The position numbers were made by a program, and so were the translations under genes. 48,435 nt of DNA, from the NCBI GenBank assembly GCA_019240755.1, contig JAFAXS010000002.1:1-48435 (forward strand), read 5' to 3'. This document shows positions 1 to 48,435 of the stretch, one piece after another; within the stretch, counting starts at the first letter, position 1; every line of letters begins with the position of its first letter. The notes under the pieces are model-generated. The model did no database searches and was not told where the DNA came from. It saw only the letters and a program-made list of their open reading frames with translations. The DNA is from Vulcanimicrobiota bacterium. Its GTDB lineage: Bacteria; Vulcanimicrobiota; Vulcanimicrobiia; Vulcanimicrobiales; Vulcanimicrobiaceae.

Positions 1-3
1 ACG

Positions 4-603
4 CTATTCACCAAGCGCGTAACGCGTAAAGCGGCGAACCCGCAGGCGCTCGCCGAGCGCCCCGATGTTAGCGTGGATCAGATCGCCGACGGTCATCGAA
101 TCGTCCTTCACGAAGGCCTGGTCGAGCAGGCAGCGCTCCTCGAACCATTTATTGAGCTTCCCTTCAATGATCTTCTCCGCGACGTCGGCCGATTTCCCGG
201 CCGGGACCGCGGCTCGAAGCTCGCTGCGCACTCCGTCGACGACGTCGCTCGGCACGCCGGCGCGGTCCACGTACTGCGGGGACATCGCCGCAACGTGCAT
301 CGCGATGTCGCGCGCGAGCTCCGCAAATCTCGGGTTACGGGCGACGAAATCCGTTTCGCTGTTCACTTCTAGCAGGACGCCGATCTTGCCGCCTGGGTGA
401 ATGTAAGCCGTCACGAGGCCCTCGTCGGCGCTGCGCTGCGCTTTCTTTGCCGCTTGCGCCGCGCCTCGCTCCAGCAGCACCGCTCGTGCGCGCTCGACGT
501 CGCCGGCCGCTTCCATCAGCGCGGTGCGGCAGTCCATCATCGGCGCACCGGTCGAGTCCCGTAACGCTTTGATCTCGTCCGGACGTGGTTGATAGGAAAT
601 CAA
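4..603 (-). CDS. tsf: Elongation factor Ts
   Basis: This is the guanine nucleotide exchange factor for EF-Tu in translation elongation. The 199-residue protein has the N-terminal UBA-like segment (about residues 8-45, with MMDC at 22-25) and the EF-Tu contact motif TDFVARN at 84-90. It is the short form of the family, lacking the second half of the core found in longer homologues such as the E. coli protein. The start is TTG, and its last two bases are the first two of the rpsB stop (TTGA overlap), so translation is probably coupled to rpsB. No better start lies between the rpsB stop and the conserved N-terminus. Confidence 0.95.
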
Positions 604-1373
604 AGCCCGGCCTCCGCCATCGTCGTCACCTCGTCGGAATCGAACTCCGCCGGCCCCGATTCGTAAGCTTGGCGGTCGTAGGCGCTTTCGCTCTCCGTGC
701 GCCCCTCAACAATCGCGTCGGCGATCTTACTAACCATGAGTTTTACGGCGCGTATCGCATCGTCGTTTCCGGGAATCGGATAGTCGATCTCCTCGGGATC
801 GCAGTTGGTGTCGATCACGGCGATGATCGGAATCTTGAGCTTCTTGGCCTCGAGCACCGCGATGCGCTCTTTCTTTGGATCGACGATGAAGAGTGCGTCC
901 GGCAGGCGATGCATGTCCTTGATGCCGCCGAGGAATCGCTCGAGCCGGTTCATCTCCTCTTGAAGCGCCGCAACCTCTTTCTTGGGTAGACGCTCGAAGT
1001 CGCCCTGAAGCTTCATGTTTTCCAGCTCGCGCAACCGGGCGATTCGCTTCTGGATCGTCGCGAAGTTCGTGAGCGTCCCGCCGAGCCAGCGCTGATTCAC
1101 GTAGAAAGTTCCCGCCCGTTCCGCCTCCTCGCGAATCACGTCTTGCGCCTGTTTCTTGGTCCCTACGAAGAGAATGATGCGCCCTTCGCGCGCGAGACGC
1201 TTGACGACGTCGTAAGTATCGCGCAGGCGCTGGACCGTCAGGGCGAGGTCGATGATGTAAATTCCGTTGCGCTCTTGGAAGATGAAGGGCTTCATCTTTG
1301 GGTTCCAGCGGCGCGTTTGGTGGCCGAAATGGACGCCGGCCTCCAAGAGCTCGCGCATCGTGACGACGCTCAT
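600..1373 (-). CDS. rpsB: 30S ribosomal protein S2
   Basis: Small-subunit ribosomal protein S2, 257 residues. The family N-terminus is clear: the motif [15 protein letters not shown] lies at residues 13-27, followed by the IYIIDL and FVGTKKQA segments. The C-terminal tail after about residue 225 is acidic and family-variable. The ATG start is about 100 bases downstream of a strong promoter (1484-1512), leaving room for a leader of the kind that mediates S2 autoregulation in other bacteria; I see no specific fold there. It is the first gene of the rpsB-tsf operon, the usual bacterial order. Confidence 0.97.
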
Positions 1374-1483
1374 AAAAGACTACCTTTCTGGCTCCCTGGC
1401 GCACCCCATCCTTGAGAATCGCGCCGCGTCGAGGAACCATTGCCACCCTGCCTCCCTGCGGGGTGAAGTGAGACAACCGCGCG

Positions 1484-1512
1484 ATTATAGCATGCCCGGG
1501 ACGGCGCTCCAA
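1484..1512 (-). promoter_or_regulatory. Sigma-70-type promoter for rpsB-tsf
   Basis: Reading the minus strand, a TTGGAG -35 box (1507-1512) is followed by a 17-base spacer and a perfect TATAAT -10 box (1484-1489). Transcription would start near 1477 and leave a leader of about 100 bases before rpsB. The match and spacing are close to the housekeeping sigma consensus. Confidence 0.75.
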
Positions 1513-1585
1513 CCACTTATGAGAAGCCCCTGCAAGCAAGCGTGCGTCCCTAAGAGTTTTCCATGCACCGCCGAACCGGCGGGCA

Positions 1586-2620
1586 ATGCGCTGGCTCGTT
1601 ACCGGCGGCTTGGGTTTCATCGGCTCGCACTTCGTCCGGCTCGTTTTGCAAGAACGGCCCGACGTCGAAGTTGTCAACCTGGACGCCGTGACGTACGCGG
1701 GCAATCCCGCCAACCTCGCGTCCGTCGCGGACCACCCGCGCTATCGCTTCGTGCGCGGGAACGTCTGCGATGCCGCCGCCGTCGCGAAAGCCGCGGCGGG
1801 CGGCGTTGAGGCGATCGTCAACTTCGCCGCCGAGACGCACGTCGATCGCTCCATCGTAAATCCCCAAGCTTTTCTGCAGACCGACGCGCTGGGCACGCTC
1901 GTATTGTTGGAGACTGCCAGAGCCTCGTGTGCCGGACCCTTCCTTCAAGTCTCCACCGACGAGGTGTACGGCGACGTGCCATCCGGCGAATCGCTCGAGC
2001 ACGACCCCCTTCGCCCACGCAGCCCGTACGCCGCCAGCAAGGCGGCCGGCGACCTCCTGGGGCTCGCCTTCCACGCGACGTACGATGCCCCCGTGCTGAT
2101 CACGCGGGGCTGCAACACCTATGGACCAAATCAGTTTCCCGAGAAGATCGTCCCGCTGTTCGTAACCAATCTGCTCGACGATCTTCCGGTACCGCTCTAC
2201 GGCGACGGCCAACAGGTGCGCGATTGGCTCCACGTGGAGGATCACGCGCGCGCGGTCCTGACCGTACTCGAGTGCGGCCAGCCGGGAAACGTCTATAACA
2301 TCGGCGCAGGCGCCCCGCGCACCAACCACGACCTGACCCGGCTCCTCGTCGAACGCTGCGGCCGCTCCGCCGCGACGCACATCGCACGAGTGGCGGACCG
2401 CCCCGGTCACGACCGGCGCTACGCCGTCAACTGCGCTAAACTTCGCGCGCTCGGATGGCAACCGCGCGTGCCGTTCGACGAAGGCATCGCGCGAACGATC
2501 GACTGGTATCGTGCCAACGAATCGTGGTGGCGCCCGCCCAAAGAACGCGTAGCGCAGCGAACTCGCGAGGCGTTAATTGGGGTCCCGCGCGGCGATAATC
2601 CGCGCGGGGGCGCGCAGTGA
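1586..2620 (+). CDS. rfbB: dTDP-glucose 4,6-dehydratase
   Basis: Converts dTDP-glucose to dTDP-4-keto-6-deoxyglucose, the second step toward dTDP-rhamnose and related deoxysugars of the cell envelope. The protein is an extended short-chain dehydrogenase/reductase of 344 residues. It has the NAD-binding TGGLGFIG at 6-13, the active-site segment STDEVYG at 123-129, and the catalytic Tyr148 and Lys152 in YAASK. Length matches the family. The ATG start sits just before the first beta strand; its ribosome binding site is weak. The partner nucleotidyltransferase follows 76 bases downstream, but the later rhamnose genes (rfbC, rfbD) are not in this window. Confidence 0.93.
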   Translation: MRWLVTGGLGFIGSHFVRLVLQERPDVEVVNLDAVTYAGNPANLASVADHPRYRFVRGNVCDAAAVAKAAAGGVEAIVNFAAETHVDRSIVNPQAFLQTDALGTLVLLETARASCAGPFLQVSTDEVYGDVPSGESLEHDPLRPRSPYAASKAAGDLLGLAFHATYDAPVLITRGCNTYGPNQFPEKIVPLFVTNLLDDLPVPLYGDGQQVRDWLHVEDHARAVLTVLECGQPGNVYNIGAGAPRTNHDLTRLLVERCGRSAATHIARVADRPGHDRRYAVNCAKLRALGWQPRVPFDEGIARTIDWYRANESWWRPPKERVAQRTREALIGVPRGDNPRGGAQ

Positions 2621-2696
2621 AGATTTCGCCGCGCCGAAGGCAGTGGCGAAAGCGAACGAAGCGCCAGCCGAGCGGCGAAGTTGCGAGGCGTTGTAA

Positions 2697-3443
2697 GTGA
2701 AAGGTATTGTGCTGGCCGGCGGGCTCGGCATGCGGTTGCGACCGCTGACGAACGTGACGAACAAGCACTTGTTGCCGGTCTACGACCGGCCGATGATTTA
2801 CTATCCGATCGAGACCCTCTGCGCCGCAGGAATTCGCGAGATCATGCTCGTCACCGGCGGAAACTCGGCCGGTGACTTCCTACGGCTGCTCGGCAACGGC
2901 GCGGAGTTCGGTTTGCGCGGCATCTATTACGCCTATCAGCAGGGAGAGGGCGGCATTGCGGACGCGCTGCGCCTCTGCGAGCACTTCGCCGACGGCCAGC
3001 GGATCGTCGTGATTCTGGGCGATAACATCTTTCAGTGCGGCATCGCGCCGTACGTCGAGCGCTTCGCCGCCCAAGAGTCGGGCGCGCGCATCCTTTTAAA
3101 GGAAAGCGAGGACCTGCAGCGATTCGGGGTGCCGGTGTTCGACGGCGATCGGATCGTCGGGATCGAAGAGAAGCCCGCCGTACCGAAGAGCCGCTACGCG
3201 GTCACGGGACTCTACATGTACGACGCCCGTGTCTTCGAGTACATTGCGCGGCTGACGCCCTCCGCGCGCGGCGAGTACGAGATCGCCGACGTCAACAACT
3301 TCTACATACGGGAAGGTCAGCTTCAGTACGACGTTCTCGACGGATGGTGGAGCGACGCCGGGACCTTCGAAAGCCTATTTCACGCCGGCGAGCTCATCGC
3401 TCGGGGGCGATCACGAGTGCGGCAGCAAGTGGATCGGCAGTAG
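2697..3443 (+). CDS. rfbA: Glucose-1-phosphate thymidylyltransferase
   Basis: Makes dTDP-glucose from glucose-1-phosphate and dTTP, supplying the substrate of the upstream dehydratase. The nucleotide-binding signature AGGLGMRLRPLT is at residues 7-18. The sugar-binding EGGIADAL and the catalytic GDNIFQ segments follow, and a C-terminal GTFESL motif is present. At 248 residues it is the short form of the family, lacking the C-terminal extension of the roughly 290-residue enzymes. The start is GTG. Its 3' end overlaps the convergent transporter gene by 33 bases. A close relative with UDP-sugar specificity cannot be excluded, but the neighbour favours dTDP-glucose. Confidence 0.88.
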   Translation: MKGIVLAGGLGMRLRPLTNVTNKHLLPVYDRPMIYYPIETLCAAGIREIMLVTGGNSAGDFLRLLGNGAEFGLRGIYYAYQQGEGGIADALRLCEHFADGQRIVVILGDNIFQCGIAPYVERFAAQESGARILLKESEDLQRFGVPVFDGDRIVGIEEKPAVPKSRYAVTGLYMYDARVFEYIARLTPSARGEYEIADVNNFYIREGQLQYDVLDGWWSDAGTFESLFHAGELIARGRSRVRQQVDRQ

Positions 3444-4199
3444 AAAGATCGCAACGACGACCAGCACGCCGACGAGCGCTCCGCGGAACCACCGCTCGGG
3501 CAATCTAGTGACGAGATGCGATCCGACGAACACGCCCGGAATCGATCCGACCAGGAGCATCCCGGCAAGCCTAACGTTGACGTCGCCGATTCGGAAGTGA
3601 CCGATCAGCGACGGCACCAACACCACGATCGCGAAGGCTACGTCCGTCCCCACGAGGCGGCGCAATGCAATCGATGAGACGACGAGCAACAATAACGGCA
3701 ATGTCAGGGATCCTGCACCGATCGACGTGATGCTGACGGTAAGGCCCACGAAGAAGCCGATGGCCGCGATCGGGAGCGTCCGTAGTACATCCGGAGTCCC
3801 CTGCCCCAGATCCGCGGCCAGGCGTCTATTGAAGGCGATGACCGCCGCTGACAGCAGCAGTGCCACGGCGACCGCGATCCGCAGTGTATGCTCCAGTTGA
3901 TGAATGTCGAGAACCTTGTGCATATGCGCGCTGACCGTCACGCCAACGATCGCGCCGGGTAATCCGCCTAACGACAATCGCCAGAGCACGGCGAGTTGGA
4001 CGTTCCTGCGCTGAACGTGCGCGATCATGGCGACGAGTTTGGTCCCCAGCGCAAAGAGCAGATCTGATCCAATCGCAACGTCGGTGCCCACGCCCAGAAA
4101 GAGCACGAGCAGCGGAGTCGTCAGGGCGCCGGCTCCTACGCCGCTATATGCGATGCACATACCGACGATGAATCCGACGAGGATGTACTCCCAATTCAC
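3411..4199 (-). CDS. TauE/SafE family sulfite/anion exporter
   Basis: An integral membrane protein of 262 residues with about eight hydrophobic segments in two halves, each beginning with a glycine-rich helix: GFIVGMCIAYSGVGAGALT near the N-terminus, GFFVGLTVSITSIGAGSLT near the middle. That repeated pattern is typical of the TauE/SafE (formerly DUF81) family, whose members export sulfite, sulfoacetate or other organic anions. The sulfate-activation genes 1 kb away make a sulfur-compound substrate plausible, but the substrate is not shown by sequence. The 3' end overlaps rfbA tail to tail. Confidence 0.85.
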   Translation of the reverse strand: MNWEYILVGFIVGMCIAYSGVGAGALTTPLLVLFLGVGTDVAIGSDLLFALGTKLVAMIAHVQRRNVQLAVLWRLSLGGLPGAIVGVTVSAHMHKVLDIHQLEHTLRIAVAVALLLSAAVIAFNRRLAADLGQGTPDVLRTLPIAAIGFFVGLTVSITSIGAGSLTLPLLLLVVSSIALRRLVGTDVAFAIVVLVPSLIGHFRIGDVNVRLAGMLLVGSIPGVFVGSHLVTRLPERWFRGALVGVLVVVAIFLLPIHLLPHS

Positions 4200-4399
4200 A
4201 GTCGAATCATCTCTCCGAAAAACATACGAGTGTGCCGCCGAACACCCAGACCGGCCGCCCTACGACGGCAGAGCACCCGCATACCCGTCATCGTAACTTA
4301 AGTTAACTTCCGCCGGAGCGTTGGTCAAGCCTCCGGCAAACATTGGCGATTGCACCACGCGTGTGGCCGCTCGCTTGCAACCTGCGTCTTAGCAGCCGG

Positions 4400-4588
4400 T
4401 TAGGGCGTTGTATTGCGCTGCGTCCGAGCTTTTCCTACTCGTGAAAGAATCTCGCTGCGATAGACCGGTACTTTCTGCGGCGCATCGATACCAAGTTGGA
4501 CCTGATCCCCGTCGACGCCGACGACGACGACGCGGATATCGTCTCCAATGCTAATCGATTGGTCGATTCTGCGTGTAACGACGAGCAT
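4400..4588 (-). CDS. csrA: Carbon storage regulator CsrA
   Basis: A small RNA-binding dimer that controls translation and stability of target mRNAs. The 62-residue protein begins MLVVTRR and continues with the family's beta-strand pattern (SISIGDDIRVVVVGVDG, then QVQLGIDAP). It ends in an alpha helix carrying the conserved R-E/S-I segment. I chose the ATG at 4588 over an in-frame GTG at 4594 because GGGAG lies 7 bases upstream of the ATG and the protein then begins as CsrA normally does. It stands alone, with 200 bases of unannotated sequence between it and the transporter; no flagellar genes, a common neighbour, are nearby. Confidence 0.93.
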   Translation of the reverse strand: MLVVTRRIDQSISIGDDIRVVVVGVDGDQVQLGIDAPQKVPVYRSEILSRVGKARTQRNTTP

Positions 4589-4662
4589 GAGCACTCTCCC
4601 TGTCTAAAAGGTCCTAATCTGCCCCATCATGAATCCGGTGCCGCCCTGGAGGTTGGGATCAA

Positions 4663-5034
4663 TTGGTCAAAGACATGGCATTCATCGCCTACTCCGTCCG
4701 CGACGTTCCGCGCAGCCGAGACTTCTACCGCGACGTCGTCGGACTCAACCCCGGCGAATCGTTCGGCGATCATTGGGTCGAGTTCGACGTCGGCAACACG
4801 ACCTTCGGAATCGGCAACGGGGAATCGCTCGGTTTCGAGCCGGGAACGTCGACCGGCGCAGCGTTCGAAGTCGACGACCTCTACTCGATGCGCGATCGAA
4901 TCAAGGGCGCCGGTGTCGAGATCAGTGAAGTCCAAGAGTTTCCGTCGTGCATGGCATGCTTCGCGCGGGATCCTGAGGGGAACCGCTTCGCGTTGCATCA
5001 GCGCCGCACGGTCCCCCAAGATAACGTCGCCTGA
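4663..5034 (+). CDS. VOC superfamily (glyoxalase/bleomycin-resistance fold) protein
   Basis: A single-domain protein of 123 residues with the paired beta-alpha-beta-beta-beta modules of the vicinal oxygen chelate superfamily: AFIAYSVRDVPRSRDFYRD at the start, and DPEGNRFALHQ near the end, where a metal ligand usually sits. The substrate is unknown; the family includes dioxygenases, isomerases and resistance proteins. The TTG start is supported by GGAGG 10 bases upstream; an ATG four codons later (4675) is the alternative but lacks a well-spaced site. It converges with sat, leaving only three bases between the stops. Confidence 0.8.
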   Translation: MVKDMAFIAYSVRDVPRSRDFYRDVVGLNPGESFGDHWVEFDVGNTTFGIGNGESLGFEPGTSTGAAFEVDDLYSMRDRIKGAGVEISEVQEFPSCMACFARDPEGNRFALHQRRTVPQDNVA

Positions 5035-5037
5035 GGA

Positions 5038-6183
5038 TTACGCTGAGGCCGGTTCTCGCGAGGCCTCGATAAGTATCTGCGCGACCTCAGGTCGCGAGAA
5101 CTCCGGCGGAGGCAACTGACCTTCCCGAAGCATCGCGCGTACCTGCGTGCCGCTCAAGGTGACGTGGCTTTCCGGGTCGTGACTGCAGGTCTTCTTTGAC
5201 GCCATGCCTTGGCAGCGGCGGCAGTAGAAGCTGTTCTCGAACCGCAGCGGTGTGATGCCGAGCTCTTCCGTACTGAACTGATCGAACATCTTCTGCGCGT
5301 CGTACGTACCGTAGTAACTTCCAACGCCGGCGTGATCGCGTCCGACGATGAAGTGCGTGCAGCCGTGATTCTTGCGCATGATGGCGTGGAAGATGGCCTC
5401 TCGCGGCCCTGCGTAGCGCATTGCGGCCTGCAGCGTGCTGAGCAGAACGCGATCGGCGGGGTAGTAGTTGTCGAGCAGCGCGCGATAGCAGCGCATGCGT
5501 ACGTCGGCCGGGATGTCGTCGCTTTTCGTCTCGCCGACGAGCGGATGAAGCAGCAGGCCGTCGACCGTCTCGAGCGCGCACTTCTGAATGTACTCGTGCG
5601 CGCGGTGCACCGGGTTGCGCGTCTGAAAGCCCACGATTGTCTTCCAGCCCCGGCGTTCGAATTCGGCACGTGTCTGCGCGGGTGAAAGGTTGATGGGGTC
5701 GTGTTCGCTGGGGAGCACCCAAACGGGACCCCCGACGAGCACGTCTTTGCGAGCGTAGAGCGCCGCCACGCCGGGGTGCTTCTCTTCGTCGGTGCCGTAG
5801 ACGTTGAGTGCTTCCCGCTTCTTGTCGTACTCGAACACGTCTTCCACATCGAGGACGCCGCGGAGCTGGCCGTCGCCATCGTAGAGCGCCACGCGGCTTC
5901 CCGCAGTCGGCGCTTCTTCGCGATTCACGCCGAGCACCACGGGGATGCTCCACGCCAGGCCGTTGCCGAGACGCATGGAGGTCACGACCGGATCGTAATC
6001 CTTGCGCGTCATGAAGCCGGTCAACGGGCTGAGCGCGCCATTGGCAATCAGCACGAGATCGTTGAGCTCGCGAGCGCTCAGCGTGAGGCCACGGAGCCCT
6101 TTCGCCTCTTCGTGGAGCTCGCGCTCCCCGTCGCGTGACTCGATCGTCCGATTGATCAGCTCGCCGCCGTGAGGAGCGATCAT
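5038..6183 (-). CDS. sat: Sulfate adenylyltransferase (ATP sulfurylase)
   Basis: Forms adenosine 5'-phosphosulfate (APS) from sulfate and ATP, the first step of sulfate activation. The 381-residue protein is the monomer-type enzyme found in many bacteria and sulfate reducers rather than the CysDN type. Visible motifs are [10 protein letters not shown] at 187-196 and GRDHAGVG at 281-288. A Cys-rich stretch near 318-331 matches the zinc-binding site of some Sat proteins. The gene follows cysC with an ATGA overlap (6180-6183), so the two are translationally coupled. No APS or PAPS reductase is present in the window. Confidence 0.95.
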
Positions 6184-6791
6184 ACGGCTCCTTCCACGGC
6201 CGGCTTGCGACCCGACTGCGCGAACCCGCGTCGCTCGAGCTCGGCAAGGATCTTTGCGACGCTCTCTTCGACGGCTTCGGCTTCGCTATCGACCACGACG
6301 TCGGGATGTTCGGGCGCTTCGTAGGGATCCGAAACGCCGGTAAAGTGTTTCACTTCGCCGGCAATCGCTTTTTTGTAGAGTCCCTTGACGTCGCGACGCA
6401 CGAGCTCGTCTAACGAACAACGCACGTACACTTCGACGAATTGAGAATTTCCAATTCTCTCGCGAGCCTCGTTGCGGGCCTGCGCGTACGGCGAGATGGC
6501 CGCGGTAATGACCGCCGCGCCGTGCCGGACGAGGAGCGATGCAACGAAAGAAATTCTGGCGATGTTGGTGTCTCGGTCTTCGCGACTGAATCCAAGCCCC
6601 TTGGAGAGATGGGTACGGACCTGATCGCCGTCGAGCACCTCAACGCTGCAGCCGCGAGCAGCGAGTTCGGGTGCGAGGCGTTCCGCGATAGTGCTTTTGC
6701 CCGCGCCGGAGAGGCCCGTAAGCCATACGGTGAATCCCTGGTTCAACTGGAGTTCCTTTCTGAGCGGTCTGGGAATACGGGTTTCCGTCAC
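6180..6791 (-). CDS. cysC: Adenylylsulfate (APS) kinase
   Basis: Phosphorylates APS to PAPS, the activated sulfate donor for sulfonation or for reduction. The P-loop GLSGAGKS is at residues 26-33. Next come the family segments [10 protein letters not shown] and the lid region with the [11 protein letters not shown] segment typical of APS kinases. The 203-residue length is normal. It is the first gene of the cysC-sat pair and lies 76 bases downstream of the ABC transporter gene on the same strand. A perfect 12-base palindrome (6842-6853) sits in that gap. Confidence 0.94.
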
Positions 6792-6841
6792 TCAAAGCAA
6801 CGACTTCGAGACTGAGGACATCCCGGGGTGAGCGCCTTCTT

Positions 6842-6853
6842 CGACCCGGGTCG
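6842..6853. promoter_or_regulatory. 12-base palindrome upstream of cysC-sat
   Basis: CGACCCGGGTCG is a perfect palindrome between the end of the ABC transporter gene and the start of cysC. It has no following T-run, so it fits an operator better than a terminator. The identity of any regulator is unknown. Confidence 0.3.
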
Positions 6854-6867
6854 TTGATTTCCGCCAC

Positions 6868-8649
6868 CTACCGGAGCGAAAACTGCGCCGCATGCAGTCG
6901 GGCGTACGCGCCGCCTCGGGCCAGCAGCTCGTCGTGCGAGCCGACCTCGATGATCCGTCCGCCTTCAACGAAGAGCACCTTGTGCGCCCGCCGGATCGTG
7001 GAAAGGCGATGCGCGATGATGAGGGTCGTGCGCCCGGGAAGCAGGCGGTCCAACGCCTCTTCGATCAACGTCTCGGAATGGCTGTCCAGCGCGCTCGTCG
7101 CCTCGTCGAGGATGAGGATTCGCGGATCCCTGAGCACGGCGCGCGCAATGGCGATGCGCTGTCGCTCCCCTCCGGAGAGGCGCACGCCGCGCTCGCCGAC
7201 TTCAGTCGCATATCCCGCGGGAAATGTCCGAACGTATTCGTCAACGTTCGCCTCGGTCGCGGCCGCGCGAACTTCCGCGTCGGTAGCCCCGTTTCGACCG
7301 TACCGAATGTTCTCCAAAATAGTGGTCCGAAACAGCGCAACGTCTTGCGGAACGATGGCGATCGCGGCACGAAGGTCCGAAAGCCGGGCGCGCCGGACGT
7401 CCACGCCGTCAACGCAGACCATGCCTTCCGTAACCTCGTAAAATCGTGGCACGAGGTTCACGAGCGTCGTCTTACCCGCGCCCGACGGCCCGACAAGCGC
7501 GACGATCTCTCCAGCCTCGACGCGCGCGCTGACGCCCCGTAGCGCCGGCGGATCTTCGCTCCGATAGCGGAAGGTCACGTTCACATAGTCAATTTGACCA
7601 CGCACCGCCGGCATGGCGACCGCATCCCCGCGATCCCGCACTTCGAGCGGAAGATCGAGCAGCTCGTACACGCGTCCGGCGCCGACAACCGCTTTGCTGA
7701 TGTCTCCGAAGAACGCCGCCACGCGATTCATCGGATTCATGAGGTTGACCAGGAGGCCCCAATACATAAAGACGCGTCCGGTGTCGAGGCGGCCCACGAG
7801 CACCTCCCGCACGGAGAGCCACATGATGACGACGACCGCAGCCACCATGATGGTCGAGATGACGAGCGGCTGTGTTTGGATGAACTGCGTGAGCTTCATG
7901 TATGCGCCGAAGAAGTCGTCGTTGCGCCGGCGGAAGCGCTCGACCTCGTACTGTTCGCGGCCGAACGATTTCACGACGCGCTGGCCGCCGATCACTTCGG
8001 ACAAGTTGGCCGTCAGATCGGCGATGCGCTGCTGCGCTCGGTGCGTGCTCGCACTGATGAGCCGCTGAAAGTTCGAAACGGCCAGTGAAACGACGGGCGC
8101 CACGAGCACGAGCGTCAGCGTCAACAGCCAATCGAGGTAGATCATGGTAGCGAACGACGAGGCGAAGGTCGCCACCGCTACGACGAGCTGCGGCACCGAG
8201 ACGCTAACCGCATCGATCATGATTTGCAAGTCGGTGGAGAAACGCGCGATCAATTCGCCGGGACGCCACTTATCGAACTCGCCGAGTGGTAAGTTCAACA
8301 TTCGCTCGAACAGGCGGACGCGCAGGCGCGCGACGAGGTGTTGACCGCTCCACGCCGTCAAGTACGTTTGGCCGTAGATCGCGCAGTTGGCAAGGACGAG
8401 CGCGACCGACGTAAGGCCGAGCGACAGATACAGCGCCCTGAGGTCGGCGGCGTGCCCGCGCGGCGGAATGAGCACGTCGTTGATGATGATTCGGAAGGCG
8501 AGCGGCGGGACGATCGAGAGCACGCCGGCCAGAACGCCGAGCGCCATCGCCAAGCCAATGCGCGGATAGTACGGGCGGGCTTCGAGCGCCAGGCGCTGGA
8601 GAATCAAGCGGCGGCTCATCCGCAGCAGGCTCTTGCGACCGGCGACCAA
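6868..8649 (-). CDS. ABC transporter, fused permease and ATPase (MsbA/MdlB-like exporter)
   Basis: A half-transporter of 593 residues that would dimerise to export a lipid, drug or peptide. The N-terminal half has six membrane segments (about residues 25-320). The ATPase half carries Walker A GPSGAGKTT from residue 387, signature LSGGE at 491-495, Walker B ILILDEATSALD at 511-522 and the H-loop IIAHR. I chose the TTG at 8649 because AGGAGG lies 5 bases upstream; an in-frame ATG ten codons later (8619) is an alternative. An open frame extends further upstream but would run across the divergent B-box gene and is not credible. The substrate is unknown. Confidence 0.9.
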   Translation of the reverse strand: MVAGRKSLLRMSRRLILQRLALEARPYYPRIGLAMALGVLAGVLSIVPPLAFRIIINDVLIPPRGHAADLRALYLSLGLTSVALVLANCAIYGQTYLTAWSGQHLVARLRVRLFERMLNLPLGEFDKWRPGELIARFSTDLQIMIDAVSVSVPQLVVAVATFASSFATMIYLDWLLTLTLVLVAPVVSLAVSNFQRLISASTHRAQQRIADLTANLSEVIGGQRVVKSFGREQYEVERFRRRNDDFFGAYMKLTQFIQTQPLVISTIMVAAVVVIMWLSVREVLVGRLDTGRVFMYWGLLVNLMNPMNRVAAFFGDISKAVVGAGRVYELLDLPLEVRDRGDAVAMPAVRGQIDYVNVTFRYRSEDPPALRGVSARVEAGEIVALVGPSGAGKTTLVNLVPRFYEVTEGMVCVDGVDVRRARLSDLRAAIAIVPQDVALFRTTILENIRYGRNGATDAEVRAAATEANVDEYVRTFPAGYATEVGERGVRLSGGERQRIAIARAVLRDPRILILDEATSALDSHSETLIEEALDRLLPGRTTLIIAHRLSTIRRAHKVLFVEGGRIIEVGSHDELLARGGAYARLHAAQFSLR

Positions 8650-8654
8650 TGAAA

Positions 8655-8747
8655 CCTCCTGCGATTCGCGGCGGTACGTGAAAGTGCAATAACCGCAGGA
8701 GGATTCGCGAAGGGACAATGGACTGCTACTTTCACGCCAACGTACCG
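8655..8747. promoter_or_regulatory. Interleaved inverted repeats holding both Shine-Dalgarno sites
   Basis: The 68-base divergent gap contains CCTCCTGCG (8655-8663) and its exact complement CGCAGGAGG (8694-8702); each arm is the ribosome binding site of one divergent gene. A second pair interleaves with it: CGGTACGTGAAAGT (8672-8685) against 8728-8747, where the complement is interrupted by six extra bases. The order is A-B-A'-B', which on one transcript could form a pseudoknot. The function is inferred only. Confidence 0.45.
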
Positions 8748-9284
8748 TCGGTTGCGCCGTGCATCGAGTGCGGAAAGGCGATCTGCGCGACCTGTCGCGA
8801 CGAACGCGGCGGCTGCCCCAGCTGTCGCCTTGCGGCGCGCGTCGAGGCAGCGACCGCGACGCGTCCGAAAATCGCCGGGACCATTCCGCCGCGGGCGGCG
8901 CCGGCCGCGGTACACGGAAAGGTGACGGTTGCGGCAGCGCCCGATCCCGTGGAATCGCGCGCGCTCGTCGCCCTCGGTTATCCGCTCTGGCCGCTGGCAT
9001 TAATCTCGCTCCTGGATCGGAAGCAGTCGCGCAAGTTGCGGCGCCAAGCGTTCTCCGCGCTGGGATTCAATCTCGGCATGTACGCGCTATGGGGCCTGCT
9101 GTCGTTGATCGCGCAAGTCCCGTTCGTCAACATTTCGGCGTGGGTGATCTTGCCGTTGCTCGCGCCCCTGTTTCTCGTAGCGAGCGTGTACTACGGCATC
9201 AAGACCTGGAACGGTGACGACGTACGCATACCGGTCGTCAGCAGTTGGGTCGACGAGCGACTTCCTGCGGACGACATAGAGTAG
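8718..9284 (+). CDS. B-box-type zinc finger membrane protein
   Basis: A 188-residue protein with an N-terminal zinc-binding module. Paired cysteines and histidine occur in CYFH, CIECGKAICATC and CPSC within the first 35 residues, matching bacterial B-box-like fingers. A proline/alanine linker follows, then three hydrophobic segments from about residue 80 to the end, resembling DUF4870-like membrane domains. The order suggests a cytoplasmic zinc module tethered to the membrane, perhaps as an adaptor. No enzymatic motif is visible. AGGAGG lies 15 bases upstream of the ATG and forms part of an inverted repeat shared with the divergent ABC transporter gene. Confidence 0.75.
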   Translation: MDCYFHANVPSVAPCIECGKAICATCRDERGGCPSCRLAARVEAATATRPKIAGTIPPRAAPAAVHGKVTVAAAPDPVESRALVALGYPLWPLALISLLDRKQSRKLRRQAFSALGFNLGMYALWGLLSLIAQVPFVNISAWVILPLLAPLFLVASVYYGIKTWNGDDVRIPVVSSWVDERLPADDIE

Positions 9285-9296
9285 TCGCGCGAGGCT

Positions 9297-10730
9297 TTAG
9301 TTCTCCCGCTCCACAAATTCGCGATAGCGCCTAAGAAAGTGGCGCGCGGCTCGGCCGTGGTCGACGATCGGTGCCGGGTACGAGCGGTCAGCGAAGAGCG
9401 CGAGTGTGAGCTGACGGGAGTCGCCCCCCGCGCCGCGCCACGCCTCGACCGGAATGTGGCGTAACTCCTCAACCCAGCGCCGGACGTAGATCGCGTCGGG
9501 GTCGAAGCGCCGCCGCTGTCGCTCCGGATTGTAGATTCGGGGGAATTGTGCCATGTCGGCCCCGACGCCCGCGATCCACTGCCAGTTGCCCGTCGCCGCG
9601 GCATCGTCGTCCTCGATCAGCCATCGATCCCACTCCTGTTGGCCGATTCGCCAATCCACTCCAAGGTCGAAGCACAGCAGCGATGCCGCAACGGATCGAA
9701 CGTGAGGATGCATCCAGCCCGTTTCATGGAGCTGCCGTATCCCCGCATCGACCAGCGGAAAGCCCGTCGTTCCCGCGCGCCACGAGTCGAGCATCGGATG
9801 CGAGCGGCTCCATGGGAAGCCCTGCATCTTTCCCTGCAACGCCTCTCGAGCAGTCTGTGGATTGAACCATGACAGCTGAGCAAAGAAGTCCCTGCGCGCC
9901 AGCGATCGCAAATAGAGCCGCAACGACCGCCGCTGCTCTCCGATAGCGAGCGGATTGGCAAGTCGCTCCGCGGCGGCGCGCACGACGCTTCGCGCCGAGA
10001 GCGCTCCGAAGGAAAGATGCGCGGAGAGCCGCGACGTTCCGTCGGCGGACGGAACTCTCGAACGCGCGGCATACTCGACCGCTCGCAGATCGAGGAACTC
10101 GTCGAAATCGTGTTGGGCGCGCCGCGCGCCGGCGGCGTCTGCCGGACGCGAACTGCCGAACTCGCCGGCTTCGGGCAGCAATTGGCTTTCGATTTGAAGG
10201 CGCGCAAACTGCAGCAACAGCGGCGACTCGTACGACTTGACCCGGCGCGCTGTCCAGGCTTCAAAGTATGGGGCAAAAGCGCGATATCCCCGAGAATCGT
10301 CGCCGCGAACGGTCGCGATATCCTCGGGCGGAATCACCGGCGCGTCGTGGACGATACACGCCGCGTAACCCAGATCTTCGAGCGCCGCCCGCAAGGACCG
10401 ATCTGATTCCATGCCGTCAGCGTCGTACGCCGCGCTCCAAGCGACGCCGGCGGCGTCGGACTCCTGCGCAAAGCGGAGCACCTCCGACTCCAACGCGCCG
10501 CGCCGAACGACGAGCCGGCTGCCGTGCTCGCGTAAGTCCGCGTCGAGATTCGCCGCCGCGCCGCAAAAGTACGCCGCCCGCCGCGGGGAACGCCGCAGGC
10601 GCGCCGAGAGCGCGTCGTCAATGACCAGGAGCGGCACCACGGCGCCGCGCGCGGCCGCTACGGTCAAACCGGCGTGATCGTCGAGACGCAGGTCGTTTCT
10701 AAAGCGATAGATGAACGGCCGCCCCGCCAT
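9297..10730 (-). CDS. phr: Deoxyribodipyrimidine photolyase (cryptochrome/photolyase family)
   Basis: Light-driven repair of cyclobutane pyrimidine dimers. The 477-residue protein has the N-terminal alpha/beta antenna-chromophore domain, beginning with FRNDLRLDDHAGL near residue 10. The C-terminal FAD-binding helical domain includes TGFPLVDAGIRQLHETGWMH (about 315-335) and the WDRWLIEDDD...GNWQW region with the tryptophans used in electron transfer. Length and layout fit class I CPD photolyases. A cryptochrome-type sensor is possible but the retained repair-type motifs favour repair. It converges with the B-box gene, leaving 12 bases. Confidence 0.92.
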   Translation of the reverse strand: MAGRPFIYRFRNDLRLDDHAGLTVAAARGAVVPLLVIDDALSARLRRSPRRAAYFCGAAANLDADLREHGSRLVVRRGALESEVLRFAQESDAAGVAWSAAYDADGMESDRSLRAALEDLGYAACIVHDAPVIPPEDIATVRGDDSRGYRAFAPYFEAWTARRVKSYESPLLLQFARLQIESQLLPEAGEFGSSRPADAAGARRAQHDFDEFLDLRAVEYAARSRVPSADGTSRLSAHLSFGALSARSVVRAAAERLANPLAIGEQRRSLRLYLRSLARRDFFAQLSWFNPQTAREALQGKMQGFPWSRSHPMLDSWRAGTTGFPLVDAGIRQLHETGWMHPHVRSVAASLLCFDLGVDWRIGQQEWDRWLIEDDDAAATGNWQWIAGVGADMAQFPRIYNPERQRRRFDPDAIYVRRWVEELRHIPVEAWRGAGGDSRQLTLALFADRSYPAPIVDHGRAARHFLRRYREFVEREN

Positions 10731-10760
10731 GGCTGGCGGATTTGGCCTCGCTTGCCGTAA

Positions 10761-11348
10761 TTACTTTTGGCGCGGTGTCATCGCCACGCGGCAGAGCGCG
10801 GCATCGAGCGCACCATCGCCCGAACTGTTTTCAACGATGCAGCGCTTGGGGCGTCCCCGGTCGTCAACGCTCAGTCGGAGCGTGACGCGGCGGCTCGGAA
10901 GCATGGCGCCCACGCTGAGTGACTCCGCTTGATGCTCGCGCCGCGGGCCGACCTGTGTGTCGAGCACCGCAATGGCGCGCGCATCCGCTTGGGTGACCGA
11001 GTGCGCCGGAGCGTTCGCGGCCACGGAGGCGCGCTGCGACGGCATGCGCGACGCCGCCACGGCAATCACGACGGCTGCGGCCAACGCGCTCCAGCCCCAG
11101 AGATAGTAGCGAGCACCGGCCCGGCGAAGCGGCAGCCGCGCGCTGGGCCTCCAGCTTTCACCTTCGCGCGCGCTGTGTACGACGGAGACGGCGCGCTCGA
11201 TCTCCCGTTCGCCGCCCAGCACATCGCAACACTCGCGACACTGCGAAAGATGGCTCCGATAGGCGGTACGTTCGTTCTCACCGGCTTCGCCCAGCGCAAT
11301 CGCGCCGGCCAGCACTTCGGCTAGCTCGCAGTCGGTACGGGGGTTCAT
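10761..11348 (-). CDS. Zinc-finger anti-sigma factor with TonB-like C-terminal domain
   Basis: A 195-residue membrane protein translated with the upstream sigma factor (ATGA overlap at 11345-11348). The N-terminus has the zinc-binding HLSQCRECC pattern of zf-HC2 anti-sigma domains (about residues 30-45). One membrane segment follows (about 85-105, LAAAVVIAVAAS). The periplasmic C-terminus ends in a region reading SVDDRGRPKRCIVENSSG...LDAALCRVA, which resembles the C-terminal fold of TonB/TolA-like proteins. It would hold the ECF sigma factor inactive at the membrane. The ATG at 11348 begins MNPRTDC; an upstream extension would lie inside the sigma gene. Confidence 0.8.
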   Translation of the reverse strand: MNPRTDCELAEVLAGAIALGEAGENERTAYRSHLSQCRECCDVLGGEREIERAVSVVHSAREGESWRPSARLPLRRAGARYYLWGWSALAAAVVIAVAASRMPSQRASVAANAPAHSVTQADARAIAVLDTQVGPRREHQAESLSVGAMLPSRRVTLRLSVDDRGRPKRCIVENSSGDGALDAALCRVAMTPRQK

Positions 11349-11869
11349 CGTTCCAGATCCTCTTTCATAACGTCGCGCAGAACGCGCAGCGCTCGGCAGA
11401 CGCGTTGACGGATGGCATCGGACGTCGCGCCGAGGATTTGCGCGGCTTCGGCGGACGAGTATCCCGCGTAGGTCGTCAGCAGCAGTGCCGACGATTGCTG
11501 TGCCGGAAGCCGCGCCAAAGCGCTTTGCAGGTCCACGCAACTGGCGCTGCGCTCGTCCAGCCGCCAGACGTCGCGGTCGACCTCGCGGTCGAGAGGCAGC
11601 ATGCGAAAAAGCTTCTTGCGGCGGAGCAGCGAGATCGCGGCGTTCGTTGCGGCTCGGTACAGCCAGCCGGCGGTTAGTTCTCGTTGTGGGTCGGCTTGCA
11701 GCATCCGGTAGGCCGAGAGAAAGACTTCCTGCGTGAGATCGAGCGCCGCTTCGGCGTCACCGACCATTCGGCGTAGGTATCGAGCGAGTTTGACTTGATA
11801 TTCGACGACCAGCGCCTCGGTGCGAGCCTGCGCGGCGGCCGTGCGATCCGCAGAAAAGGCTTCCTCCAT
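11345..11869 (-). CDS. ECF-type RNA polymerase sigma factor
   Basis: A 174-residue sigma-70 family factor of the extracytoplasmic-function type. Region 2 is visible as DLTQEVFLSAYRML...GWLYRAATNAAISLLRRKK (about residues 45-95). Region 4 helix-turn-helix is LLLTTYAGYSSAEAAQILGATSDAIRQRVCRALRVLRD (about 128-165). No other sigma regions are present. It is paired with a membrane anti-sigma factor, so it presumably responds to an envelope signal. The target regulon is not evident; the divergent-side neighbours are a photolyase gene and the moaA end of the molybdopterin operon. Confidence 0.92.
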   Translation of the reverse strand: MEEAFSADRTAAAQARTEALVVEYQVKLARYLRRMVGDAEAALDLTQEVFLSAYRMLQADPQRELTAGWLYRAATNAAISLLRRKKLFRMLPLDREVDRDVWRLDERSASCVDLQSALARLPAQQSSALLLTTYAGYSSAEAAQILGATSDAIRQRVCRALRVLRDVMKEDLER

Positions 11870-11911
11870 TACCGGGTCAACGCGTCGCCCTGTCGGACTG
11901 TGACCAAGTGG

Positions 11912-12904
11912 CTATCCCCCGATCTCGGAGAACGCCCGCATCGCCGAGGCGGTCTCCCCCAAACGGAGGTGATGGCGTTCCGGCTTGATGAGCATTGCGG
12001 ACCGAAGCAGCGACGCCAGCTCGGTCACCGTTGCGCCGCTTCGTACCGGCGTTCGCAGATCGATGCCGCGGTCCCCGAACAGGCACAGTCGAAGGTTGCC
12101 GTCGGCCGAGAGCCGCACGCGATTGCAGCGCTCGCAGTAGTCGTGCGAGAGCGGACTGATGACGCCGACGGCGCCCGGAGCGCCTGGAAAGGCGAAGTAA
12201 CGCGCGGGTCCGTTGCCCAACGGCGGCAGGACCGGCAGCAGTTCTCCGATCGCGCCAAGCCGGTCCAGAATATCGGCTGAGCTGATGTACGCATCGCGTT
12301 GCAGACCAAGGTTCTCGTGGACGGGCATCAGCTCGATGAAACGCACGAAGACACGCCGGGTTCGAGTGAGCTCCGCGAAGGCGAGCAGCTCATCGTCGTT
12401 ACGCCCGCGCATCACGACGCAGTTAATCTTGAGCGGCTGGAGACCGGCCTCGATCGCGGCATCGATCGCCGCCAGCACGGCGTCGAGCCCGGGGCGCCGC
12501 GCGAGCGCCTCGAACCGATCGGCGCGCAGCGTATCGAGTGAGACGTTGACCCGTCGCAGGCCCGCGGCAACGAGATCGTCGAGCTGCGCCGCTAAGAGCA
12601 ACCCATTGGTCGAAAGCGCGACGTCCTCTATTCCCGGAATCGCCGAAATTCGAGCGACCAGACCGCTGAGCTCGCGGCGTGCCAACGGTTCGCCGCCGGT
12701 CAGCCGTATCGCTCGCACTCCAACCGAGGCGGCCGCACGGACGATCGTGGCGATCTCTTCATACGTGAGAATCTCGTCGCGGCGCAACCACGGTAGCCCG
12801 CCTTCCGGCATGCAGTAGATGCAGCGCAGGTTGCACTTGTCCGTCACCGAGACGCGCAAATACGTGATCGGGCGAGCAAAACCGTCAATCAGCGAGATCG
12901 GCAT
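11912..12904 (-). CDS. moaA: GTP 3',8-cyclase (molybdenum cofactor biosynthesis protein A)
   Basis: Radical SAM enzyme for the first step of molybdopterin synthesis from GTP. The N-terminal SAM cluster cysteines are 24, 28 and 31 in CNLRCIYC. A C-terminal second cluster is visible as CERCNRVRLSADGNLRLCLF, and the protein ends in the Gly-Gly tail required by this enzyme. At 330 residues it is full length. It is the last gene of the molybdopterin operon, six bases after the LolA-like gene. MoaC, which acts with MoaA, is not in this window. Confidence 0.96.
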   Translation of the reverse strand: MPISLIDGFARPITYLRVSVTDKCNLRCIYCMPEGGLPWLRRDEILTYEEIATIVRAAASVGVRAIRLTGGEPLARRELSGLVARISAIPGIEDVALSTNGLLLAAQLDDLVAAGLRRVNVSLDTLRADRFEALARRPGLDAVLAAIDAAIEAGLQPLKINCVVMRGRNDDELLAFAELTRTRRVFVRFIELMPVHENLGLQRDAYISSADILDRLGAIGELLPVLPPLGNGPARYFAFPGAPGAVGVISPLSHDYCERCNRVRLSADGNLRLCLFGDRGIDLRTPVRSGATVTELASLLRSAMLIKPERHHLRLGETASAMRAFSEIGG

Positions 12905-12910
12905 CGGCGG

Positions 12911-13528
12911 CTAGCGATCCACGAAGAGGCTATCCGGCAACGACGGGTTGATCCGATAGTCGTCGATCGTCGAGTTCAGGTCGGCCACGTATCCCGGTTC
13001 TTCAACGTGTCCTTTCTGAGACTCCACGACCAGGTCGTTGCCGATGCGCGTGTAGCGGTTGATCATCTCGGCGTAACCGCCGTTGCCGTACTCCCACCGC
13101 ATCGACGTGACGGTCGCGGCCTTGTCGTCCGCCGCTACTTCGATGCGATCCACGTTACCGTGCTTGCGGGGCACGAGCCGGAACTTGGACGTGATGCCGT
13201 CGTCGGAGAGCAGCGTCACGTTATAGACCTCGCGCCAGCGCGAGGGGCTCTCGATGTGCGCGTAAAGTTTGTTGAACTGGCTAGCGACCAGCGGAACGCC
13301 GCTATTGAAGACGACTTTGGTCTTATCGGGCTCCTTGTAGTAGTAAGTTCCGACCAAGTCCGCGGAGAGAAACGGAAAAGACTTCATCGTGACGTGGGCG
13401 CGTAGCGTGGCGCTGAAGGAGTGCAGGTCCGAGTTTACCGCTGCCATGCGGTTCAGCACGTCGGCTTGCGGTGCCGTGGCCGGTTCGACGGCGAGGACCA
13501 GGGCAAGCATCGTCCACGAACGGCTCAC
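12911..13528 (-). CDS. LolA-like outer-membrane lipoprotein-sorting protein
   Basis: A secreted protein of 205 residues with a short signal-like N-terminus (MSRSWTMLALVLAVEPATA), then DVLNRMAAVNSDLHSFSATLRAHV. The rest is a beta-rich region with TYYYKEPDKTKVVFNSG, which resembles the LolA/LolB half-barrel family that binds acyl chains in the periplasm. The GTG start overlaps the stop of queG as GTGA; an ATG at 13510 is a shorter alternative. It could be a true lipoprotein carrier or one of the generic members of this fold. Confidence 0.7.
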   Translation of the reverse strand: MSRSWTMLALVLAVEPATAPQADVLNRMAAVNSDLHSFSATLRAHVTMKSFPFLSADLVGTYYYKEPDKTKVVFNSGVPLVASQFNKLYAHIESPSRWREVYNVTLLSDDGITSKFRLVPRKHGNVDRIEVAADDKAATVTSMRWEYGNGGYAEMINRYTRIGNDLVVESQKGHVEEPGYVADLNSTIDDYRINPSLPDSLFVDR

Positions 13529-14670
13529 GGGGCAGCTACACCTTGCGCGCCCTGCAACGCGCTCGCGATCTCGCCGCAGACGCCGGCGTCGCGCTCCGAC
13601 GCGCAAGCGCGCTGCAACTCCGCGATCGCGGGCGGCGATCCCAGCCGTCCCAGAGCCCACGCAACGTGTCCGCGCACCATGGCGTTCCGTTCGCTCCGCA
13701 GGCTTTCGATCAATGCCGGCACGGCGGCCCGGTCCAGCGAGTTGCCCAGCGCGACGGCGGCGTTGCGGCGCAAGACCGCCGCGCCCCGCCATCCCATCGC
13801 GGTGGCACGATACCGTCGCTTGAACTCGCCGCTGCGCATCCGCAGCAGCGCGACGAGATCGACAAATGCCGGCGTAGGCTGCTCGCGACGGTGGCTCCGC
13901 TCGGCCGCAACCGTCGGTGGGCAGACCAGCTGGCACAGATCGCATCCCCACACCCAGTCACCGACCAGGCTCCGCATCTCCGTCGGAATCCCGTCGGCGC
14001 GCTGCGTCAGATCCGAGATGCAGCGCGTCGCGTCGATCGTGTAATCGCCGCGCAACGCTCGCGTCGGACATGCGTCAACGCATCGGCGGCAACTTCCGCA
14101 GGTCTTGCGCAGCGTTGCGTCGGCCGCGAGATCGAGCGTCGTGACGATCTCGCCCAAAAATACGAAGGAGCCGAATTCCGGTGAGATGACGTTCGTATGT
14201 TTTCCCACCCATCCCAGACCGGAACGCGCCGCCAAGGCGCGTTCCGCCAGCGGCCGGGTATCGCACGCGATTGCCGTGACGGCGCAGCCGGCGGCGGCGT
14301 CGATCTCGCGTGCCACGCTTTGCAAGAGGGAACGAACGCCTCGGTGGTAATCCGGTAGCCAGGCATAGTTCGAGACGCGGCCGCGCAAGCGCGGCGTCGG
14401 CGACGTCGCGATCGATCCGTACGGCACCGCAACGCAGAGAACGCTGCGGGCCCCAGCGAGTAGTTTGCCGGGATCCGTCGCTTGACGCGCATAGCGATCG
14501 TCGTAGCGCCACGTCGTGAAGTCGCCCCGCGCGAACGCCTCAGCCATGCGCCGACGCGATTGCGCATCGGGCGCGGCGGACACGACGCGCACCGAAGCCG
14601 CTCCCAGCGCCATCGCCGTGCGGACGGCGCGCTCTTTCACCTCCGCCAGGTTGAGGTTCGCGGAATTCAC
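13525..14670 (-). CDS. queG: Epoxyqueuosine reductase with C-terminal HEAT repeats
   Basis: Reduces epoxyqueuosine to queuosine in tRNA wobble position 34, a cobalamin-dependent iron-sulfur reaction. The 381-residue protein has the flavin/cobalamin-type N-terminal fold, a catalytic-region CDTRPLAERA near 136-145, and two 4Fe-4S motifs: CGSCRRCVDACP (Cys191, 194, 197, 201) and GCDLCQLVCP (243, 246, 250). HEAT-like repeats follow from about residue 310 (VPALIESLRSERNAM, then LGRLGSPPAIAELQRA), as in QueG. It lies inside the molybdopterin operon with four-base overlaps on both sides. Confidence 0.94.
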   Translation of the reverse strand: MNSANLNLAEVKERAVRTAMALGAASVRVVSAAPDAQSRRRMAEAFARGDFTTWRYDDRYARQATDPGKLLAGARSVLCVAVPYGSIATSPTPRLRGRVSNYAWLPDYHRGVRSLLQSVAREIDAAAGCAVTAIACDTRPLAERALAARSGLGWVGKHTNVISPEFGSFVFLGEIVTTLDLAADATLRKTCGSCRRCVDACPTRALRGDYTIDATRCISDLTQRADGIPTEMRSLVGDWVWGCDLCQLVCPPTVAAERSHRREQPTPAFVDLVALLRMRSGEFKRRYRATAMGWRGAAVLRRNAAVALGNSLDRAAVPALIESLRSERNAMVRGHVAWALGRLGSPPAIAELQRACASERDAGVCGEIASALQGAQGVAAP

Positions 14671-15515
14671 AGGACTGCGAGCGGTCCCGCCGCACGCCGC
14701 GGAAACGCCTCGTCGATCGCCGCGATCTCTTCATTCTCGAGCGTCAGCCCGGCAGCTGCGGCATTTTCATCCACGTGCCGTACCCGGGCCGCTTTGGGGA
14801 TCGTAAAGAGATTCTGTAGGCGCAGCAAGAACGCGAGCGCGACTTGGTGCACCGTCGCCCCGTGGCGGCGCGCTACGCGGTCCAAGACCTCGCCGGCGCG
14901 CCGTGAGCGCAGAAACTTGCCGCGCGCAAACGGAGTGTACGCCACGATCGCGATGCCGTTGCGCTCCGCCACGGCGACGAGCTCGTGCTCGATGCCCCGC
15001 TCCGAAAGATTATAGAGCACTTGATTGCAGGCCAGTGGCGTCGCGCGCAGGTACGAGGCCGCCTCCAGCATCGCATCCGCTTCGAAGTTGCTCACTCCCA
15101 CAAACCGCACGAGGCCATCGCTCACGAGGCGCGCCAACGCGCGCATCGTCTCTTCTAACGGCTCCTCGGACGGCCAGTGCAACATGTACAGATCGAGATA
15201 CCCGCATCCCAGGCGATCGATGCTTCGCCGAGCGGCCGCCAGGGTTCCGTCGTAACTCGCGTTGGCCGGCAGCACCTTGCTGGCGATGAAAAGTTTCTCG
15301 CGCGGAATTCCCACGATCGCCTCGCCCAAGAGCTCCTCGACGCGACCCGCGCCGTACATCTCCGCCGTATCGAGATGCGTCATGCCAAGATCCACGCCGC
15401 GGCGAATTGCCTCGCGCGCTTCGCGAGCGCGCGTGCCGCTCTCAGGCATGTCCCAGGTTCCCTGCCCGACGACCGGCAGTTGGACTCCCGTCGTTCCGAA
15501 GAATCGCAGCTTCAA
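14667..15515 (-). CDS. Aldo/keto reductase
   Basis: NADPH-dependent carbonyl reductase of 282 residues on a TIM barrel. The conserved tetrad is visible: Asp49, Tyr54 (in TAEMYGAGRVEEL), Lys80 and His113 (MLHWPSE). The substrate is unknown; the closest family resemblance is to 2,5-diketo-gluconate reductase-like and YakC-like members. Its ATG/TGA overlaps with queG downstream and with the moeB-like gene upstream tie it to the molybdopterin operon, though no molybdopterin role is known for this family. Confidence 0.88.
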   Translation of the reverse strand: MKLRFFGTTGVQLPVVGQGTWDMPESGTRAREAREAIRRGVDLGMTHLDTAEMYGAGRVEELLGEAIVGIPREKLFIASKVLPANASYDGTLAAARRSIDRLGCGYLDLYMLHWPSEEPLEETMRALARLVSDGLVRFVGVSNFEADAMLEAASYLRATPLACNQVLYNLSERGIEHELVAVAERNGIAIVAYTPFARGKFLRSRRAGEVLDRVARRHGATVHQVALAFLLRLQNLFTIPKAARVRHVDENAAAAGLTLENEEIAAIDEAFPRRAAGPLAVL

Positions 15516-16624
15516 AAGAATTCGAACTCTTCGTGCCGCGCGGCGTAGGTGAGAAGGCCGCCGCGCAGGTGGAGCAGCCGATGGAATCCCGCCTCACGCA
15601 GCCGCCGCGCAGCCCACGCCGACTTGACGCCGACCCGACATGCGACGACGTACCACGTTGCGCTGTCGAGCTCGAACATGCGTGCCTCCAGCTGCGAGGC
15701 TGGAATCCGAATCGCGCCCTCAATCGTTCCCAATACCGCTTCGTGCGGCTCGCGTACGTCCAGCAGCGTTGCGCCGCCCAACGCTTCTTCCAACCCCTCT
15801 GCGTCGATCTCCGCGACGTCATTTGCAAGAACGTTCGTGTCGCCGGCGGAGTAGGCAGATGCGTCCGTATCCACGATCCTTGGCCGATCTCCGCACACCG
15901 CGCAGTGCGCGTCGCGCTCAAAACGCACTTCGGTTGAGTGCGCGCGCAGCGTGTCGATCAGCATCAATCGGCCGATTAACGGCTCGCCGACGCGCAGCAT
16001 CACCTTGAGGGCTTCGCTCGCCTGCCACGCGCCGACGACTCCGGCAAGCGCCCCGAGCACCCCGCCCTCGGCGCAACTCGGCACGGTGCCGGACGGCGGC
16101 ATCTCGGGAAAGAGACACCGATAGCATGGACCGTCCGGCGCGAAGACGCTCACCTGTCCGTCGAAGCGAAAGATCGATCCGTACACGTTCGGTCGCTTCT
16201 CGAGCACGCATGCGTCGTTGATCAAGTAGCGCGTCTCAAAGCGATCCGTGCAATCGAGGACGCAATCGTACGACCGAACGAGGGAGCGCGCGTTGCCGGC
16301 ATCCAGAGACGCGCTGACGGTGTCAATCCTGATCGACGGATTGATCGCGTGCAACCGCCGGGAAGCGACGACGGCTTTTCGCCGCCCGACGTCGTCGAGG
16401 CCGAAGAGCGTTTGCCGCTGCAAATTCGTCTCGTCAACGACGTCGCCGTCGACGATGCCGATGCGACCGACCCCCGCGGCGGCGAGGTACTGCAACGCCG
16501 GCGAGCCGAGACCGCCCGCGCCGACGACCAAGGCGCCACTGCCGGCCAGACGCTCCTGACCGCGTAGGCCCACCTCGGGAATCAGCAGATGGCGGGAATA
16601 GCGCCGGAGTTGCGCCGCATTCAT
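15512..16624 (-). CDS. moeB: Molybdopterin-synthase adenylyltransferase with C-terminal rhodanese domain
   Basis: Adenylates the MoaD C-terminus so that sulfur can be added for molybdopterin synthase. The 370-residue protein has the ATP-binding GAGGLGS at 35-41, the NLQRQ region near 67-71, and zinc-binding cysteines at 167, 170, 241 and 244. The added rhodanese domain (about 275-370) has active-site Cys329 in ACRVGVKS, so sulfur activation and transfer may be carried on one chain, as in eukaryotic MOCS3. The ATG at 16624 overlaps the upstream stop as ATGA. A ThiF role cannot be excluded, but moaD and moaE are in the same operon. Confidence 0.9.
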   Translation of the reverse strand: MNAAQLRRYSRHLLIPEVGLRGQERLAGSGALVVGAGGLGSPALQYLAAAGVGRIGIVDGDVVDETNLQRQTLFGLDDVGRRKAVVASRRLHAINPSIRIDTVSASLDAGNARSLVRSYDCVLDCTDRFETRYLINDACVLEKRPNVYGSIFRFDGQVSVFAPDGPCYRCLFPEMPPSGTVPSCAEGGVLGALAGVVGAWQASEALKVMLRVGEPLIGRLMLIDTLRAHSTEVRFERDAHCAVCGDRPRIVDTDASAYSAGDTNVLANDVAEIDAEGLEEALGGATLLDVREPHEAVLGTIEGAIRIPASQLEARMFELDSATWYVVACRVGVKSAWAARRLREAGFHRLLHLRGGLLTYAARHEEFEFF

Positions 16625-17379
16625 TCCAGGACCGCCTCCTCGCGCGAGTTGGCCGGCTCGCGCCCCGGGTGGCGTTCGTTCAGCCACTCCAGCACGGTCG
16701 CCTTGGCATGCTCGGCCGCGTACGTGTGGTCGCTCTCAATCGTCACAAACGATTTCGGTTGCGGCGCGCGGTCGTAGAGTTCGCGAACGCTGCGCGGGCT
16801 TACCACGGCGTCGCGGCTCGCCGCGACGTACAGGACGGGCCTCCCAGACAGACGAGGCAGAAGGTCGTCGTACGTCTTTTCGATGCCGGCGACCAGTTGC
16901 GGCAGCGGCAATCCAACGACGTAAGAGGAACGAAAGTCCGCGGTTCCAACGGCGCGCAGCGCTTCGACCGCGCTCGGCCTTCCATATCCGGTAGCGATGG
17001 CGACGCCGCCCAAGACTTCCGGATCGAGCGCCGCGGTAAAGAGCGCGGTCATCGCACCCATGCTATGTCCCATTGTATAGAGCGCCGCGTCGCCACGTCC
17101 TCTCGCGAATTCGACCGCGCAGCGCATCGCGTCGATGCAATCGGCGACGGCGCGAAGTTCGCCGCCGCTGGCCCCGAGCTTGTGTCCCGGAAAATCCAAA
17201 CTGTAGACGCCGTAACCGTGTCCGGCCAGAAACGAACAGAGGAAGTCGAGATTGTGTTTGCTCGACGAGTAGCCGTGCCCCGCGATCAGCGTGATGCCTC
17301 TCGGCCGTCGAGGGCAATACCACAAGATCGCGACGGGGTTACGATCTCCTCGAACTACAAAGAGCTCGACGCGGCTCAC
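16621..17379 (-). CDS. Alpha/beta hydrolase
   Basis: A 252-residue hydrolase of unknown substrate. The nucleophile elbow GHSMGA places Ser106. The oxyanion-hole region GHGYSSSKH lies at 34-42, and a late Asp in AASRDAVVSP with His in ESDHTYAA complete a plausible triad. The layout resembles small esterase/lipase-like or dipeptidyl-peptidase-type folds with no membrane segment. The GTG start overlaps the moaE stop as GTGA. It is embedded in the molybdopterin operon, but nothing in the sequence connects it to that pathway. Confidence 0.85.
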   Translation of the reverse strand: MSRVELFVVRGDRNPVAILWYCPRRPRGITLIAGHGYSSSKHNLDFLCSFLAGHGYGVYSLDFPGHKLGASGGELRAVADCIDAMRCAVEFARGRGDAALYTMGHSMGAMTALFTAALDPEVLGGVAIATGYGRPSAVEALRAVGTADFRSSYVVGLPLPQLVAGIEKTYDDLLPRLSGRPVLYVAASRDAVVSPRSVRELYDRAPQPKSFVTIESDHTYAAEHAKATVLEWLNERHPGREPANSREEAVLE

Positions 17380-17810
17380 GGCGCGGAGTTCTCCTTCCAC
17401 GCCGACGCGCCATCGGCGTAGCGCTCCTTCTTCCAAATCGGCGCACGGCGTTTGACCTCTTCGATTGCGTACCGGCACGCATCGAACGCCGCGGCGCGAT
17501 GTGCCGCAGACACGACGATGCCGACCGAAATTTCGCCCGGGAGCACGTCGCCGACCCGGTGAACGATCGCGACGTTCACGTCGCCATAGCGCTCGCGCGC
17601 CTCGCGCGCGATAGCGCCGAGCTCCGCGCGCGCCATCGGTTCGTACGATTCATACGAGAGCGCGGCGATGGAACGCGCATCGTCGGCGTAACCGCGCACG
17701 CGCCCGAAGAACGTCACGGCGGCCCCGTCGCACGGACGCCTTGTCGCCTCGAGCCTACCGGGATCGATCGGCTCGTAAACGATGTCCACGAGTTCCAAGA
17801 CGGAGTTCAC
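17376..17810 (-). CDS. moaE: Molybdopterin synthase catalytic subunit
   Basis: Large subunit of molybdopterin synthase; with thiocarboxylated MoaD it converts cyclic pyranopterin to molybdopterin. The 144-residue protein has the family core GAAVTFFGRVRGYADD, the HRVGDVLPGE segment and the C-terminal IWKKERYADG carrying the catalytic lysines. The GTG at 17810 overlaps the moaD stop as GTGA and gives an N-terminus of normal length; a much longer open frame upstream lies inside moaD and is rejected. Confidence 0.93.
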   Translation of the reverse strand: MNSVLELVDIVYEPIDPGRLEATRRPCDGAAVTFFGRVRGYADDARSIAALSYESYEPMARAELGAIAREARERYGDVNVAIVHRVGDVLPGEISVGIVVSAAHRAAAFDACRYAIEEVKRRAPIWKKERYADGASAWKENSAP

Positions 17811-18052
17811 CCGCCCCCGACCGGCGGCAGCAACGCGACTTCGTCCCCGTCGAGCAACGATTGATTCGGATCCACCAAGCGCCCGTTGCAGGCGATCCGG
17901 ATCCATGACGATTGCCCGCGCAGGGCCGGAAACCGGCGCTCCAAGGCTTCCCAAACGTCGGCGATGCGCGCACCCTGAGGGAGCTCTACGCGCGCCTCGG
18001 ACGTTTCAAGCATCTCCCGAAGGCGCGCGAACGCCAACACGCGGACTTGCAT
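17807..18052 (-). CDS. moaD: Molybdopterin synthase sulfur carrier subunit
   Basis: Ubiquitin-fold sulfur carrier of 81 residues whose C-terminal Gly-Gly (here ending VGGG) is adenylated by MoeB and converted to a thiocarboxylate. The fold pattern is visible: MQVRVLAFARLREML for strand 1 and helix, then LLDGDEVALLPPVGGG. I chose the ATG at 18052; longer upstream readings overlap the divergent secreted-protein gene. It is the first gene of the moaD-moaE-hydrolase-moeB-AKR-queG-lolA-moaA operon. Confidence 0.92.
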   Translation of the reverse strand: MQVRVLAFARLREMLETSEARVELPQGARIADVWEALERRFPALRGQSSWIRIACNGRLVDPNQSLLDGDEVALLPPVGGG

Positions 18053-18109
18053 GCGGTTCGCTTCGACGGGGGGCACGCCAAATCGTACCGAACCAACTGA
18101 CAACCGACC

Positions 18110-18493
18110 ATGGCGCTGCGAATATTCACAGTTTGGGCGCTGCTGGCCGCTGCTCCCGTACGCAGCGTGGCCGCCGACTGCACCCAAGAGACGCTCACCG
18201 TGCAAAACACCCCGGTGACGATCGTCTATTGCGTCACGGGGCCGGCACGGCGCGACGGCACGACGGAAATCTTCGTGCCCTTTAGCGTGCGATACAGCGC
18301 CCGGGGCGCTTCCGCGCAACGTGCCGGTCAGTTGCACTTCCTTGCCGACGAGGGCGTCTCGCGCGTGCTCTCGACGATCGACTTGACGGCCGTGAACCTC
18401 GCGGGCACGCTGCACTTGACGCTGGCATACTCGCGCGGGCTCGTCCACGTCGAAGGGGCGCTCCTGACCCCCGGCGCCATCACGATCAAGTGA
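18110..18493 (+). CDS. Small secreted protein of unknown function
   Basis: A 127-residue protein with a signal peptide (MALRIFTVWALLAAAPVRSVAA). The mature part is beta-rich with two cysteines (in ADCTQE and IVYCVTG) that could form a disulfide. It is expressed divergently from moaD with 57 bases between starts. I do not recognise the family. The ATP-grasp gene follows 115 bases later with its own ribosome binding site, so it need not be co-transcribed. Confidence 0.6.
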   Translation: MALRIFTVWALLAAAPVRSVAADCTQETLTVQNTPVTIVYCVTGPARRDGTTEIFVPFSVRYSARGASAQRAGQLHFLADEGVSRVLSTIDLTAVNLAGTLHLTLAYSRGLVHVEGALLTPGAITIK

Positions 18494-18608
18494 GCCTGCA
18501 ACCTATTTAAGACGGCGCCCCTTTACTAAAGGCATATGCGGCGGCGGTACATCGCCTTTAACAGCTCCAAGATTCCCGACGGCTGTCGATAGAGGAGACT
18601 GTTTTCTT

Positions 18609-20042
18609 ATGCCTTGTACGGCAACTATTCCGAACCTCACGGCTCGCGAGCAAGCGCACCACCTATACGAAGCGATACCACCCGGACTCTTCCGGGTCAC
18701 CGACGAGAACGAGCGTATCGCCTGGCGCGTCAGCCCCGAGCCGTTCGCATTGTCCTCAGAACAGGCCCGCGAGGTCGAACGTTTGGGGACGGAGCTGCTG
18801 GCCTTCTATCGCGCGCTGAACAACCTGTACAACCGCAGCGTCCGCGGTACGGCGCCCGCATTCGTCGCCGAGTATCTCGATTGCGGAAAGCCGCAGCAGA
18901 TCGTGAAGCTGGCGCGTCAAAATCGTTTCAAGCAAGAGGTCCCGGGCGTCATTCGTCCGGATTTGATCTTGACCGATGACGGGTTCGTCGCGACCGAGCT
19001 CGACAGCATCCCGGGCGGAATGGGATTCGTCGGCGCAATGACTCACGCGTATTGCAGCCTCGGGATCGAGAGCTTCGGCGGTGACGACGGCATCCCGAAA
19101 GGCTTCGCCGCGATGCTCGCGCACGCGACGGGGGTCGAACGTCCGACGGTCGGAATCGTCGTGTCCGACGAGTCAGCCGACTACCGAAACGAGATGGACT
19201 GGCTCGCGGCCGAACTGCGGCGCTTGGATCTCGCGGATGCATGGCTGCGAAAGCCGCAGGAGCTCACGTTCACGGAAGACGGGCTCTTCATCCGCCACGA
19301 CGACGGGCGCGAGTCGCGGCTCGACGCAATCTATCGCAACTTCGAGCTATTCGATCTCTTCAACGTCCCGAAACAAGAGCTGATGCTCTACGCGGCGCGG
19401 CACAATCGCGTCAAAATGACTCCGCCGCCGAAGGCATCGCTCGAAGAGAAGCTGGCGTTTGCGCTGCTGCATCATCACGCACTGGCGCCCTTCTGGCGTT
19501 CGGAGCTGGGAGCGCAAACCTTCGACGGTCTCGTGCGGCTCTTTCCGAAGACGTGGGTCATCGATCCTCGAAGGATGCCACCCCAAGCCGTAATCGAAGA
19601 GCTCTACGCTTCCGGCTCACCGGTCAGCGACTTTCGCCAACTCGGATCGCTCCCGAAAAGCGAGCGCACGTACGTGATCAAACCATCGGGCTTCTCCGCG
19701 CTCGCATGGGGTTCGCGCGGAGTCAAGGTTGGCGACGACCTGACTCGCGAGGGGTGGCAAGGGGCCATCGACGCGGCGCTGGAGTCGTTCGAGCGCAATC
19801 CATGGGTACTGCAACGATTTCATAAGGGCAAGCGCGTGAGGCAGCGGTATCTGGACCGGGAGCGCGATGAGATCCGCGAGTACGACGGTCGAGTACGTCT
19901 GTGCCCCTACTATTTCGTCACCGGCGAGGAAAGCGTTGCGCTCGGTGGCGTGCTGGCGACGATCGCCCCGGCGGACAAGCGGCTAATTCATGGAATGACG
20001 GACGCGGTGATGACCTCATCCGTTCTGCGCGACTCGGGCTGA
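18609..20042 (+). CDS. ATP-grasp-like protein of unknown substrate
   Basis: A 477-residue protein whose C-terminal half looks like an ATP-grasp fold. A lysine-containing strand reads YVIKPSGFSALAWGSRGVKVG (about residues 355-375). Later come WVLQRFHKGKRV and a RVRLCPYYFVTG...GVLATIAPADKRLIHGM stretch with the acidic and polar residues expected of the metal/ATP site. The N-terminal half holds LILTDDGFVATELDSIPGGMGF near 120-140, the kind of E-D/S-PGG loop seen in carboxylate-amine ligase-like families. AGAGGAG lies 11 bases upstream of the ATG. The histidine phosphatase starts one base after its stop, so the two probably work together. The reaction is not identifiable from sequence. Confidence 0.6.
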   Translation: MPCTATIPNLTAREQAHHLYEAIPPGLFRVTDENERIAWRVSPEPFALSSEQAREVERLGTELLAFYRALNNLYNRSVRGTAPAFVAEYLDCGKPQQIVKLARQNRFKQEVPGVIRPDLILTDDGFVATELDSIPGGMGFVGAMTHAYCSLGIESFGGDDGIPKGFAAMLAHATGVERPTVGIVVSDESADYRNEMDWLAAELRRLDLADAWLRKPQELTFTEDGLFIRHDDGRESRLDAIYRNFELFDLFNVPKQELMLYAARHNRVKMTPPPKASLEEKLAFALLHHHALAPFWRSELGAQTFDGLVRLFPKTWVIDPRRMPPQAVIEELYASGSPVSDFRQLGSLPKSERTYVIKPSGFSALAWGSRGVKVGDDLTREGWQGAIDAALESFERNPWVLQRFHKGKRVRQRYLDRERDEIREYDGRVRLCPYYFVTGEESVALGGVLATIAPADKRLIHGMTDAVMTSSVLRDSG

Positions 20043-20043
20043 C

Positions 20044-20589
20044 TTGGGGCGCATCGTTCTCTGCCGCCACGGCGCGACCGAGAACAACGCGCTGGGACAG
20101 TTTCTCTCGTTTAGCGATCCGCCCCTGAGCCGAGCCGGTCGCATGCAGTGCGAGCGGCTGCGCGAGGACTTGCGGCGGTCCGCGTTTGCGCGGTGTTATG
20201 TGAGTCCGATGCGACGCTGCCTCCAGACGCGCGAGATCGCCGCACCCGACGTGCCCTTCACGATCGAGGACGCGTTGCGCGAAGTCAGCTTCGGCGACTG
20301 GGAGGGCAAGACGATGAACTGGCTCGAGTCCCACGTACCCGATCAGGTCGCGGATCGCCGCCGCGATCCGGTGACGTTTCGGCCGCCGGGCGGCGAGAGC
20401 TTCGAAGACGTGGCACGACGGCTCGAACCGCTACTTGACGCACTTCGCTCCAATCGCGCGGCTCTCGTCGTCGGCCATCGCGGAACGCTTAGCGTCCTGG
20501 AGCGGCTTCTCCGGGGGATGCCGTTGTCGTCGAAAGCCGTCGGCTCGCTGGAGCCGGCGGAGTTTCACGTCATCGAAACCCTGCGCTAA
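20044..20589 (+). CDS. Histidine phosphatase family protein
   Basis: A 181-residue phosphatase with the catalytic RHG motif at residues 8-10 (VLCRHGATENN), a second conserved Arg in SPMRRCLQTREIA near 58, and the late His in VGHRGTLSVLE. This is the minimal branch of the phosphoglycerate-mutase-like superfamily (cobC/SixA/gpmB type). The start is TTG one base after the ATP-grasp stop. Possible roles include removing a phosphate introduced or used by the adjacent ATP-grasp enzyme; the substrate is unknown. No cobalamin genes are nearby to support a CobC role. Confidence 0.85.
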   Translation: MGRIVLCRHGATENNALGQFLSFSDPPLSRAGRMQCERLREDLRRSAFARCYVSPMRRCLQTREIAAPDVPFTIEDALREVSFGDWEGKTMNWLESHVPDQVADRRRDPVTFRPPGGESFEDVARRLEPLLDALRSNRAALVVGHRGTLSVLERLLRGMPLSSKAVGSLEPAEFHVIETLR

Positions 20590-21239
20590 CGTTGCCTTCG
20601 TAACACGGCGTTTTGCGACGGCACGCCGATCTCATCGGGTACGAGCGTCGCGGGGTCGTACCAAATGGTCACCGCGATCGGATGCTCGACGGAGAGCAGC
20701 GCATCCGAGGCCGGGACGTCGGAGGGTCGCGAACTTGAAGGCGGCGTACCGACCCTCAGCGTTTGCGCCTGCGCCGTCGCCGGCGTGATCCAGGTCACGG
20801 TTGTCTCCTTCCAAGCAGCCAGCTGGGCCGGAAGCGCGAACAGACCGGCGAGCAGCCCCGGCTCCACGACGACGAAATGATTCGTGCCGGCCGCCAGCGT
20901 CAGATGCCGCGGTTGGCTCGTCATCGCTCCACTCGCCGTCGCTTCGTTCGCCGTCACGTCAATGCTGACGTTGGGCGACTGCATCGGCGTGTGGTACGTT
21001 CCGGTATAACGCAGCGGATCGAGATCCGGCCCGAGCACGAGCGACGCAGTCGCGGACACTTGCAATCCCATGACCGAAGCATTTGAGTTCTCGTCGATCT
21101 GCGCGTGCGAGGCATCCTGCGTCACATTGACTGACCAGGAGCCGATATTCTCGCCGCTCATCGTCGCCGTGTAGCGATAGACCCCTGCGCTCGGAAATGC
21201 CGCGCCGACTCCCGCGGCAAGCAATAATGCCGACAACAT
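20586..21239 (-). CDS. Secreted protein of unknown function
   Basis: A 217-residue protein with an N-terminal signal peptide (MLSALLLAAGVGAA). Its beta-rich body includes YRYTATMSGENIGSWSVNVTQ and LRYTGTYHTPMQ, loosely reminiscent of DUF3108-like periplasmic proteins. It is the last gene of the phoU-aminotransferase run, four bases after the aminotransferase. The 3' end overlaps the histidine phosphatase by four bases tail to tail. No function can be assigned. Confidence 0.6.
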   Translation of the reverse strand: MLSALLLAAGVGAAFPSAGVYRYTATMSGENIGSWSVNVTQDASHAQIDENSNASVMGLQVSATASLVLGPDLDPLRYTGTYHTPMQSPNVSIDVTANEATASGAMTSQPRHLTLAAGTNHFVVVEPGLLAGLFALPAQLAAWKETTVTWITPATAQAQTLRVGTPPSSSRPSDVPASDALLSVEHPIAVTIWYDPATLVPDEIGVPSQNAVLRRQR

Positions 21240-21243
21240 CGTT

Positions 21244-22389
21244 CTATGCCTTTACCGCGATCGGAGCCAATTCACGCAACGCGTCGAGCGCCGCGTCGAT
21301 CTCCGCCTCCGTATTGTAGCCGTGCGGCGAAACGCGAATGCCCGACGAGCGATAGGTCGTGATAATGCTTTGCCGTTCGAGCGAGCGACCGATCTCGATG
21401 CTGTCGCGCCCCGGCATTTCGAACGTCACGATCCCGGAGGACGCGAGTTGACCGCGAACCGTCACGAGCCTCGCACCGATGCGCTGCAACCCATCGCAAA
21501 GGCGATCGGTCAGACCGGCAATATGCGCGGCAATCTGCGCCGTACCGGCGCGCTCGAAGAGTTCGATCGCCGATACGATCGACAGGGTCCCGAGCAGGTT
21601 CGGCGTGCCGCCTTCGAATCGCATAGCGTCCTGCGCGTACGGTTGGTCGTAGTTATGGAAGTCCCACATGTCACGCATCGAGCGCCAGCCCGGCATGGCG
21701 AGCGCGAGACGTTCGCGCAATTCCCGCGCGACGAACAGGAACCCGATTCCGTGCAGTGCCAGCATCCACTTCGCGCCGCCCGCGTAGACCGCATCGAGAT
21801 TGCCGGCGCGCACGTCGAGCGGGAGCGCACCGAGACCCTGCATCGCGTCCACGCAGAGTAGCGCGCCGGAGCGATGTGCGACCTCAGCCAGCGCGGCGAG
21901 GTCGTGACGGTATCCGTCGGCATACGACACCCACGAGAGCGCCACGACCCGAGTACGCGGCGAAATTTCCGTGCGAAGCCGGTCCGGAGTCAGCCGGCCT
22001 TCGCGAATTCGCACGAAGCGCACCGCGACGCCGTGCCTGCGCAACGCGAGCCACGGGACCACGTTGGCGGGAAAGTCGTCGTCGGCTAGGAGCACCTCAT
22101 CGCCGGGTTTCCAATCCAGACCGAGCGCGATGACGTTTGCGCCGGCGCCGGTCGCCGGGATCATGGCAATCTCATCACCGTCGGCCCCGATGAACCGGCC
22201 GATGCGTTCGCGATACTCCGACATGCGCAGGTCGTAGGCAAACGTCGACAGCACCCCGGCGGCTCCCGAGCCGCGCGCGAACTTCTCAATGGCGGCAATC
22301 GACGAGTTTGGCAGGACGCCGGCCGACGCGTGATTCAGGTAGACGTAGTCGCGCGTGACGGCAAACTCCGTCCGCGGGATCGGGGTCAC
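21244..22389 (-). CDS. Class V aminotransferase (PLP-dependent, cysteine-desulfurase-like)
   Basis: A 381-residue fold-type I PLP enzyme. The internal-aldimine lysine is probably in AGGAKWMLALHGIGF (near residue 208), with the preceding DAMQGLGALPLD segment holding the PLP-binding Asp. It resembles the isopenicillin-N-epimerase and cysteine-desulfurase-like branch; it lacks an obvious desulfurase active-site cysteine loop, so a simple aminotransferase or racemase is possible. Its start overlaps the phoU stop (22386-22389). Confidence 0.8.
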   Translation of the reverse strand: MTPIPRTEFAVTRDYVYLNHASAGVLPNSSIAAIEKFARGSGAAGVLSTFAYDLRMSEYRERIGRFIGADGDEIAMIPATGAGANVIALGLDWKPGDEVLLADDDFPANVVPWLALRRHGVAVRFVRIREGRLTPDRLRTEISPRTRVVALSWVSYADGYRHDLAALAEVAHRSGALLCVDAMQGLGALPLDVRAGNLDAVYAGGAKWMLALHGIGFLFVARELRERLALAMPGWRSMRDMWDFHNYDQPYAQDAMRFEGGTPNLLGTLSIVSAIELFERAGTAQIAAHIAGLTDRLCDGLQRIGARLVTVRGQLASSGIVTFEMPGRDSIEIGRSLERQSIITTYRSSGIRVSPHGYNTEAEIDAALDALRELAPIAVKA

Positions 22390-23027
22390 TGTGCGCCGAT
22401 CATGTCCTTGGTGTGCCAGGCGATGTTGCCCGCTCGGTCGCCGACTCGTTCGAGCGAGGCCAGCACGAACAGGTAGCGCGTCCCCGGTCGCACGATCTCG
22501 GGATCGGAACGCATCTCCTCTTGCAGCAGCTTGATGCTGCGCTTGTAGAGCTTATCGACTTCATCGTCGCGATCGATAACGGTACTGGCTAACGCGGCGT
22601 CGCGCTCCGTATACGCGCGCATCGCGTCGAGCAGCAGCGAATGCGCCACCGCCGCGATGCGATCGATCTCGACGCGCTGGGGCCGCATCGGTTGATCCGA
22701 GAGCTTGATCGCGTTCTTGGAGATGTCGACGGCGTAATCGCCGACGCGTTCCAAGTCGGTCGCGATTTCGAGCATCGCAGCGATCTCGCGCAGCTCGCCG
22801 GCGACCGGCTGCTGGCGCCAGATCAGCTCGATGCAGTTTCCTTCGATGCGGTGCCGCAGATCGTCGATAACGTCGTCGCCCGCAACGACGCGGGCCCCTG
22901 CCGCGGCGTCGCGAGTGTTCAGGGCATCGACCGCTATGCGAATGGCATCACCGACGAGCGCACCAAGCCGAACGACGTCCAGGCGCGTCGCCTCGAGAGC
23001 TTCGTGATATGCAGTTCTGACCGCCAC
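22386..23027 (-). CDS. phoU: Phosphate transport system regulatory protein PhoU
   Basis: A 213-residue all-helical protein with two PhoU repeats, each carrying a metal-binding-like E/D-xxx-D pattern (MLEIATDLERVGDYAVDIS and FVLASLERVGDRAGNIA). PhoU modulates the PhoR sensor and Pst transporter under high phosphate. The usual pst genes are not in this window. The GTG start at 23027 has a purine-rich site just upstream and gives normal length; further extension would run into the divergent enoyl-CoA hydratase gene. Confidence 0.9.
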   Translation of the reverse strand: MAVRTAYHEALEATRLDVVRLGALVGDAIRIAVDALNTRDAAAGARVVAGDDVIDDLRHRIEGNCIELIWRQQPVAGELREIAAMLEIATDLERVGDYAVDISKNAIKLSDQPMRPQRVEIDRIAAVAHSLLLDAMRAYTERDAALASTVIDRDDEVDKLYKRSIKLLQEEMRSDPEIVRPGTRYLFVLASLERVGDRAGNIAWHTKDMIGAQ

Positions 23028-23091
23028 GGCTACTCTTTCCCCGCAACGGAACGAAGGAACCTGCCTCTTTATCAAACCATAAGGTTGCGTC

Positions 23092-23877
23092 ATGGTCTTT
23101 GAAGATATCGCGGTAGCCATCGAGGCGCCGATCGGCATCCTTACCTTTAATCGTCCGAACGTGCTCAACGCGTTACGCACGAACTTGCTCAAAGAAGTTT
23201 CGAGCGCGCTCGCTCAACTGGAGCGCGACGACGGCGTCCGCGTCGTCATCCTGACGGGGGCCGGCGAGAAAGCATTTGCCGCCGGCGCGGACATCGGCGA
23301 GCTGAATGCGCTGTCGTCCGCCGGAATGGGCGCGACTCAGTCGCGGAGCGGACAAGCCCTCACCCGACAAATTGAGCGGATGAGCAAGCCCGTAATCATG
23401 GCGGTCAACGGTTTTGCGCTCGGTGGTGGCTGCGAGATCGCCATGGCCGGCGACATCATCGTCGCGGCCGAGAACGCGAAGTTCGGTCAGCCGGAGGTCA
23501 ATCTCGGGCTGATTCCCGGCTACGGCGGAACGGCGCGCACGACGCGACGCGTGGGCAAGGGAATGGCGACCTACCTGTGTCTGACCGGCGAGATGATCGA
23601 CGCGGAACACGCGCAGCGCATCGGTCTCATCGAGCGAGTCGTGCCGGCAGCCGAGTTGATGGACGAAGCGAAGCGCATCGCTCGCACGATCGCCGCAAAG
23701 GCACCCCTCGCGATAGCCGCCTGCAAGCGAACGATCAACAATGGCGCGCATCTTCCGATCGACGACGCGTTGGAGCTGGAGGCGCTGGAGTTCGGAACGC
23801 TCGTGGACACCGAAGACATCAAAGAAGGTACCGGCGCCTTCCTCGAAAAGCGCAAGCCCGTCTGGAAAGGTAAGTAG
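23092..23877 (+). CDS. Enoyl-CoA hydratase/isomerase
   Basis: A crotonase-fold enzyme of 261 residues. The oxyanion-hole segments are KAFAAGADIGEL (about 62-73) and GFALGGGCEIAMAGDI (about 108-123). The catalytic-glutamate region is FGQPEVNLGLIPGYGGT (about 131-147). The closest common type is the short-chain enoyl-CoA hydratase of beta-oxidation (EchA8/Crt-like). With the nearby thiolase it suggests fatty acid or butyrate-type metabolism. Confidence 0.92.
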   Translation: MVFEDIAVAIEAPIGILTFNRPNVLNALRTNLLKEVSSALAQLERDDGVRVVILTGAGEKAFAAGADIGELNALSSAGMGATQSRSGQALTRQIERMSKPVIMAVNGFALGGGCEIAMAGDIIVAAENAKFGQPEVNLGLIPGYGGTARTTRRVGKGMATYLCLTGEMIDAEHAQRIGLIERVVPAAELMDEAKRIARTIAAKAPLAIAACKRTINNGAHLPIDDALELEALEFGTLVDTEDIKEGTGAFLEKRKPVWKGK

Positions 23878-23879
23878 AC

Positions 23880-24464
23880 TTAGAGTTTACTTTCGGCGTT
23901 GGTCATGGCGAGGCCGATGGCGGGATTCAGGCCCTCCCACCGCGCTCGCACGTCGCCGTGCCCGTCGATTACGACGACCGTGGGCAATCCGACGACGCTG
24001 AAGAGCGCTCGCGCGCTGCTCTCCGGATCGAGGGCGACGAAGCGCAGGTGCATTCGCCGCGCGTACTCTTCCACGACCGACCGCTTCTCCCCGACGTCAA
24101 CGGCAACCACGGCGGCGTGGGGATTGTGCGCCGCCCACGATTGGACCAGCGGCAGCTCGACTTTGCACGGCGCGCACCAACTGGCAAAGAAATCGAGAAA
24201 CACGGTGTGCCCGCGTTGATCCGCTAGCCGAAACGATTTCCCGTCGAGACGTTCGAACACGGCCGCGGGCGCCGGGACGCGGTGCGCCGCGATGAATGAG
24301 CGCGGGGCGACGAAAATCTTCCAAATCGCAAAAGCGACCACGAGGAGCGCGAGCGCGTCCCAAACTCTTGCGCCGATGGAAGGTGGTTTTGCCGGCTCGC
24401 TACTCTGCGCGGAAGACGGCTGCAATGCCTTGCCCGCCTCCAATGCACGCCGACGCGACCGCAT
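23880..24464 (-). CDS. TlpA-like membrane-anchored thioredoxin
   Basis: A 194-residue protein with one N-terminal membrane anchor (about residues 35-53) and a periplasmic thioredoxin fold. The redox site is WCAPC with Cys97 and Cys100, in FLDFFASWCAPCKVELP, the signature of TlpA/ResA-like disulfide reductases used in cytochrome maturation or oxidative stress. The first 22 codons overlap the thiolase gene's 3' end; a shorter start could be used, but no good ribosome binding site identifies it. It converges with the enoyl-CoA hydratase gene. Confidence 0.85.
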   Translation of the reverse strand: MRSRRRALEAGKALQPSSAQSSEPAKPPSIGARVWDALALLVVAFAIWKIFVAPRSFIAAHRVPAPAAVFERLDGKSFRLADQRGHTVFLDFFASWCAPCKVELPLVQSWAAHNPHAAVVAVDVGEKRSVVEEYARRMHLRFVALDPESSARALFSVVGLPTVVVIDGHGDVRARWEGLNPAIGLAMTNAESKL

Positions 24465-25617
24465 AGCCGCCGCCCTGCGCCTGCAGCTCGTGCAGCGCCG
24501 TCAACGCCAGGCGCGCGCCGGATGCGCCCAGCGGATGGCCCAACGCGATGGCGCCGCCATGCGGATTGAGCGGCACGCCGTCTGCGCGCCCGTTCGATGC
24601 ATTCATCTCGCGCAGGCACGCCAGCACTTGCGGCGCAAACGCCTCGTTGATCTCCAATACCTTGAGGTCGCGCAGTCCGAGGTTTGCGCGTGCGAGCGCC
24701 TTTGGAATTGAGAACGCCGGACCGATTCCCATGATCTGCGGTTCTACTCCCACCACGGCGCCGCTGATCAAGCGCCCCATCCACGACAAGCCATCCGCCT
24801 TCGCGCGCGCCGCCGTCGTAAGCACGACCGCCGCGGCGCCGTCCGTGATGCCGCTTGCGTTCCCCGGCGTAACGACGCCGTCGCGCACGAAGCGAGCGGG
24901 AAGCTTCCCGAGCTTCTCCATGTTCAGTCCCTGGCGCGGCCCTTCGTCCTTTTCGACTCGCACCGTCGTGCCGCGCGGCCCCGGGACGTCCACCGCAACG
25001 ATCTCCTCTGCAAAAAAACCATCGCCTTGGGACGCCAGTGCGCGTTCCTGACTTGTCAACGCGAACTCGTCGCACTCGGCGCGCGAGATGCCGTATTTCT
25101 TCGCGAGATTTTCGGCCGTGATCGCCATGGGCGTGTTACCGTAGGAGTCCGTCAGCGCGGTCCACAGCGAGTCTTCGAACGCGACGTTCTGGCCGAGATG
25201 AAAGCCCTTGCGCGCTCCGCGCACGACGTGCGGCGCTTGCGACATGTTCTCCGTGCCGCCGGCGAGCGCATAGGTCGCCGTGCCTAAGGCCAGCGATTCC
25301 GCCGCGGAAAGGATCGCCTGCAGGCCCGAGCCGCAGAGCCGATTGACGGTCAACGCCGGCGCTTCCATTGGAACTCCCGCCCGCAGCCCGACGTGGCGCG
25401 CGAGGTAAATGGCGTCGGGACTGCTTTGAATCACGTTACCGAACACGACTTCGTCAATTTTCTCCACCGGAACGCCGCTGCGGGCAATGGCGCCTTGCGC
25501 CGCCGCAACGGCGAGGTCGGTGGCGCTCAAGTCGGACAGGGTGCCGCCGAGATTTCCGAATGGCGTGCGCGCACCGTTGAGAATGACGATGTCGGTGTCT
25601 ACTGCCTGCGTGGTCAT
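24400..25617 (-). CDS. Acetyl-CoA acetyltransferase (thiolase)
   Basis: Condenses two acetyl-CoA to acetoacetyl-CoA or does the reverse cleavage in beta-oxidation. The nucleophile Cys95 is in NRLCGSGLQ. The C-terminal NPHGGAIALGHPLGASG and CIGGGQG segments hold the catalytic His and second Cys. At 405 residues it is full length. The ATG at 25617 is chosen because the protein then begins close to the first conserved strand (DIVILNGARTPFG). It runs divergently from the DUF2249-CRP regulator gene, which may control it. Confidence 0.93.
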   Translation of the reverse strand: MTTQAVDTDIVILNGARTPFGNLGGTLSDLSATDLAVAAAQGAIARSGVPVEKIDEVVFGNVIQSSPDAIYLARHVGLRAGVPMEAPALTVNRLCGSGLQAILSAAESLALGTATYALAGGTENMSQAPHVVRGARKGFHLGQNVAFEDSLWTALTDSYGNTPMAITAENLAKKYGISRAECDEFALTSQERALASQGDGFFAEEIVAVDVPGPRGTTVRVEKDEGPRQGLNMEKLGKLPARFVRDGVVTPGNASGITDGAAAVVLTTAARAKADGLSWMGRLISGAVVGVEPQIMGIGPAFSIPKALARANLGLRDLKVLEINEAFAPQVLACLREMNASNGRADGVPLNPHGGAIALGHPLGASGARLALTALHELQAQGGGYAVASACIGGGQGIAAVFRAE

Positions 25618-25657
25618 AGCCAGCGCGTATTCGCGTCGGTGCGCACTCGTCCCGGCA

Positions 25658-25676
25658 GGCACCGTCGCCGGGTGCC
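25658..25676. promoter_or_regulatory. Inverted repeat between thiolase and CRP-like regulator
   Basis: GGCACC and GGTGCC form a six-base inverted repeat with a seven-base spacer, 15 bases upstream of the regulator's ATG and about 40 upstream of the thiolase ATG. Its position suits an operator for the regulator itself. It is not the classical CRP/FNR half-site, and the arms are short. Confidence 0.3.
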
Positions 25677-25690
25677 CCTAAGACGGAATC

Positions 25691-26638
25691 ATGCCTATCA
25701 ACCGTCCCGCCGCGGTCACTTTTGATGCCCGCTCGCTGCTGCCTGCGACAAAGACGGCTCAAATTTTGGAAACCTTCGACAAGCTCGGCGTCGGAAGCGC
25801 GCTCGAGATCAACGAGGAGACCGATCCGCGCGCCCTACGCAACGAGATGGCCCAGCTTCGGCCCGGACGCTTCTCCTGGGACGCGCGTAATCTGGGCGGC
25901 AACCGCTGGACGGTTCGCCTCGAACGAATCGACGAAAATGCGGACGGCGAGACTTTTCTGTCGCACGTGGCGGCATTCACGTCCGCCAAGGGAAATACGC
26001 TCAAGGAGCTCGCATCGCAGATGAGCGAGCGCAGCTACAAGTCCGGCGAAACTATCTTTGACGAGGGCGAGGTTTGGCCGTATCTCGGCATCGTCAAGAG
26101 CGGCAAAGCGATCTACACGCTGCTTTCACCCGACGGCAAGACGCACACGATCGGCGAGCGGCTCACGCACGATACGCTCAACGAGAGCGGAACGTTCGAC
26201 GGCGGCGGCGCTACGACGCGAGCCGAAGCGCTCACCGACGCGACGATCGTTACAGTTCCGAGCGAGGCCGTCGTTCACGCCGCACGCAACGATGCCGAGC
26301 TCGCCTTAGGCTTCCTTGTCGCTTCCTCACAGGCGCGGCGGCGTTCGATCGACACGATCGCCGACTTGGCGTTCGCCCACGTGCTTCAGCGGGTCGCAAA
26401 GTTCTTGCTCGGCTACGCGCGAACGTCGGTCGGTATGGCGCGCGGCCTGCCCGGCGTCGAAAATTTATCCCAGGCGCAAATCGCCGCTGCGGCCGGCACG
26501 GTGCGCGACATGGCGGCGCGCGCGCTGTTGCGGCTGCGCAACGCTGGAGCGCTCGAGCTCGACCGCGGGCGCGTCAGAGCGATCGACCGCGCGAGACTGG
26601 AAGCGTTTGCACATAACGTGCAAGCGCCCCCGGTGTAA
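25691..26638 (+). CDS. CRP/FNR-family regulator with N-terminal DUF2249 domain
   Basis: A 315-residue fusion. Residues 8-82 match DUF2249: TFDARSLLPATK, then ALEINEETDPRALRNEMAQ and GRFSWDAR followed by WTVRLERI. Residues about 105-205 form a cyclic-nucleotide-binding-type beta barrel (SGETIFDEGEVWPYLGIVKSGKA). Residues about 215-300 form a helix-turn-helix with LSQAQIAAAAGTVRDMAARALLRLRNAG. No FNR-type cysteine cluster is visible, so the input is not a 4Fe-4S centre. DUF2249 often accompanies hemerythrins and nitrogen-oxide metabolism genes, hinting at a redox or oxygen signal. The gene is divergent from the thiolase gene. Confidence 0.82.
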   Translation: MPINRPAAVTFDARSLLPATKTAQILETFDKLGVGSALEINEETDPRALRNEMAQLRPGRFSWDARNLGGNRWTVRLERIDENADGETFLSHVAAFTSAKGNTLKELASQMSERSYKSGETIFDEGEVWPYLGIVKSGKAIYTLLSPDGKTHTIGERLTHDTLNESGTFDGGGATTRAEALTDATIVTVPSEAVVHAARNDAELALGFLVASSQARRRSIDTIADLAFAHVLQRVAKFLLGYARTSVGMARGLPGVENLSQAQIAAAAGTVRDMAARALLRLRNAGALELDRGRVRAIDRARLEAFAHNVQAPPV

Positions 26639-26660
26639 GTCCCGCGCTTTTTCGTAACGC

Positions 26661-27080
26661 TTAAATCCGGTAGACGTCCGCCGAGGCGTTGGGATCGACG
26701 AGGGCCGGATGAACGCGCGGCCCGCTGCACATGAGGGCGTCGTGGCCCATCTCGATGCGCACGCGTGCGACTTCGCCGCTCATCACGTCGTCGACGGCGC
26801 AGCCTTGGACCTTTCCGGGAAAGCGCGCCATCACGACGTACCGTCCCGGCTCCAGCGTGATATCGCTGAAGTAGCCCTTGCTGTTGGTCTCGAGCGTCAT
26901 GATGCGGTTCGGACCATGCTCGAGGTACGGCGACCGGTAGTAGTAGAGCGTCGCATGAGCGATCGGCTGCCCGGTCTTCACATCTACGACGGTTCCCGAG
27001 ATGCCGCCGGGTTGTTGCTGGGCGAGGGCCGGCACGGCAAACGTCCCGGCGAGCGCAAGGATGATTGCTAGTTGCTTCAT
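26661..27080 (-). CDS. Exported protein with carboxypeptidase-regulatory-like domain
   Basis: A 139-residue secreted protein with a signal peptide (MKQLAIILALAGTFAVPALA, cleavage after AQQ likely). A single Ig/transthyretin-like beta sandwich follows: GGISGTVVDVKTGQPIAHATLYYY, ending in RYVVMARFPGKV. Such domains bind partners or stabilise envelope proteins. Two late cysteines (GCAVDD and MCSGP) may form a disulfide. It follows the coiled-coil gene by 18 bases on the same strand. No more specific role can be given. Confidence 0.7.
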   Translation of the reverse strand: MKQLAIILALAGTFAVPALAQQQPGGISGTVVDVKTGQPIAHATLYYYRSPYLEHGPNRIMTLETNSKGYFSDITLEPGRYVVMARFPGKVQGCAVDDVMSGEVARVRIEMGHDALMCSGPRVHPALVDPNASADVYRI

Positions 27081-27098
27081 GGGCCGGTTATTCCCAAA

Positions 27099-27656
27099 CT
27101 AGACCGATTCGAGCGTCGCGGTCTCCTCCGGGGCAATCGTCGCCGCGCTCTGTAAGTCGAAGGCAGCCCGCTTGCTCTTTGCGGCCGTCTCCGCCAGCGG
27201 TTGCTCCGGTGCTTGTCGCGCGCCGCTGAGCAGGTCGCGCCCCTTGCGGACCGCGCCGAGCGCGCCCGAGAGGCGGGTTTCCATCTCCGACAGCACCTGT
27301 GCGGCGTAGCGGTCGGCGCCTTCCCGAATGCGCTGGACCTCTTGTTCAGCGTCGCGCAGCACCGACTCGGCCGTCGCCCGCGCCCGCTGGACGATCTCAT
27401 TCTGGTCCACGAGCTCGTCGTGCTTGCTCGACGCCTCGTCCACGATCGCTTGCGCCTTCTCTTGCGCTGCCCGCAGCATTCGATCGTGATCTTTGGCAAT
27501 GACTTTGGCGCGTCCGACCTCGGTAGGCAGTGACGCACGAATCTTCTCAACGAGTTCCACGAGCCGCTCCTCAGAGAGGATGCGGTAACCGGCCGGAAGC
27601 CACGTGCCCTCGTGCACGTACGCTTCGAGCTTATCAAGGACGCGATAGACCGACAT
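27099..27656 (-). CDS. Coiled-coil protein (DivIVA/F-type ATPase b-subunit-like)
   Basis: A 185-residue, highly charged protein without membrane segments. Residues about 50-140 form a long alpha-helical coiled coil (AQEKAQAIVDEASSKHDELVDQ and RATAESVLRDAEQEVQRIREGADR). The N-terminus MSVYRVLDKLEAYVHEGTW resembles DivIVA-like proteins found next to coaD and rsmD in other phyla. It lies two bases downstream of coaD. A scaffold role at membranes or septa is possible but not shown. Confidence 0.65.
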   Translation of the reverse strand: MSVYRVLDKLEAYVHEGTWLPAGYRILSEERLVELVEKIRASLPTEVGRAKVIAKDHDRMLRAAQEKAQAIVDEASSKHDELVDQNEIVQRARATAESVLRDAEQEVQRIREGADRYAAQVLSEMETRLSGALGAVRKGRDLLSGARQAPEQPLAETAAKSKRAAFDLQSAATIAPEETATLESV

Positions 27657-27658
27657 TG

Positions 27659-28174
27659 CTACCTCCGTTGTAGAGTCGTTCGCTTCTCCGCCATGAGGCG
27701 GAGTACCGGTTGGGGGACGAGCGCGGCGACGTCGCCGCCTAAGAAGAACACCTCTTTGACGAGGCTCGAGCTGACGAATGAATACTTCTGATCGGACATT
27801 AAGAAGAACGTGTCCACGTCGGAGAGCGACCTGTTCATCAGCGCCGCCGACATCTCGCTCTCGAAATCGGAGACGACGCGCAGACCCTTGACGATCACTT
27901 GCGCCTTCGCGGCCTTCACGTAATCTGCCAAGAGTCCCGTAAAGTGCTCCACTCGCACGTTGTCAAAGCGCTCGACGCAGCGTTTCAGCATGGTCACGCG
28001 CTCGTCCAGCGAGAACATCGGCGCTCGCTTCTGCGGGTTGACGACGATCGCGACGACCAGCTCGCCAAAGACCCGCGCCGCGCGCTCAATAACGTCCAAG
28101 TGACCGTTCGTGGGAGGATCGAACGATCCCGGATAGACTGCGAGCGTGCCGCGCGCAACCTTACCGTCGGTCAA
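27659..28174 (-). CDS. coaD: Pantetheine-phosphate adenylyltransferase
   Basis: Penultimate step of coenzyme A synthesis, joining phosphopantetheine to AMP. The 171-residue protein has the nucleotidyltransferase motif YPGSFDPPTNGHLDVI near residues 14-29 and the C-terminal SFVSSSLVKEV segment typical of CoaD. The start overlaps the rsmD stop as ATGA. The rsmD-coaD order is the common bacterial arrangement. Confidence 0.95.
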   Translation of the reverse strand: MTDGKVARGTLAVYPGSFDPPTNGHLDVIERAARVFGELVVAIVVNPQKRAPMFSLDERVTMLKRCVERFDNVRVEHFTGLLADYVKAAKAQVIVKGLRVVSDFESEMSAALMNRSLSDVDTFFLMSDQKYSFVSSSLVKEVFFLGGDVAALVPQPVLRLMAEKRTTLQRR

Positions 28175-28716
28175 TTGACCGGCGATAAGAAAGCGAGAGC
28201 CACATCGCCGTAGACTTCTTCGCGTGTGGAGCGATATCCGGGTATGTCGGGCAGAATCCGCTTCGCTGCGTGCTCGTAGACGACCAGCGCGTCCGGCGCC
28301 AACAGACCGCGCTCTCGCATGAGCGCAAAGAGCGCAAGCGGCACCGGGTCCGCATACGGCGGGTCGAGGTACACGATGTCGAACGGCCCCTCGAGGCGAT
28401 AGAGCGCGCGTTCGACGGGGGCCTGAAAGACCGTCACCACGTCGCTGACGCCGAACCCCTTCGCCGACTCCTCGATCGCCGCGGCGATTTCGCGCTGCGC
28501 CTCGACGCAGACCACGCGTGAGGCGCCCCGGGAGGCGGCCTCGAAACCGATCGCGCCGGTTCCAGAGAAGAGATCCAAGACGCGCGCGCCGTCCAGCCGG
28601 TGCATCAAGATCGAAAAGAGCGACTCTTTCACGCGTCCGGGCGTCGGCCGCACCTGGCCGCCCTTCGGCGAGCGCAGCTTGCGGCTGCCCAGCGATCCGC
28701 TCGTAATGCGCGGCAT
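28171..28716 (-). CDS. rsmD: 16S rRNA (guanine(966)-N(2))-methyltransferase
   Basis: A SAM-dependent methyltransferase of 181 residues acting on 16S rRNA in the 30S subunit. The SAM-binding motif is VLDLFSGTGAIGFEAASRGA (about residues 40-60). The catalytic NPPY-type motif appears as YLDPPYADP (about 115-123). The N-terminus PRITSGSLGSRKLRSP matches the family. It is coupled to coaD by a four-base overlap. Confidence 0.94.
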   Translation of the reverse strand: MPRITSGSLGSRKLRSPKGGQVRPTPGRVKESLFSILMHRLDGARVLDLFSGTGAIGFEAASRGASRVVCVEAQREIAAAIEESAKGFGVSDVVTVFQAPVERALYRLEGPFDIVYLDPPYADPVPLALFALMRERGLLAPDALVVYEHAAKRILPDIPGYRSTREEVYGDVALAFLSPVN

Positions 28717-28726
28717 CAGCGCGTCT

Positions 28727-30445
28727 CTAGAACTCGCGCGGCGCGAGCGGCGTTAGCGACGCGTTGAGCCAGCCCGCGTCGCCGAACCACTCGAAACGAA
28801 TCGTCGAATACGGGACCGTACCGAACGACAGCAGCCGGTCGTGAAAGTTGCGCAGCGAGAAGCTGCCTCCCTCGCGATCCCGATCCAGCGCCAACAGCGC
28901 TTCGAGTTGCGTCTTACCGGTGAGATAGTCAATCGCTTGTCCCGGGTCCATGGCGAAGCGCGTCGCCTCTCCGCGGGCGGTGGCGTAGTCGATGCCCGCA
29001 TTCTTTTGAAAGTACGCGATCGCGGCAGGAAGGCTCATCGCACCGGTCGCCAAGCCGACGTCGACGCCGATGCGCGTCGCGCGGTGGCGCATGAGATGAA
29101 TGACCTGACGGCGCGCGCCAGGGTCGTCGGCGTAGAGCCCCTCGCGCATCAACATCTCCTCGCCGTAAAAGGCCCAGCCCTCGGAAAAAACGCCGTCCTG
29201 GTGGACGTGGCGGATCAAATCGGGATTGTGATACGCCTCGGAAAACTGCAAGAAATGTCCCGGAATGCCCTCGTGCCCCAACAACGGCAGCACCGATTGG
29301 CGCGCCTGCTGCACGAAGAAGCTTTGATTGGTAGGGCTGAAATCCGGAACGAAATAGAATCCTTGCGGATCGCTCGAGAACATCCCAGGCGGGTTCATGA
29401 ATCCACCTGGATACGTGGCGGCCAGCGCCTTCGGCACTTCAACGATGTGAAAGGCTCCGATGTACGGTGGAATCGTCACGATCTGGTGCGCGTTGATGAA
29501 CGATACGATCTGCCCGAGGCTGCGCTCGTAATATGCCAAAAAGCTCTGCTTCGAATCGAACGACGGGGGTGGGCTGGCGGCGGGGGAATGCGCGTCCCGA
29601 CCGTCTTCCCACGCCTCCAGCGCTCGATCGCGCGCCAGCTCTAAGCGGCCGATCTGCGCGACGGCGGCCGAGTCGTACGGCAGCAGGAGCACGCGATGAA
29701 GAAACCAGTCGTATTGCTTTCGGCCGACGGCGAAACCGCCCGGCGAAAATGTCGACATGCGCGCATCCAGCCACCGCCGATACGCCTGCAGCGAGCTCAG
29801 AGCGGCGCGCTGCGCGCTCGAAAGCTGTGCGCGGAGCGACGGCGACACGTTTGGCGCCAGAGCGTCCAGTGTCGTCGTGTAGAGCGAGCTCCCGTCGCGT
29901 ATGTCTTCGGACGCGATCTGCGCGAACTCGCGCACCGGTTTCGTCAAGTTCGTGCGGCCCTGCTGCAAAACCGTGGGACACGCGCGCAGCCGCGCGACGG
30001 CATCGCGAATGCGAACCTCGTCGGACGCGTACTGCCGCTTAACGATTGAAAAGATGCCGTTGCTGCATTCGCCTTCGTAGAACGTCGGGTTGCGCTGCAG
30101 GCCCCGTATCACGTCCCGGTTCCACCACTCCGCCTCGAGGTCGGAACGGATCAACAGATAATCCATGCGATCGTGTGCGCTCGCTCCCGCGGACGGTTGC
30201 AGCAGCGCGAGCTCGTTGCGGTAGCGTCGCAGCTGCTGCATCTGCGAGGCCTGCGTCTTCGCGGAATAGTCGGCCAGCCGCGTGTCGTACTCGTGAATTC
30301 CCGCGTCGGTGGCCGCCGTGGGGTTTTGCGCAAACGACCATGCCGTATACCGGCGCTCCAGGTCGACGAGCCGGTCGTGATAGCTCGGCGGCGACTCTAT
30401 CGCCAGCAGGGTCAATGCCGTGACCGCGACGAGAAGGGCACGCAC
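28727..30445 (-). CDS. DUF885 family protein (putative secreted metallopeptidase-like)
   Basis: A 572-residue protein starting with a GTG and a signal-like N-terminus (MRALLVAVTALTLLAIESPPS). It belongs to the DUF885 family, whose conserved HEGIPGHF (here near residue 390) is a zinc-peptidase-like HExxGH signature. The family's later EGWAFYGEEM and the acidic motifs are also present. The function of the family is largely unknown, though an exported peptidase is likely. It abuts the HAD-phosphatase gene with no gap. Confidence 0.85.
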   Translation of the reverse strand: MRALLVAVTALTLLAIESPPSYHDRLVDLERRYTAWSFAQNPTAATDAGIHEYDTRLADYSAKTQASQMQQLRRYRNELALLQPSAGASAHDRMDYLLIRSDLEAEWWNRDVIRGLQRNPTFYEGECSNGIFSIVKRQYASDEVRIRDAVARLRACPTVLQQGRTNLTKPVREFAQIASEDIRDGSSLYTTTLDALAPNVSPSLRAQLSSAQRAALSSLQAYRRWLDARMSTFSPGGFAVGRKQYDWFLHRVLLLPYDSAAVAQIGRLELARDRALEAWEDGRDAHSPAASPPPSFDSKQSFLAYYERSLGQIVSFINAHQIVTIPPYIGAFHIVEVPKALAATYPGGFMNPPGMFSSDPQGFYFVPDFSPTNQSFFVQQARQSVLPLLGHEGIPGHFLQFSEAYHNPDLIRHVHQDGVFSEGWAFYGEEMLMREGLYADDPGARRQVIHLMRHRATRIGVDVGLATGAMSLPAAIAYFQKNAGIDYATARGEATRFAMDPGQAIDYLTGKTQLEALLALDRDREGGSFSLRNFHDRLLSFGTVPYSTIRFEWFGDAGWLNASLTPLAPREF

Positions 30446-31147
30446 CTACGTCGCTCCTACGGGCGCGCCGACGATGCCGAGCAGCTCGTCAAATTGATGA
30501 ACGGTCATATCCGGCGGCGCAACCTCGCTGGGAAACGTCTTGTGTTCCCAATCGACCCAGATCGCGCGCATTCCGGCCGCGTGCGCGCCGGCGACGTCGC
30601 CGTGTGGATCGTCGCCCACGTAGCAGCTTCGCTCCGGTGCCGACCCCAGCGTCCGTAGGAGCGTCTCAAAAGCCGCCGCCGCCGGCTTCTGCACCCCAAT
30701 CTCGCTGCTCACGAGCACCGGCCCGGCGAAGCCCGCGCGGCGCGCCTTGCGTACCTGCATCGGATTCCAACCGTTCGTCAAGACCGCCATGGCGATTCCG
30801 CGCTCACCCAGCGCTTCGAGCGTCGAGCGCACGTTGGGTAACGGAATCACGAGATCGTCGATCAGGCCGAGCGCCGTCTCCCTGAATGCGGCAACGTGCC
30901 GCTGCTCGGGAGTGACACCGTGCGTGGAAACGAAGCGCCGCACCGCGTCGTCAACGGAAAAGTCGCCGCGGCGCTGGTGGCGCAGCAGCTCGTCGATCGC
31001 ATCCAACTCGTCGGTCAGCGTGCCGCACGTTCGGCCGCCCTGAGCCAAGACCGCCTCCAGCAATCGCTCGAACGCCACACGTTCCAACGTGTTGTCGATC
31101 GCAAGCGTGTGGTCGAGATCGAAACCGATCCCGGTGATCCGCTCCAT
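30446..31147 (-). CDS. HAD superfamily hydrolase
   Basis: A 233-residue phosphatase with motif I FDLDHT (Asp10 and Asp12), motif II VLTNGWNP near 127, and motif III/IV CYVGDDPHGDVAGA near 190. Cap features place it with small-molecule phosphatases such as the phosphoglycolate and YjjG-like groups. The ATG start is followed directly by the motif. It lies 41 bases from recG on the same strand. The substrate cannot be read from sequence. Confidence 0.88.
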   Translation of the reverse strand: MERITGIGFDLDHTLAIDNTLERVAFERLLEAVLAQGGRTCGTLTDELDAIDELLRHQRRGDFSVDDAVRRFVSTHGVTPEQRHVAAFRETALGLIDDLVIPLPNVRSTLEALGERGIAMAVLTNGWNPMQVRKARRAGFAGPVLVSSEIGVQKPAAAAFETLLRTLGSAPERSCYVGDDPHGDVAGAHAAGMRAIWVDWEHKTFPSEVAPPDMTVHQFDELLGIVGAPVGAT

Positions 31148-31188
31148 GCGCCGCGCGTTCGACGCGCCACGCGGTGAGGTCCTAGGAT

Positions 31189-33267
31189 TTATGACGAAAG
31201 CAGCAGCGTTCTCGTGCTCGGCTCGGACGCGAGCGCCGCTCGCAGTCCCGAGTGTTCGGGTTGCGTCAGCCGCGGATCGCCCGCGACGATGCTCTCCGCG
31301 GCCGATTTCGCCGCCCGGTAAATGTGGATATCGCGGCGCAAATCCCCGAAGCGCAGATCCGAGTTGCCGGACTGGATCGTGCCGCCCAGTTGTCCCGGAC
31401 CACGCAGTCGCAAATCTTCATCCGCAATGAGGAAGCCATCGGTCGTTCGAGTGAGGATGTCCAGGCGCTGGGTTTCGCCGGCGTCGTCGGGATAGACGAG
31501 GATGCAGTACGATTTCGCAGCGCCCCGGCCGACCCGTCCGCGCAACTGATGCAGTTGGGCCAGCCCGTAGCGATGGGCGTCCAGCACTACCATCGTTGTG
31601 GCGTTGGCAACGTCCACTCCCACCTCGATGACGGTCGTCGAAACGAGGACGTCGGTCTCGCCCCGAGCAAACCGAGCCATGGCCTCGTCCTTCTCCCGCG
31701 AGGACAGCCGGCCGTGCAGCAGTCCGACTCTCAACTCCGCAAGCACGTCTTCTCTCAGGCGCGCAGCTTCGGCAACTGCGCTCGCCAACGTTTGGTCTTC
31801 TTCGCTTTCGTCGATCGCGGGCGCCACGACGTAGGCTTGATTCCCCCGCCCGACCACCTTTCGTACGAACTCGTAGACCGCCGGCAACCGAGTCGTGCGC
31901 ACCGCAAACGTGTCGATGGGCGTCCGGCCGGGGGGCAACTCGTCAATCGTAGATATATCGAGGTCGGCATACAGCGATTGCGCGAGCGTGCGCGGGATCG
32001 GTGTCGCGGTCATGTGCAGCGTATGCGGCGAAGCCCCTTTGGCGCGCAGCCGCGCGCGTTGCTCGACGCCGAATCGGTGCTGTTCGTCAATGATCGCAAG
32101 CCCCAACCGATCGAAGCCCACGCCTTCGGTCAGAAGCGCGTGGGTGCCGACGACGAGCGCGGCCTCTCCGCTGGCGAGGCGGGCGCGCGCGGCCGTTCGC
32201 GCGCGTCCGCTCTGGCTTCCGAAGAGCGCCTCGCTGCCGAGGCCAAACGGGAGCAGCAGCGGCGCCAATTTCCCTGCGTGCTGCCACGCGAGCAGTTCCG
32301 TCGGCGCCATCAGCGCGGACTGCGTCCCGTTGACCGCCGCCAGCAGCACCGCGGCGGCCGCAACGAGCGTCTTGCCGCTGCCGACGTCGCCTTGGAGCAG
32401 GCGATTCATCGGAACGTCGCGCCCCATGTCGGCCCAGATTTCACGGATCGTCCTGCGTTGCGCGCCGGTGAGCGCAAACGGCAACGCCCTTTCGAAGCGT
32501 TCGAGCAAGTCGGCTGGAACGCGCAGGGGGCGAGCGTCGTGGTCGCGCTCGCGTTCGGATCGCCGCAGCTGTGCCGACGTCGCGAGTGCAAGAAACTCGC
32601 CGAATACGAAACGCTCCCGTGCAGCGTTCGCCCCCTCCGGAGTCTGCGGCGCATGAACCGCGCGGTAGGCGTCGCGCAGCGTCGGATAGCGGCGCGCCGT
32701 TGCGACCGCCATCGGTATGGGATCGGGCGGCGCGAGCTCCACGAGGCGCGGCAAATTTTTCTTCACCACCGCGGCGATCTTGCGGCTGGGAAGATCTTTG
32801 CTCGCACGATAGACGGGCTGCAGGTCGCCGCGGTACTCCTCCGCTTCGCCGAGCTGCTCGTAATGCGTCACGGCGACCATCGGTCCCGAGAAGTTGCGCT
32901 CCGCGCGGCCACGCACGAACAGCCGCATCCCCTCGTGAAATCGCCCGTAGACGTACCGGTTGCGCCCGATCCACTTCGCTGAAAAACGCGTGCCGGCATC
33001 GTCCACTAAATCGACCTCGACGATCTCGAGTCCGCGCACGCGGCGTTCCTTCACGGCGACGACCCGCCCGACGGCGTTCTCCTCGCCGCCCGTCTCTCCG
33101 AGACGCGCCGCCGGCGTTGGAAATCGAAAGTCATCGTAACGGAACGGAAGGTACTCGAGCAACGCGCGCGCCGTATCGAGTCCTAGTTCGCGAAAGAGCG
33201 GCGCACTTTTTGGCCCGACGCCGCTCAAGTCTTCGATCCGAACCTCCGGCGAGGATCGTTCGCTCAA
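31189..33267 (-). CDS. recG: ATP-dependent DNA helicase RecG
   Basis: Branch-migration helicase acting on stalled forks and Holliday junctions. The 692-residue protein begins with an N-terminal wedge OB-fold region. Helicase motifs follow: Walker A DVGSGKT near 290, the IIDEQHRFG motif II near 392, and the HGRLSSREKDE and late QLRGRVGRG motifs. Length is typical. The TTG start overlaps the panE stop as TTGA, so the two are coupled. Confidence 0.95.
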   Translation of the reverse strand: MSERSSPEVRIEDLSGVGPKSAPLFRELGLDTARALLEYLPFRYDDFRFPTPAARLGETGGEENAVGRVVAVKERRVRGLEIVEVDLVDDAGTRFSAKWIGRNRYVYGRFHEGMRLFVRGRAERNFSGPMVAVTHYEQLGEAEEYRGDLQPVYRASKDLPSRKIAAVVKKNLPRLVELAPPDPIPMAVATARRYPTLRDAYRAVHAPQTPEGANAARERFVFGEFLALATSAQLRRSERERDHDARPLRVPADLLERFERALPFALTGAQRRTIREIWADMGRDVPMNRLLQGDVGSGKTLVAAAAVLLAAVNGTQSALMAPTELLAWQHAGKLAPLLLPFGLGSEALFGSQSGRARTAARARLASGEAALVVGTHALLTEGVGFDRLGLAIIDEQHRFGVEQRARLRAKGASPHTLHMTATPIPRTLAQSLYADLDISTIDELPPGRTPIDTFAVRTTRLPAVYEFVRKVVGRGNQAYVVAPAIDESEEDQTLASAVAEAARLREDVLAELRVGLLHGRLSSREKDEAMARFARGETDVLVSTTVIEVGVDVANATTMVVLDAHRYGLAQLHQLRGRVGRGAAKSYCILVYPDDAGETQRLDILTRTTDGFLIADEDLRLRGPGQLGGTIQSGNSDLRFGDLRRDIHIYRAAKSAAESIVAGDPRLTQPEHSGLRAALASEPSTRTLLLSS

Positions 33268-34217
33268 CGTAGGCGTTCCGGCGGCGCGCTCGTCTTCAGC
33301 GCAGCGTATGCGGCTCTCAATGAGGGCACCTCGACGCCGAAGCGGTCCGCAAGCTCGATGACGGCCCCGAGGATCGGCTCCAACTCGAGGGGGCGGCCGC
33401 GCTCGTAGTCTTGCAGCGTCGAGGTCTTCACGTCGTTCAGTCGCGCGGCATATTCGAGACGTGCATCCACGTCGACATCGGAGACGACGTTCATCGCTTC
33501 TCCGACCTGCAGCGCCTCAACCATCAGCCTGCGCGCGTGCGCTCGGACCCCGGGATCGCCCAAGAGCGGCTTGATCGTCGAACGCCGCAGCACGCTGAGC
33601 GAGTTAAGCGCCGCGTTGTTCACGAGCTTCAGCCAAACCGTCGCGCGGATATTCGTGTCGAGCTCGGCGGCCAGACCGGCGCCCGCAAACAGTTCGACGA
33701 GACGCCGAGCCGCTTCACTGTCGCCGCGGTCCGGCGCGCCCAGTACGTATCGTAATCCGCCGCTCTGCCTGATCTCGCCCGGCGCGACGACTTCGCCCGA
33801 CACGTGCACGACGCCGCCGACGACTTGCTCGTCGGCGAAGAGCCGCTCGATCGCGCCGCCCGGATCGACGCTGCGCAAAGGAGGCTCGCGCACGTACCAA
33901 AACGGCAGCCCGTTTTGCAGCGTGACGATGGTCGTCGCCGTCGCGGCGAAGGGCTCCAGCTGCGGCAGCAGCTGCGGCCACTGGTGCGCTTTAAAGGTCA
34001 GGAGCAGCGCGTCGAAAGAACCGAGTCGCGCCAGATCCGCGCTCGCTTCCAAGCGAACGCTGAACGTGCCGAGGTCGCCCTGCACCTGCAATCCGTGGCG
34101 CTGAATCGCAGAAAGGTGCGCACCCCGCGCGACGATTGCGACCGGTACGCCCGCCTTCGCCAGCGCCGCTGCGACAAATCCGCCGATGGCGCCCGCCCCC
34201 ACGACGGCTACGCGCAC
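33264..34217 (-). CDS. panE: 2-dehydropantoate 2-reductase
   Basis: Reduces ketopantoate to pantoate for coenzyme A synthesis. The dinucleotide-binding motif GAGAIGG is at residues 7-13. The catalytic Lys region (NTNIRATVWLKLVNNAALN) and late helices of the ketopantoate reductase family follow, giving 317 residues. The start is GTG. A five-pair hairpin (34224-34237 on the plus strand) in the gap after tRNA-Cys places a GGAGG in its loop just upstream of the GTG. With coaD nearby, two coenzyme A steps sit on one strand. Confidence 0.88.
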   Translation of the reverse strand: MRVAVVGAGAIGGFVAAALAKAGVPVAIVARGAHLSAIQRHGLQVQGDLGTFSVRLEASADLARLGSFDALLLTFKAHQWPQLLPQLEPFAATATTIVTLQNGLPFWYVREPPLRSVDPGGAIERLFADEQVVGGVVHVSGEVVAPGEIRQSGGLRYVLGAPDRGDSEAARRLVELFAGAGLAAELDTNIRATVWLKLVNNAALNSLSVLRRSTIKPLLGDPGVRAHARRLMVEALQVGEAMNVVSDVDVDARLEYAARLNDVKTSTLQDYERGRPLELEPILGAVIELADRFGVEVPSLRAAYAALKTSAPPERLR

Positions 34218-34251
34218 GATTTGGAGCGCCTCCGCTCGGCTTTCAGTTTTG

Positions 34252-34323
34252 AGGCGACGGGCAGATTCGAACTGCCGAATGGGGCTTTTGCAGAGCCCTG
34301 CCTTACCACTTGGCTACGTCGCC
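34252..34323 (-). tRNA. tRNA-Cys (GCA)
   Basis: A 72-base cloverleaf. The acceptor strands GGCGACG and CGTCGCC pair perfectly, the discriminator base is U as usual for tRNA-Cys, and the anticodon loop CTGCAAA gives GCA. The CCA end is not encoded. It lies between tRNA-Gly and panE on the same strand. Confidence 0.93.
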
Positions 34324-34344
34324 ATACCCCAATATGCCCTCGCG

Positions 34345-34415
34345 AGCGGGTAGTGGGAATCGAACCCACGCATCAACCTTGGGAAGGTCGCAGGCTACCA
34401 TTACATCATACCCGC
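34345..34415 (-). tRNA. tRNA-Gly (CCC)
   Basis: A 71-base cloverleaf with acceptor strands GCGGGTA and TACCCGC, a T-arm containing TTCGATT and an anticodon loop TTCCCAA read as CCC. The CCA end is not encoded. It is transcribed toward the adjacent tRNA-Cys, 21 bases away. Confidence 0.9.
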
Positions 34416-34516
34416 GCGTGTCGGACCCAGTCGCTTTTGGCGCCCTCCCGGTTCGAGCCGGCTCATACCCTGCCCTACAACCCCCAGTGCCCGTGGAAGG
34501 TTGGCTCGCCGGCATT

Positions 34517-35203
34517 TTAACCGATGGCATTGATCGAGCGAGCGACGACAATCGCGACGGTGATCAGCGAGATCAGCGCTTCCACCGTCATCAGTACCTT
34601 CGCCCATCGGCTCAGAGGCATTGTATCGGTGGGACTGAACGCGGTCGAATTCGTGAACGCGAGATACACGTAGTCGATGAACTGCGGCTTCCACAATCGG
34701 TTCACGCAGCGTGCGCTCTCGCCACCTGCAAGCGCCATCTGCATCTGCGGAAAGAGAAAGTCGGCGTTTTGGAACTCGATGGCTGCGGTCGCGTGCGCGC
34801 GCGCATCCGGGCCGTCTCCATCGAGCTCCCAGAACCACAGAGCGAAGACCAAGATGTTCGTTGCCCAAATTTGGCCGCCGGTTCGCAGCAGCACCGCCGC
34901 GCTATGCAGCGAGGCCTTCTGCGGGTGAAAGAGCCCGCCGACGAGCAGCAGCACCGAGGCGAGGTTGAAAAAATTGACGATGCAGATGAGCAGTATGCTC
35001 CAAAACCGTGCGCGGCGCGTCTCCTTGCCGCGATGCGGGGTCAGGATCGAGAGCGGCACGAGCAGGACCAGTACCAGCATCGGCGCGACCCACACCGGAC
35101 CGATTATCAAGCGCGGCGGGAGCGTGACGTAGAGCGCGACGGCGGCAAGGACAGCGATCGATGCGTGCCAGCGCGGCTCGTGCGTTACACCTGCCTCTTC
35201 CAT
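34517..35203 (-). CDS. Membrane protein, ion-channel/DUF1345-like
   Basis: A 228-residue integral membrane protein with about five to six hydrophobic segments. The C-terminal half reads FTNSTAFSPTDTMPLSRWAKVLMTVEALISLITVAIVVARS, resembling pore-loop plus last-helix regions of two-helix potassium channels and of DUF1345 proteins. It lacks a clear TVGYG filter. I chose the ATG at 35203; an upstream in-frame start exists but has no better ribosome binding site. It is divergent from the DUF5069 gene. Confidence 0.65.
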   Translation of the reverse strand: MEEAGVTHEPRWHASIAVLAAVALYVTLPPRLIIGPVWVAPMLVLVLLVPLSILTPHRGKETRRARFWSILLICIVNFFNLASVLLLVGGLFHPQKASLHSAAVLLRTGGQIWATNILVFALWFWELDGDGPDARAHATAAIEFQNADFLFPQMQMALAGGESARCVNRLWKPQFIDYVYLAFTNSTAFSPTDTMPLSRWAKVLMTVEALISLITVAIVVARSINAIG

Positions 35204-35268
35204 CGCTAGCCATCGTTCGCTCGCACAACGCCGCAACCCCCGTAACGCAAACGCACGTTATGGGATGA

Positions 35269-35628
35269 ATGCCGACAGATTTTCGAGACGGAAAGACCTT
35301 CCCACGCCGCGGGCGCGAGCCGATCGGCGAAGCGTTGTGGCTGTTGCGCGCCGCGGACAAAGGGCGCGCAGCCGCCGCCGGAACGATCTACGATTACGTC
35401 TATCCCTGCCCTATGGATCAAGGCATGATGGAGCGCTGGCGCATAACTCCCGCCGAGTTCGACGATGCCTTGCAACGCAATCGGACGGATGAGCTGCTCT
35501 ACGCGTGGTTTAGCGGGCGCGTTCGCCCGGAACACGTTCGCGAGGCGAACGAGTGGCTTTTGACCGAGCGCGTGGAGAATCTCGACCGGCAAGACGCCGA
35601 AGAGATGCCGGCCCTGAAGCAGCGCTAA
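35269..35628 (+). CDS. DUF5069-like protein
   Basis: A 119-residue cytoplasmic protein with the pattern GEALWLLRAADKGRAA, then YDYVYPCPMDQGMMERWRITPAEF and LLYAWFSGR, resembling the DUF5069 family. The role of that family is unknown. Its stop overlaps the start of the dienelactone hydrolase gene as TAATG, which implies translational coupling. Confidence 0.65.
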   Translation: MPTDFRDGKTFPRRGREPIGEALWLLRAADKGRAAAAGTIYDYVYPCPMDQGMMERWRITPAEFDDALQRNRTDELLYAWFSGRVRPEHVREANEWLLTERVENLDRQDAEEMPALKQR

Positions 35629-36317
35629 TGGGAACGATGATCGAGTTTGCGCGCGGCGATGGCGGCCGCGCGCCGGGGTATCTGGCTCAGGCCAACTCCG
35701 GCCCCGAGTCGCCGGGAATCGTGCTCGTGCAAGAGTGGTGGGGCGTTGACGAGCGGCTTAAGGCAACGGCGGATCGACTCGCGTCACACGGGTTCAACGT
35801 GCTGATACCGGACTTATATCGCGGGCGCAGCGCCGCGACCGGCGATGAAGCGAACCACCTCATGGAGGGCTTGGACTTTACCGATGCCGCGACGCAAGAT
35901 CTCATGGGCGCGCAAAACTTCTTACGGGACAAAGGGGCGCGACGAGTCGGAGTCATGGGGTTCTGCATGGGCGGCGCGTTGGCGCTGATCGCCGCCATGC
36001 ACGATGGTTTCGACGCCGCGAGCATTTGGTACGGCTATCCTCCAGCCGAGGCGGGCGACCCGGGGAAAATTTCGATTCCGGTGCAGGGACACTGGGCGAC
36101 CGAGGACGGCTTCTTCACGATCAACGGAGTGGATTCGCTTGAGCAGCGTTTGAAAGCGTCGGGCGTTCCGCACGAGTTTCATCGTTACGAGGCCCAGCAC
36201 GGGTTCTTCAACACGGGGCAACCCGGCAAGGGCGGGCTGGGTCACTATCACCGCGAGCATGCCGAAACGGCATGGCAGCGCACGATCGACTTCTTCGACC
36301 GCACGCTTCACAAATAA
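35628..36317 (+). CDS. Dienelactone hydrolase family protein
   Basis: An alpha/beta hydrolase of 229 residues with the cysteine nucleophile Cys113 in GFCMGG, the family hallmark that replaces serine, and a late histidine in AQHGFFN. The substrate-binding start IVLVQEWWGVDERLK is also typical. It may hydrolyse lactones or esters of aromatic breakdown; the true substrate is not evident. The ATG overlaps the stop of the DUF5069 gene. Confidence 0.87.
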   Translation: MGTMIEFARGDGGRAPGYLAQANSGPESPGIVLVQEWWGVDERLKATADRLASHGFNVLIPDLYRGRSAATGDEANHLMEGLDFTDAATQDLMGAQNFLRDKGARRVGVMGFCMGGALALIAAMHDGFDAASIWYGYPPAEAGDPGKISIPVQGHWATEDGFFTINGVDSLEQRLKASGVPHEFHRYEAQHGFFNTGQPGKGGLGHYHREHAETAWQRTIDFFDRTLHK

Positions 36318-36320
36318 GGG

Positions 36321-36396
36321 TGGTGCCAAGGGGCAGAATCGAACTGCCGACACCGCGCTTTTCAGGCGCGTGCTCTACCGACTGAGCTACCTTGGC
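36321..36396 (-). tRNA. tRNA-Phe (GAA)
   Basis: A 76-base gene including an encoded CCA. The acceptor strands GCCAAGG and CCTTGGC pair, and the anticodon loop CTGAAAA gives GAA. It is the last of three tRNA genes in the Val-Asp-Phe order read along the minus strand. Confidence 0.95.
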
Positions 36397-36462
36397 TCGA
36401 TTGTTTTTGGCGAGCGCATCGCGGTGCCGTTGAACTCCGACCGCGCGATGCGCTCGTGACGA

Positions 36463-36539
36463 TGGCGACGCTGATGGGGCTCGAACCCACGACCTTCGCC
36501 GTGACAGGGCGACGCTCTAACCAACTGAGCTACAGCGCC
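36463..36539 (-). tRNA. tRNA-Asp (GTC)
   Basis: A 77-base gene with acceptor strands GGCGCTG and CAGCGTC (one G-U pair), discriminator G and an encoded CCA. The anticodon loop CTGTCAC gives GTC. Confidence 0.95.
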
Positions 36540-36561
36540 AAAGACCGGCTTCACCGGCATT

Positions 36562-36636
36562 TGGTGGGCACGGCTGGGCTCGAACCAGCGACCCCCCGCG
36601 TGTGAAGCGGATGCTCTCCCACTGAGCTACGCGCCC
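36562..36636 (-). tRNA. tRNA-Val (CAC)
   Basis: A 75-base gene with acceptor strands GGGCGCG and CGTGCCC, a GCTGG/CCAGC T-stem and an encoded CCA. The anticodon loop TTCACAC gives CAC. It is the first of the three-gene tRNA cluster; a second valine tRNA (GAC) lies at the right end of the window. Confidence 0.94.
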
Positions 36637-36734
36637 AAGCCGGAGACGGCTCTTGGACAAATTCACATGTTACCCTACCCGTCGGTCGACCGTCCAGCGC
36701 GGACTCGCAACGCGCGTCGTGAAAAATTATCGGC

Positions 36735-38198
36735 GTGAGGCTTCCTGGGGCCATGCTTGCCGCGGTCGTGACGGCGGCCACCTCGGTTCAGTTTCCGGTG
36801 TCCACGTCGAGTGAATCGGCGCAAGCCGCCGTCGACCGCGGACTCTTCCTATATTACGCCTACGACGGCTTCGCGGCGTATGACGCCTTTCAAGTGGCGG
36901 CGCGATACGATCCGCGGCTCGCCATGGCGTACTGGGGAATGGCGCTCTCGAGCGGCCCTGACCTCAATACGCCGATGACTGCCGCGCAGTTCGCTCGCGG
37001 CGCTGCCTCGATTTCGAAGGCCGAAGCGCTGCTCGCCGGCGCCACGCCGCGCGAGCGACAGTTCGTCGCGATCATGGGCGAGCGTTATAAAGGAAGCTTT
37101 GCGCGATGGAGCGCTGACGACGCCGCGTATCGCGAGGCGATGCTGCGCTTCGCGCGCGCATCCGGCGACGAAGCGGCGGAGCTTTTGGCTGCCGAAGCCT
37201 CACTGGAAGCCGGTGGTCTGAGCTGGAAGGGCGGACAGCCTGCGAGACCGCCTTCCCGCGACGCGCTCGCTCTGGTAAGCGACGTCCTTCAACGCGACCC
37301 GTCCAACCCGATGGCGAACCACCTCTGCATCCATCTCTACGACGTGGCCCCCGATCGGACGCCCGCGCTGGCGTGCGCGCAGCATCTCGATGCCGCATCC
37401 TTTGCGTCCGAAGCGGAACACCTCGCGCACATGCCGGCTCACTACTGGATTGAAACCGGCGACTATGCACGGGCGGAGGCTTCGAGCCAGCGGGCCATCG
37501 CATTGCTGAATGACTTGCCCGCTTCAGAGTCGGGCGCCGAATATGAAGCGCACTATCGAAAGCACGACATTGCCGTTGGTTACTCCGCCACCATGATGCT
37601 CGGCAGCTATGCCGCGGCTCGCCACTGGGCCGATCGCATGGCCGGAGCGTTCGATACGAGCTTTTACGCACTCACCGCGCTGCGTTTCGGGCGCTATTCG
37701 GAAGCGTATGGCGAAGCCGATTCGGGCTTTGAAGCACCGAGCGTTAAAGGCTTGGCTGCGCTGCAGCTGGGACGGCTCAGCGAAGCGGCGCTCATCGCAG
37801 GAAAAATTTCTACCGCGAAGAGCGGCGCGCCGGGAAGCTATCTCGCCGACCTGTTCTTGGCACGGCTTGCCGAAGCCAAGGGCGACGTGAGCGCGGCGCG
37901 CGGCTGGATCGCCCGGGCCGAGACAACGCAGCGTGCCGAGTTCAGCGCCGAAGTCATTCCGTTGATTCCCGCGGGGGAAGCGCTCGGAGCGCTCGAGCTG
38001 CGTCTCGGCGATGCGCCCCGCGCAATCGACGCGTTCACCCAGACGCTGCAATTGTATCCGAACGATCCGCGCGCGCTCTTCGGCTTGGCTGAAGCTTACC
38101 TAACTATAAAGAGCCCGCGCGAAGCCGCCGCCGTTCGCGCGCGATTCGAGGGGGAGTGGAAGGGCGCAGACACCAATGCGCAAGACGCCCTTCCTTGA
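36735..38198 (+). CDS. TPR-repeat protein with signal-like N-terminus
   Basis: A 487-residue protein starting at a GTG with MRLPGAMLAAVVTAATSVQF, which looks like a short signal peptide. Tetratricopeptide-type helix pairs run through most of it, for example FQVAARYDPRLAMAYWGMALS, then MANHLCIHLYD and, near the end, QLYPNDPRALFGLAEAYLTIK. TPR proteins are scaffolds for protein interaction. No fused enzyme domain is visible. It is divergent from the tRNA cluster and stands alone. Confidence 0.7.
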   Translation: MRLPGAMLAAVVTAATSVQFPVSTSSESAQAAVDRGLFLYYAYDGFAAYDAFQVAARYDPRLAMAYWGMALSSGPDLNTPMTAAQFARGAASISKAEALLAGATPRERQFVAIMGERYKGSFARWSADDAAYREAMLRFARASGDEAAELLAAEASLEAGGLSWKGGQPARPPSRDALALVSDVLQRDPSNPMANHLCIHLYDVAPDRTPALACAQHLDAASFASEAEHLAHMPAHYWIETGDYARAEASSQRAIALLNDLPASESGAEYEAHYRKHDIAVGYSATMMLGSYAAARHWADRMAGAFDTSFYALTALRFGRYSEAYGEADSGFEAPSVKGLAALQLGRLSEAALIAGKISTAKSGAPGSYLADLFLARLAEAKGDVSAARGWIARAETTQRAEFSAEVIPLIPAGEALGALELRLGDAPRAIDAFTQTLQLYPNDPRALFGLAEAYLTIKSPREAAAVRARFEGEWKGADTNAQDALP

Positions 38199-38207
38199 GA
38201 CCTTCCG

Positions 38208-38402
38208 TCACGCCGCTTGGTCGCGTCGCAAGCTGCGCGCGACCGCTGCGAGCGTATCGCTCAGCGCCTGTGCCGCGTTTGCGACGACGGCGCGCGCCGT
38301 GATTTGCGGCAGGATCGCGACATCTTTACGGTGCCGGCTATAGCTCGCGACTACTTCGTCACGGCGAGCGCGGACTTCGTTTTTGACCCAATAGTCCATC
38401 AT
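38208..38402 (-). CDS. Small helical protein of unknown function
   Basis: A 64-residue protein beginning MMDYWVKNEVRARRDEVVAS, rich in Arg and Ala and probably helical. AAAGG lies just upstream of the two adjacent ATG codons. It begins 29 bases downstream of the terminator that follows the 29-residue peptide gene. Reading through that terminator would co-express the two, but the terminator looks efficient. It converges with the TPR gene. I do not recognise a family. Confidence 0.55.
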   Translation of the reverse strand: MMDYWVKNEVRARRDEVVASYSRHRKDVAILPQITARAVVANAAQALSDTLAAVARSLRRDQAA

Positions 38403-38430
38403 TCGCCTTTCTGTTGGAAGAAAACCGATT

Positions 38431-38465
38431 AAAATGAAAAGGCCCCCGACGTTCGCGGAGGCCTT
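38431..38465 (-). terminator. Rho-independent terminator after the small peptide gene
   Basis: On the minus strand, AAGGCCTCCG and CGGGGGCCTT form a ten-pair stem (one G-U) around a seven-base loop, followed by TTTTCATTTT. It lies 24 bases after the stop codon of the 29-residue peptide. Confidence 0.85.
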
Positions 38466-38488
38466 CGAAAGGAAACTAGAAGCGGCGG

Positions 38489-38578
38489 TTACGCCGTAAT
38501 CCCCTCCGAAGGCTGAACAAACGTCGACCCGCAGCCCATGTTGGGTGCAGGGAAGCACAGCGTAATGTTATCGTTCAT
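38489..38578 (-). CDS. 29-residue peptide of unknown function, possible RiPP precursor
   Basis: A short gene bounded by its own promoter, ribosome binding site and terminator. The peptide begins MNDNITLC, holds NMGCGSTF in the middle and ends GITA; its only cysteines are at positions 8 and 16. GGAGG lies 6 bases upstream of the ATG. The first codons (ATGAACGATAA) are the same as those of the HiPIP gene at 48184, whose upstream region also matches. The peptide has no signal sequence and is too short to be a standard protein. Options are a ribosomally made, modified peptide, a regulatory leader or a signalling peptide. No modifying enzyme gene is adjacent. Confidence 0.6.
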   Translation of the reverse strand: MNDNITLCFPAPNMGCGSTFVQPSEGITA

Positions 38579-38618
38579 TCGTGCCTCCTTTGCGGACGGA
38601 ATCGAGTAATATTGCAGC

Positions 38619-38647
38619 ACCTTAACACGACACGCATGGTTTGTCAA
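38619..38647 (-). promoter_or_regulatory. Strong promoter for the small peptide gene
   Basis: On the minus strand, a perfect TTGACA -35 box (38642-38647) is followed by a 17-base spacer and TAAGGT at 38619-38624. The start of transcription would lie about 35 bases before the ATG. It is one of the best promoters in the window. Confidence 0.75.
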
Positions 38648-38662
38648 ACGCGCTGCGAAGAC
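38634..38662 (-). promoter_or_regulatory. Conserved upstream element, copy 1 (peptide gene)
   Basis: A 29-base block overlapping the -35 box that matches 48340-48369 upstream of the HiPIP gene, with four substitutions and one inserted base. Both copies contain ACAAACCATGC on the minus strand. It could be a regulator site or a remnant of a duplicated promoter. Confidence 0.6.
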
Positions 38663-38670
38663 ATGGAGTC

Positions 38671-38815
38671 GTGCGTTTAGGCGCGTTCATCGCTCGGTGC
38701 CGGTATCGGCGTCGCGATCGGAGCGGCGTCACATCACGTCGTAGAAGGGCTTGCCCTGGGCGTGGCGTTCGGCGTTGCGATCGGCGCGCCCGTCGACCGC
38801 GGAAGGCGTCGTTAA
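38671..38815 (+). pseudogene. Frameshifted glycine-zipper membrane protein remnant
   Basis: From a GTG at 38671 the frame reads MRLGAFIA. After one extra C at 38695 the next frame continues as GAGIGVAIGAASHHVV and then LALGVAFGVAIGAPVD, ending at TAA (38813-38815). The G-xxx-G-rich helices are those of small glycine-zipper membrane proteins. The upstream GGAG is close to the GTG. A sequencing error at the C would restore the gene. Confidence 0.45.
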
Positions 38816-38816
38816 C

Positions 38817-39158
38817 TTAGTACGGCAGTTGTCGAGGGCTTAACGTGAAGGCGCCGGATTCACAGATCTCAACGACCTGCGGCTCGCTCAATCGGCGAAA
38901 CGTCTTGTTACCGTACTGAAAATCGTCGCCGGCCTGCGTTCTATCGTACCGTGCTTGCGCACCGGGATTCAACTGCGGGCGGGGCTGCAGCGTCTGCTTC
39001 TTGAAGTTCACCCCGTACGCCGCTTCGTCAGTGAACAGCACGACGTCGCCCCGACCGTTGGCGTATCCGCCGTACACGGGCTCGGCCACGTCGGCGCCCG
39101 TCGAGTTACGGGGAGGCTTGATGGATAAGACGGCAACGGGTGGATTAGCGGTCGGCAT
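38817..39158 (-). CDS. Small protein of unknown function
   Basis: A 113-residue protein from an ATG at 39158 with a possible AAAGG just upstream. It is polar with a proline-rich start (MPTANPPVAVLSIKPPRN), then YANGRGDVVLFTDEAAYGVNF and a basic/tyrosine-rich centre. No signal peptide or domain is recognised. A longer upstream reading would cross into the next gene and is not supported. Its stop is two bases from that of the frameshifted glycine-zipper remnant on the other strand. Confidence 0.5.
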   Translation of the reverse strand: MPTANPPVAVLSIKPPRNSTGADVAEPVYGGYANGRGDVVLFTDEAAYGVNFKKQTLQPRPQLNPGAQARYDRTQAGDDFQYGNKTFRRLSEPQVVEICESGAFTLSPRQLPY

Positions 39159-39201
39159 GACCTTTATACAACGCGTCAGCGCGCCGGAAAGTTGCGATTT
39201 T

Positions 39202-39744
39202 TCAAACGCGGCTGTAGATTTCGGTCCGCTCGCCTGCCCACGTGCGACCATTGTCCACCGATTCGCTCTGAACCGTTTGGAAAGATCGCGCCGAGATATG
39301 CGAAAACACGAGGCGAATCAGGGCTGGGCGTCCGTTCAGGGAATCGTGGCCTATGAAAATGCCGACGCTGTCGTGAAAGTGCCCGATGAGCGGCCGCGAT
39401 ACCGTGCCGTCGCCGGCGTCGGCCCAGTAAATGTTCCACTCGCGGCTCGAGGGCCGGTAGATCGTCAACAGCGACCCTCGCACGTGCCGCGCTGGCCTAG
39501 GCACGATGAGCTGGGCGATCGTGGCGCCGTCCCACAGTTTCCGGACGACGTGACCGTTCCCGCTCGGACTCATTTTCCACGTGCCGACTTCGAAGTCGAA
39601 ATCGTGTCGCCCGTCCCGCGCGTCCGGCATACCGATCAGCGCGCCTACGGGAGTGTTAGCCGCTGTGCCGGCCGCGAGCGTGACAGCACAAAGCAAAGGA
39701 ATGATGACGGCTCGTTGAAGTCCGAAGTACACGCTCCAAAACAT
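39202..39744 (-). CDS. Secreted protein, DUF1579-like
   Basis: A 180-residue protein with an N-terminal signal segment (FGLQRAVIIPLLCAVTLAAG). The mature part opens HDFDFEVGTWKMS and continues as WNIYWADAGDGTVSRPLIGHFHD. This resembles the DUF1579-like lipocalin-type family in which an H-x-W/F-x-G-W pattern starts the fold, though the match is partial. It is divergent from the unknown 189-to-207-residue protein at 39783. Function is unknown. Confidence 0.6.
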   Translation of the reverse strand: MFWSVYFGLQRAVIIPLLCAVTLAAGTAANTPVGALIGMPDARDGRHDFDFEVGTWKMSPSGNGHVVRKLWDGATIAQLIVPRPARHVRGSLLTIYRPSSREWNIYWADAGDGTVSRPLIGHFHDSVGIFIGHDSLNGRPALIRLVFSHISARSFQTVQSESVDNGRTWAGERTEIYSRV

Positions 39745-39782
39745 TTCCGCTCCATCGTATTATTCTAGCCACACGAAATCCT

Positions 39783-40406
39783 TTGAAAGAGGTCGCTGCG
39801 CAGGATCACGGAATCAAGTGCGAATGCACCGCAACCGCAATGCCTAACGGCGGCGCCATTATCGGCGTATCGGATCACGGCGGTTGGGCGATACTGGTAA
39901 CGGTAGCGCGCGATGGAACGCTGCTCGATCGCCGCCGTGTAGAACTCGTGGACGACGATCTTCCCGCGATTCCGCATCACCACGAAGCACAGATGCTTCC
40001 GGCGGGCGAGGGAGTGGCGTTAGTCGAGCGCGTGCGCGCCTCGGCGGAAGAGCATGCGGCGCGCGCGCTGGCAGAAGTCGCGACGACTGTGCCGCGCATC
40101 AACGGCGTCGCCCTTCGTAACTGCCCGGAACTCCCGCCGACAATCGCCGAACGAATTAAGGACTACCGCGCACGCAACGTCGCCGACTGGGTGATGTACC
40201 GTCAAGCCCTCGCAAAAGCTGCCGCCGCGCGCGGCTGGGCCGTTTACTGGTACGATTCGAAGAAAGTAGCCGATGATGCGACCCGGTCCTTGCGCATCGC
40301 AAACTTCGACGCGCATTTCCTCGATATGCGCAAAGCCGTCGGGCCGCCGTGGAACAACGACCACAAACTCGCCATGGCCGCAGCGATCTCTACTCAAAAG
40401 GAGTGA
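39783..40406 (+). CDS. Protein of unknown function
   Basis: A cytoplasmic protein of 207 residues from a TTG at 39783, or 188 from an ATG at 39840 that begins MPNGGAIIGVSDHGG; neither has a clear ribosome binding site. The N-terminal region GGAIIGVSDHGGWAILVTVARDGTLLDRRRVEL could be an RNase H-like first strand pair, and WVMYRQALAKAAAARGWAVYWYDSKKV lies later. I do not recognise a family. A lipoprotein gene follows after four bases, with its ribosome binding site inside this gene's 3' end. Confidence 0.55.
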   Translation: MKEVAAQDHGIKCECTATAMPNGGAIIGVSDHGGWAILVTVARDGTLLDRRRVELVDDDLPAIPHHHEAQMLPAGEGVALVERVRASAEEHAARALAEVATTVPRINGVALRNCPELPPTIAERIKDYRARNVADWVMYRQALAKAAAARGWAVYWYDSKKVADDATRSLRIANFDAHFLDMRKAVGPPWNNDHKLAMAAAISTQKE

Positions 40407-40410
40407 TGTC

Positions 40411-41418
40411 GTGAACGCCGCTGGTCTAGCGAAGTGCCCCACCGCCCTCGTTGCGCTGGCGTTGTGCTCGGCCTGCGCCGGCTCGGCGGTCGCGCCGTCA
40501 ACCGCGACGCTAAGTGCCACCTACGTCGGCCGCACGCTCTCCGTCAACGGCAGATTGGTAACGGCTGCGCGCCTGGGCCCGCCGAACCGTTACGCGGTGA
40601 TCGCTCCTCACGGGCATGGCAGGCGGCCGCACGAGTACATCATCAACGACTACGGTACGTACGCCGGTATCTTCAACTATCCGAAGAGCACGAATCAAAA
40701 AGGCATCATCAATAACGTCGGCGGGCAGGGATGCACGAACGTCCTCTCCGGCTATGGAAAGAAGACGTTCTGGATCGTCGCGGGCACCGCTCAGATCACG
40801 AACTACAAGGTCCCGCAGACGCCGATAAAGACGCTCTCCGTTCCGTCCGGCGCCAACCCATCGAGCTGCGCCATGAATACCGCGGGCGACCTCGCCGTGG
40901 GGATCTTGTATGGGTCGGATACCGGCGACATCTTCATCTTCAAGCACGCGAGCGGGAAGGGCACGGCGATTCCAACGCCCTTGGCCCGAGAATACTTCGA
41001 CGGCTACGACGCCAAGGGGAATCTCTTCTTGGACGGTTTCACCAACGCATCGGCCTTCCAGCTCGACGAGATCCCGAGCGGCACCAAGACGGTCCAAACG
41101 ATCGTCACGAGCAACACGGTGGGCTTCCCCGGCTCGGTGCAGTGGGACGGCACGTACCTCACGGTCACCGATCAGGCGAACAACTCGATGTATCAATACA
41201 CCGTCACGGGAACGCACGCGAAGCTGAAGGGCACGATAAGGCTGATGGGCGCCGGGGACTGCGCGCAGACCTGGATCGTTATGGGCCTCGTCTATTGCGC
41301 GGACGCGACCAACCAAGACGGCGAGGTCTTCAAGTACCCCGGCGGGGGTTCGGCGCTTGCGATCCTCGGCAGCGGTTTCCCGTTACCGCTGGGAACGGTG
41401 GCAGCCAACAAATACTGA
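40411..41418 (+). CDS. Lipoprotein, beta-propeller-like
   Basis: A 335-residue protein from a GTG at 40411 with AAAAGGAG 7 bases upstream. The N-terminus is a lipoprotein signal with a probable lipidated Cys22 in LCSAC. The mature part has repeated blocks with aromatic-Gly turns and NPSSCAMNTAGDLAVGILYGSDTGDIFIFKH, then EYFDGYDAKGNLFLDGF, which look like propeller blades (NHL/SMP-30-like). No enzyme residues stand out. It precedes the GloVer lipoprotein gene by 30 bases on the same strand. Confidence 0.65.
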   Translation: MNAAGLAKCPTALVALALCSACAGSAVAPSTATLSATYVGRTLSVNGRLVTAARLGPPNRYAVIAPHGHGRRPHEYIINDYGTYAGIFNYPKSTNQKGIINNVGGQGCTNVLSGYGKKTFWIVAGTAQITNYKVPQTPIKTLSVPSGANPSSCAMNTAGDLAVGILYGSDTGDIFIFKHASGKGTAIPTPLAREYFDGYDAKGNLFLDGFTNASAFQLDEIPSGTKTVQTIVTSNTVGFPGSVQWDGTYLTVTDQANNSMYQYTVTGTHAKLKGTIRLMGAGDCAQTWIVMGLVYCADATNQDGEVFKYPGGGSALAILGSGFPLPLGTVAANKY

Positions 41419-41448
41419 CGCTCTGATCGTCGGAGGGAGGATCGTTGC

Positions 41449-42669
41449 ATGAAAGAGTCTCGTTGTAACCATGTTTGTCGTGGCTTCAGTATTTGCGTAG
41501 TCGCATTGCTCGCAGCGTGCAGCGGCGGAGCACCGCCGATCGCTCGACCGGGCGGGATGCAACCAACAGCGGGGATAGCGGTACCTGCTGCGACCTTCCA
41601 GGTGCTGTACCACTTCCATGGGCATCGCCGCGGCGACGGAGCAAGGCCGGAAGCCACCCTGATCGACCTGGACGGTAAGCTGTATGGCACGACGCCCCGG
41701 GGTGGTGCAAAACATGGCGGAACGGTGTTCAGCGTAACGACGACCGGCACGGAGAAGGTGCTGTACAACTTCGGGGCCGCCTCCGGTGACGGCATGTTCC
41801 CGGTTTCCCGACTGATCAAGTTGAATGGCGCACTGTACGGCACGACCGTCGGCGGTGGTGCGAACGGCGTCGGAACCGTCTTCCGCGTTACGACGGCCGG
41901 CAGGGAACGGGTGCTGTATAGTTTCGCTGGCGGCTCCGACGGAGCCAACCCGGAAGCGGGCCTCCTCAACGTGAACGGCACGATGTACGGCACAACCTCG
42001 CGGGGCGGTACGAATGGCAGCGGAACCGTTTTTAGCGTTGCGACGACCGGCACGGAGCAGGTGCTGCACAGCTTCGGAAGTGGCTCCGACGGCGCGGAAC
42101 CACTGGCGAGCCTAATCCACGTGAACGGCGTTCTGTACGGTACGACCTTTATGGGCGGCGCGAACGGCAGCGGAACGGTCTTTGCTATTACGACGAGCGG
42201 CACGGAGAAAGTGCTGCACAGTTTTGGTGGCGCCGACGGGATTGAACCCGATTCGCGGTTGCTCAACGTAAACGGCACGATGTACAGCACGACCAGCAGC
42301 GGCGGCTCGAGCGCTTGGGGAACCGTTTTCTCCATCACGACGACCGGCACGGAGAAGGTCTTGTATAACTTCCGTGACGATTATGACGCAGCGAGCCCCG
42401 GCGGTGGCTTAATCAACGTAAAGCGGACGCTGTACGGCACGACGTATCAAGGCGGCAGTTCGGGATGCTTCTTTGGTTGCGGAACGATCTTCAGCATTAC
42501 GACGGCCGGTAAGGAGCACGTGCTGTATCGATTCTCGGGCGGTTCCGACGGAGCTGGCCCACTCGGCGGCCTGATCGACGTAAACGGCACGATGTACGGC
42601 ACGGCCAGCTTGGACGGCACGGGATGCTTGCACAAGGGTTGCGGGACGATTTTCGCGTTGATTCCGTAG
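41449..42669 (+). CDS. Lipoprotein with seven GloVer repeats
   Basis: A 406-residue surface lipoprotein with lipobox Cys24 in LLAAC. Seven copies of the GloVer pattern follow, each starting GTVF or GTIF, then a T-T-x-G-x-E-x-V-L-Y-x-F segment, and ending in an xLYGTT or xMYGTT motif before the next block. The last copy stops at GTIFALIP. The first part (FQVLYHFHG) would supply the missing strands, as in the ring closure of a seven-blade propeller. GGAGG lies upstream of the ATG. Repeats are also alike at the DNA level, so they arose by tandem duplication. Confidence 0.85.
   Translation: MKESRCNHVCRGFSICVVALLAACSGGAPPIARPGGMQPTAGIAVPAATFQVLYHFHGHRRGDGARPEATLIDLDGKLYGTTPRGGAKHGGTVFSVTTTGTEKVLYNFGAASGDGMFPVSRLIKLNGALYGTTVGGGANGVGTVFRVTTAGRERVLYSFAGGSDGANPEAGLLNVNGTMYGTTSRGGTNGSGTVFSVATTGTEQVLHSFGSGSDGAEPLASLIHVNGVLYGTTFMGGANGSGTVFAITTSGTEKVLHSFGGADGIEPDSRLLNVNGTMYSTTSSGGSSAWGTVFSITTTGTEKVLYNFRDDYDAASPGGGLINVKRTLYGTTYQGGSSGCFFGCGTIFSITTAGKEHVLYRFSGGSDGAGPLGGLIDVNGTMYGTASLDGTGCLHKGCGTIFALIP
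41719..42669 (+). repeat. Tandem DNA repeats within the GloVer gene
   Basis: Units start near 41719, 41871, 42022, 42173, 42319, 42480 and 42646, so the period is about 150 bases with some longer steps. Each opens with GGAACCGT- or GGAACGGT-like sequence and carries CGACGACCGGCACGGAG or a variant. Confidence 0.75.
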
Positions 42670-42680
42670 GTAGGGGAGCG

Positions 42681-43508
42681 TTATTGCGTCGTCGTCAACG
42701 CCCGCCTGGACGGAAGCCGCACGTGGTCGGCAAGGTGCACCCAACGCAGTAGCCGCACGAGCCACCATGTCGGATCGATTTCGAACCAACGAAAGCCGTG
42801 GCGCGCGGAATAGGGAAAGGCGTGGTGATTGTTGTGCCAGCCCTCGCCCCATGAGATGAGCGCGACCCACCAACAGTTCGTCGATAAGTCGCGCGTGCGA
42901 AACGTTCGGTAGCCGATCGAATGCGCCGCACTATTCACGAGCCACGTCGCGTGATAGCTGACGGCAAGCCGAACGAACATGCCCCAAATCACCCAGCTCC
43001 ACCCTCCCAACGCGAATAAAACGATTGCGAGCGAAAGATGGAGCGGCCACTGCGCGTAGCGTAGTCCGCGATAGAACCGCTGCGCGAAGAGGTCCGGGGC
43101 GAAACGCCGGAGCTCGCTCTCGGTCGGAAACGCTTCGTTGGGCCGGCATAACCAGGCGACGTGCGCCCAACGGAAGCCTCGGTGACGATCGTGCGGATCG
43201 TCGGTCGTATCGGCGTGAGCGTGATGCTTGCGATGCGTAGCCACCCAGCGAATGGGATCGGCTTGCATCGCCAGCGTCCCGAGAATTGCTAGACCGTATT
43301 CCAGCGGTTTGCGCAACCGCAGTCCGCGATGCGTCAGCGTTCGATGAAAGCACAGCGCGATACCGAGCCCGCCGGTGAGGTAGAGCAACACGCCTGCCGC
43401 CGCGACGGCGCTCCAGTGAAAGATTGCAGGAATGAACGCGAGCAAGGCCAGAGCGTGAATCGCGCCCAGGCCGAGCCCGTTGAGCGTCCGGCGAACTCGG
43501 TGGCTCAC
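42681..43508 (-). CDS. Acyl-CoA/fatty acid desaturase
   Basis: An integral membrane di-iron enzyme of 275 residues that inserts a double bond into acyl chains. The three histidine boxes are HRTLTHR (55-61), HRKHHAHAD (from 92) and HNNHHAFP (near 228), matching the delta-9-type desaturase family. Four membrane helices flank them. The GTG start is adjacent to the stop of the zinc-ribbon gene with no gap. It would alter membrane lipid fluidity, for example in the cold. Confidence 0.92.
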   Translation of the reverse strand: MSHRVRRTLNGLGLGAIHALALLAFIPAIFHWSAVAAAGVLLYLTGGLGIALCFHRTLTHRGLRLRKPLEYGLAILGTLAMQADPIRWVATHRKHHAHADTTDDPHDRHRGFRWAHVAWLCRPNEAFPTESELRRFAPDLFAQRFYRGLRYAQWPLHLSLAIVLFALGGWSWVIWGMFVRLAVSYHATWLVNSAAHSIGYRTFRTRDLSTNCWWVALISWGEGWHNNHHAFPYSARHGFRWFEIDPTWWLVRLLRWVHLADHVRLPSRRALTTTQ

Positions 43509-43814
43509 CTACCGATACGAAGAACGTGACGCGAAGCAGTCGCGGCAGTAGACCGGTCTCCCGGACTTCGGCTCAAACGGAACCTCCGCGACTCCGCCGC
43601 ATTGACCGCAGGTTGCTTGGAACATCTGCCGGCGCGAGGAATCGAAGCCGCCGCCTCGCCGTTCTCCGCCGGAGCTTCTGCGCGCAGCGCGGCAATCGTT
43701 GCAGCGGCTGGGCTTGTTCGTGAAGCCTTTGCTGGCAAAGAACTCCTGCTGACCGGAGGTGAACGTAAAGTTTGTCCCGCAGTCGACGCAGGTAAGCGTT
43801 TCGTCAGTATACAT
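43509..43814 (-). CDS. Zinc-ribbon protein
   Basis: A 101-residue protein with two zinc-binding sites of four cysteines: Cys9, 12, 38, 41 and Cys69, 72, 90, 93, all as CxxC pairs. A Ser/Arg/Gly-rich stretch links the halves. It resembles the zinc-ribbon/CxxC domain proteins common in Chloroflexota-like genomes, of unknown role. The gene sits directly upstream of the desaturase gene on the same strand. Its leader contains a hairpin at 43887-43915. Confidence 0.8.
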   Translation of the reverse strand: MYTDETLTCVDCGTNFTFTSGQQEFFASKGFTNKPSRCNDCRAARRSSGGERRGGGFDSSRRQMFQATCGQCGGVAEVPFEPKSGRPVYCRDCFASRSSYR

Positions 43815-44105
43815 TTCTATGGGTGTCCTAACTCTTAAGGGTGTGTGCTGGGCCTGTCGGCCGTTGTTGAGCTCGGCGAAAAATCGAAAACCGTACTCCA
43901 GCGGAGTCGAGTTTTGATTTGAAGTGGGGGATGATAATAAAAACCGATCTTTCTGTGGCGCAACTTATCGACCATTCGAAAGATCGCGCTCGAACTCTGC
44001 GGGGGATTATACCATGAATCCCTCGCGTCCGCACCCCAGACCCGACTTAGGTCGAATCGGTTGCAAGCGGGCAGTCCGTCGACAGGGCCCGCGACGCGAC
44101 CTCGA
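43815..44105. other. Gene-free stretch with a leader hairpin
   Basis: No credible gene lies here. A hairpin at 43887-43915 (plus strand AAAAC...ACTCC-AGC-GGAGT...GTTTT, with a three-by-three internal loop) sits about 73 bases before the zinc-ribbon ATG on the minus strand. It could be a leader structure or a terminator of another transcript. Short open frames in this stretch look like noise. Confidence 0.4.
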
Positions 44106-44250
44106 GTCTACCACGGGCCGCGCGACGTGCGGCTGGAAAACGTCCGATCGGGGCCAGCCTGCGCGGCACGGTCGTGGGCGACGGCGCGGTCGGTTTGTGC
44201 GCGGTGCTTTCGGCCGCGAAAATCATCCGCGCCGAGCCATATCGAAGCGT
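44106..44250 (+). pseudogene. Collapsed zinc-dependent alcohol dehydrogenase remnant
   Basis: Starting at 44106 one frame reads VYHGPRDVRLENV, the typical N-terminal strand of zinc alcohol dehydrogenases. Starting at 44165 a second frame reads GTVVGDGAVGLCAVLSAAKII, the Rossmann nucleotide-binding motif of the same family. The two parts, normally over 100 residues apart, are joined with a frame change, which implies a large internal deletion. The catalytic zinc region is missing. Confidence 0.55.
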
Positions 44251-44289
44251 AACGAGACTTCCTAAAGAGACGATGAAAGGGAGCGTTGC

Positions 44290-44574
44290 ATGAGCCTGTT
44301 TACCGTTATCTACAAACCCGGCCCGCGCTGGATCGCCGGCCGGCGTTTCCACGAACAAGAAGGCGTCAGTGGTCATCGCGATTTCTTAGCCGAACGCCAT
44401 GCGGCAGGCGACCTGCTCGTGGGCGGCCCCTTTCTCGATGACGCCGGCGGCATCGCGATCTACGAAGCCTCAACGGACGAAGAACTGATCGCGTTATTGC
44501 AGCAAGACAAGACGATCACGGGACGCCTGATGACGTACGAATTACATCCGTGCGCGCTTCCGTTCATGAGATAA
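44290..44574 (+). CDS. YciI-like protein
   Basis: A 94-residue protein of the YciI/YCII fold. The central GHRDFLAERHAAGDLLVGGPF and late AIYEASTDEELIALLQ match the family, which includes small ferredoxin-like proteins with a putative His/Asp active site. GGGAG lies 6 bases upstream of the ATG. It follows the dehydrogenase remnant by 40 bases. The substrate is unknown. Confidence 0.82.
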   Translation: MSLFTVIYKPGPRWIAGRRFHEQEGVSGHRDFLAERHAAGDLLVGGPFLDDAGGIAIYEASTDEELIALLQQDKTITGRLMTYELHPCALPFMR

Positions 44575-44586
44575 GGAATTGGCAGC

Positions 44587-44664
44587 GTGCTACTCGCTTC
44601 GTGCGGCGGCAGTGCGCGCCGCGGACCTGCCTACCATGGAACCGTGTTTGCCTTAACCCCGTAG
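44587..44664 (+). pseudogene. Collapsed GloVer lipoprotein remnant
   Basis: This frame reads LLASCGGS, the lipobox region of the neighbouring lipoprotein genes, then directly YHGTVFALTP and a stop. The latter equals the C-terminus of the intact GloVer protein (GTIFALIP). Everything between is gone and no start codon remains. The lipobox part is nearly identical at the DNA level to that of the HAF gene at 44780. Confidence 0.6.
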
Positions 44665-44779
44665 CGCCCAGCCGCAGTAAATAAAGACGCGCCGCCTTTA
44701 AAGTGCTACACTAAGGGCCTGGCAGGCGGCCGCCGGCTCCTCAGCCGCGTCCACTTGGGCGCTGCAGTGGAGGGCAGAA

Positions 44780-46363
44780 ATGGAGCGACTTCCCATGAAA
44801 GCCTATCGTTTCGCCCATGGTTTCGCAGTGGTCTTATCCACGGCGCTACTCGCTTCGTGCGGCGGTAGTCAGTCGACCGCGCCGCAACTTCCAGCGGCAC
44901 CATCGCAATCAAGCAGCGTCAGGGTGGGGGGCGGCGATCACATCCGGTATCACCTCGTCGACTTAGGCACGTTTGGCGGGCCGAATAGCACGATATGCTC
45001 GTTCACGCCCGTATGCCTACCCTCACAAGTTTTAAATGATCGCGGAACGTTAGTTGGGGCGGCGGACACCTCGATCCCCGATCCCTTTCCCGCCTTCTGC
45101 TTCGACGGGTTGATAAGGCTGCCGGACTGCTACACTACGCGCGCGTTTGCAACGCGGAATCGAGAGCTAGTACGCCTGAGCGCCCTAAGCAAAGGGAGCG
45201 CCGTCGCGGTGTCGGTCAGCAACAACGATCTGATCGCGGGAGTCGCCCAAAACGGCAAGACGGATCCAATAGTTCCCGGCTTTCCAGAAGTCCGCGCCGC
45301 GCTTTGGGACGGCGACAAGGTCGCCGACCTTGGAACCTTTGGCGGCGGTGAGACTAACGCCAATGCCGTCAATGACCGCGGTCAAGTTGCCGGCGCGACG
45401 ACTAACACGATTCCCGACCCTTACTCATTCATTTACAACTTTTTGGGCACTTCGAATGGAACGCAGACGCGAGGATATCTTTGGCAGAACGGCTCGAAGC
45501 GGGACCTAGGCACGCTGGGCGGCCCCGACGCGTTCGCCGTTGACGTAAACGAGCGCGGACAGGTAGCAGGATGGTCGTACGTCAACTCGACTCCGAACCA
45601 AGGCACTGGCCTTCCAACGTATCATCCGTTTTTGTGGCAGAAGGGCAAAATGCGCGACCTCGGGACACTGGGTGGTACACAGGTGTACAACATCGAGGGC
45701 CTCAACGATCGCGGCGAAGTACTCGGTCTGATGACGCTGGCGGGCGAACAACGAGCTCATCCATTCTTGTGGAATGGGCGCCGGCTTGTTGACCTCGGGA
45801 CGTTCGGAGGTCCCGGCGGCGATGGAGCGTGGATCAATGACCGGGGGGAAGCCGTTGGCTGGGGCGGCACTACTCAGAATTGTCCGAACCTCGAGGGCGG
45901 CGGTCAACACTCGTTCTTATGGAGGAACGGAGTCAAGAGGGATCTCGGCTCGGTTCCCGGCACCGACAACGGCGACGCTAGCTGGATCAATTCCAAGAGT
46001 CAGATTGTCGGCAGCGATTTCAGCTGCGACGCCACGGTCTTCGACGCGTACTTATGGGAGAAGGTGTCTATCGTCGACTTAAACACGCTGATTCCCCCCG
46101 GCTCCCAGCTCCATTTGTTCATAGCCCTGGCCATCAACGATCGAGGGGAAATCGCGGGCCTTGGATCGCTGCCGAACGGGGACATTCACGCTGTCCTCCT
46201 GATTCCGCGCGCCGGCGAGACGCGCGCCGCTGCAGCCGAGACAAGTCGGTCTATTGCAGGATCGCACACACTAACAAATCGGCAACTCACGACCGCTGAA
46301 CTTATCGCCATCAAAGGGATTTTGGCCGGTCGGCATCGCCGATTTATGGGATTACGGCACTAA
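44780..46363 (+). CDS. Lipoprotein with HAF repeats
   Basis: A 527-residue protein with lipobox Cys27 in TALLASC and six to seven HAF-type repeats. Each has the LGTLGG or LGTFGG turn followed by xxxxAxxINDRGxxxG, as in LGTLGGPDAFAVDVNERGQV. HAF proteins are extracellular beta-repeat proteins of unclear function. GGAGGG lies five bases upstream of the ATG. The first 27 residues are close to those of the adjacent hydrolase gene at 46404, so their signal sequences share an origin. Confidence 0.82.
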   Translation: MERLPMKAYRFAHGFAVVLSTALLASCGGSQSTAPQLPAAPSQSSSVRVGGGDHIRYHLVDLGTFGGPNSTICSFTPVCLPSQVLNDRGTLVGAADTSIPDPFPAFCFDGLIRLPDCYTTRAFATRNRELVRLSALSKGSAVAVSVSNNDLIAGVAQNGKTDPIVPGFPEVRAALWDGDKVADLGTFGGGETNANAVNDRGQVAGATTNTIPDPYSFIYNFLGTSNGTQTRGYLWQNGSKRDLGTLGGPDAFAVDVNERGQVAGWSYVNSTPNQGTGLPTYHPFLWQKGKMRDLGTLGGTQVYNIEGLNDRGEVLGLMTLAGEQRAHPFLWNGRRLVDLGTFGGPGGDGAWINDRGEAVGWGGTTQNCPNLEGGGQHSFLWRNGVKRDLGSVPGTDNGDASWINSKSQIVGSDFSCDATVFDAYLWEKVSIVDLNTLIPPGSQLHLFIALAINDRGEIAGLGSLPNGDIHAVLLIPRAGETRAAAAETSRSIAGSHTLTNRQLTTAELIAIKGILAGRHRRFMGLRH

Positions 46364-46403
46364 GCCCGTCGCGGTGATCGACCGCTACGGTCGAGCCGCA
46401 GAA

Positions 46404-47909
46404 ATGGAGCGTTTACCGATGCAAGCTTCTCGTTTTCTTTACGGTCTCGCCGTGGTTCTATCCACCGCGCTACTCGCATCGTGCGGGGCCAATCAAATAA
46501 CGCCTTCATTGCTGCAACCTCATGGGGCGACGGCGGACTCCAACGTCCTGCCCGTAAACGGTCGCCCGGCACTTTCGATCAAAAAATATACCGGCAATTT
46601 TTCCGATGGATCCAGCTACTTAATCGAGGTTCCGGGAAAATGGAACCGGACGTTGCTCCTATGGAGCCATGCAGCGCGCTTTCCCGGCACCATTCCCAAT
46701 CCCCCGGACGACATGAACCTCGATGTTGGCGACCCCGCCCGTACGTATCTTCTGTCGCATGGCTTCGCGCTCGCAGGCTCGTCGTATTGCGCAGGGGGCT
46801 GGGTCATTGCATGCGCGATGCGCGACCAAATTGCAACGCTCGACAAATTTGCTTCTCTCGTTAGCAAGCCGTCGCGCACTATCGCCTGGGGCGATTCTCT
46901 GGGAGGCCAGATCACCGCAGGGCTGATACAGAAGTATTCCCACCGCTTTTCCGGTGCGCTCACCGACGGTGGGCTGCTGGGAGGGTCCGTCGGTACTTTC
47001 AACCAGTGGCTCGATCAAGCGTTTGCGATCAACGTATTGGTCGCATCTGGACGATTGGAGCTGGTTCATATCACCAATGCGGGCAACGACGTAACGATCG
47101 CGAGCAACGCGCTTTCCCACGCGCAGATGACCCCTCAAGGCAGAGCGCGGATAGACTTAATCGCGGCGCTGGCGGATGCCCCGGGTTGGAATAACCTTAG
47201 CGCGCCCAATCCGCCGGAACCGGGGCCGCACGATTATAACCAACGCGAGCAGTACAACTATTCCTCATTGCAAAATGATGCCGCTGCATTTTTCTGGATT
47301 ATACGCCAGAATTTCGAGCAGCTGGCCGGAGGTAATCCTTCGTGGAAAACGGGTGTGAATTACCGCGAACAGCTGCAGCGCTCAGTCGATCTCGCCGAAG
47401 TAAGAACGCTCTATCGGCGCGCCGGCCTCGATCTCGACGCAGATCTCGATCGCCTGAACGCGGCACCGCGAATCGCAGCCGATCGAAGCGCGTTGACGTA
47501 TGCAGAGAAAAACATAGTGTACAATGGAGAAATCGGCGTTCCGATCCTAACGATTCACACCACAGGCGACGACGTCGTAAACGTTCAACACGAACAAGCA
47601 TATGCGGCGGCCGCCCGTGAAGAGGACAATAACAACTTGTTGCACGATCGGTTTGTGCAGCGGTCCGGGCACCTCAATCTCACGCAGGCTGAGCTGCTCG
47701 CCGGTCTACAGGCGCTCATTCAGCGCGTCGGCTCGGGTAGGTGGGGAGATACAGAGCCGGCAGACTTAAACGCGGCCGCGTCGCGGCTCGGACCAGATTT
47801 CAGCGTGCTGATCCCACCGTTTCCACCAGGCCCGACGGCCACGCCGGCGTTCGTGGAGTACGCACCGGCGCCGTTTCTTCGCAAGTTTAATCGCGGCGAC
47901 GACAAGTAA
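46404..47909 (+). CDS. Alpha/beta hydrolase lipoprotein
   Basis: A 501-residue lipoprotein with lipobox Cys27 and a nucleophile elbow WGDSLGGQ placing Ser165. A later Asp in TTGDDVVNVQH and a His in RSGHLNLT complete a plausible triad. Strand patterns fit a large secreted esterase or tannase-like fold; the substrate is unknown. The ATG at 46404 is preferred by comparison with the HAF gene; an in-frame GTG 10 codons earlier and an ATG 5 codons later are alternatives. It converges with the HiPIP gene. Confidence 0.7.
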   Translation: MERLPMQASRFLYGLAVVLSTALLASCGANQITPSLLQPHGATADSNVLPVNGRPALSIKKYTGNFSDGSSYLIEVPGKWNRTLLLWSHAARFPGTIPNPPDDMNLDVGDPARTYLLSHGFALAGSSYCAGGWVIACAMRDQIATLDKFASLVSKPSRTIAWGDSLGGQITAGLIQKYSHRFSGALTDGGLLGGSVGTFNQWLDQAFAINVLVASGRLELVHITNAGNDVTIASNALSHAQMTPQGRARIDLIAALADAPGWNNLSAPNPPEPGPHDYNQREQYNYSSLQNDAAAFFWIIRQNFEQLAGGNPSWKTGVNYREQLQRSVDLAEVRTLYRRAGLDLDADLDRLNAAPRIAADRSALTYAEKNIVYNGEIGVPILTIHTTGDDVVNVQHEQAYAAAAREEDNNNLLHDRFVQRSGHLNLTQAELLAGLQALIQRVGSGRWGDTEPADLNAAASRLGPDFSVLIPPFPPGPTATPAFVEYAPAPFLRKFNRGDDK

Positions 47910-47914
47910 CCGCG

Positions 47915-48184
47915 CTACGGCAGCTTCGTTGCAAAGTACTTGCAATGGCCTCGGGGCGAGATCGTGCCCTTCACGATCTGACACGAACTCGGCGCAACAA
48001 ATTGCGTGCACCAGGAGCATTGGTTTCCGAGCACGGGATGCGACACGTACTGCGCCGTCGCCTGGTCGATGGTTGGAGCTGCTTCTGCCCGCGCGCCCAG
48101 CTTCGCAAACGCGCCGATCGCGGCCGCGACGGCCGTCACCTTTCCGATTATGTCCCGGCGAGAAATTCTCATATTATCGTTCAT
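47915..48184 (-). CDS. High-potential iron-sulfur protein (HiPIP), Tat-exported
   Basis: An 89-residue protein with a twin-arginine signal (SRRDIIG at residues 8-14, then a hydrophobic stretch). The mature part has four cysteines at 56, 59, 68 and 81, giving C-x2-C-x8-C-x12-C around QFVAPSSCQIVKGTISPRGHC. This fits the HiPIP 4Fe-4S family, periplasmic electron carriers. The second spacing is shorter than in the best-known members. AGGAG lies upstream of the ATG at 48184. The upstream region and first codons match those of the small peptide gene at 38578. Confidence 0.82.
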   Translation of the reverse strand: MNDNMRISRRDIIGKVTAVAAAIGAFAKLGARAEAAPTIDQATAQYVSHPVLGNQCSWCTQFVAPSSCQIVKGTISPRGHCKYFATKLP

Positions 48185-48339
48185 GCTTCTTCTCCTAGCT
48201 GAACACCTCGACTTTCGGGGACGGGAGCGCAGACCTCTTCGTCGCTCTTCCCGCCGCGCCCCGCGGCGCCGCACTAGCCTCCCGATCGAGATTTCGCTGT
48301 GAGGTTACGAGGACATACCATCCACCTCACTGGCTGAGT

Positions 48340-48369
48340 GCATGGTTTGTTAGAGGCGCCGCGAAAGAC
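48340..48369 (-). promoter_or_regulatory. Conserved upstream element, copy 2 (HiPIP gene)
   Basis: A 30-base block near-identical to 38634-38662, with four substitutions and one inserted base. It lies about 155 bases before the HiPIP ATG. In the peptide-gene copy the matching position is the -35 box; here that box reads CTAACA. Confidence 0.55.
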
Positions 48370-48378
48370 CAAACGCGC

Positions 48379-48435
48379 GGGCGGTTAGCTCAGTGGGAGA
48401 GCACTTCCTTGACACGGAAGGGGTAACATGTTCAA
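48379..48435 (+). tRNA. tRNA-Val (GAC), cut by the window end
   Basis: The acceptor start GGGCGGT, D-arm GCTC...GAGC and anticodon arm CTTCC-TTGACAC-GGAAG are clear, giving anticodon GAC. The gene runs off the right edge in the T-arm (ACATG then TTCAA), so its end cannot be placed. Confidence 0.9.

Follow-up and report, generated by a model that had tools for sequence, protein, structure and literature searches.

A predicted ribosome-dependent transcription attenuator in front of a small arginine-rich protein gene in Candidatus Eremiobacterota

Does a 29-codon open reading frame (ORF) furnished with a promoter, a Shine-Dalgarno (SD) sequence and a terminator encode a peptide that functions by itself, or does its translation control the gene that follows? 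The question is raised by the minus strand of a 48,435-nucleotide stretch of DNA (the whole of which is here called the window) from a Vulcanimicrobiota bacterium. A sequence-only reading of the locus had taken the ORF for a free-standing gene, whose product could be a precursor of a modified peptide, a signal or a small regulator. Here we report a comparative and folding analysis of the unit and its relatives, which points instead to a ribosome-dependent transcription attenuator of the leader-ORF type, predicted to control a 63-codon gene; we give this reading a probability of about 0.85.

The features of the unit are collected in Table 1. The promoter, the GGAGG, the 29-codon ORF with cysteines at positions 8 and 16, and the strong hairpin terminator with its U-tract are all present as described earlier, except that five bases, not six, separate GGAGG (38588-38584) from the ATG at 38578. 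Exact TTGACA was found in 22 of the 23 related loci with a recognizable promoter, together with a -10 element resembling TGnTAnaGT; a generic promoter scan omits the site of the window, since its TAAGGT agrees with the -10 consensus at just three of six positions. The ORF is not free-standing: the 63-codon gene begins 38 bases past the terminator stem, and the terminator, in its 5' arm and loop, is complementary to the 3' half of the ORF. Because the terminator is followed by so short a spacer, a separate promoter for the 63-codon gene outside the terminator is implausible, and from this layout the gene would have to be reached by readthrough of the terminator. In the Rfam search of the window, only tRNAs reached the gathering score, and the leader region gave weak sub-threshold, terminator-like matches.

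Table 1. Positions of the predicted regulatory elements and genes of the unit within the window
Feature	Position	Strand	Description	Basis
Promoter	38619..38647	minus	TTGACA 38647-38642, 17-base spacer, TAAGGT 38624-38619	sequence; conserved place in relatives
SD sequence GGAGG of the leader ORF	38584..38588	minus	inside AAAGGAGGCACG	block conserved in the alignment of relatives
Leader ORF	38489..38578	minus	29 codons plus TAA, MNDNITLCFPAPNMGCGSTFVQPSEGITA	ORF call; 25 homologous ORFs
Hairpin P1 within the leader ORF	38528..38552	minus	CCCTGCACCC/TGGGCTGCGGG, possible pause hairpin	folding, covariation
Predicted antiterminator, 5' strand	38503..38524	minus	codons of the 3' half of the leader ORF, ACGTTTGTT...CCTTCGGAGG	folding, pairing, covariation
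Predicted antiterminator, 3' strand	38449..38475	minus	overlaps terminator 5' arm and loop, TTTCCTTTCGAAGGCCTCCGCGAACGT	pairing, covariation
Intrinsic terminator (putative attenuator)	38438..38466	minus	11-pair stem GAAGGCCTCCG...CGGGGGCCTTT, then U-rich tract	
Putative regulated gene	38208..38399	minus	63 aa, MDYWVKNEVRARRDEVV...	family of ~65 aa, arginine-rich

The same order of promoter, SD sequence, leader ORF of 26-46 codons, terminator and ~65-codon gene was identified in 26 loci from 12 genera (25 from the main set and locus L118) of one family within Candidatus Eremiobacterota, and in every one of them the gene directly after the leader unit is unannotated and arginine-rich. The distance from the leader stop codon to this gene is 82-104 bases, with L070 (149 bases) as the sole exception. 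The earlier judgement that such a unit is rarely an accident is borne out by this recurrence and by the leader RNA of the window, which folds better than all of 200 shuffles (z = -4.3). When 60 related genomes were searched with the DNA, the unit turned up within the genus and in further genera of its family, and it was through the terminator that the true homologues surfaced; with the leader peptide as the sole query against 60 related genomes, most matches were due to chance. The downstream protein was found in 27 of 99 family genomes by protein search and in 28 of the 149 genomes of the phylum by a profile; this presence of the ~65-codon gene in only 28 of the 99 family genomes, several of the remaining ones being incomplete, weighs somewhat against the attenuator reading. 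One weak match outside the family (genome G042, E = 2.8e-4) lies inside a 610-codon frame and was not counted. The first, wider alignment held no stretch conserved enough for scanning species genomes, and a profile of the close relatives identified eight loci among 84,980 species genomes, in Eremiobacterota only. An RNA model gave one strong match per genome, each in front of the ~65-codon gene, and the matches with E > 0.001 proved on inspection to be mostly other terminators. One strong match per genome, together with the lack of any Rfam family above threshold, argues for a single lineage-specific attenuator, not a regulon.

Several observations concern the surroundings of the unit. A tRNA-Val(GAC) gene adjoins it at each of the 22 loci tested, which represent 18 distinct places; only in L077 is the distance more than a few hundred bases. 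In the window, tRNA-Val(GAC) lies at 48379 on the plus strand, ~9.7 kb from the unit, so that an insertion of ~9.6 kb, within the stretch 38660-48435, seems to separate the two. A convergent gene for a TPR protein (36735-38198, plus strand) keeps its place after the ~65-codon gene in the relatives and is followed by a cluster of tRNA-Val(CAC), Asp and Phe genes. Beside the unit of L093, an ORF starting MARRTKGEGTLRHRVDGRWEMRIPNG (1225-2442, minus strand), by eye similar to a tyrosine recombinase, adjoins the tRNA-Val gene. Upstream of the RNA-model match in L119 and L123 (genus g36), a different leader ORF, MSNLHIMCHMCPVPAPDRRRLASRISK, is followed by a terminator and a gene for a substrate-binding protein that weakly resembles the SsuA family of aliphatic sulfonate transporters; this second leader is a candidate cysteine- or sulfur-sensing attenuator.

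The complementarity between leader ORF and terminator makes the antiterminator and the terminator mutually exclusive, and the pairing between them is conserved by compensating change. In the 14 near relatives, cognate strands reach a pairing energy of -32.1 kcal/mol and swapped strands one of -26.1 kcal/mol; in 10 more distant loci, the corresponding energies are -29.3 and -24.8 kcal/mol. None of 20,000 permutations in either set matched the cognate strands. In the alignment, both sides have changed in 15 of 33 pairs, against 6.7 ± 1.8 in shuffles (0 of 500), and 87% of the cells are paired, falling to 31-45% when the strands are slid; for antiterminator helices 2 and 3, 89% of the cells are paired and both sides have changed in seven pairs. 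The covarying strands can be followed by eye, as GGTTGAC/GTCAACC in L061, GGTTGC or GGTCGC/GCGACC in L055 and L054, CCTTCGTCC/GGACGAAGG in L056, and CCTTCGATC/GATCGGAGG in L072. The terminator stem is retained in 99.3% of the cells (14 relatives). An intrinsic terminator precedes the gene and is faced by a covarying antiterminator that excludes it. Inside codons 10-17 of the leader ORF sits the hairpin P1, a helix of seven pairs (86.7% paired, three pairs changed on both sides among the 14 relatives), which might serve as a pause hairpin. A pairing between the leader SD sequence and the terminator arm was also considered and was dropped, since the arm has changed to GCCCCC in L069 and L072 and the SD sequence does not follow. 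In L067 (and L098), an insert resembling a dispersed repeat, CTACGCACGCTGCGCTCAGGATGAC, lies between the antiterminator strand and the terminator and shifts the stop codon.

To relate these structures to translation, we masked the leader as far as the ribosome at each of its positions in turn and computed how probable the terminator stem was. In the window, this probability is 0.00 without a ribosome and through codon 13, ~0.6 over codons 15-17 and 0.96 once codon 21 is reached, and with the ribosome at the last codon it exceeds 0.7 in all 25 loci. Averaged over the 14 near relatives without a ribosome, it is 0.08; the average rises to 0.89 if the codons of the ORF are shuffled and to 0.72 if ORFs are exchanged between loci. 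Since shuffled and swapped ORFs lose the modelled switch, the switch is written into the leader ORF. Ribosome position thus selects the structure in silico in the window and the near relatives. Switching is uneven in L064 and L066, and in five distant loci (L068, L071, L072, L074, and L079) the terminator is favoured at equilibrium wherever the ribosome stands, so that there the antiterminator would need to act kinetically, ahead of the synthesis of the 3' arm; when the RNA of these loci ends at the terminator loop, the ORF pairs with half to nearly all of the 5' arm.

According to the mechanism that we propose, RNA polymerase would start at the promoter and a ribosome would begin to translate the leader. 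A ribosome proceeding to the end of the leader ORF would cover the antiterminator codons, allowing the terminator to fold and to stop transcription before the gene. If the ribosome were missing, or stalled within approximately the first 13 codons, the antiterminator codons would pair with the 5' arm and loop of the terminator, and the antiterminator so formed would block the terminator and permit transcription of the 63-codon gene, presumably by readthrough in the cell. The modelled switch point lies near codons 14-20, the terminator being predicted to form once the ribosome is past about codon 20. The earlier suggestion of a small regulator would hold as to a regulatory role, exerted in cis on the following gene, for which the ORF is the leader, and not as to the peptide, which is itself unconstrained (see below).

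In trp- and his-type leaders, the choice between an antiterminator and an intrinsic terminator depends on where the ribosome stands along a short leader ORF, and the unit of the window would make its choice in the same way. A classical amino acid attenuator, whose leader would respond to how well a single kind of tRNA is charged, would account for this anatomy, and it agrees with the tRNA-Val(GAC) gene adjoining the unit in all loci tested and with the prevalence of Thr, Asn, Ile, and Ser among the dozen codons at the start of the ORF. However, codons 2-12 of the relatives contain neither a run of one codon nor a conserved residue, which argues against the sensing of a single amino acid: residues 2-12 vary freely, the codon enrichment of trp- and his-type leaders is not found, and the regulated gene is not recognizable as a biosynthetic or transport gene. 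Unlike the trp/his type, the unit of the window has no regulatory codon run and no amino acid biosynthesis gene, and its modelled RNA favours antitermination when no ribosome is present. We therefore regard a tRNA-specific leader as improbable. If the unit is an attenuator, a general sensor of translation status appears likelier than a sensor of one amino acid, although we would put it at about even odds, and the natural signal would be the stalling or shortage of ribosomes.

Somewhat less probable again is a switch set by a trans-acting factor, for example autoregulation by the arginine-rich protein binding its own leader RNA. The alternative structures would suit such a switch, and the product is small and arginine-rich like RNA-binding proteins, but a protein or ligand switch would have no need of an antiterminator strand placed inside a frame-conserved ORF with a strong SD sequence, nor of a modelled switch point that tracks ribosome position.

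There is little room for the bioactive peptide of the sequence-only reading, whether modified, a signal or a regulator in trans, with a terminator that just ends the transcript. Its good start signals and frame conservation are real. Among the 25 leader ORFs, 23 start with ATG and two with GTG, length is kept, and none has an in-frame stop, whereas the two alternative frames are interrupted by stops in 13 and 15 of the 25; in the alignment, the unstructured 5' part contains two indels, each three bases long. Because the SD block, the start codon and the frame are conserved, translation of this short leader between promoter and regulated gene appears to be selected. The peptide behaves otherwise: among the 14 near relatives, the leader ORF has a pN/pS of 1.06 (bootstrap 0.85-1.36) and its first nine codons, which lie outside the RNA pairing, one of 0.96, against 0.53 (0.41-0.66) for the ~65-codon gene (1.08 and 0.55 in a first estimate from 11 sequences), and these values, like those for the frame, are coarse, with 25-46 codons per ORF and the dependence between relatives not removed. 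The residues GxGS and PS do recur in the family, but they coincide with antiterminator strands (GGGTCG, CCTTCG). Of the cysteines, whose conservation had been proposed as a check along with that of the start and C-terminus, Cys16 is private to the genome of the window and Cys8 common to some relatives only. The peptide has no match in Pfam or NCBIfam, no core under purifying selection and no modifying enzyme among the eight neighbouring ORFs tested, and the ~65-codon gene always follows. The bioactive-peptide reading thus fails on the very point that it had named, a bias toward synonymous changes. As judged from these comparisons, the translation of the leader ORF is selected and its peptide sequence is not. 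Hardly more credible is a constitutive terminator that makes a small RNA of the leader transcript and leaves the ~65-codon gene to leaky readthrough alone: a strong terminator does stand between the two ORFs, but the covarying pairing of the ORF with the terminator arm would have no reason in a plain terminator.

The protein encoded by the putatively regulated gene belongs to a family of ~65 residues, rich in arginine (14 of 65 residues in L054, nine of 63 in the window), with an invariant Trp4 and several invariant Arg and Ala residues. No convincing relative was found in Pfam, NCBIfam, PHROGs or the solved structures of the PDB; single-member weak matches, such as Phage_tail_APC (0.00037, in two members), fall below the curated cut-off and were not believed, and DUF1127 of Pfam matched neither the protein of the window nor the other 22 family members at E values up to 1. 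The AlphaFold model of the relative L096 consists of two helices (mean pLDDT 82.6, pTM 0.38) and was not taken into a fold search because it would match anything helical. The copy in the window (38211-38399, minus strand) is two residues shorter and has an odd middle, KDVAILPQITARAVVA where the relatives have RLARLAASGRSTRVRIRIA, and may be diverging. From its composition and regulation, our guess is a role in RNA or ribosome protection, and the protein may help under translation stress.

The closest parallel is duf1127_1 of Sinorhizobium meliloti, in which translation of an upstream ORF leads to premature termination before a gene for a small arginine-rich protein and translation inhibitors relieve the attenuation (PMC12218461). 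Common to both is a short upstream ORF that attenuates, or in the window would attenuate, a small arginine-rich gene; however, an intrinsic terminator was not found in S. meliloti and Rho was proposed (PMC12218461), whereas the unit of the window has an intrinsic terminator and an antiterminator in the 3' half of its ORF, and its protein matches no Pfam family above the cut-off. The leader of vmlR in Bacillus subtilis, which reports stalled ribosomes through intrinsic termination and an antiterminator (PMC9226507), shares these elements with the proposed attenuator but differs in having an anti-antiterminator and an antibiotic resistance gene, in place of a small protein without an assigned family. 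In the toiL-topAI system of Escherichia coli, toiL senses many translation stresses (PMC12121999); it likewise uses an upstream ORF that reports stalled ribosomes, and differs in acting via a hidden ribosome-binding site and Rho.

These results describe, from sequence evidence alone, a probable leader-ORF attenuator in an uncultivated phylum, absent from Rfam and linked to an unannotated family of small proteins, and they illustrate that a well-signalled short ORF can stay conserved in frame yet encode no functional peptide. Most likely, the switch lets a soil bacterium turn on a small protein when ribosomes stall or run short. More tentatively, and at less than even odds, the lineage may possess its own intrinsic-terminator attenuator, tuned to ribosome availability and not to a single amino acid or drug, that drives an undescribed family of small arginine-rich proteins whose targets during translation stress would be ribosomes or RNA, and that originated independently of the DUF1127 system of S. 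meliloti. If the leader does sense translation status, it would parallel the DUF1127 leader of S. meliloti independently; small arginine-rich proteins would then seem to have come repeatedly under ribosome-sensing control, which would give a clue to the role of the protein.
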